From Spirochaetales bacterium (GTDB lineage: Bacteria > Spirochaetota > Spirochaetia > Treponematales > Treponemataceae), in contig QKDA01000060.1 in NCBI GenBank assembly GCA_003246765.1, positions 1-32,589 of the forward strand: a stretch of 32,589 nt of DNA, read 5' to 3'. How positions within the stretch are numbered: position 1 is the stretch's first letter; the number at the start of each line of letters is the position of its first letter. The position numbers and the translations under genes were made by a program. Shown here piece after piece: positions 1 through 32,589 of the stretch. The notes under the pieces are model-generated. The model worked only from the letters and a program-made list of their open reading frames with translations, did not search any database and had not been told where the DNA came from.

Positions 1-1427
1 AGAGCCCCCCGTTCGCCGTTGAGCTCCAGAAAGGCCAGCATTGAGCCGTCCGGGGAGAGGGCAGGCTGCACATAGCTCATGCTTTCCGATTCCAGCAGCA
101 CCCTGCTTTCCCCGGTCTGGCGGTCTATCTCCACGAGGCGGCTTCGGAGGCCGAGGCTTTCCACCGCCACCAGCCGGTTGCCCGAGCGGGATAGGGTTGG
201 CTGGAATAGGCTTTTACCCTGGGTGAGGCGGCGGAGCCCCTCGGTTTCGGACCAGGTCCATAAATCCGTGGAGGCGGTTACGCCGGGACGGGAGTCGGAA
301 CGCTCGGTCCTGAGGGCGGCGATTAGCTGACCGTCTTCGGATGCCGTAAGGGAGCGCTCGTCCGCGAAGGAGCTTTGGAAGAGGAACTTCTCCTTTCCCG
401 TGGAAAGATCGAGTTCCGCGGCGGTCATGGGGGTATCGGCGTCCTTCCTCAGCCCTATGACGCGGTTACCGGCTGCCAGGGCAGGCCTGTACCAGGATAG
501 GTTCGTCTTCTGGGGACTTACCCGGATGCCCTCGGGAATTGTCCTTTCCCGGGCGTACCTCTTTTCCAGGCCCCGCAAGGTATCCTGCCAAAGCTCTTCG
601 GGAGAGGACCCCGTGACGGTCTTGACGGCCTCGCTGAAGGACGTGCCCCCAGCGCGGATTTCCTCGATGCGGGCCAGGGCGCCGAGGCCGAAACGGTCCG
701 CGACGGAACGCATGATGAGGTACCCCGCCACGTAGATCTGCCTTTCCGGGGGCCTTTCCTCCTTTCCGATCTCGTCGAAGCGGAGGAGGGTTCCGTCAAG
801 AACGGGACCCTTCCACTGGAGCTCAAAAAAGGGGCTCCGTCCGCGGCCCCCCCGGGTAAGCTCCGTTTCCAGGAGTACGGCAAGACCCTCAAGCTGCCAG
901 GGAGGAAGACCTGAAAGCCTCAGGCTTCCAATAACCGGGCCGAAGGGAGAGTCCGAGGCTTTTTTGCCCCCGTAGGCGAAGGTGGTTCCGTGGACGAGCT
1001 CATGGGTGAACACCAGGCGCGGCCAGGATTCCCGATAGCCGAAATCGGGCGTGACCGGGGCGTCTTCGTAAAACCAGAGGGAGGGGCCGAGGGCCTCCGC
1101 ATGGGCTCCCATAAGGTCCGTGCGGCCCGTGAGAATCACGTCCAACCTGTCCGGGGGGACGCCGTAGGCCTCGGCGACGCGGTTCCAGATATCGTCCGCC
1201 TCCCGGGCGAAGGCCTCTGCCTCGGGGCGCAGGGCTTTTTCGTAGATAAAGCGGAAGCGGCGGGTTTGGGCGGATTCCCATCCCGCGAAGGGCTCCTTCG
1301 GGGCGTCTGCTTCCGGGCGTGACGGAGTTCCCGCGGGGGAGGGCGTTTGGGCATAGAGCATCTCCCGGCAGGGAGTCAGGGTCAGGAGGGCCGCCAGGGC
1401 GGCGGCGAGGGGTTTCCGGTGCGTCAT
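1..1427 (-). CDS. Secreted HExxH zinc peptidase with C-terminal beta-propeller repeats (partial, 3' end outside window)
   Basis: The frame is open from an ATG at 1427 to the left edge, giving 475 codons without the C-terminus. The N-terminus (about residues 1-26) is a Sec signal peptide with a plausible cleavage after LYA. Residues 142-146 are HELVH, the zinc-binding HExxH motif, and WQLEGLA around 177-183 supplies a Glu at 180 in the position of the third gluzincin ligand, as in peptidase MA-like families. From about residue 300 onward there are repeated blocks ending in patterns such as SPDGSMLAFLE, typical of PD40/TolB-like beta-propeller blades. I infer a periplasmic or envelope metallopeptidase whose propeller binds substrate or a partner; the substrate is unknown. 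It starts 19 bp after the recG stop, so it could be cotranscribed. No Shine-Dalgarno is visible, and a TACTAT element 6 nt before the ATG suggests a leaderless start. Confidence 0.8.
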   Translation of the reverse strand, partial: MTHRKPLAAALAALLTLTPCREMLYAQTPSPAGTPSRPEADAPKEPFAGWESAQTRRFRFIYEKALRPEAEAFAREADDIWNRVAEAYGVPPDRLDVILTGRTDLMGAHAEALGPSLWFYEDAPVTPDFGYRESWPRLVFTHELVHGTTFAYGGKKASDSPFGPVIGSLRLSGLPPWQLEGLAVLLETELTRGGRGRSPFFELQWKGPVLDGTLLRFDEIGKEERPPERQIYVAGYLIMRSVADRFGLGALARIEEIRAGGTSFSEAVKTVTGSSPEELWQDTLRGLEKRYARERTIPEGIRVSPQKTNLSWYRPALAAGNRVIGLRKDADTPMTAAELDLSTGKEKFLFQSSFADERSLTASEDGQLIAALRTERSDSRPGVTASTDLWTWSETEGLRRLTQGKSLFQPTLSRSGNRLVAVESLGLRSRLVEIDRQTGESRVLLESESMSYVQPALSPDGSMLAFLELNGERGA

Positions 1428-1433
1428 GGCACC

Positions 1434-1442
1434 ATAGTACCA
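1434..1442 (-). promoter_or_regulatory. Possible extended -10 for the left-edge peptidase (leaderless type)
   Basis: In the gap after recG the minus strand reads TGGTACTAT, a TGN-extended -10, followed by 6 nt and the ATG at 1427. No Shine-Dalgarno lies between. The match to TATAAT is 4 of 6, so this is weak on its own and gains weight only from similar arrangements at dnaE, engB and purB. Confidence 0.3.
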
Positions 1443-1446
1443 TGAA

Positions 1447-3474
1447 TTAGGAGAGTTCTTCGAGAAGGTAGGTAAAGGCCGAATTCCGGGCATCCTCAAG
1501 GATTTCCCGGTCCCTCAGCGGGTCCGCGAGATCGAAGGCCAGGTAGCCCGACTGGCGAATGCCCGCTATGTCCCCGGGGCCGCGGATCTTGAGGTCTTCC
1601 TCGGCGATGACGAAGCCGTCGGTGGTTTCGTGCATCACCTTGAGGCGGGCTTTCGCGTCTTCCGTGAGGTTCGCGGCGTATACCAGAAAACAGTACGACT
1701 GAAGGCTTCCGCGCCCGACTCGGCCTCGAAGCTGGTGGAGGGCCGCGAGACCGAAACGCTCCGCGTGCTCGATCACCATGCAGGTGGCGTTGGGCACGTC
1801 AACCCCTACCTCCACGACGCTGGTAGCCACGAGAATCGAGACGGCGCCGGAGCGGAATTCCGCCATGATACGCCTCTGTTCCTCTTCCTCCACCTGCGAA
1901 TGGATGAGGGCGCACGGGTAACCGGGGAATACCCGGGTCTTGAGATGCTCGAACATGGCCGCGGCAGACTTGAGGGAAAGCGTCTCGGACTCCTCGATGA
2001 GGGGGTAAACGAAGTAGGCCTGGCGTCCCGCGGCGAGTTCCCGGCCCACGAAGCCGTAGAGATTGCCCTCGTTTCCGTGACGGGTCAAATGGGTTATGAT
2101 CGGCTTTCGGCCCGGGGGCATAGTCCGGATTACCGACACGTCCAGGTCGCCGAAAACCGAGAGCGCCAGGGTTCTCGGGATCGGGGTGGCGCTCATCATG
2201 AGAAGGTGGGGCGGGCGGCGCTGGGGGTCTCCCTCGGTTCCCTTCTCTATGATGGCAGAGCGCTGGAGCACGCCGAAACGGTGCTGTTCGTCGATCATGG
2301 CGAATCGGAGGTTTTTATAGCGCACTCCCTTGGAAAAAAGGGCGTGGGTTCCTATGACTATGTCGATCTTTCCCTCCGCTAGTTCCGCGAGGAGCTTGGA
2401 TCGCCCCGCGGCCTTGAGGTTGCCCGTGAGGAAGGCGAGGCGAACGCCGAGGGGTTCCAGGAGCCGTGAGGAATTTTCCGCATGTTGCCGGGCGAGAAGT
2501 TCCGTCGGGGCAAGCAGGGCCGCCTGCCCCCCGCCCTCCACGGCCCGCAGGGCTGCCATGAAGGCTACCAGGGTCTTTCCCGAGCCCACGTCTCCCTGGA
2601 GGAGTCTCGCCATGGGGATATTCGAGTCGAAGTCACCGCCGATATCCCCCAGGGCGCTCTTCTGATCCTCCGTAAGGGCGAAGGGAAGGCGCTGGAGCAG
2701 GGCGCTTTGGAGAGGGGTAGGGGTGAAGCCGGGACCAGAGCTGGCGGTTCCGTCTCCCTGTCCCGGCAGCTTTCCCCGGCGCTCCAGGGACCGCTTTCCG
2801 ATAGCCAGCTCGAAGAGCCAAAACTCCTCGAAAACGAGGGCTTTCCTCGCCTTATCCGCTTCCTCAAGGCTTTCGGGGGCATGCATCATCCTGAGGACTT
2901 CCGCTTTCGGCGGAATTTGACGCTCCCGGCGAACCTTCTCGGGTAGTTCCGTGTCTATGCCCTTGCCGTATTCCGAGAGGGCGCGAAGGACCAGCTTTCT
3001 CAAAAGATTCTGGGCAAGCCCCGCCGTAAGGGGATAGACCGGTAGGACCTTGGACTCCGCTTCCTCCTCGGGCTCTATTTCGAAGGCGGAAGCCTGAATG
3101 CTGCCGTATTTCCAGTGAAAGGAACCGTGAACCACTACCGCCGAGCCGACGGGAAACTGGCGCTCCAAAAAGGGGCGGTTAAAGCAGGGAAGCTCCGCAA
3201 GGACGCCCTCGGAGTCTTGGAGGACCAGCTTGAGGGTCCGCATGCGGCCGAAACCGAACCAGTCGTGGGCGGAAACCTTGGCCCTCACCGTGATCTTGGG
3301 GAAGGCGTTGAACGCGGAGAAAGACTGCTCCCGGGTACGGTCGTCCCAGTCCCGGGGCCAAAGGGTGAGAAGCTCCCCTACGGTCCGAACCTCGAGTCGG
3401 GCGAGCTGTGCCGCGGTGGCCGGCCCAACTCCCTTGAGGCGCGTGACCGGAACCCCGATTTCCCGGACGAACAC
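1447..3474 (-). CDS. recG: ATP-dependent DNA helicase RecG
   Basis: This 675-residue superfamily 2 helicase/translocase regresses stalled replication forks and processes branched recombination intermediates. The N-terminus shows the LKGVGP helix-hairpin-helix-like segment (residues 13-18) and an OB-fold wedge domain at about 60-135. The motor has Walker A GDVGSGKT at 294-301, a DEQH Walker B box at 395-398, and later helicase motifs ending in QLRGRVGRG, the RecG signature region. Length is normal for the family. The start is a GTG at 3474, chosen because MFVREIGVPVTRLKGVGP aligns with the usual RecG N-terminus; no good Shine-Dalgarno precedes it, and it begins 6 bp after the stop of the upstream YggT gene, so reinitiation from that gene is likely. 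It is part of the minus-strand dnaE-yggT-recG group. Confidence 0.97.
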   Translation of the reverse strand: MFVREIGVPVTRLKGVGPATAAQLARLEVRTVGELLTLWPRDWDDRTREQSFSAFNAFPKITVRAKVSAHDWFGFGRMRTLKLVLQDSEGVLAELPCFNRPFLERQFPVGSAVVVHGSFHWKYGSIQASAFEIEPEEEAESKVLPVYPLTAGLAQNLLRKLVLRALSEYGKGIDTELPEKVRRERQIPPKAEVLRMMHAPESLEEADKARKALVFEEFWLFELAIGKRSLERRGKLPGQGDGTASSGPGFTPTPLQSALLQRLPFALTEDQKSALGDIGGDFDSNIPMARLLQGDVGSGKTLVAFMAALRAVEGGGQAALLAPTELLARQHAENSSRLLEPLGVRLAFLTGNLKAAGRSKLLAELAEGKIDIVIGTHALFSKGVRYKNLRFAMIDEQHRFGVLQRSAIIEKGTEGDPQRRPPHLLMMSATPIPRTLALSVFGDLDVSVIRTMPPGRKPIITHLTRHGNEGNLYGFVGRELAAGRQAYFVYPLIEESETLSLKSAAAMFEHLKTRVFPGYPCALIHSQVEEEEQRRIMAEFRSGAVSILVATSVVEVGVDVPNATCMVIEHAERFGLAALHQLRGRVGRGSLQSYCFLVYAANLTEDAKARLKVMHETTDGFVIAEEDLKIRGPGDIAGIRQSGYLAFDLADPLRDREILEDARNSAFTYLLEELS

Positions 3475-3480
3475 CGATCG

Positions 3481-4071
3481 CTAGATGGGCAGCGAAAGCA
3501 GCAGCTTGCCCAGAAAGCTGACAGCCGCCTGGAGGCCAACGCGGGCAATGATGACCGCCGCCAGTGTGATGATGAGGCTTGTCCGGTAGGGCAGGGCCCT
3601 TCCCCGATGGAGGAGTCCCGTTACCCAGGCTATGGGCGGGTTCAGGAAGCGGTCTAGCATGGACCAGAAGGGTGAATAGCCGTAGCGGTTGACGAAGTCG
3701 TAGATCAGCCTGACGGCCAGGAATAGGATGAGAATGTTGAAAAAGAAGGAGAAAAAGGACCAGAGCACCTGCAGTATGCCGAAGGCGATGACCCCCAGGG
3801 AAAAGCGGCCCGTGGAACCGAAGGTGGAAAAGGTCATGGAGGCTACCGACAGCACCCCCAAGGCCAGGATCGGCGAGAAGTCCACCGCCCCTACCCGGGT
3901 AAAGCGGAACCGGCGGAACCAGGTGAGGTAGGGGTCGCAGAGGCCCGCGAGGAAACGCCCCGGGGCGCTGTACTCGAAGTCCGGCAGCCAGGACATGAGA
4001 ACCCGTACGAGACAGACCAGGGAGAAGAGGTTGATGAGGGTGCTGATCGCGTAGAAGAAGGATTGTACCAT
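3481..4071 (-). CDS. YggT-family integral membrane protein
   Basis: This 196-residue, very hydrophobic protein carries two copies of the YGGT module. The first is near residues 8-85 (LVRVLMSWLPDFEYSAPGRF, then PYLTWFRRF) and the second near 112-190 (LAVRLIYDFVNRYGYSPFW, then LDRFLNPPIAWV). About four transmembrane segments are predicted by eye. YggT/Ycf19 proteins are inner-membrane proteins loosely linked to osmotic tolerance or division-site functions in other bacteria; no biochemical role is established. The ATG has a good Shine-Dalgarno (AAAGGAAG, about 5 nt upstream). The gene starts 40 bp after the dnaE stop and ends 6 bp before recG, so the three are probably one transcript. Confidence 0.9.
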   Translation of the reverse strand: MVQSFFYAISTLINLFSLVCLVRVLMSWLPDFEYSAPGRFLAGLCDPYLTWFRRFRFTRVGAVDFSPILALGVLSVASMTFSTFGSTGRFSLGVIAFGILQVLWSFFSFFFNILILFLAVRLIYDFVNRYGYSPFWSMLDRFLNPPIAWVTGLLHRGRALPYRTSLIITLAAVIIARVGLQAAVSFLGKLLLSLPI

Positions 4072-4111
4072 GTAAACTTCCTTTATCCTTTAGTTTGAGG
4101 GCTCCGCCGCC

Positions 4112-7552
<3,441 letters not shown>

Positions 7553-7580
7553 GGGGCCATTCTATCACGAAAAGGGCCCC
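7553..7580 (-). promoter_or_regulatory. dnaE promoter: extended -10 bracketed by an inverted repeat, leaderless type
   Basis: On the minus strand TGATAGAAT (7559-7567) lies 6 nt before the dnaE ATG, with only a weak -35-like AAGACC 18 nt further upstream. The -10 sits between the perfect 6-bp arms GGGGCC (7575-7580) and GGCCCC (7553-7558), separated by 16 bp. The repeat could be a repressor site or, on RNA started further upstream, a hairpin covering the start codon. Confidence 0.45.
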
Positions 7581-7674
7581 TTGGTCTTGAGTTTGACCCC
7601 GCGGTAACCTTTCAAAACCGCCTGAGCGGAAAGAATCTCCGTAAACGGGAAGGGTTCGGTTCCGGGGAAAGGGC

Positions 7675-8304
7675 CTAACCCCTTCGGGAGAAGGAGCACC
7701 CGCAGTAATCCTGCCTATAAAGGCCGTATCGGGCGCTGAGCTCGACGGACCGGCGGTATCCGTCCTTTTTCTTGAAGTCCGCGGGAAGCCACAGGACGCC
7801 GTATTTCCTAGCTGCCGCTGTCCCGATGCGGTGAAGCCGCTCGGCGTCCTTCAGGGGACTCACCGACAGGGTGGAGGCGAACCAGGGGAATCCCCGTGCC
7901 GCCGCCTCCTTGGCCGTTCGGTCCAGGCGGAGCGCGTAGCATATAGAGCACCGGGGGCCTCCCTCGGGGTCCCGGGTTCGGGTTTTCGTCTTTTCCAGGA
8001 AAAGCCCGGTTTCCCGCGGGCCCTCGATAAAGCCCACCTTTCGGGGGGTATCCATCATCTCCAGGAGACGGCGCTGTTCCTCGGCCCGATGAAGGTATTC
8101 ATCCGCTTCGTCTATGTTGGGGTTATAGTAAAAGACCGTTACCAAGAAATGGGCGCTCAGGGTTTCAATGACCGAGGTGCTGCAGGGGCCGCAGCAGGAA
8201 TGAAGGAGCAGGGCCGGGGGAGGCGAACCGGCGGATGAGCGAAGTCGAAGCCCCTCAAGGACCTCGTCCATCTCCCTTCGGAGGTTTTTTTTAGATCCTT
8301 TCAC
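7675..8304 (-). CDS. queH: Epoxyqueuosine reductase QueH
   Basis: This 209-residue protein matches the QueH (formerly DUF208) family, which performs the last step of queuosine formation in tRNA: reduction of epoxyqueuosine to queuosine, the non-orthologous replacement of QueG. The conserved cysteines are all present: LLHSCCGPCSTS (Cys37, Cys38, Cys41), RCSICYALRL (Cys119, Cys122) and YCGCSFS near the end (Cys201, Cys203). These ligate an iron-sulfur cluster and an additional metal. The start is GTG at 8304, overlapping the TGA of the upstream DHH gene as GTGA, so the two are translationally coupled. The 120 bp between its stop and dnaE hold the dnaE promoter and no clear terminator. Confidence 0.95.
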   Translation of the reverse strand: MKGSKKNLRREMDEVLEGLRLRSSAGSPPPALLLHSCCGPCSTSVIETLSAHFLVTVFYYNPNIDEADEYLHRAEEQRRLLEMMDTPRKVGFIEGPRETGLFLEKTKTRTRDPEGGPRCSICYALRLDRTAKEAAARGFPWFASTLSVSPLKDAERLHRIGTAAARKYGVLWLPADFKKKDGYRRSVELSARYGLYRQDYCGCSFSRRG

Positions 8305-9476
8305 GGCAGGAGATCCGCTAGCCTTTTGCGGAGGTTGTCCACGAAGGGCATGAGGTCGGTCAGGGCCGAGGTGGGAACCCTAAAGCCGATGGCCCCGGGA
8401 TGGCCGCCGCCGTCGGTAATCTCCAGATCCAGGAGAATGCTTCTCAAGTCTATTCCGGAAACCTCCCGGGAAACCCTGATGCGGAATTGAATCCGCTCGC
8501 CCACCTCGGGACGGTCGTAGTAGGCCGTAAGCCCGAAGGTTCCCGATTTTTCCGCCAGAAAGTCCGTAACCGACTTGACCACCTTCACGAAGAGACTGTA
8601 GTCGACCCGGTTGAGGAAGTTCAGGGATTCCTCCTTGTCCAGGACCACGAGCCCCAGGCTCCCCTCGTACCGGGAATGGTCCAGCAGCGCCTGGTAGAGG
8701 TCTTTCTCCTCTACCGAAAGGGACTGCAGGGACTTGAAGATATCGTCCATGCTCGAGTAGTTGCCGCTGTTCTTATGGAAGGACTCCCGGAGAATCTGGG
8801 CGAAGTGGTTGGTGTAGAAGTTGTAGAAGAAGACGTCCCGGTCCCGCTTGAGGGTCAGGCCGAACCGGGTATCGCCGATTATCCCCGTGAGCATGGAAAG
8901 CACCAGGTTTCGGGAGAACATTTCCCTGACCCCCTCGCGGTCGAGGAGGCCCGGCATGAGGGTGAGCTTGGCGCTGAAAAGGGCCAAAAGCTCGCAGGTA
9001 CTCGTGGCGTGATCCACCAGGCGGAGCCCCGGGGTTCCGCACCAGGCCGCGTCGGCGGAGAGGTGATGGTCAAACTCGATGAGGGGGCAGCCTCCCGACT
9101 CCACGAGGGCCCTCAGGGCGTCGTTCATGTCTATCATGTCGGGTTTCGGCGTATCCAGGATGCATATCACGTCGGGGGCTGCGGGATCCCAGTCCGGATC
9201 GCCTATGACGGGAATTCCGTTGTAAGCGCAGATATTCATGAGGTAGGCGAGCTGGTCCGGAATGTTTTCCCGCAGGAAGATGGTTACGTCCTTTCGGAAT
9301 TTCGCCAGGATGAGGGCCATGGAGACGAGGGACGAGATGCAGTCCTCGTCGGGGAGCTCATGGCCGAGAAGCACGAACCGGTTCCGTTCGAGAATGAGGC
9401 TGAGGATTTTTTCGATGGTACGCTGCCGTTCCCGAAGGGACCTGAACGCATGTTTCCTCTGGCCGACGTCGCTCAC
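8301..9476 (-). CDS. DHH/DHHA1 family phosphoesterase (NrnA / c-di-AMP phosphodiesterase type)
   Basis: This 391-residue soluble protein has the DHH catalytic domain followed by a DHHA1 domain. Visible metal-binding motifs are GHELPDED (His39, Asp43, Asp45), ILDTP (Asp108) and FDHH with the DHH triad at 136-138. The DHHA1 signature GGGHPGAIGFR lies at 356-366. Family members hydrolyse nano-RNA, pAp or c-di-AMP; spirochaete relatives such as the Borrelia DhhP type act on c-di-AMP. Which substrate applies here cannot be told from sequence. There is no transmembrane or GGDEF part, so it is not GdpP. The domain spacing includes an insert relative to minimal NrnA, making it longer than the usual 310-340 residues. 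The start is GTG at 9476 with AGGA 7 nt upstream. It overlaps queH by 4 bp and is divergent from dapB. Confidence 0.88.
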   Translation of the reverse strand: MSDVGQRKHAFRSLRERQRTIEKILSLILERNRFVLLGHELPDEDCISSLVSMALILAKFRKDVTIFLRENIPDQLAYLMNICAYNGIPVIGDPDWDPAAPDVICILDTPKPDMIDMNDALRALVESGGCPLIEFDHHLSADAAWCGTPGLRLVDHATSTCELLALFSAKLTLMPGLLDREGVREMFSRNLVLSMLTGIIGDTRFGLTLKRDRDVFFYNFYTNHFAQILRESFHKNSGNYSSMDDIFKSLQSLSVEEKDLYQALLDHSRYEGSLGLVVLDKEESLNFLNRVDYSLFVKVVKSVTDFLAEKSGTFGLTAYYDRPEVGERIQFRIRVSREVSGIDLRSILLDLEITDGGGHPGAIGFRVPTSALTDLMPFVDNLRKRLADLLP

Positions 9477-9504
9477 TTTTTTTCCTGCCTCTCCTCTTTC
9501 CTAC

Positions 9505-9535
9505 AATATAGCAGATTATCCGCGGGATTACCCGC
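9505..9535 (-). promoter_or_regulatory. Promoter of the DHH-queH transcript with an inverted repeat
   Basis: The minus strand carries TGCTATATT (9505-9513), an extended -10, about 29 nt before the GTG start and its Shine-Dalgarno. No good -35 is seen. A 14-bp inverted repeat GCGGG-ATTA-CCCGC lies at 9522-9535, just upstream of the -10 where a -35 would sit, and could be an operator. Confidence 0.45.
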
Positions 9536-9599
9536 AAAATAATGCCGATCGCCCCCCAATTTCTCCCACTCTCGGGCGGGATCGTGGGCAATTCTTGCA

Positions 9600-9628
9600 T
9601 TGACAGGATTCCTGGCATCCCATATCTT
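9600..9628 (+). promoter_or_regulatory. dapB promoter
   Basis: TTGACA (9600-9605), a 17-bp spacer and TATCTT (9623-9628) form a near-consensus sigma-70 promoter. The predicted transcript starts near 9635, leaving a leader of about 30 nt that contains the AAGGAG ribosome binding site at 9654-9659. Confidence 0.7.
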
Positions 9629-9666
9629 TTAGGTAATCCCTAAAAAATTAGCTAAGGAGAGTGTTA

Positions 9667-10443
9667 TTGAAGGTAGGATTATTTGGTTTCGGCCGTACAG
9701 GCCATGAGGTAGCGGAGGAGATCATAAACGATCCCGACTGCGCGCTCCTTTGGGTGGTGCGCAATTCGAAAGAAAAAAACCATAAGTTTGCCAGCGACTT
9801 TCTCGGCCATCCCGAGGACCGCCAGGGGGAGTTCTTCTGCAAGGAAGAGGCTCAAGAGGCGGGTTTCTTTAAAAGCCATCCCGTAGACGTAATTATCGAC
9901 TTTTCTTCCCCTTCGGGGCTCTACGAGTACGCCCCTGCGGCGGATGAAGGAATTCATATCGTCTCCGCCATTTCCCACTACGAGCCTAGGGAAATCGGCT
10001 TTTTGAAGGAATTGGCCGAGCGTACCGCGGTGCTTCATTCGGCAAACATAACCCTGGGGATCAACTTTCTCCTGGTGGCCTCCCAGATTCTTCAGCAGAT
10101 AGTCCCCAACGCGGACATAGAGGTAATCGAGGAGCATTTCAGGGATAAGCGGGGAAAATCCGGCTCCGCCCTCAAGATCGCCCAAAAGCTCGGGCTGGAC
10201 CCGGTAGAGCACGTGAACTCCATTCGGGTGGGCGGGATCGTTGGTAAGCACGAGGTGGTTTTCGGCCTTCCCAACCAGACGATCCGAATTTCCCACGAAG
10301 CCATCTCGCGTAAAGCCTTCGGCACCGGGGCCCTCTTCGCGGCCAGGGCCATGGAGGAGGAGAAGAAGGGCTTTTTCACCATGGAAGAGATCATCCGCAA
10401 GGCCTTCTTCAAGAATATCGCCGTAAACTCCCTGCTGACGTGA
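9667..10443 (+). CDS. dapB: 4-hydroxy-tetrahydrodipicolinate reductase DapB
   Basis: This 258-residue NAD(P)H-dependent enzyme reduces 4-hydroxy-tetrahydrodipicolinate in the lysine/diaminopimelate pathway. The N-terminal nucleotide fold begins GLFGFGRTG (5-13), and IDFSSP (78-83) matches the DF(S/T)xP motif. In EEHFRDKRGKSGSA the usual HH pair is HF, but the catalytic His (157) and Lys (161) keep their spacing, and SIRVGGIVGKHEVVFG matches the family tetramerisation/substrate region. The start is TTG at 9667, not the in-frame GTG at 9661: AAGGAG ends 7 nt before the TTG but only 1 nt before the GTG. A near-consensus promoter precedes it, and a small membrane protein gene follows 27 bp downstream in the same transcript. 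Confidence 0.93.
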   Translation: MKVGLFGFGRTGHEVAEEIINDPDCALLWVVRNSKEKNHKFASDFLGHPEDRQGEFFCKEEAQEAGFFKSHPVDVIIDFSSPSGLYEYAPAADEGIHIVSAISHYEPREIGFLKELAERTAVLHSANITLGINFLLVASQILQQIVPNADIEVIEEHFRDKRGKSGSALKIAQKLGLDPVEHVNSIRVGGIVGKHEVVFGLPNQTIRISHEAISRKAFGTGALFAARAMEEEKKGFFTMEEIIRKAFFKNIAVNSLLT

Positions 10444-10470
10444 TATACTGTGCCCAGGAAGGAGATTCTT

Positions 10471-10701
10471 ATGAATAAACTGCTCGGAATGATCTGTCTC
10501 ACCGCCGGGGGCGGTCTCGTCGGCGCCGGTATTCAGCGCACCTATCTCGCGGGGAATAAAATCGCCTCTGGCATGTCCAAGCTTTTAGGGAAGGGAGTTC
10601 CCCGCTTTGACGAGACCACCTGGGTATTCCTGATCGCCGGCGGTCTTGTACTGCTCGCCGGGGTTTGGCTTTCCCTCAACGACCGGGGAAGACGCAGATA
10701 A
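10471..10701 (+). CDS. Small two-helix membrane protein, DUF3185-like
   Basis: This 76-residue protein has two hydrophobic glycine-rich helices (about 4-22 and 51-69) joined by a polar loop, and a basic C-terminal tail (DRGRRR). The pattern of a short helix, a loop rich in Ser/Gly/Lys and a second helix starting WVFLIAGGLVLLAG resembles DUF3185-type proteins, whose function is unknown. The start is ATG at 10471 because AAGGAG lies 6 nt upstream; an in-frame GTG at 10450 would precede that site. It is downstream of dapB and is closed by a strong terminator, so it is probably the last gene of the dapB transcript. Confidence 0.75.
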   Translation: MNKLLGMICLTAGGGLVGAGIQRTYLAGNKIASGMSKLLGKGVPRFDETTWVFLIAGGLVLLAGVWLSLNDRGRRR

Positions 10702-10736
10702 GGGCTCCCATTGGGCGCACCCTGCCCTAAACATAC

Positions 10737-10783
10737 CGGATCGGCGCCGCGGGAGTCCCTCGGAGCCGGTCCGTTTTTTTTTT
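10737..10783 (+). terminator. Rho-independent terminator of the dapB unit
   Basis: The arms CGGATCGGC (10737-10745) and GCCGGTCCG (10765-10773) form a 9-bp stem with one G-U pair, followed immediately by a run of ten T. It separates dapB and the small membrane protein from the TetR-symporter locus, whose -35 starts 3 bp later. Confidence 0.9.
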
Positions 10784-10785
10784 CG

Positions 10786-10815
10786 TTGACGCCTTACGAT
10801 ACGCCGGGTTAGGAT
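10786..10815 (+). promoter_or_regulatory. Promoter of symporter module 1
   Basis: TTGACG (10786-10791), an 18-bp spacer and TAGGAT (10810-10815) predict a start near 10822, exactly where the first operator begins. An alternative -10, TATAGT at 10829-10834, lies inside that operator but lacks a good -35. Either way a repressor bound at the operators would block initiation or early elongation. Confidence 0.6.
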
Positions 10816-10821
10816 GCTCTA

Positions 10822-10837
10822 CCGACTCTATAGTCGG
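10822..10837 (+). promoter_or_regulatory. Operator O1a, probable TetR-family binding site
   Basis: CCGACTCTATAGTCGG is a perfect 6-bp inverted repeat with a 4-bp centre. It shares the CCGACY-N4-RGTCGG form with O1b and with the site upstream of tetR. Confidence 0.65.
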
Positions 10838-10840
10838 AAA

Positions 10841-10856
10841 CCGACCGAACGGTCGG
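10841..10856 (+). promoter_or_regulatory. Operator O1b, probable TetR-family binding site
   Basis: CCGACCGAACGGTCGG is an inverted repeat with 7-bp arms. It lies 3 bp after O1a, giving a centre-to-centre distance of 19 bp, and 12 bp before the ATG of the small protein gene. The same half-sites (CCGACC/GGTCGG) recur before tetR. Confidence 0.7.
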
Positions 10857-10868
10857 ATAGGGGTGAGT

Positions 10869-11054
10869 ATGTTTGGATTTGGCGACGTATGGGTATTCCT
10901 CGGGTATGCCCTGACGGTGGCGGCGATGCTGCTATGCGTGGTTTGGGGCGTTCTCAACTGGAATAAGCCCAGGGAGGACGAGGGAAAGGAGCTTCGGGAA
11001 GAGGCGGAATGGGAAGCGCGGGATCCCGATCTCAATGAGGGAGGCGCGCAATGA
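10869..11054 (+). CDS. Small symporter-associated membrane protein, copy 1
   Basis: This 61-residue protein has one transmembrane helix (about 8-30, WVFLGYALTVAAMLLCVVWGVL), then NWNKPRE and a strongly acidic cytoplasmic-type tail (EDEGKELREEAEWEARDPD). It fits the size and layout of small accessory proteins encoded just before sodium:solute symporters, and I infer it is a subunit or stability factor of the symporter downstream. The ATG at 10869 is preferred over the in-frame GTG at 10863 because AGGGGTGAG is placed as its ribosome binding site. Its TGA overlaps the symporter ATG (ATGA), so the two are translationally coupled. The paralogue at 13405 is the same length and differs at nine positions. 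Confidence 0.85.
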   Translation: MFGFGDVWVFLGYALTVAAMLLCVVWGVLNWNKPREDEGKELREEAEWEARDPDLNEGGAQ

Positions 11055-12655
11055 ACCTGCTCGTACTGACCCTGGTCGTAGTGGCGTATCTCATCGTCAC
11101 GGGCATTCTCGGCTACGCCGGTTTCCGGGCTACCAAGGATTCAACGGACTACCTCCTGGCGGGACGGAAGATCCACCCCATGGTGATGGCCCTCTCCTAC
11201 GGCGCCACCTTCATCTCCACCTCCGCGATTATCGGATTCGGCGGCGCGGCGGCGGTGTACGGCATGGGGATTATCTGGCTGACCTTCCTTAACATCTTCG
11301 TGGGCATCTTCGTCGCCTTCGTTTTCTTCGGCCGGCGCACCCGCAAGATGGGCCACAACCTGGACGCCCATACCTTCCCCGAGCTCCTCGGCAAACGCTA
11401 CGGTTCGCCCTTCCTGCAGACCGCGGGGGGAATTCTCATATTCCTCGCCATGCCCCTGTACGCGGGCTCGGTGATTATCGGCGGCGTCCAGTTCGCGGCC
11501 CAAACCCTGGGCATCAACTACGAGGTGGCGCTGCTTTTCTTCGTGGCCGTGGTAGCCCTTTACGTGGTCATGGGAGGCATGAAGGGCGTTATGTACACCG
11601 ACGCCTTCCAGGGCGGCCTCATGTTCATCGGCATGCTTTTCCTGCTCATCTACACCTACTGGATCCTCGGCGGTCCCGGAAAGGCCCACCAGGCCCTTAC
11701 GGACATGGCCCCGGTAGCCAAGGAGGTCTTCGGCAAGAACGGCCATCAGGGCTGGACCAGCATGCCCCAAGCCTTTTCGCCCTACTGGTGGCAGCTGGTG
11801 ACGACCATCGTGCTGGGCGTGGGTATCGGCGTTCTCGCCCAGCCCCAGCTCACGGTTCGCTTCATGACCGTCAAGAGCGGGCATGAGCTCAACCGGGCGG
11901 TACTCGTGGGGGGCGTATTCATCGCCGTGATGACCGGGGTGGCCTTCACCGTGGGCGCCCTTTCCAACGTGTACTTCATGAACACCGCGGGGCAGATCTC
12001 CCTCATCGCGGGGGACAAAAAAACCGACGCCATCATTCCCCTTTTCATCAACCGGGCCTTGCCGCATTGGTTTGTGGCCTTTTTCTTCGTGACCCTCCTC
12101 GCGGTGGCCATGAGCACCCTTAGCTCCCAGTTCCATGCCATGGGCACAGCCTTTGGCCGGGATTTCCTGGAGAAGGGCCTTAAGTTAAAGGCCAAGAACA
12201 CGGTGGCGGTTAACCGTATCGCCATGGGGGCGGGCATCGTGGTGTCGACCCTGGTCGCCTACGGGCTTCCGAAGTTTTACGCCGGGGGAACCGCCATTAT
12301 CGCCACGGGTACGGCCATATTCTTCGGGCTTACCGCGTCGGCCTTCCTCCCGAGCTATATCGGGGCCCTCTATCTTCGGAAAACCTCCCGCCAGGCGGCG
12401 ATCGCCTGTTTCGCGACGGGCGTTGTTTCTACCCTTTTCTGGCTCTTCTTCGTTCACGCCAAGGAAGCGATTCCCCTGGGCCTGTGCAAGCTTGTCTTCG
12501 GCAAGAGCACGCTCTTTCCCGCATTGGCTAACGTCGACGCCGTCATCGTGGCCCTGCCCCTTTCGTTCATCGTTTACTTCGCCGTTTCGGCGCTGACCCC
12601 GCCGGTGGATTCTTCCGTAACCGAAACCGCCTTCCGGGGCATCGACAAGGCGTAA
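11051..12655 (+). CDS. Sodium:solute symporter (SSS family), copy 1
   Basis: This 534-residue protein of the SSS/SLC5 family has about 13 transmembrane helices by eye and is expected to import a solute with sodium. Family features include the N-terminal DYLLAGRKIHPMVMALSYGATFISTSAIIGFGG stretch around residues 33-65 (helix-1 unwound/sodium site region) and a central GGMKGVMYTDAFQG segment that matches the conserved (A/G)xxxTDxxQ motif. A sodium-site-like AMSTLSSQFHAMGT segment lies near 357. The substrate cannot be named from sequence; acetate, monocarboxylate and pantothenate carriers belong to the same broad family. It is coupled by an ATGA overlap to the small protein gene upstream and is under the TetR-operator promoter. 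No T-rich terminator follows; tetR begins 97 bp later. Confidence 0.93.
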   Translation: MNLLVLTLVVVAYLIVTGILGYAGFRATKDSTDYLLAGRKIHPMVMALSYGATFISTSAIIGFGGAAAVYGMGIIWLTFLNIFVGIFVAFVFFGRRTRKMGHNLDAHTFPELLGKRYGSPFLQTAGGILIFLAMPLYAGSVIIGGVQFAAQTLGINYEVALLFFVAVVALYVVMGGMKGVMYTDAFQGGLMFIGMLFLLIYTYWILGGPGKAHQALTDMAPVAKEVFGKNGHQGWTSMPQAFSPYWWQLVTTIVLGVGIGVLAQPQLTVRFMTVKSGHELNRAVLVGGVFIAVMTGVAFTVGALSNVYFMNTAGQISLIAGDKKTDAIIPLFINRALPHWFVAFFFVTLLAVAMSTLSSQFHAMGTAFGRDFLEKGLKLKAKNTVAVNRIAMGAGIVVSTLVAYGLPKFYAGGTAIIATGTAIFFGLTASAFLPSYIGALYLRKTSRQAAIACFATGVVSTLFWLFFVHAKEAIPLGLCKLVFGKSTLFPALANVDAVIVALPLSFIVYFAVSALTPPVDSSVTETAFRGIDKA

Positions 12656-12670
12656 ACGAAATTTTTCGTT
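12655..12670 (+). repeat. Inverted repeat at the symporter 1 stop codon
   Basis: AACGAAA and TTTCGTT form perfect 7-bp arms with a 2-bp centre, starting in the stop codon and ending inside the -35 of tetR. It is too AT-poor downstream and too tight-looped to be a convincing terminator; it may be a weak one or simply incidental. Confidence 0.35.
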
Positions 12671-12697
12671 GACATCCCCCGGCGCCGGGGGTACCCT
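12669..12697 (+). promoter_or_regulatory. tetR promoter with a palindromic spacer
   Basis: TTGACA (12669-12674), a 17-bp spacer and TACCCT (12692-12697) give a start near 12704. The spacer contains a perfect 16-bp GC-only palindrome (12676-12691, CCCCCGGC and its complement). The TetR-type operator begins at the predicted start point, consistent with autoregulation. Confidence 0.6.
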
Positions 12698-12704
12698 AGC
12701 TTGA

Positions 12705-12720
12705 CCGACCGTCGGGTCGG
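12705..12720 (+). promoter_or_regulatory. Operator O2 upstream of tetR
   Basis: CCGACCGTCGGGTCGG contains inverted half-sites CCGACC and GGTCGG with a 4-bp centre, matching O1b in arms and spacing. It overlaps the predicted transcription start of tetR and lies 32 bp before its ATG. Confidence 0.65.
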
Positions 12721-12752
12721 AAAAGCCGGGGCTGCCCGCGGGCGGGGATTCG

Positions 12753-13385
12753 ATGAAACACACCTTTTACAAGCTTGAGGAATCCAAACGGGAGCGGATC
12801 GAGGCCGCGGCGGTGGGGGAGTTTGCCGACAAGGGCTACGACCGCTCCACCCTGGACGCTATCGTTCGCCGGGCCGGGATCTCCAAGGGCGGACTTTACG
12901 AGTATATCGATACCAAGGAAGACCTCTTTTCCTTCGCCCTGGAAAGTTCCTACAACCGAATGCGCGATTTCATACGCCGCGGGCTTTCCGGCGTCCCGCC
13001 CCAAGGAGATCCCCTTCTTCGGGCACGATCCATCGCCTCCGTGGCGGTGGATTTTTACGTGGAGCATCCCCTCATCATCTCCTTCCTAACCGCCGCGGCG
13101 GTGACCGAGAATCCCCAGATGCGGCGCCTGGCCCGCAATTCCTTTACCTCCTATTTTGAGGGGCTTTTCGGGGACTGCGACTTTACGCCCTTCCGCTTCG
13201 GCCGCCTGAGGGTTATCGATACCCTGGGATGGATACTGGTAAAAACGAGGACTGACTTTACGGAACGCCTGCGGGAAACCGGCGAAAGCGAAGGCCCTAA
13301 GCGCCTTTACCTGGAGGATTGGGACTATTATGTCTCCGCCATCGGCTCTGGAATTTACCGTGACGGCCCCAGGGCCTCACAATAA
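12753..13385 (+). CDS. TetR-family transcriptional regulator
   Basis: This 210-residue protein has a TetR_N helix-turn-helix at about residues 12-58, with the signature AIVRRAGISKGGLYEYIDTKEDLF, followed by an all-helical ligand-binding region with no recognisable subfamily. I infer that it represses both its own promoter and symporter module 1 through the shared CCGACY-N4-RGTCGG sites and is released by a small ligand, plausibly the transported solute. The start is ATG at 12753 with a GGGGA ribosome binding site. It is followed after 19 bp by the second small protein gene with no promoter between, so tetR, small protein 2 and symporter 2 should be one autoregulated transcript. Confidence 0.92.
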   Translation: MKHTFYKLEESKRERIEAAAVGEFADKGYDRSTLDAIVRRAGISKGGLYEYIDTKEDLFSFALESSYNRMRDFIRRGLSGVPPQGDPLLRARSIASVAVDFYVEHPLIISFLTAAAVTENPQMRRLARNSFTSYFEGLFGDCDFTPFRFGRLRVIDTLGWILVKTRTDFTERLRETGESEGPKRLYLEDWDYYVSAIGSGIYRDGPRASQ

Positions 13386-13404
13386 TAAGAAAAAGGATGT
13401 AACC

Positions 13405-13590
13405 ATGTTCGGATTCGGCGATGCGTGGGTGTTCCTAGGGTACGCCCTTACGGTGGCCTCGATGCTGCTTTGCGCGGGTTGGGGCATTCTCAACTGGAAC
13501 AAGCCCAGGGAGGACGAGGAGAAGGAGCTTCGAGAGGAAGCGGAATGGGAAGCGAAGGACCCGGATATCAATGAAGGAGGGGCGCTATGA
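13405..13590 (+). CDS. Small symporter-associated membrane protein, copy 2
   Basis: This 61-residue paralogue of the protein at 10869 has one transmembrane helix (about 8-30) and an acidic tail containing NKPREDEEKELREEAEWE. It differs from copy 1 at nine residues, all conservative or in the helix face. The ATG at 13405 is chosen by homology and by an AAGGAT site about 7 nt upstream; longer in-frame reading back into tetR is not needed. It overlaps symporter 2 by 4 bp (ATGA), preserving the coupling seen in copy 1. It lies just after tetR and lacks its own promoter. Confidence 0.85.
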   Translation: MFGFGDAWVFLGYALTVASMLLCAGWGILNWNKPREDEEKELREEAEWEAKDPDINEGGAL

Positions 13591-15191
13591 ACATGCTCGT
13601 GCTTACCCTGGTAGTCCTTGCCTACCTTATCGTTACGGGTATCCTCGGCTACGCGGGTTTCAAGTCTACCAAGGACTCGACGGACTACCTCCTGGCGGGC
13701 CGAAAAATTCACCCCATGGTGATGGCCCTCTCCTACGGCGCTACCTTCATTTCCACCTCCGCCATCATCGGTTTCGGCGGCGCCGCGGCGGTCTACGGCA
13801 TGGGCCTTATTTGGCTTACCTTCCTCAACGTGATCGTGGGGATCTTCATCGCCTTCGTGTTTTTCGGACGCCGGACCCGGAAGATGGGCCACAACCTGGA
13901 CGCCCATACCTTCCCCGAACTCCTGGGAAAGCGCTATGACTCGCCCCGACTGCAAACCCTGGGGGGTGCCCTCATCTTCCTTTCCATGCCGCTATACGCG
14001 GGATCCGTGATTATCGGCGGGGTACAGTTCGCCTCCCAAACCCTGGGAATCAACTACGAGGTGGCCCTGCTGTTCTTCGTGGCCCTCGTGGCCCTCTACG
14101 TGGTCATGGGGGGGATGAAGGGGGTTATGTACACCGACGCCTTTCAGGGGGCCCTCATGTTCCTGGGCATGATCTTTCTTTTGGGCTATACCTGGTGGAT
14201 ACTCGGAGGGCCTTTCAAGGCGACGGCGGCCCTGACGGACCTCGCCCCCAAGGCGGTAGAGGCCTTCGGAAAAAACGGGCATCAGGGATGGACGGCCATG
14301 CCCAAGGCCTTTTCGCCCTATTGGCTCCAGCTTGTAACCACCATCGTCCTGGGGGTCGGAATCGGAGTACTCGCCCAGCCGCAGCTCGCTGTCCGCTATA
14401 TGACCGTCAAAAGCGGTCACGAACTGAACCGGGCGGTGCTGGTGGGGGGCATTTTCATCGCCGCCATGACCGGCGTGGCCTATACGGTGGGATCCCTGGC
14501 GAACGTCTACTACATGAACAAGACAGGCCAAATCGCCTTGGCCGCGGGCTCAATGAAAACCGACACGATCATCCCCATGTTCATCAATGACGCCCTGCCG
14601 CACTGGTTCGTGGCCTTTTTCTTCGTGACCCTCCTGGCGGCGGCCATGAGCACCCTAAGTTCCCAGTTCCACGCCATGGGTACTTCCTTCGGCCGCGACT
14701 TTCTTGAGCAGGGCCTGCAGGTTAAGCCGAAGAACGCCGTGGCGGCAAACCGTATCGCCATGGGGGTAGGCATTATCGTTTCGACCCTGGTGGCGTACGG
14801 GCTTCCGAAATTCTTTCCCGGGGGAACGGCGATAATCGCCACGGGAACGGCGATTTTCTTCGGACTGTGCGCTTCCGCCTTTCTTCCGAGCTACGTGGGC
14901 GCCCTCTACCTTAAAGGGGCTTCCAAGGCCGCGGCCCTTTCCTGCTTTGCGGCGGGCGTCGTATCCACCCTGTTCTGGCTCTTCTTCGTGCATGCCAAGG
15001 AAGCGGTACCCTTAGGGCTCTGCAAGCTCCTTTTCGGAACGGCGACCCTCTTTCCGTCCCTGGCCAACGTAGACGCCGTCATCGTGGCGCTGCCCCTTTC
15101 CTTTCTCGTTTATTTTGCGGTATCCGCCTTTACCCCGGCAGTTCGCGAGGAGGTAGTAAAAAAAGCCTTCGCGGGAATCGAAAGAGCTTGA
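13587..15191 (+). CDS. Sodium:solute symporter (SSS family), copy 2
   Basis: This 534-residue protein has exactly the same length as copy 1. In the first 188 residues I count about 15 differences, so protein identity is above 90 percent there. At the DNA level many synonymous third positions differ, which means the duplication is not recent and the proteins are under strong constraint. Differences cluster in the periplasmic loop near residues 215-240 and in the C-terminal 60 residues. It shares the TDAFQG motif and the AMSTLSSQFHAMGT segment. It is translationally coupled to small protein 2 in the tetR transcript. Its stop codon lies inside the -35 element of the ilv promoter, and no terminator intervenes before the ilv attenuator. 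Confidence 0.93.
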   Translation: MNMLVLTLVVLAYLIVTGILGYAGFKSTKDSTDYLLAGRKIHPMVMALSYGATFISTSAIIGFGGAAAVYGMGLIWLTFLNVIVGIFIAFVFFGRRTRKMGHNLDAHTFPELLGKRYDSPRLQTLGGALIFLSMPLYAGSVIIGGVQFASQTLGINYEVALLFFVALVALYVVMGGMKGVMYTDAFQGALMFLGMIFLLGYTWWILGGPFKATAALTDLAPKAVEAFGKNGHQGWTAMPKAFSPYWLQLVTTIVLGVGIGVLAQPQLAVRYMTVKSGHELNRAVLVGGIFIAAMTGVAYTVGSLANVYYMNKTGQIALAAGSMKTDTIIPMFINDALPHWFVAFFFVTLLAAAMSTLSSQFHAMGTSFGRDFLEQGLQVKPKNAVAANRIAMGVGIIVSTLVAYGLPKFFPGGTAIIATGTAIFFGLCASAFLPSYVGALYLKGASKAAALSCFAAGVVSTLFWLFFVHAKEAVPLGLCKLLFGTATLFPSLANVDAVIVALPLSFLVYFAVSAFTPAVREEVVKKAFAGIERA

Positions 15192-15217
15192 CAGATGCGT
15201 ATAAATATACATAAAAT
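15188..15217 (+). promoter_or_regulatory. ilv leader promoter
   Basis: A consensus TTGACA (15188-15193), an 18-bp spacer and TAAAAT (15212-15217) predict a start near 15224, which is the second ATG of the leader peptide. The -35 overlaps the symporter 2 stop codon. Confidence 0.7.
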
Positions 15218-15223
15218 ATGAAT

Positions 15224-15337
15224 ATGAATACATTGTTCAGCCTTTCGGCCGCCATTCTATCCGTACTCGTTCTTGTACTCGTAGTAGTAGAGGTAGTAGT
15301 AGTACCGGGTATCGGCAGACGGCTGTCTGGGGCATGA
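15224..15337 (+). CDS. ilv leader peptide (branched-chain amino acid attenuator)
   Basis: The frame from ATG 15224 gives a 37-residue peptide (39 from ATG 15218). Its core reads VLVLVLVVVEVVVVP, with ten Val codons, nine of them GTA, which the neighbouring genes use less than GTC/GTG, plus seven Leu codons. The reading frame is followed by mutually exclusive hairpins and a terminator before ilvB. This is the form of classical ilv leader peptides, in which ribosome stalling at uncharged Val/Leu tRNA favours antitermination. No Shine-Dalgarno precedes either ATG; the promoter places the 5' end at the second ATG, so a leaderless message is likely. The ORF is too short to be found by length, but composition, position and downstream structure together make it convincing. 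Confidence 0.85.
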   Translation: MNTLFSLSAAILSVLVLVLVVVEVVVVPGIGRRLSGA

Positions 15338-15370
15338 GCTTTCGTGGTAATCCGCGAAACCCTCCGGCAG
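15316..15370 (+). promoter_or_regulatory. ilv attenuator: pause hairpin and antiterminator segments
   Basis: Segment 1 CAGAC (15316-15320) pairs with GTCTG (15325-15329) as a 1:2 hairpin. Segment 2 CTGTCTGGGG (15323-15332) can instead pair with segment 3 CCTCCGGCAG (15361-15370): nine of ten positions pair, two as G-U. That pairing would sequester the rising arm of the terminator. The Val run ends at 15304, just before segment 1, and the leader stop at 15335-15337 is just after segment 2, as the attenuation model requires. Confidence 0.7.
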
Positions 15371-15389
15371 GTCCGGGGGGTTTTTTTTT
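15357..15389 (+). terminator. ilv attenuator terminator
   Basis: ACCCTCCGG (15359-15367) pairs with CCGGGGGGT (15373-15381) with one G-U, around a 5-nt loop, with flanking A-U pairs and a run of nine T. It lies between the leader stop and the ilvB ribosome binding site, so transcripts that form it would never reach ilvB. Confidence 0.88.
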
Positions 15390-15435
15390 ATCTGTCCCGG
15401 GAATTCCCGGGGATAATTCGGAAGGGAGAGGCAAT

Positions 15436-17247
15436 ATGATTGAAGCGACCGGAGCCCAGATTGTGGTGAAGCTGCTGGAGCGGCAGGGGATAAAGACCGT
15501 GGCGGGGATACCCGGGGGCAGCGTACTTCCCCTTTATGACGAGCTGTCAAGGAGCGCCATAGACCACGTGCTGGTGAGGCATGAGCAGGGCGGGGGCTTT
15601 TTCGCCCAGGGAATGGCCCGCTCCACGGGCGAAACCGCGGTGTGCATTGCCACCAGCGGTCCCGGCGCGATGAATCTCCTCACCGCCATCGCCGACGCCC
15701 GGGCCGATTCGGTTCCCATGGTGGCCATTACCGGGCAGGTTCCCACGAGCCTCATCGGTACCGACGCCTTCCAGGAGTGCGACACCTTCGGGCTGTCCTT
15801 TCCCATCACCAAACACAGCGTTATGGTGACCTCCGCCCTGGAGCTTCTTGAGGCCATTCCCCACGCCTTCGCCCTGGCTGCCTCAGGCCGTCCGGGTCCC
15901 GTTTTGATAGACATTCCCAAGGATATCCAGCAGCAGCGGGCGCGCTTCGAGGCGTGGCCCGAGCCGGGCAGGGGCGAACGCCGGGCCGCCCGGTTTCACA
16001 GCAGCGGCACCGAGATGTTCCGGGGCCTGGATTTGGCCGCGCAGTCCCTCCTGGAATGCGCGGAGCCGGTGCTCTACATCGGCGGCGGCTGCAATTCTCC
16101 CGAGGCTGCCCGGGGGGTGAAGGACCTGTTGGAAACCTACCCGATGCCCGCTGTAACGAGCCTCATGGGCCTTGGGGTCGTTTCTTCGGATTCGCCCCTG
16201 TTCGCGGGCATGGTGGGCATGCACGGCTCCCTGACCGCGAACAGGGTGATGCACGAGGCGGAACTCGTGCTTGCGGTGGGCGTGCGCTTCGATGACCGCG
16301 CCACGGGGCTGGTGCAGGAATTTTGTCCCCGGGCCCGAATTATCCATATCGACATCGACGCCGCGGAGGTGAACAAGATCCTGCCTTCCTGGCAATCGAT
16401 CGTCGCCGACGCCGAATCGGCCCTCCCAGCCCTGGCGGAAGCCATTCGGGAGGGCTCCGTGCGTGACGGCGCCCTTCGCGCCCGCCAAGGCTGGCTCCAA
16501 AAGACCCAGGCCTGGAGGGCGGAATTCGAGGAATGGTCCCGTGAAACCGCCCGGGCGGCAAAGGCCCGCTCCCCGTACCCGAATCCCGGGGAGTTTATCG
16601 CTTCGGTGCCCGACCTGGCCCGCTCCGCGGGGGTGAAGGCGGAAGATCTCATCGTGGCCACCGACGTAGGGCAGCACCAAATGTGGGCCGCACAGTTTTA
16701 CCCCCTCTCCCGGCCCAGGCAGTTCCTGACCTCCGGCTCCCTGGGAACCATGGGTTTCGGCCTCCCCGCCGCGATCGGGGCTGCCGCGGCCAACCCGGGC
16801 AAGCGGGTGGTCTGCTTTTCCGGCGACGGCTCGATCATGATGAACATTCAGGAGCTTGCGACCCTGGCGGAACGGGACTACGACGTTACCGTGATCGTCC
16901 TGGACAACCAAGCCCTGGGCATGGTTCGCCAGCAGCAGGCCTATCTCCTGGGGGGGAACTTCGCCGCGAGTATCTACGGCAGGAACCCGAACCTCACGGC
17001 CATCGCCGAGGGCTTCGGGATTCCGTCTTTCGACGCCTCGGACCCTTCCTGGTCCGCGGGGGCGTTTTCGGGCAAGGGGCCCCGCTTCGTGCGCTGCCGA
17101 ATCGCCCAGGACGAGATGGTGCTTCCCTTCGTTCCCGGCGGAAAGGCCAACGTGGACGCCATAACGGAAGCCCTGGAACCGGAAGACGGCGCGAAGAAGG
17201 CTTCCCAAGGGAGCGTACAGGGAGCGGCTTCCTTGCGGATGAGGTAA
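15436..17247 (+). CDS. ilvB: Acetolactate synthase large subunit (AHAS I-like)
   Basis: This 603-residue ThDP/FAD enzyme condenses pyruvate to 2-acetolactate (or 2-aceto-2-hydroxybutyrate), the first step of valine, leucine and isoleucine synthesis. The catalytic Glu50 lies in RHEQGGGFFAQG, and the ThDP motif GDG is at 463-465. At 496-501 the sequence is MVRQQQ, where most AHAS enzymes have MVRQWQ. E. coli IlvB (AHAS I) also has Gln at this position and prefers pyruvate over 2-ketobutyrate. The start is ATG 15436, after AAGGGAGAGG; a longer in-frame ORF from 15334 would run through the terminator and is rejected. No ilvN regulatory subunit or ilvC follows; engB begins 21 bp later. Expression should be controlled by the Val/Leu attenuator upstream. 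Confidence 0.94.
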   Translation: MIEATGAQIVVKLLERQGIKTVAGIPGGSVLPLYDELSRSAIDHVLVRHEQGGGFFAQGMARSTGETAVCIATSGPGAMNLLTAIADARADSVPMVAITGQVPTSLIGTDAFQECDTFGLSFPITKHSVMVTSALELLEAIPHAFALAASGRPGPVLIDIPKDIQQQRARFEAWPEPGRGERRAARFHSSGTEMFRGLDLAAQSLLECAEPVLYIGGGCNSPEAARGVKDLLETYPMPAVTSLMGLGVVSSDSPLFAGMVGMHGSLTANRVMHEAELVLAVGVRFDDRATGLVQEFCPRARIIHIDIDAAEVNKILPSWQSIVADAESALPALAEAIREGSVRDGALRARQGWLQKTQAWRAEFEEWSRETARAAKARSPYPNPGEFIASVPDLARSAGVKAEDLIVATDVGQHQMWAAQFYPLSRPRQFLTSGSLGTMGFGLPAAIGAAAANPGKRVVCFSGDGSIMMNIQELATLAERDYDVTVIVLDNQALGMVRQQQAYLLGGNFAASIYGRNPNLTAIAEGFGIPSFDASDPSWSAGAFSGKGPRFVRCRIAQDEMVLPFVPGGKANVDAITEALEPEDGAKKASQGSVQGAASLRMR

Positions 17248-17261
17248 AAAACCTCTATACT
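17233..17261 (+). promoter_or_regulatory. engB promoter, leaderless type
   Basis: TTGCGG (17233-17238), 17 bp and TATACT (17256-17261) sit at the end of ilvB and in the gap. The -10 ends 7 nt before the engB ATG, so the predicted start is at or next to the ATG. No Shine-Dalgarno is present. Confidence 0.5.
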
Positions 17262-17268
17262 CCGCCTC

Positions 17269-17850
17269 ATGATCAAGATAGTCTCCGCAGACTTCGTGAA
17301 AAGCGCCTCGGGAAAGCAGGGGTATCCCTCCCTTGCGGTTCCCGAGTTCGCCTTTTTCGGACGCTCCAACGCCGGCAAGTCCTCCCTCATCAATATGCTC
17401 GTGAACCGGAAGTCCCTGGTTAAGACCGGATCCCGGCCGGGGATGACCAGGCTCATCAATTTCTTTCTCGTGAACAAGGCCTTTTGCCTGGCGGACCTTC
17501 CGGGTTACGGGTATGCCCAGCGGTCCTCCCAGGAGCAGGACGCCTTTGACCAAATGCTCGCCGAGTATTCCCGGGAACGCCGGGAGCTGAAGACCCTTTT
17601 TTTCCTGATTGACCTCCGCAGGCTGCCCGGGGATGTGGAGAAGGCCTCGGTGGAATGGTTCGAGAGCCTCGGGGTCGAGGTGGTCATCGTGGGCACCAAG
17701 GCGGATAAGCTCGGCAGCAACGAGGTCCGCAACGTGGTGAAAAAATGGTCCGCCTTCTTTAACCGTTCCGCGGACCTCATTCCCGTAACCTCGGCCTCGA
17801 AAAAGAACGGCCGCGACACGATTTTGAGGCTCATCGCGGAACGGCTGTAG
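17269..17850 (+). CDS. engB: Ribosome biogenesis GTPase EngB (YihA/YsxC)
   Basis: This 193-residue essential-type GTPase acts in late assembly of the large ribosomal subunit. All G motifs are present: G1 GRSNAGKSS (31-39), G2 around GMTRLINFF (59-66), G3 DLPGYG (76-81), G4 TKADK and G5 TSASKK near the C-terminus. The length is normal. The ATG at 17269 gives the standard EngB N-terminus, in which the residues before the P-loop include PEFAFFGRSN. There is no Shine-Dalgarno, and a promoter-like -10 is 7 nt upstream. It lies between ilvB and purB, 63 bp before the latter, on the same strand. Confidence 0.96.
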   Translation: MIKIVSADFVKSASGKQGYPSLAVPEFAFFGRSNAGKSSLINMLVNRKSLVKTGSRPGMTRLINFFLVNKAFCLADLPGYGYAQRSSQEQDAFDQMLAEYSRERRELKTLFFLIDLRRLPGDVEKASVEWFESLGVEVVIVGTKADKLGSNEVRNVVKKWSAFFNRSADLIPVTSASKKNGRDTILRLIAERL

Positions 17851-17878
17851 CGGTTTCCGGGGCGGGCTTTTCCGGCGC

Positions 17879-17908
17879 TTGACAAAAATACGCGCTTTCC
17901 TGTAGCTT
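17879..17908 (+). promoter_or_regulatory. purB promoter, leaderless type
   Basis: A consensus TTGACA (17879-17884) is followed after 18 bp by TAGCTT (17903-17908), or after 16 bp by TGTAGC. Either places the transcript start within a nucleotide or two of the purB ATG at 17914, and no Shine-Dalgarno is present. Confidence 0.5.
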
Positions 17909-17913
17909 TCATT

Positions 17914-19362
17914 ATGGAAACGCGCAATATTTTTCTGAACATTTCCCCCCTGGACCATCGGTATTCCCTCTCAGAAGCGAAGATGTACGAACGGCTGTCC
18001 GAACGCATATCGGAACAGGCTGCGGTGCTGTCCTGCGCCCGGGCCGAAGTCGCCCTCGTGAAGGCCCACCTCGCGACCCGCGGCACCCTGACTCCTGAGC
18101 TGGAGAAAGAACTTGACCGGGTAGCCGACACCATCGATCCCTCCCTCGTATACGCGGAGGAAGAAAAGACCAAACACAATATCCGGGCCCTGGTGAACGT
18201 GATGAAGACCATGGTGAGCGGGGAAGTCGCCCCCCTGGTGCACCTGGGGGCCACCAGCGTTGACATCCTCGACACCGCCCTTTCCGTACGCGTCCGGGAC
18301 GCGGTACGGGAGGTACTTCTCCCGGAACTCCGGGAACTGGAAACCAAGCTCTGCGAGATCGCCGCGAGAGAAGCCCAAACCCCCGAGGTAGGCCGAACCC
18401 ACGGCCAGCACGCGGTGCCCATCACCTTCGGCTTCGCGGTTTCCGAATACGTGAGCCGCCTCGGGAAGTCGATCCTCGAGATCGAGGCCCGCTCGGGTCA
18501 GCTCTGCGGAAAGCTCGCGGGGGCCGTGGGCGCCTACAACGCCACCAGCATGATCGTCCGGGACCCCGAGGACCTGGAACGGCGCTATCTTTCCTACCTG
18601 GGACTCGAACCCTCGGAGCATTCCACCCAGCTGGTGGAGCCCGAATACCTCCTGCGCCTCCTTTTGGAACTCAACGTGGCCTTCGGCGTCATCGCGAACC
18701 TGGCGGACGACCTCCGCAACCTCCAGCGCTCGGAGGTGGGCGAGGTGTTCGAATACTTCAGCTCCACCCAGGTGGGGTCTTCCACCATGCCCCAAAAGAG
18801 GAATCCCTGGAACTCGGAGCACGTGAAGAGCCTCTGGAAGGCCTTCGCCCCCCGGGTCATGACCTTCTTCATGGACCAAATCTCCGAGCACCAGCGGGAC
18901 CTTACCAACTCCGCGAGCCAGCGCTTCGTGGCGGACTACCTGGCGGGCTTCGGCCTCGCGGTTGCCCGCATGAAGAGCGTAGTCTCCGGCCTTCAGGCTG
19001 ACCGGGAGGGCATGGCTAAGAACCTCGCCAACGCAGGCGGCAAGGTTAGGGGAGGGGTGCTCGCGGAGCCTGCCTACATACTCCTGGCGGAGTCGGGCAT
19101 TTCCGACGCCCACGAGGTGATCCGAACGATTACCCTGGACGCCGAGAAGAACGGAATCAGCTTCTTCGAGGCCCTCAAGCGCCAGGGCGACGCCTACGGG
19201 CGGATCACCGCCCAGCTCGAGCAGCTCGGCGTGGAGGATCCCGCGAACTTCTTCGCGAACCCCGAGCGCTACCGGGGGCTCGCGGCGGAAAAGGCCGCGG
19301 GTCTCGCGGAAAAATACAAGGCCCTTATGAAGGGACCGTCCCTGACGCAGGGAACTGACTAA
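17914..19362 (+). CDS. purB: Adenylosuccinate lyase PurB
   Basis: This 482-residue enzyme of the fumarase/aspartase superfamily cleaves SAICAR to AICAR and adenylosuccinate to AMP. The N-terminal ISPLDHRY (10-17) is the family start region. GRTHGQHAVP around 160-169 holds the catalytic His segment, and the superfamily signature SSTMPQKRNP at 289-298 is the mobile loop with the catalytic Ser. Length and motifs indicate a functional enzyme. The ATG at 17914 is supported by homology of the first residues, although it lacks a Shine-Dalgarno; the TTGACA promoter would start transcription at the ATG. It opens a purine cluster with guaB and purA. A modest hairpin (19379-19406) follows. Confidence 0.97.
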   Translation: METRNIFLNISPLDHRYSLSEAKMYERLSERISEQAAVLSCARAEVALVKAHLATRGTLTPELEKELDRVADTIDPSLVYAEEEKTKHNIRALVNVMKTMVSGEVAPLVHLGATSVDILDTALSVRVRDAVREVLLPELRELETKLCEIAAREAQTPEVGRTHGQHAVPITFGFAVSEYVSRLGKSILEIEARSGQLCGKLAGAVGAYNATSMIVRDPEDLERRYLSYLGLEPSEHSTQLVEPEYLLRLLLELNVAFGVIANLADDLRNLQRSEVGEVFEYFSSTQVGSSTMPQKRNPWNSEHVKSLWKAFAPRVMTFFMDQISEHQRDLTNSASQRFVADYLAGFGLAVARMKSVVSGLQADREGMAKNLANAGGKVRGGVLAEPAYILLAESGISDAHEVIRTITLDAEKNGISFFEALKRQGDAYGRITAQLEQLGVEDPANFFANPERYRGLAAEKAAGLAEKYKALMKGPSLTQGTD

Positions 19363-19378
19363 GGCTTCTTGAATGATG

Positions 19379-19406
19379 AACCGGCTGCCCGCGCGCGGCC
19401 GGTTTT
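19379..19406 (+). terminator. Weak terminator or hairpin after purB
   Basis: AACCGGC (19379-19385) and GCCGGTT (19398-19404) form a 7-bp stem whose GC-rich loop can pair further. It is followed by only four T. It probably gives partial termination, letting some transcripts continue into guaB. Confidence 0.5.
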
Positions 19407-19436
19407 CGTATCCGCACTAATTGGAGGTATAATAAT

Positions 19437-20882
19437 ATGATGGAACTTAAAGAAACCCTTTCCTATGACGACGTGCTCCTGCAGCCCGGCTATTCGGAGG
19501 TTCTTCCCCGGGAGGCGGACGTGGGTACCGAACTCGTCCGGGGCGTCAGGCTCAACGTGCCGATCATTTCGGCGGCCATGGACACCGTTACCGAGGAGAA
19601 GATGGCCGTAGCCCTCGCCCTGGAGGGAGCCGCCGGGGTCATTCACCGCAACCTCAAGCCCGAGGTTCAGGCGGAGCAGGTTTCCAACGCCAAGCGCTAC
19701 CTCAACTGGATTATCGAGTCCCCGGTCACGGTGGCCGACGACCGCACCATCGGCGACGTGAAGCAGATCATGTCCCGCTATAACGTTTCGGGCCTTCCGG
19801 TCATCTCCTCCGACGGGAAACTCGTGGGCATCATCACCGGGCGGGACCTGCGCTTTTGCAGGGACGACGCCCTCCATGTCCGGGAGGTCATGACCAAGGA
19901 CATGGTGGTCACCGAGGGCAAGCCCACGGTGGACGACGCTCGGCAGAAATTCGACAAGCACCGCATCGAGAAGCTCCCGGTCATCGACGACGAGGGAAAG
20001 CTCACGGGGCTCATCACCGTGAAGGACATGGAGAAGCAGGAGATGTTCCCCCACGCCGCCCGGGACGCCAAGGGCCGGCTCATCGTGGGCGCCGCCATCA
20101 GCAACAACGACTGGTCCGTCCGCCTTCCCCTCCTCACCGCCTCCCACGTGGACTTCGTGGTTCTCGACACCGCCCACGGCGATTCCAAGGGCGTCATTGA
20201 GGCGGTCCGGGCCATTAAGAAGCAGTATCCCGACCTGCCGGTGATAGGCGGAAACGTCGCCACCGCCGAGGGAACCCGCCACCTCATCGAGGCCGGGGCC
20301 GACGCGGTCAAGGTCGGCGTCGGACCGGGCTCCATCTGCACCACCCGGGTCGTTTCCGGAGTGGGCGCCGCCCAGTTCACCGCCGTTTGCGACTGCGCCG
20401 AGGAGGCGTCCAAGTCCGGTATCCCGATCGTGGCGGACGGTGGCATCAAGTTCTCCGGGGACATCACCAAGGCCATCGGGGCGGGAGCGAACGCCGTGAT
20501 GATCGGCAACCTTTTCGCGGGCCTCAAGGAGGCCCCGGGGCGGGAGATTATCTTCGACGGCCGCATCTACAAGGAATACCGCGGAATGGGAAGCCTCGGG
20601 GCCATCAAGGACGGCTCCGGGGACCGCTACGGCATCGCCAAGGACGAATCCCCCGTGCCCGAGGGAATCGAGGGACGCGTCCCCTACAAGGGAGAGCTCA
20701 AGAGCTTCCTCCATCAGCTCGTTTCGGGCTTGCGGAAAGGCATGGGTTATTGCGGCTGCAGAACTGTAGAGGAATTGAAGAATTACCGGAAATTTGTTAG
20801 GATAACCGCGTCGGGCCTCCGCGAAAGCCATGCCCACGACGTGACCATCACGCAGGAGGCCCCGAACTACTCCCGACACTAA
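19437..20882 (+). CDS. guaB: IMP dehydrogenase GuaB
   Basis: This 481-residue NAD-dependent enzyme converts IMP to XMP, the committed step to GMP. It is a TIM barrel with a tandem CBS (Bateman) insertion at about 95-205, which in other bacteria senses purine nucleotides. The catalytic loop GPGSICTTR places the nucleophilic Cys at 301, and the IMP-binding/flap region shows EYRGMGSLGAI near 379-389. The ATG at 19437 has an exact GGAGG 9 nt upstream; an adjacent second ATG is in frame. It lies between purB and purA, which both act on the AMP branch, so the two arms of purine nucleotide synthesis from IMP are encoded together. purA starts 10 bp after its stop. Confidence 0.97.
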   Translation: MMELKETLSYDDVLLQPGYSEVLPREADVGTELVRGVRLNVPIISAAMDTVTEEKMAVALALEGAAGVIHRNLKPEVQAEQVSNAKRYLNWIIESPVTVADDRTIGDVKQIMSRYNVSGLPVISSDGKLVGIITGRDLRFCRDDALHVREVMTKDMVVTEGKPTVDDARQKFDKHRIEKLPVIDDEGKLTGLITVKDMEKQEMFPHAARDAKGRLIVGAAISNNDWSVRLPLLTASHVDFVVLDTAHGDSKGVIEAVRAIKKQYPDLPVIGGNVATAEGTRHLIEAGADAVKVGVGPGSICTTRVVSGVGAAQFTAVCDCAEEASKSGIPIVADGGIKFSGDITKAIGAGANAVMIGNLFAGLKEAPGREIIFDGRIYKEYRGMGSLGAIKDGSGDRYGIAKDESPVPEGIEGRVPYKGELKSFLHQLVSGLRKGMGYCGCRTVEELKNYRKFVRITASGLRESHAHDVTITQEAPNYSRH

Positions 20883-20892
20883 GTAGGTAGAC

Positions 20893-22119
20893 ATGAACGT
20901 AGTCGTTATCGGCGCCCAGTGGGGTGACGAAGGTAAGGGAAAGATCGTTGACTATTTAGGCTGCGATTCCCAGTGTATCGTGCGATTTTCCGGCGGCGCC
21001 AACGCCGGTCACACGATCGTTTCCAACGGGGTTCAGTACGCGCTGCACCTGGTCCCGTCGGGCATCCTCCATCCCAACAACGTCGTGTTCCTGGGCGCTG
21101 GAATGGTCATTGACCCCGAAGCCCTGTTCACGGAATTGGCCATGCTCACCGAAAAGGGCATCGACTGGGAAGGGCGGGTGTTTATCTCCGACCGGGCCCA
21201 CATCGTGCTTCCCCGGTACCGCCAGATGGACAAGGACCGCGACGCCTCCCGCAAGCGGCCCATCGGCACCACCGGACGGGGCATCGGAACGACCTACGCC
21301 ATGAAGAGCGAGCGGGACGGCATCCGCCTCGCGGACCTTACCTGGAAGGAGAAGATGGATGAGCTTGAGGAGGCCGACCGGGCCTTCCTCGCCCCCTTCA
21401 CCGAGCGCCTCCTTTCCATGAAGGTTAACCTCACCACCGAGCTTTGGAAGATGCGGGGCAAGAAGGTGCTCTTCGAGGGAGCCCAGGGAGCCCTCCTGGA
21501 CCTGGATCTCGGCACCTATCCCTACGTTTCCTCGGGCTTTTCCTCCTCCGCGGGGGCGGCCATCGGAGGCTGCGTCGGGCCCAGGGCGATCGACAAGGTT
21601 CTCGGGGTGTTCAAGGCCTATTCCACCCGGGTGGGCAACGGGCCCATGCCGACGGAATTCGACGCCGACAGCCAGAGCGAGCTTTACAACTTCGTCCGGG
21701 AGACCGGCAGGGAATACGGGGTGACCACCGGCCGGCCCCGGCGCTGCGGCTACCTTGACCTGGTAGCCCTCCGCTACGCCTGCCGTTCCAATTCCATCGA
21801 CTCCCTGGTTCTTACCCACCTGGACGTCTACGATACCCTGGACGACATCGAGGCCTGCGTGGGCTATACGGTCAACGGAACCGTCACCGAGGACTTCCCC
21901 GCTTCCATCGAGGAACTCAACGAGGCCAAGCCCATCCTCAAGCATTTCAAGGGCTGGAAGAAGGAGCTCAAGCAGTGCCGGTCCTACGACGCCCTGCCCC
22001 AGGAAGCCCGGGAGTACGTGGAGTTCATAGAGAAGTACTGCGAAACCCCCATCGGGATCATTTCCGTGGGCTACGACCGCAAGGAAACCTTCATCCGCGA
22101 GGACGTGTGGTCGAAATAA
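20893..22119 (+). CDS. purA: Adenylosuccinate synthetase PurA
   Basis: This GTP-dependent enzyme joins IMP and aspartate to form adenylosuccinate, the substrate of PurB nearby. GAQWGDEGKGKIVD (7-20) is the P-loop with catalytic Asp12, and GGANAGHT includes His40. GTTGRGIG and EGAQGALLDLDLGTYPYV are the IMP-site and signature segments. At 408 residues it is about 20 shorter than usual; the missing length is in the middle, between the GIRLADL segment and the EGAQG motif, where the usual long helical excursion is reduced. All key residues remain, so activity is expected. It follows guaB by 10 bp with a weak TAGGTAG ribosome binding site and is followed by a strong terminator. Confidence 0.96.
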   Translation: MNVVVIGAQWGDEGKGKIVDYLGCDSQCIVRFSGGANAGHTIVSNGVQYALHLVPSGILHPNNVVFLGAGMVIDPEALFTELAMLTEKGIDWEGRVFISDRAHIVLPRYRQMDKDRDASRKRPIGTTGRGIGTTYAMKSERDGIRLADLTWKEKMDELEEADRAFLAPFTERLLSMKVNLTTELWKMRGKKVLFEGAQGALLDLDLGTYPYVSSGFSSSAGAAIGGCVGPRAIDKVLGVFKAYSTRVGNGPMPTEFDADSQSELYNFVRETGREYGVTTGRPRRCGYLDLVALRYACRSNSIDSLVLTHLDVYDTLDDIEACVGYTVNGTVTEDFPASIEELNEAKPILKHFKGWKKELKQCRSYDALPQEAREYVEFIEKYCETPIGIISVGYDRKETFIREDVWSK

Positions 22120-22120
22120 T

Positions 22121-22150
22121 TTGACAAAAAACGATTCCCTGTCATATCAT
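22121..22150 (+). promoter_or_regulatory. Promoter-like element directly ahead of a terminator
   Basis: A consensus TTGACA (22121-22126), 18 bp and TATCAT (22145-22150) begin 2 bp after the purA stop. The predicted start, near 22157, lies only about 11 nt before the stem of the terminator. This could drive an attenuated leader for the acyl-CoA ligase gene or a very short RNA. Confidence 0.45.
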
Positions 22151-22161
22151 GAGCGGGAACT

Positions 22162-22197
22162 AAAAAAAAGGCTGTCCTTCGGGGCGGCCTTTTTTTT
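22162..22197 (+). terminator. Strong terminator after purA
   Basis: AAGGCTGTCC (22168-22177) pairs with GGGCGGCCTT (22182-22191) in a 10-bp stem with two G-U pairs and a UUCG tetraloop closed by C-G. It is flanked by A and T runs that extend the stem and give an eight-T tail. The A-run on the 5' side makes it potentially bidirectional. Confidence 0.92.
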
Positions 22198-22297
22198 CGT
22201 CCGTCCCGGGGCACAGCCGCGTAAAAACGGCCGGATCGCGCAACCTGCGCCCCCCCGGGGGTGTCAATATTCGGTTAGAAGGAGCTTTTTTTCAGCC

Positions 22298-24019
22298 ATG
22301 CAAACCATCGATGATCTCGGCGCCTATACCGTTCCCGCCCTTTTCGTGAACAGCCTGTCGAAGTATTCCGACCGTCCCGCCCTCTCATACGTCGGGGGCG
22401 AGCCCCTGACCTACGCCGACGTGGGGAGGGTCGCTGAAGACCTGCGCAACAGGCTTTGGCGCCTCGGAGTGAACCAGGGAGACCGGGTTGCCCTTTACGG
22501 CGTTTCCAGCCCCAACTGGGGCGTTGCCTATTTCGCCCTGAGTACCATGGGGGCCGTCGTGGTTCCCCTGCTGCCCGACTTCAGCGCCCAGGAGGCGGAA
22601 ACCTGCATGAACCATGCGGGAACCACCGCCTTGATCGTTTCGCGAAAGCTCGCGGATAAAATCAAGGACAACCCCTCCTTCAGCCGGGGTCCCGTAGTCG
22701 TTCTGGAGGACTTTTCCGTCATGTCCGGCGCTGAGGTCAGGACCGGGGAGGTTCCCACTACGGAGGTACGCGAGGAGGACACCGCCTCGATCATCTATAC
22801 CTCGGGAACCACGGGCCGTTCCAAGGGCGTGGAGCTCACCCACCGGAACCTCGCCTTCACCGCCATCGGGGGGCAGTTCTTCCAGCGGATCAACAAGTAC
22901 GACGTGGCCCTTTCGGTGCTCCCCATGTCCCACGTTTACGAGTTTACCATCGGCTTTCTCCTTTTTTTCCTGAACGGCGCATGCGTCTACTACCTGGACA
23001 AGCCGCCCACGGTGACAACCCTCTTACCCGCCCTCAAGACGGTACGGCCCACCCTGATGCTCAGCGTGCCCCTTATCATGGAGAAGATCTTCAAGAACAA
23101 GATCGTGCCCACCTTTACCGCAAAGGAGGCCACCGCCAAGAAGTACGCCAAGCCCTTCTGGAGAAAGCTCTTTCACCGCCTGGCGGGCATCTCCCTCCGG
23201 AAAACCTTCGGGGGGCGCCTCAAGTTCTTCGGCATCGGCGGCGCCAAGGTCGACCCGGTGGTGGAGCGCTTCATGAAGGAAGCCCGCTTCCCCTACGCCA
23301 TCGGTTACGGCCTCACGGAAACCTCTCCCCTCCTGGCGGGGGCCGGGCCGCGGCGGACCTTTATCGGCGGGGTAGGTAAGTTCATGCCCGGGGTAGAGCA
23401 CAAGATCATCGACGCGGATCCCGCCACGGGGATCGGGGAGCTCGTGGTCAAGGGCCTGAACGTCATGAAGGGCTACTACCGGGAGCCGGAGCTTACCAAG
23501 GCGGCCTTTACCGAGGACGGCTGGCTGCGCACGGGGGACCTGGGCATAATCGACGAAAAGGGAAGGCTCTCCCTGAAGGGCCGTTCCAAGAACATGATCC
23601 TCAACGCCGCGGGGGAGAATATCTATCCCGAGGACATCGAGTTCGTCCTCAACCAGCATCCCCTGGTGGTGGAGTCCCTCGTGGTGGAGGGCGAAAATTC
23701 CTCACTGGTGGCCTACGTGCAGATTGACCCGGAGCGGGTGGAGGCGGAATCGAAGAAGCGTGAAGCCGCCGGCGGCAAGCCCCTGACCGTTCAGGCGGTT
23801 CAGGAGATGGCGGGGCAGCAGCTCCAGGCCATGACCCACATGATGCAGTACAAGAGCGAGGAGCTGGTGAACGAGATCAAGTTCTTCGTGAACGATAAGG
23901 TGAACAAGATCTCCCGGATCGACCGGGTCGAATTCATCACGGAATTCGAGAAGACCGCGAGCCAGAAGATCAAGCGTTACCTTTATACCCTCACGAAGCA
24001 CGTGCACCACAATACCTGA
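22298..24019 (+). CDS. Long-chain fatty acid-CoA ligase (AMP-forming)
   Basis: This 573-residue member of the ANL adenylate-forming family activates fatty acids to acyl-CoA through an acyl-AMP intermediate. The P-loop IYTSGTTGRSKG lies at 166-177, the adenine/catalytic motif GYGLTETSP follows, GWLRTGDLGIIDEKGRL is the hinge motif, and the C-terminal EKTASQKIKRYLY supplies the catalytic Lys. The subtype is the FACL/FadD type rather than acetyl-CoA synthetase. The ATG at 22298 starts MQTIDDLGAYTVPALF; the longer ORF from 22121 would translate the terminator and is rejected. AAGGAG lies 13 nt upstream, a rather long spacing. Its stop is 1 bp from the stop of the convergent tonB, so no dedicated terminator fits between. 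Confidence 0.92.
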   Translation: MQTIDDLGAYTVPALFVNSLSKYSDRPALSYVGGEPLTYADVGRVAEDLRNRLWRLGVNQGDRVALYGVSSPNWGVAYFALSTMGAVVVPLLPDFSAQEAETCMNHAGTTALIVSRKLADKIKDNPSFSRGPVVVLEDFSVMSGAEVRTGEVPTTEVREEDTASIIYTSGTTGRSKGVELTHRNLAFTAIGGQFFQRINKYDVALSVLPMSHVYEFTIGFLLFFLNGACVYYLDKPPTVTTLLPALKTVRPTLMLSVPLIMEKIFKNKIVPTFTAKEATAKKYAKPFWRKLFHRLAGISLRKTFGGRLKFFGIGGAKVDPVVERFMKEARFPYAIGYGLTETSPLLAGAGPRRTFIGGVGKFMPGVEHKIIDADPATGIGELVVKGLNVMKGYYREPELTKAAFTEDGWLRTGDLGIIDEKGRLSLKGRSKNMILNAAGENIYPEDIEFVLNQHPLVVESLVVEGENSSLVAYVQIDPERVEAESKKREAAGGKPLTVQAVQEMAGQQLQAMTHMMQYKSEELVNEIKFFVNDKVNKISRIDRVEFITEFEKTASQKIKRYLYTLTKHVHHNT

Positions 24020-24020
24020 C

Positions 24021-24617
24021 CTACTTGAGGGTAAACCTCACGGGATACCGGAACCGGACCGCGGCGGGCTTCCCGTTGGCCCGGGCGGGCTCGCAGCGGA
24101 TTCCTTCCAGGGCCGCCAGGGCCGCCTCGGCGAAACCGAAGCCCGGGTCCTTGAGGACCGTTATCTTTCGGATAGTCCCTTCCTCGTCGATAAAGAGTTC
24201 CAGATAGACGACCCCCTCGATCCCCTGCCTCAACGCGATGGGCGGGTATTGTATCCTTTCCAGGATCGCGGAGGTGGGGATCGCCGGTACCACCGAGATC
24301 TTGTGCTGGGGCAGGTATTCGACCGCCGGGGGAGACAGCTCGGATTCGTCCTTGACCTCCACGACGGCCTCTTCCGTTTCGGTTACGGTTTCGGCGGCTT
24401 TCGGCTGTTCCATGACCTTCGTCACGGGGGTTTCCGGGGGCGGCGGCGGGGGCAGGTACTCCTCCACGTCCACGAGCTTGAAGACCTCCGCGCCAAGGTC
24501 CGCTCCCGTCTCCTTCTGGGGCAGGGCGAAGCGGACCCAGGTAAAGGCCGCCAGGTGGGCCAAGGCCGCGATAATGAGGAAGACCGGCATGCGGTAGCGC
24601 CATATCCATTCCTTCAT
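24021..24617 (-). CDS. tonB: TonB energy-transducing protein
   Basis: This 198-residue periplasm-spanning protein links the inner-membrane proton-driven ExbB/ExbD motor to outer-membrane receptors. It has a cytoplasmic stub, one transmembrane helix (about 11-30), a proline-rich start (LPPPPPPETP, 55-64), an acidic linker and a C-terminal TonB domain (about 113-196, containing QYPPIALRQGIEGVVYLELFIDEEG). The start is ATG 24617, which shares its A with the ExbD1 stop (TGATG), so translation is coupled; the longer ORF to 24836 is an overlap with exbD and is rejected. It is the last gene of the Ton locus and nearly abuts the convergent acyl-CoA ligase. Confidence 0.94.
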   Translation of the reverse strand: MKEWIWRYRMPVFLIIAALAHLAAFTWVRFALPQKETGADLGAEVFKLVDVEEYLPPPPPPETPVTKVMEQPKAAETVTETEEAVVEVKDESELSPPAVEYLPQHKISVVPAIPTSAILERIQYPPIALRQGIEGVVYLELFIDEEGTIRKITVLKDPGFGFAEAALAALEGIRCEPARANGKPAAVRFRYPVRFTLK

Positions 24618-25021
24618 CACAGGGCCTCCTTTACCACGAAGCTTACAACCCGATGCTGGAGCCTTTGGAGCACCTTTACCACCCGGTCCACGTTGCGGTA
24701 GGGGGTTTCCCGGTCCGCGATCACGTGTACCCGGGTCTCCGGCTTCTCGGCAAGGGTCCCCGCGATAACCGCCTCCAGTTCCGCCATCCCCAATCGCTTT
24801 CCCTCCACGGTCACCTCTCCCCGCCGGTCCACCCATATTTCCAGGTTGTCCTTCTCCTGGGTTTTTTCCAGGGTTTGGGCCTCGGGGTAGCTTATGGGGA
24901 CCTCGTGCCGCTGGTTGATAAGGGAAATGAGCATTATGAAGATAAGGAGCAGGAAACCGATATCCGACATGGACGACATGGGGATGAGGGGCTTTTTCCG
25001 TTTTCGGGAAAGGTTGATCAC
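24617..25021 (-). CDS. exbD: ExbD-family proton channel subunit 1
   Basis: This 134-residue protein has a short cytoplasmic N-terminus, one transmembrane helix (about 20-38) and a periplasmic ExbD/TolR domain. The helix begins MSDIGFLLLIF, with Asp20 as the proton-carrying residue of the family. It overlaps the upstream exbD by 4 bp and tonB by 1 bp. Paired with the other ExbD, it probably forms a heterodimer inside the ExbB pentamer, as in loci with two ExbD genes. Confidence 0.93.
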   Translation of the reverse strand: MINLSRKRKKPLIPMSSMSDIGFLLLIFIMLISLINQRHEVPISYPEAQTLEKTQEKDNLEIWVDRRGEVTVEGKRLGMAELEAVIAGTLAEKPETRVHVIADRETPYRNVDRVVKVLQRLQHRVVSFVVKEAL

Positions 25022-25428
25022 GTTGCCCCCCCGTCCATCCGGAACGAGAAATTTTCCACCTTCAGGGCCCGTATCTCGTGGATAACGTTTACCACCGCCT
25101 GCCAGGGGGTATCGGGATCCACCAGAAGGAGGAAGGTCATGTTCGGGTAGCCCGCCTTTTTAGTCAGTATCTCGCTCCTCAGCCCCTCACGGTCGACGGC
25201 CTTCCCGTCAAGGGTGAGGCTCCCGTCCGCCGAGAGACTGCAGCGAAGGAGATCCCGGCTCTGGACCACCCGGGGCCTGGACGTGTCGGGAAGGTTCACG
25301 AGGAAGCCCTTATTCACGTTGAACCCCGCGATCACGATGAAGAAAACGATTAAGAGGAAGGAAAGATCGTTGAGGGTGCCCGATTCGCCGGGATCCCCCG
25401 GGTCTCGGCGGGCTATGGGGTTTTTCAT
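25018..25428 (-). CDS. exbD: ExbD-family proton channel subunit 2
   Basis: This 136-residue protein has the same layout as ExbD1 but is divergent in sequence. Its transmembrane helix begins LNDLSFLLIVFFIVIAGF, with Asp21 in the conserved proton position. The periplasmic part contains KGFLVNLPDTSRPRV and LTLDGKAVDREGL, as expected for the ExbD/TolR fold. It overlaps the exbB stop region and the next exbD start by 4 bp each. Keeping the conserved Asp in both copies suggests that both are functional rather than one being a regulatory relic. Confidence 0.92.
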   Translation of the reverse strand: MKNPIARRDPGDPGESGTLNDLSFLLIVFFIVIAGFNVNKGFLVNLPDTSRPRVVQSRDLLRCSLSADGSLTLDGKAVDREGLRSEILTKKAGYPNMTFLLLVDPDTPWQAVVNVIHEIRALKVENFSFRMDGGAT

Positions 25429-26075
25429 GCCCGGTCGCTTCCCATGCTGCCGGTTTCGATGAGGGTGGCTTCCAGGTCCGTGACGGCCTTGGTAACGTCC
25501 GCCGCGAAGGTATCCACCCGCTGGATGAGCAGGTTATATGTGAGAAGGGCAACGATGGCGATGCCCAGGCCGAACACGGTGGTGATGAGGGCCTCGTAGA
25601 TGCCGTTGGCGACGAGCTGGGCGTTGACCTCGGTGGCGCTGGCTATGGATTTGAAGGCCCCGATCATCCCCGATACGGTTCCCAAAAAGCCCGTCAGGGG
25701 GGCGAGGGAGGCCAGGGCCGTAAGATAATTAAAGCCGTTCTCCAGGCGCCGGATCCGTTCCCGGGCTTCAGCCTCGGTGGCCTTTTCCATGCGCCGCTCC
25801 CCGTAGCGGGCGTTTTTCACCAGGGCGAGGAGGATCGAGGCGGGGGTGTTCCGCCTTTTCTCCGCTTCCAGGAGGGTTTCCGCCTCACCGGTACCTCCTG
25901 AAAGGAGGGCCTCCTCCACTGCCTTTTTAATGCGTTCCACCGAAAGGTTATGCCAGGCGAGGTAGGCTATGCGTTCCACCGAGAGGGCAATGGTGGCCAC
26001 CGAAAAGGCCAGAAGGGGCCACATGAAGGGTCCGCCGAGCTGAAAAAGGCCGATAAGGCTCCATTCTTGATTCAT
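25425..26075 (-). CDS. exbB: ExbB/TolQ/MotA proton channel protein
   Basis: This 216-residue inner-membrane protein has three transmembrane helices (about 17-37, 118-140 and 160-182), the topology of ExbB. The segment NYLTALASLAPLTGFLGTVSGMIGAF matches the family motif LxxIAxxAPLLGLLGTVxGMIxxF that lines the proton path with ExbD. The ATG at 26075 has GGAG 7 nt upstream, and the lipoprotein stop lies 1 bp before it; the longer ORF to 26441 overlaps the lipoprotein gene and is rejected. It is the first of the four-gene energising set exbB-exbD-exbD-tonB, all overlapping or abutting. Confidence 0.93.
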   Translation of the reverse strand: MNQEWSLIGLFQLGGPFMWPLLAFSVATIALSVERIAYLAWHNLSVERIKKAVEEALLSGGTGEAETLLEAEKRRNTPASILLALVKNARYGERRMEKATEAEARERIRRLENGFNYLTALASLAPLTGFLGTVSGMIGAFKSIASATEVNAQLVANGIYEALITTVFGLGIAIVALLTYNLLIQRVDTFAADVTKAVTDLEATLIETGSMGSDRA

Positions 26076-26076
26076 G

Positions 26077-26856
26077 TCATTTCTCCATTTGATACATAAG
26101 GTAAAAGAGCTCCGGGCATTCTTCCCAGTCCCTCCAGAGGGTTCCCGAATTCCTGACCTCTGCGAGCCGGGCGTCGAGACCCTCGGTATATACGCGGTCC
26201 CACAGGAGATCCTCTCCCCGGACCCGGTTCGCGGCGGTTTTGGGCGAGGGTGAGCTTCCTTCGGGATACCCGTAGATTTCCGGGAAGAGATAGCTTCCCG
26301 CGCACTGCTCGAAGGATTCCCGGCGGGTCTTTTTGTTCCGCGCCGAAAAGACGGGGAAACTCCGGTCCCCGAAAGCCTCCCGAAGGGCCAGAGCCGCCGT
26401 TTCCGCCCGGATGAGCCGGCGGTCCAGGGCTGCGTCGGCATCGCTGCCTGACAGTACCGAGTCCCTGTAGCGTATCCTGGCGCCCTCGGCGGAAAGGAAT
26501 ACCAAGGGCTCTTCGGGTTCGAGGCCCGCCCTTTTTCCCTCGCCGACGATCCTTAGGCTGCCGGAAGCGAGAATCCTTGCCTCGGTCCATCCGTCCCGCC
26601 AGTTCGTGAACCAGCGGACGCCGTCGACGACCACGAGCCTCTCCCCGTCCAGCGTGCCCGTTAGGGCTATCTTTTTCCCCTTCAGGGGATAGATCAGGAC
26701 CTCGCCGTCCTGCCCGGTTTGGGCAAGCACCGGATCATAATCTCCCGGAACCGGCTTGCCCTTGGAAGCCGAGGCGCAGGAGGCGAGGAGGGCCGCCGTC
26801 AGTGCCAGGACGGTCATGGGATAGAGCGGGAACCTGAATCGAGCGCGAATATTCAT
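26077..26856 (-). CDS. Lipoprotein of unknown function in the Ton locus
   Basis: This 259-residue protein has a lipoprotein signal: basic residues, a hydrophobic stretch and the lipobox LLASC followed by ASASKG. I recognise no family. The mature part seems to begin with beta-type sequence (VLIYPLKGKKIALTGTLDGERLVVVDG) and becomes helical and charged toward the end, with one Cys (in EQCAGSYLF). The start is ATG 26856 with AGGAT 6 nt upstream; the longer frame to 26976 overlaps the receptor gene. It lies 13 bp after the TonB-dependent receptor and 1 bp before exbB, so it is probably a partner of the receptor, on the inner or outer membrane face. Confidence 0.8.
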   Translation of the reverse strand: MNIRARFRFPLYPMTVLALTAALLASCASASKGKPVPGDYDPVLAQTGQDGEVLIYPLKGKKIALTGTLDGERLVVVDGVRWFTNWRDGWTEARILASGSLRIVGEGKRAGLEPEEPLVFLSAEGARIRYRDSVLSGSDADAALDRRLIRAETAALALREAFGDRSFPVFSARNKKTRRESFEQCAGSYLFPEIYGYPEGSSPSPKTAANRVRGEDLLWDRVYTEGLDARLAEVRNSGTLWRDWEECPELFYLMYQMEK

Positions 26857-26869
26857 GGTTTTATCCTGT

Positions 26870-29491
26870 TCAATAGCTGAGTTTATACCCAACCGAAATC
26901 TGGGGTATTCCGATCCCGAAATCGGCGCTGTCGCTGTCGGGTTGTTCCTCCCCCGTAAAGGGATCGAAGGACGCATTGGTCTTGGGCGAGTAGAGGTTCA
27001 CGAAGACGTCTTCCGCCCCGATGTAGTATTCCCAACGGACCTTGGAATTCCGGTAGTAGTTAGAGAAGGACACCCGCAGGTCTACGGGGCAGGAAAGCTC
27101 CGTGCGCAGGTCCGGGTCGTAGGACTCGTCCCGGCGGTACTGCTCTACCACCGTACCGTCCTCGGCGACGGCGGCGTACATTTCTATGTTTCCCGCCTTC
27201 GGCTTCGGAGTTCCCGAGGCCAGGCGCGCCTTCGCCGTGAAGGTTAGGCCTCTCGCGGGTTTCCAGTTCAGGATGAGGTTCATGCTGTGAAAACGGTGAA
27301 AGGAGGGGTAATACCACCGCCCCAGGGGATCGCCGCTGAGGTCGGTCATGCCTTCCTCGGGGGGATCCATGGGATTGAGGAATTGGGACGTTACGAAGGA
27401 GTAGGTGAGGTACCCGTCCCAAAGGCGGCTGGTTTTCCTTTTCAGCATGAGATCGAATCCCGCCGCATAGCCGGTTCCGTCGGTTTTCGCGGCATACCGG
27501 GTTTCCAGGGTATCCGGATCCTGCCAAAAGGCCGTATAGAGACGGTCGAACCACTGCTTGTAGTAGGTTTCTATCCGAAAGGACCAGGAGTCGGCGAAGG
27601 AAAGTTCCGCGCCGAGAACGTTGAACCATGCCCGGTTCGGACCCGCCTCAAAGCTCTTGATGCCGTACTTGTCCTCCGCCGCCACCGCGTCCAGGGGGAA
27701 CATGGAGAAAAAGCCGGATCCCGCGGAGAGGGTCAGCCCCGCCCGGGGACGCCACTGGACCGTTGCCCGGGGATTCGCCACGGGATAGGTATTGAGCTCG
27801 TAATCCCGGTTCCACAGGAAGAAATGCTCTGCCCGGAGCCCCAGCTCGCCCGAGAGAAGGGAGGTGTCGCTTCCGAAATTCCAAAGGCCGTAGAGGGCCG
27901 TGTCGACGGTCTTGTTGCCTTCCAGGTCCGTGGATACTTCCATGGCGGTGTATGCCGCCGAGTCGGCTCCTGTCTCAAACTCGGACCAGCCCTTCATTTC
28001 CTGCTTTGAGCGGAAAACCTGAAAGACCTCCTCGGCGCCCAGGGACAGGACGTGGCCTTTAGCCGCCTGGAATTCCGTTTCCAGCTTTCCCTGGACCTGG
28101 TTCAGGGTTTGACGGGAGAATCCGCTGAAGGTGAGGGAGCCTTCGGGGATCGTATACCCCGTCTGTCCCGAAAAGGCGACGGTGGTTCCGTCGAGAAGGA
28201 AGAAGGTGCGGCCGTCGAATTGGTCGAGGAAGGCGGCGCTGTAGTCGCGCTCCCCGAATCGGTCGAAGTACATGGACATGTCCATGGTCTGGTTGTTCCA
28301 TCCGCCCTGAAGCCGGACCACGGCAAAGTCCGCGGGCATCCACCGAAGGTCCGCCGCGAGGAAGCCCTGCAGGTTGAGCCAGTCGAAATCCGCGAGGGTA
28401 GTCACCCCTTCAGCGGAGGCCTCCGAATGCACGCCCACCCCGTCGCTTCCGAAAAAGCCGTTGAGGGAGAGCTTAAGCGTATCGCTGGGAGCCCAGGATC
28501 CCTTGGTGTAAAAGTCGCGGATAAAGGGCATGGTGGGAATGGATTCCGACATGGGCGGAACCAGTCGAAGCGCGTAGTCGTTGAGGAGGGCAAGACTCTC
28601 CAGGTAGGTTACCTTGCCCCCTATGAGGAGTGCCGCGGAGGAAGAGAAGGGAATCTGGGCGAAAAGGTCCGTGGAGGTGGTGGAAATGCCCCCTTCCACG
28701 CGGACCTGTCCAGGCTCCGGGGTCAGGGTGGTCACCTCCAGGAGTCCCGACATGGCCCGGCCGTAGCGGGCGGAGAACACGCCGTTGGACATCTTGGCGG
28801 CGTCTACCATGTACGGATTGAAGATCGAGAAGGCTCCCCCCCAGTGCCAGGGGTAGGGCATATAGACCCCGTCCATGACTGTGCCCATTTCCTCAGGATA
28901 GCCTCCCCGGACGGAGGGCATGGAATTCCACCCCCCGGTGAAGCCTACTCCCGGCAGGGTCCCCACGGAAGACATGATGTCTTCCACGAGGCCGATGTTC
29001 GCGGTGGTATCCATCTCTTCCCGGTTCATGGCCACGGAAATGCCCGATTTCTGGTCTGACTTGCCCGGCGCGCTTCTTTCGACCACCAGTTCACGGCCTT
29101 CAATAACGTCGGAAATGGACAGGGCCACGTCTATTTTGCCGCCTGAAGGGGGCAGGGTCCCCCGGTAATCCCCGTAACCCGGAAAGGACGCCCTTAGGGT
29201 CATACGGGGGGCGGGGTCGGGGACCTTGAAAGAGGCCTGTCCGGCCTCGTCGGTTGACGCCTTCTGGGCCGCCATTCCCGCGCCCGTGAGCTCCAGTTCG
29301 GCCCCTTCCAGGGGAATGCCGAGTTCCCGGTCCGTCACCGTTACCGCGACAGTCCTAACCGCGGGAGCCGCGGCGGTTTCCGGGCTCCCCGAGCTTTGGG
29401 CCGCCGCGGCCCAGGGGTACAGGAGGGCCAGGATGCCCAGCGTCAGCCTGGGCACCCCGCGGGGGGATTTTACTTTTTTCGCTGAAATCAA
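26870..29491 (-). CDS. TonB-dependent outer-membrane receptor
   Basis: This 873-residue transporter or sensor has a signal peptide (about 1-31), a carboxypeptidase regulatory-like beta-sandwich (about 46-125) as in SusC-type receptors, a TonB-box-like ELVVER at 134-139, a plug domain (about 150-257) and a 22-strand-type barrel to the C-terminal aromatic (GYKLSY). The plug region includes LPGVGF, PSVRGG and YGRAMSGLLEV, typical of plug domains. The substrate is unknown; no haem or siderophore motif was recognised, and no SusD-like partner is present. The start is TTG 29491, which has GAGG about 8 nt upstream and lies 2 bp from the caspase gene stop, so reinitiation is likely. It is followed by a lipoprotein and its own ExbB-ExbD-TonB set, suggesting a dedicated system. 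Confidence 0.93.
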   Translation of the reverse strand: MISAKKVKSPRGVPRLTLGILALLYPWAAAAQSSGSPETAAAPAVRTVAVTVTDRELGIPLEGAELELTGAGMAAQKASTDEAGQASFKVPDPAPRMTLRASFPGYGDYRGTLPPSGGKIDVALSISDVIEGRELVVERSAPGKSDQKSGISVAMNREEMDTTANIGLVEDIMSSVGTLPGVGFTGGWNSMPSVRGGYPEEMGTVMDGVYMPYPWHWGGAFSIFNPYMVDAAKMSNGVFSARYGRAMSGLLEVTTLTPEPGQVRVEGGISTTSTDLFAQIPFSSSAALLIGGKVTYLESLALLNDYALRLVPPMSESIPTMPFIRDFYTKGSWAPSDTLKLSLNGFFGSDGVGVHSEASAEGVTTLADFDWLNLQGFLAADLRWMPADFAVVRLQGGWNNQTMDMSMYFDRFGERDYSAAFLDQFDGRTFFLLDGTTVAFSGQTGYTIPEGSLTFSGFSRQTLNQVQGKLETEFQAAKGHVLSLGAEEVFQVFRSKQEMKGWSEFETGADSAAYTAMEVSTDLEGNKTVDTALYGLWNFGSDTSLLSGELGLRAEHFFLWNRDYELNTYPVANPRATVQWRPRAGLTLSAGSGFFSMFPLDAVAAEDKYGIKSFEAGPNRAWFNVLGAELSFADSWSFRIETYYKQWFDRLYTAFWQDPDTLETRYAAKTDGTGYAAGFDLMLKRKTSRLWDGYLTYSFVTSQFLNPMDPPEEGMTDLSGDPLGRWYYPSFHRFHSMNLILNWKPARGLTFTAKARLASGTPKPKAGNIEMYAAVAEDGTVVEQYRRDESYDPDLRTELSCPVDLRVSFSNYYRNSKVRWEYYIGAEDVFVNLYSPKTNASFDPFTGEEQPDSDSADFGIGIPQISVGYKLSY

Positions 29492-29493
29492 GG

Positions 29494-31800
29494 TTAGAAC
29501 CTCACTCCGAAGAAATACGCGGGATACACTTCCGCCTCACCGTACCAAACCTTGCGGGGCCTTTCCTTGCGGTCCCTCTGGAAGGCCTCGTCGTTGAAGC
29601 CCATGATCCGGATATCCGCCGAAACCCCGACGAAGATACCGAAGTGCTTCGTGAAATTGAGGTTAACGGTGCCCCGAAGGGAGGGTACGAGCCAATTTTC
29701 CAGGGTATCCCCGACCTCGGTCATGATCCTGTCGTCCCTTTGGGCAGCCTCGTCGGTGCCGTCGACGACGTTAGGGTACTGGTCGTTTATGCCCTCGATC
29801 TTTCGCGTCAGGGCGTCCAGGGACCCCTGCTCGAGATACTGCTTAGCGAAGATCTCGATATCCGCCGAGAATGGACTCCCGTCGATGATCCTGGTCCCGA
29901 CGCCGTAGCCGACGCAGCCGTAGTTTCCGGGGAAGTCCCGGTCGGTACCCGCGAGCACGGTGGTCCAAAGGCTCTTGGAGCCGCCTTGGTACTGAAACCA
30001 GAGCATCTCGTCGCCGTCGAGCCACACCGAGGTGGAGATGATTCCGTCGGCGATGAAATTGAGGAGCCCTATGGGAAGGCCGTTGACCGACCTCGCCACG
30101 TTGATCACGCCGATCTGGACGCCGTTCACGGTATCCGCCACGTTTAGAAAGGCCGAGGCCTGTACGCCGTTGCTTTCCTTAAGGGCGATGTTGAGGAAGG
30201 GCGAGCCCTGAATCCCCGAGAAACCGCCTCCCGCTATGTTCATGAACCCCGAGCCCTGGAACCACTGCACGTGGCCCGCGGTGACGTTGAGGAAGCCCGC
30301 TCCCTGGATTCCGGAGAAATCGCCGGACACGGTATTCATGAAGCCCGCTCCCTGGACGCCCGTGGAGAGCCCGTCGCCGGAGAGAACGTTCATGAAGCCC
30401 GAGCCCTGAACGCCGGTCATGGTGCCCGAAAGGGTACTCATGAAACCGGAGGCCTGAATTCCCGTCAGGTTGCCGGTGATGAAGCCGCCGAAGCTCGAGG
30501 CCTGAAGCCCGTCCACGTCGTGGTTTTGGGCCATGAATATCCCGAGGGAGGTATTTACGTTATCCTTGGGCGTTCCCGGCATCATGAGGCCCGGTACGAG
30601 ACTTACGCTGAAGGGAACGAGGTTGCGCGCCACGGTGTCTTCCTGCTTCCTCTCGCCCTCCTCTTCGTTCGGTCCGCGGGTCCTGGCGATGCCCCGGGGA
30701 ATCTCGGCGAAGCCCGCCGCGTCGAGGGTGAACCTGGACCCGTCGGGAAGGTAGATGGTGTCCTGAAAGGTTCGCTCGCCGTTGAGCATGGTAACCTGGT
30801 ACACCCCCGACGAGAGGGCTAAAAGAAGCTCGGTGCCCCGGATCTTGTTCACCTCCGACACGAGTTGTCCCCCCGGCGCGCGGAGGAAAAAGCGTCCTTC
30901 CGTCTGCTTCGGGAAGACCAGGGTCGATTCCGCCTGGGTTATGTCCGTAAGGACCAGGTCGCCGGAACCCACCAGGGTGATGTTGTAGGAGGGGTGCTGG
31001 GGCCCCGCGGAGGCGGTCTCGGTCTGGGAGAGGGTCTGGTTGAAGGCGTAGTAGTACAGCTCGTTCAGGGAGACGCGCCCGTCCATGTTCGCGTCCGCCG
31101 CGCCCCGCAGCCCCGTGACGAGGGCCTGGGTAAAGTAGGAGGACTGGATGGCGTCGGACTCCTGGGATGTTTCGGTCTCCGAACTGGAAGAAAGATAGGC
31201 ATGTCCCTGTACCACCGAGGAGTCGTCCACCAGGAAGGGCTTTTCCCGGGAACCGCCCTTGGTGCGGATAAAGTTCCCGGAGAAGCAGGAGTCGAGCATG
31301 ACTACGTGAACGTCCGTGGGAACCGAGTTGAGGGCCGCCTTCAGCTCCGAGTAGGGGTAGCTTTCGGATCCCAGGAGGAACTCGGCCTCGTCGGAGTGGC
31401 CGGAATAGTAGAAGAGAAACTCCGTGCGCTTCGCCTTGCCCTTGTTCCTTTCCACCGACCGGGTTAGGAGCTTGAAGGCCTCGTCTATCTCGTTCCGGGT
31501 CGGGTCCGAGAGGATAACGGAATTTTCCGAGCGGACGCCGCCGATCTCGAACATGGTGGAGGCGATGCGCGCGGCGTCGGAAACCGCGTACCGAAGGGTA
31601 GCCCTGCCGTCGCCGCCCTGGTTGGAGGCCACGTAAAGGGCGTAGCGCTCGACCGGAAGGGATTCGGGCGCTGCGGCGGACGCGGAACCCTGAGGGGGCA
31701 GCTCCGCGGGTTTGGGGGCCGCCGACGCGCCAATGGACGCGAGGGCGCAGATTGCTATGGCTAATCCGCGAAGGACCGCGGCGTGGATGGTTGCTTTCAT
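29494..31800 (-). CDS. Secreted caspase-fold protein with EF-hand loop, LA_2272-like surface repeats and probable outer-membrane C-terminus
   Basis: This 768-residue protein has a signal peptide ending ASA at 27. A peptidase C14 caspase domain (about 50-290) contains YYSGHSD with His135 and LDSCFSG with Cys172, the expected dyad. An EF-hand-type loop, Asp236 to Glu247 (DANMDGRVSLNE), follows. Residues 431-586 hold ten repeats of 14-18 residues of the form G(I/V)QGxGFxNxxxG; the last two (GVQIGVINVARSVN, GLPIGLLNF) match the Leptospira LA_2272 surface-repeat style and suggest a beta-solenoid. The C-terminal 180 residues alternate polar and aromatic strands and end in GVRF, as in outer-membrane barrels. 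The start is ATG 31800, with GAGGAG 7 nt upstream, rather than ATG 31815. It follows the anti-sigma-like gene at once and precedes the receptor. Protease activity and calcium dependence are inferred, not shown. Confidence 0.88.
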   Translation of the reverse strand: MKATIHAAVLRGLAIAICALASIGASAAPKPAELPPQGSASAAAPESLPVERYALYVASNQGGDGRATLRYAVSDAARIASTMFEIGGVRSENSVILSDPTRNEIDEAFKLLTRSVERNKGKAKRTEFLFYYSGHSDEAEFLLGSESYPYSELKAALNSVPTDVHVVMLDSCFSGNFIRTKGGSREKPFLVDDSSVVQGHAYLSSSSETETSQESDAIQSSYFTQALVTGLRGAADANMDGRVSLNELYYYAFNQTLSQTETASAGPQHPSYNITLVGSGDLVLTDITQAESTLVFPKQTEGRFFLRAPGGQLVSEVNKIRGTELLLALSSGVYQVTMLNGERTFQDTIYLPDGSRFTLDAAGFAEIPRGIARTRGPNEEEGERKQEDTVARNLVPFSVSLVPGLMMPGTPKDNVNTSLGIFMAQNHDVDGLQASSFGGFITGNLTGIQASGFMSTLSGTMTGVQGSGFMNVLSGDGLSTGVQGAGFMNTVSGDFSGIQGAGFLNVTAGHVQWFQGSGFMNIAGGGFSGIQGSPFLNIALKESNGVQASAFLNVADTVNGVQIGVINVARSVNGLPIGLLNFIADGIISTSVWLDGDEMLWFQYQGGSKSLWTTVLAGTDRDFPGNYGCVGYGVGTRIIDGSPFSADIEIFAKQYLEQGSLDALTRKIEGINDQYPNVVDGTDEAAQRDDRIMTEVGDTLENWLVPSLRGTVNLNFTKHFGIFVGVSADIRIMGFNDEAFQRDRKERPRKVWYGEAEVYPAYFFGVRF

Positions 31801-31811
31801 GGGAAAACTCC

Positions 31812-32589
31812 TCATTTGCGCAGGAGAACGTCCGTCTCCCGCGTGCCCCCCGGAAGGAGCGGGTCCAGCGCGAAGGTGCCCGTGGGGTGTATTTTCGCGA
31901 GGTTGGAAAGATCGTGCTTGAGGCCGTCTAGAGAGAAGGACCGGCGGCCGCTCACGAAGATAAAGCGTTCGAATTTCGGGGCGTCGTCAAGACGGTAGGA
32001 AAAGGGCAGGGCGATTTCCCCGGAGGCGTCCAGGGGCCCGCTCTGGTCGCCCAAGTCGGGGAAGTGCTGGGTCACGACGCCGTTCCCGTCTACCGAAAGG
32101 ATCGCGCCCCACGAATCGGTTCCCGCGTAGTAACGAAGCTGAAGCACGTCGTTCATGCGGGCCGCGGAGCCGTTGGCGAGCCGTTCGGCCCCGTCCGCGG
32201 CCTTGCGGTATACGCTGAGGTTCGGGGCCGAGCCCTTCGCCCGGATGCCCAAGCCCGATCCGGAGTCCGCCGGTCCCGAGATCAGCCCGTTTTGCAGGGC
32301 GGGGTTTCCCAGGTAGACGAATCCCGCGGCAAGGGCGATGCATGCCGCCGCCGCCATGGGCGCGAAGCGGATTACCGCGGACGAGCTCAAGGGGAACCGG
32401 ATCGCCCCCTTGGGGCGCCGCTCTTGTTCGGATCGGGAGGCGGATCGGGAGGCTGCGAGCTTTGCCTCCACCGCCAGCCGCATCCTGTCGGCGGGATACC
32501 GCTCCAGGATGTCGCGGTTGTCCCCGCGGAGCCGGTCAATTTGTTCTTTTTCGCCGGGATCAGATCCCAAGGGCATTTCGTTCAGCAAT
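31812..32589 (-). CDS. Single-pass membrane protein, anti-sigma-like/DUF4384-like partner (partial, N-terminus probably outside window)
   Basis: At least 258 codons are open to the right edge. A charged N-terminal part (about 1-70, with EKEQIDRLRGDNRDILERYPADRMRL) precedes one transmembrane helix (about 74-94) and a periplasmic domain (about 115-258) with YRKAADGAERL, RMNDVLQLRYYAG and GAILSVDGNGVV. That pattern resembles DUF4384-type domains that accompany bacterial caspases. Layout and position resemble anti-sigma factors lying downstream of an ECF sigma gene, but no zinc-finger motif is visible. TTG 32588 and ATG 32576 are possible starts, neither with a Shine-Dalgarno, so the true start may lie beyond the edge. 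The stop overlaps the upstream ATG option of the caspase gene. Confidence 0.65.
   Translation of the reverse strand, partial: LLNEMPLGSDPGEKEQIDRLRGDNRDILERYPADRMRLAVEAKLAASRSASRSEQERRPKGAIRFPLSSSAVIRFAPMAAAACIALAAGFVYLGNPALQNGLISGPADSGSGLGIRAKGSAPNLSVYRKAADGAERLANGSAARMNDVLQLRYYAGTDSWGAILSVDGNGVVTQHFPDLGDQSGPLDASGEIALPFSYRLDDAPKFERFIFVSGRRSFSLDGLKHDLSNLAKIHPTGTFALDPLLPGGTRETDVLLRK

What the first reader, a model, noticed from the sequence alone, without database searches (positions are those of the whole stretch)
15188..15436. Complete ilv-type attenuator with a Val/Leu leader peptide in a probable spirochaete
A 37-codon reading frame with ten Val codons (nine GTA) and seven Leu codons starts at the predicted transcription start. 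The RNA after it can form a 1:2 hairpin (15316-15329), an exclusive antiterminator pairing (15323-15332 with 15361-15370, nine of ten pairs) and a 3:4 terminator (15359-15381 plus nine T) before ilvB. The Val run ends just before segment 1 and the stop codon lies just past segment 2, exactly as ribosome-mediated attenuation needs. Such leaders are best known from gamma-proteobacteria and actinobacteria; I do not know of one described in this lineage. The use of GTA, less common in neighbouring genes, would sharpen the response.
Basis: partly seen in the sequence, partly recalled or inferred. Interest (0 to 1): 0.82.

Follow-up and report, generated by a model that had tools for sequence, protein, structure and literature searches.

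The report
Valine-sensing attenuator before spirochaete ilvB
Just before a valine-making gene, a spirochaete carries a short valine-rich reading frame and an RNA switch that would stop transcription when valine is plentiful, the same kind of device as the textbook one in E. coli, and found in its examined genus-mates and in more distant spirochaetes.

Summary
A near-consensus promoter (TTGACA/TAAAAT) should start RNA at or beside the ATG of a 37-codon frame with ten Val and seven Leu codons; an intrinsic terminator follows, then ilvB. All 11 same-genus loci found with this ilvB have leader plus terminator; an in-frame ATG lies 35-36 nt from the -35 box in each, so the leader mRNA is probably leaderless. 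The frame is conserved; the terminator covaries; antiterminator pairing is mostly retained; modelled folding switches as a ribosome leaves the Val run, at group level. A His leader and terminator precede hisG in the same genome. AHAS-I type ilvB genes of other spirochaete families, enterobacteria, betaproteobacteria, Bacteroidota and a Fibrobacteres MAG also have Val leaders; sequence models link enterobacterial and other-family spirochaete attenuators in both directions, but the window's own element is too diverged for that test. Best reading: a real ribosome-mediated attenuator, a new member of a known kind. No expression data were available.

The parts
15188..15193 (+). -35 hexamer TTGACA (overlaps the stop codon of the upstream symporter gene)
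15199..15210 (+). palindrome GTATAAATATAC in the promoter spacer; probable operator of an amino-acid/nitrogen regulon (inferred)
   Evidence: 14 sites in own genome, control 0; the 12-mer is in 10 of 11 genus loci, not L095 (by eye)
15212..15217 (+). -10 hexamer TAAAAT
15224..15337 (+). leader reading frame MNTLFSLSAAILSVLVLVLVVVEVVVVPGIGRRLSGA, ATG at the predicted transcription start (leaderless)
   Evidence: spacing kept; frame conservation
15263..15304 (+). regulatory Val/Leu codon run
15323..15332 (+). segment 2, 5' side of the antiterminator; also encodes part of the conserved RLSxA-like end of the leader
15340..15359 (+). helper hairpin between segments 2 and 3
   Evidence: 62.5% of cells paired in 11 loci
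15361..15370 (+). segment 3, shared by antiterminator and terminator
15356..15389 (+). intrinsic terminator stem-loop and T tract
   Evidence: covariation
15420..15431 (+). ribosome-binding sequence GGAAGGGAGAGG of ilvB
   Evidence: sequence
15436..17247 (+). ilvB, acetolactate synthase large subunit, AHAS I type
   Evidence: (TIGR00118 above its cut-off; best hit PRK08155 below its cut-off)

Best explanation
It is a ribosome-mediated transcription attenuator that controls ilvB by the supply of charged valyl-tRNA (and probably leucyl-tRNA). RNA polymerase starts at or beside the ATG of the leader, which a ribosome loads without a Shine-Dalgarno site. When Val-tRNA is plentiful the ribosome runs through the Val/Leu run to the stop at 15335, covers segment 2 (15323-15332), segment 3 pairs with segment 4, and transcription stops at the T tract. 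When Val-tRNA is short the ribosome stalls in 15263-15304, segment 2 pairs with segment 3 round the helper hairpin before segment 4 is made, and transcription runs on into ilvB. Shown by sequence: promoter match, frame, Val/Leu content, terminator, possible exclusive pairing, conservation. Inferred: the transcription start, stalling, kinetic choice, and the amino acid response.
For: Leader plus terminator in 11 of 11 same-genus AHAS-I loci and, under the same rule, 41 of 112 in the family, three of these doubtful (L102, L122, L169). In other spirochaete families 14 of 17 loci have a leader-terminator pair and the other 3 (L244, L247, L248) a leader with a hairpin but no T tract. In-frame V+L+I count 12-19 against at most 7 in the other frames in 11 of 11. 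Terminator: 97% of cells paired, 4 pairs with changes on both sides, reached by 0 of 500 shuffles. Antiterminator helix: 87.8% of cells paired. Modelled antiterminator pairing falls as the ribosome leaves the Val run; this beats shuffles at p<0.1 in 9 of 11 (front edge 12) or 7 of 11 (front edge 15) genus loci. A similar profile appears at enterobacterial ilvB and ilvG loci, L010 and L016. Of 18 paralogous AHAS loci fetched, 2 gave weak hits, neither a Val leader. A His leader and terminator precede hisG in the same genome.
Against: No transcript, ribosome or starvation data. At folding equilibrium the terminator wins at every ribosome position (0.99-1.00 in all 76 evaluations), so the switch has to be kinetic. 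For the window alone the fall in antiterminator pairing is not clearly beyond chance: 18 of 150, 8 and 26 of 150 shuffles do as well. The antiterminator with helper hairpin shows little covariation of its own: 27 of 500 shuffles reach the score, and slid versions show as many or more pairs changed on both sides (up to 7 against 5). L091 of the same genus fails the switch test (62 and 124 of 150). 71 of 112 family loci do not pass the leader rule.
Confidence: 0.92

Rival explanations
1. The hairpin is only the terminator of the upstream symporter gene, and the Val-rich frame is chance or a repeat.
For: The symporter gene ends at 15191, and no other + strand terminator-like site was reported in 15100-15500, so the hairpin may also end that transcript.
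Against: A promoter match lies between gene and hairpin; 0 of 780 shuffles give leader plus terminator; the frame is kept while third bases change; no Val leader at 18 paralogous AHAS loci.
Confidence: 0.03
2. The frame makes a functional small membrane protein, and the regulation is unrelated to stalling.
For: The peptide is hydrophobic.
Against: Length and order of residues vary among genus-mates while Val/Leu runs and the RNA segments stay; stop codon and segment 2 keep their relation to the terminator.
Confidence: 0.03
3. A T-box, riboswitch or protein-binding leader controls the terminator.
For: Such leaders control BCAA genes elsewhere (recalled); a Leptospira 'ilvB motif' is among weak riboswitch candidates (PMC8632094, passages and section 16).
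Against: No Rfam family reaches its gathering score in the window; the conserved part is a reading frame.
Confidence: 0.02
4. The operator in the promoter spacer does the main regulation and the attenuator is a minor layer (compatible with the best explanation).
For: The palindrome recurs at 14 places in the genome, next to genes such as glnA, glnN, asparagine synthase, aspartokinase, amtB and hisG.
Against: Not exclusive; hisG has both operator and His leader. Whether the palindrome binds anything is untested.
Confidence: 0.2

Closest known systems
E. coli/enterobacterial ivbL attenuator of ilvBN (AHAS I)
   Same: Val-run leader, terminator, antiterminator profile, same enzyme type and gene clade
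   Different: In the enterobacterial loci read (by eye) the leader ATG is not at the promoter's +1; the window element is not found by the enterobacterial sequence model at E 0.1, though some loci of other spirochaete families are
Corynebacterium glutamicum ilvBNC attenuator
   Same: Val-containing leader (MTIIRLVVVTARRLP), start codon one nucleotide from the transcription start, terminator (PMC11857589, passages)
   Different: Different phylum, shorter leader, three-hairpin layout
Sinorhizobium meliloti trpL (peTrpL) attenuator
   Same: Leader mRNA begins with the ATG (PMC7298713, passages)
   Different: Trp leader
ilvL attenuator of ilvGMEDA (AHAS II)
   Same: Leu/Val/Ile leader, terminator, similar folding profile
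   Different: Ile-rich; other AHAS clade; weak or no match to the spirochaete and enterobacterial models (best 2.7e-5, 0.017, none to 0.1)
Salmonella mgtCBR tandem attenuators
   Same: two leader ORFs in one leader, as in the tandem loci seen in passing (PMC3641672, search listing and start of abstract)
   Different: not an amino acid biosynthesis gene; not the window's layout

Membership tests
ribosome-mediated transcription attenuators of amino acid genes | short frame rich in codons of the gene's product amino acid | tested here: met
   10 Val and 7 Leu of 37 codons; translation itself not tested
ribosome-mediated transcription attenuators of amino acid genes | intrinsic terminator between leader and gene | tested here: met
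ribosome-mediated transcription attenuators of amino acid genes | antiterminator that excludes the terminator | tested here: met
   9 of 10 pairs, shares segment 3; 87.8% of cells over 11 loci; covariation weak; for the window alone not clearly above shuffles
ribosome-mediated transcription attenuators of amino acid genes | structure choice depends on ribosome position at the regulatory codons | tested here: inconclusive
   folding model agrees at group level, equilibrium folding does not show it; no experiment
ribosome-mediated transcription attenuators of amino acid genes | protector 1:2 hairpin (not obligatory for the class; recalled) | tested here: not met
   can form in the window, not conserved
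ribosome-mediated transcription attenuators of amino acid genes | readthrough rises on starvation for the amino acid | not testable with these tools
   needs cells
ivbL-type attenuator by descent | sequence similarity to enterobacterial ivbL attenuators | tested here: inconclusive
   met by L232, L233, L240, L242, L243 of other spirochaete families and by 7 of 7 enterobacterial loci in the other direction; L238 only 0.067 and L231, L237 not to 0.1; the window gives a partial match, E 0.051
ivbL-type attenuator by descent | controls an AHAS I gene | tested here: met
   AHAS-I clade, SH-aLRT 98; NCBIfam best hit PRK08155 below its cut-off, TIGR00118 above
T-box leader | Rfam T-box match | tested here: not met
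   0 Rfam matches at gathering score
Leptospira ilvB motif (WRC-14-1) | its consensus structure | not tested
   figure not held; text only

The most novel reading that the evidence does not exclude
Val-leader attenuators of AHAS-I genes are one regulatory RNA lineage that has stayed with its gene through splits or transfers between phyla: E. coli's textbook ilvBN attenuator and those of spirochaetes, betaproteobacteria and Bacteroidota share ancestry. In the window's family it diverged into a leaderless form with an operator in its promoter, was lost in many members of genus g3, and in some Bacteroidota and spirochaetes was doubled into two attenuators in series.
Probability: 0.45. Interest if true: 0.7.

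Novelty: new member of a known kind. Interest (0 to 1): 0.52.

Why it matters
Leader-peptide attenuation is best known from proteobacteria and actinobacteria; a 2010 survey said that to its authors' knowledge no such system had been shown outside those two phyla (the atypical ermC leader aside), and weighed transfer against convergence for Firmicutes (PMC2965389, passages). Here two amino acid genes of one spirochaete appear to carry such devices, and the ilvB one lies on the same gene lineage as the E. coli original. That makes the old question, does an attenuator travel with its gene or arise anew, directly testable. The probable leaderless start, fixed spacing and operator-like palindrome also offer a compact system for studying how a repressor and an attenuator share one promoter.

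Tried and rejected
Rfam scan: no match. Equilibrium folding with the full terminator: no switch seen, terminator always wins; I then scored folding up to the end of the terminator's 5' arm and loop, a choice made. Translational coupling through the ATGA overlap at 15334: the ATG is in frame with ilvB and open to it, but in L083 and L084 the distance is not a multiple of three (from coordinates), so taken as chance. A promoter-plus-start pattern search in the own genome gave 0 matches. Trp leader before trpE: none seen by eye. leuA-type gene: its match begins 103 bases from a contig end, so its upstream could not be read. Bacteroidota search around L012: 1 of 149 genomes matched at 1e-125, and L012's own genome did not reach that limit. 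Rows counted under the loose rule such as L047, L076 and L024 were not checked and are not used. Of the family matches, G130 (no start) and the second match of G098 were not fetched; of the 19 other-family spirochaete genomes, G313 (no start) was not fetched and L246 was too short.
Full report
Observation. The window holds, in order, a promoter-like site (TTGACA, 18 nt, TAAAAT; 11 of 12 matches), a 37-codon frame from ATG 15224 to TGA 15335-15337, a terminator stem-loop 15356-15384 with a T tract, a purine-rich ribosome site and ilvB at 15436. The leader has ten Val (nine GTA) and seven Leu codons. ilvB is an acetolactate synthase large subunit: TIGR00118 above its cut-off, best hit PRK08155 below its cut-off. 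No Rfam family is reached in the window. A rule asking for an ATG frame with at least 7 of 10 residues I/L/V, followed by a terminator, was met by 33 of 78 loci including the window and by 0 of 780 shuffles.

Genus. Of 145 family genomes searched, 123 had some AHAS match. I read the DNA before 112 AHAS-I type matches. All 11 found in the window's genus have leader and terminator; one further genus member listed (G080) had no match, and two genomes without a match were not listed. Eight of the 11 leaders as called begin MN, all have a Val/Leu run, and they end in an RLSxA-like stretch whose codons also carry RNA segment 2. In-frame V+L+I is 12-19, against at most 7 in the other two frames. TTGACA lies 35 or 36 nt before an in-frame ATG in all 11, and in three loci of other genera, L090, L188 and L092; four of the genus loci have a second in-frame ATG 6 nt away. 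The start codon thus sits at the expected transcription start, which would leave no room for a Shine-Dalgarno site. That leader mRNAs can be leaderless is known from C. glutamicum ilvBNC and S. meliloti trpL (PMC11857589 and PMC7298713, passages).

RNA. On the 11-locus alignment the terminator pairs in 97% of cells with four pairs changed on both sides; 0 of 500 shuffles reach these or the covariation score, 110 of 500 reach the number of pair types. The 2:3 antiterminator pairs in 87.8% of cells and the helper hairpin inside it in 62.5%; together they exceed the shuffles only modestly (30 of 500 reach the paired percentage, 27 the covariation score, 87 the pairs changed on both sides). They beat slid versions on cells paired (75.8% against at most 53.0%) and covariation score, but not on pairs changed on both sides (5 against up to 7).

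Switch model. With the complete terminator the equilibrium model gives termination at every ribosome position. If folding is scored before the terminator's 3' arm is made, antiterminator pairing is high while the ribosome is in the Val run and falls once it passes (window 0.75 to 0.27). Against shuffles of the spacer this fall is p<0.1 in 9 of 11 or 7 of 11 genus loci depending on the footprint; the window itself gives 8 or 26 of 150, and L091 fails. A similar profile is seen at enterobacterial ilvB and ilvG loci, L010 and L016. I take this as support at group level only.

Family and phylum. Under the rule, 41 of 112 family loci pass, three of them doubtful (L102, L122, L169). In genus g3, which holds the near relatives of Treponema sp. 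RUI115, 19 of 65 pass. A stricter tally of 110 family loci gives 36 with both features, 1 leader only, 27 terminator only, 46 neither. I printed 26 of the 71 loci that fail: L098 has a weak leader, L132 a terminator without leader, and 7 of the 26 (L098, L100, L117, L125, L132, L136, L139) have a terminator-like site by the rule. In the phylum search 43 of 247 genomes matched at 1e-140; 19 of them lie outside the family, 18 were fetched and 17 could be used. By the rule that pairs a Val-rich frame with a terminator within 600 nt, 14 of 17 pass; the other three (L244, L247, L248) have a Val leader and a hairpin but no T tract. By the stricter rule 11 of 17 pass.

Other phyla. The ilvB tree of 76 rows puts the window in an AHAS-I clade of 61 rows (SH-aLRT 98), with the seven enterobacterial and betaproteobacterial AHAS-I rows beside six other-family spirochaete rows (86). 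Bacteroidota, Myxococcales and Fibrobacteres rows sit on long branches near its base and their places are unsure. A sequence model built from seven other-family spirochaete attenuators finds 7 of 7 enterobacterial ivbL loci at E 7e-10 to 9e-8; ilvG-type loci, which are attenuators of another clade, come at 2.7e-5 or worse. Azospira (1.5e-4) and one Bacteroidota locus, L250 (2.2e-4), do not beat that control; L012 (1.3e-6) and Accumulibacter (3.1e-6) do. Without the Val run the enterobacterial loci still come at 4e-8 to 7e-6 and the best ilvG-type locus at 0.017. The enterobacterial model finds five spirochaete loci at 2.6e-7 to 6.3e-6, misses others of the seven (L238 0.067; L231 and L237 not to 0.1) and finds no ilvG-type locus to 0.1; five shuffles of all 208 upstream regions give nothing better than 0.26. 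This favours shared ancestry for those attenuators. The window and its genus reach only 0.0006 to 0.45 where they match at all, no better than ilvG, so for them descent rests on the gene tree and common layout, not on sequence.

Wider regulation. The promoter spacer holds a palindrome that occurs as GYATAWWTATRC at 14 places in the genome against 0 for the reversed control. Neighbouring genes include glutamine synthetases (two types), an asparagine synthase, an aspartokinase, an ammonium transporter, hisG and citrate synthase; one site lies near an ArgR-family gene, and some sites have neighbours of other kinds or none recognised. It resembles an ARG box (recalled). hisG also has a leader MNKASMNFIHHHHAVVLSLPG and terminator; 18 of 30 family hisG loci read have a frame with at least three His including HH, among them all 8 from the window's genus (7) and G018 (some start with GTG or TTG, and no shuffle control was run).

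Literature. Searches of the held open-access library showed me no paper describing a leader-peptide attenuator of amino acid genes in spirochaetes, nor tandem amino acid attenuators; I saw the listed rows only (20 of 34, 20 of 33, 15 of 31, 3 of 3, 15 of 21, 8 of 47, 6 of 6, 12 of 13, 1 of 1, 1 of 1). The one paper holding 'spirochaet', 'leader peptide' and 'attenuator' (PMC4833913, passages) is about reinitiation distances. Tandem attenuators are in print for Salmonella mgtCBR (PMC3641672, listing). A Leptospira ilvB motif, 7 sequences, is among weak riboswitch candidates (PMC8632094, passages and section 16). Subscription papers, such as the 2004-2010 comparative surveys of attenuation that I recall, were not available.

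Verdict. It is a new member of a known kind in a lineage for which I found no description. Its unusual points are the probable leaderless start with fixed spacing, the operator-like palindrome inside the promoter, and the absence of a conserved 1:2 hairpin. The larger open point is whether AHAS-I attenuators are one inherited lineage.

Noticed in passing
window 15199-15210; own-genome loci L251-L262: Palindrome GYATAWWTATRC at 14 genome sites, many beside nitrogen and amino acid genes (glnA, glnN, asparagine synthase, aspartokinase, amtB, hisG, citrate synthase); looks like an ArgR-type regulon.
   Followed up: partly
L258:757-822 (leader), hisG at L258:951: Second attenuator in the same genome: His leader MNKASMNFIHHHHAVVLSLPG with terminator before hisG, kept in genus-mates (L263-L269) and G018 (L270).
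   Followed up: partly
L012, L250 (Bacteroidota); L238, L245, L235 (spirochaetes), upstream of ilvB: Two leader-plus-terminator units in series before one ilvB: L012, L238 and L245 by rule, L250 and L235 by eye.
   Followed up: partly
L244, L247, L248 and L014, upstream of ilvB: Val leader followed by a GC-rich hairpin without a T tract; may act on translation or with Rho.
   Followed up: no
genus g3 loci, e.g. L112, L119, L128: 46 of 65 loci of this genus do not pass the leader-plus-terminator rule before AHAS-I ilvB, as if the element was lost repeatedly.
   Followed up: partly
L234, upstream of ilvB: Val leader MRTLSTRLDLISILVAVVVVVLLTVKFAP and terminator lie before a small extra frame that separates them from ilvB.
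   Followed up: no
window 15396-15411: Perfect 16-bp palindrome CCCGGGAATTCCCGGG between the terminator and the ilvB ribosome site.
   Followed up: no
window 15334: Leader stop overlaps an ATG (ATGA) in frame with ilvB and open to it; not kept in frame in L083 or L084.
   Followed up: partly
window 15436-17850; G000:C36: No ilvN directly after this ilvB (next gene is ysxC); the genome's second AHAS (43% identical) lies on a contig with two HMGL-like genes and shows no Val leader (L194).
   Followed up: partly
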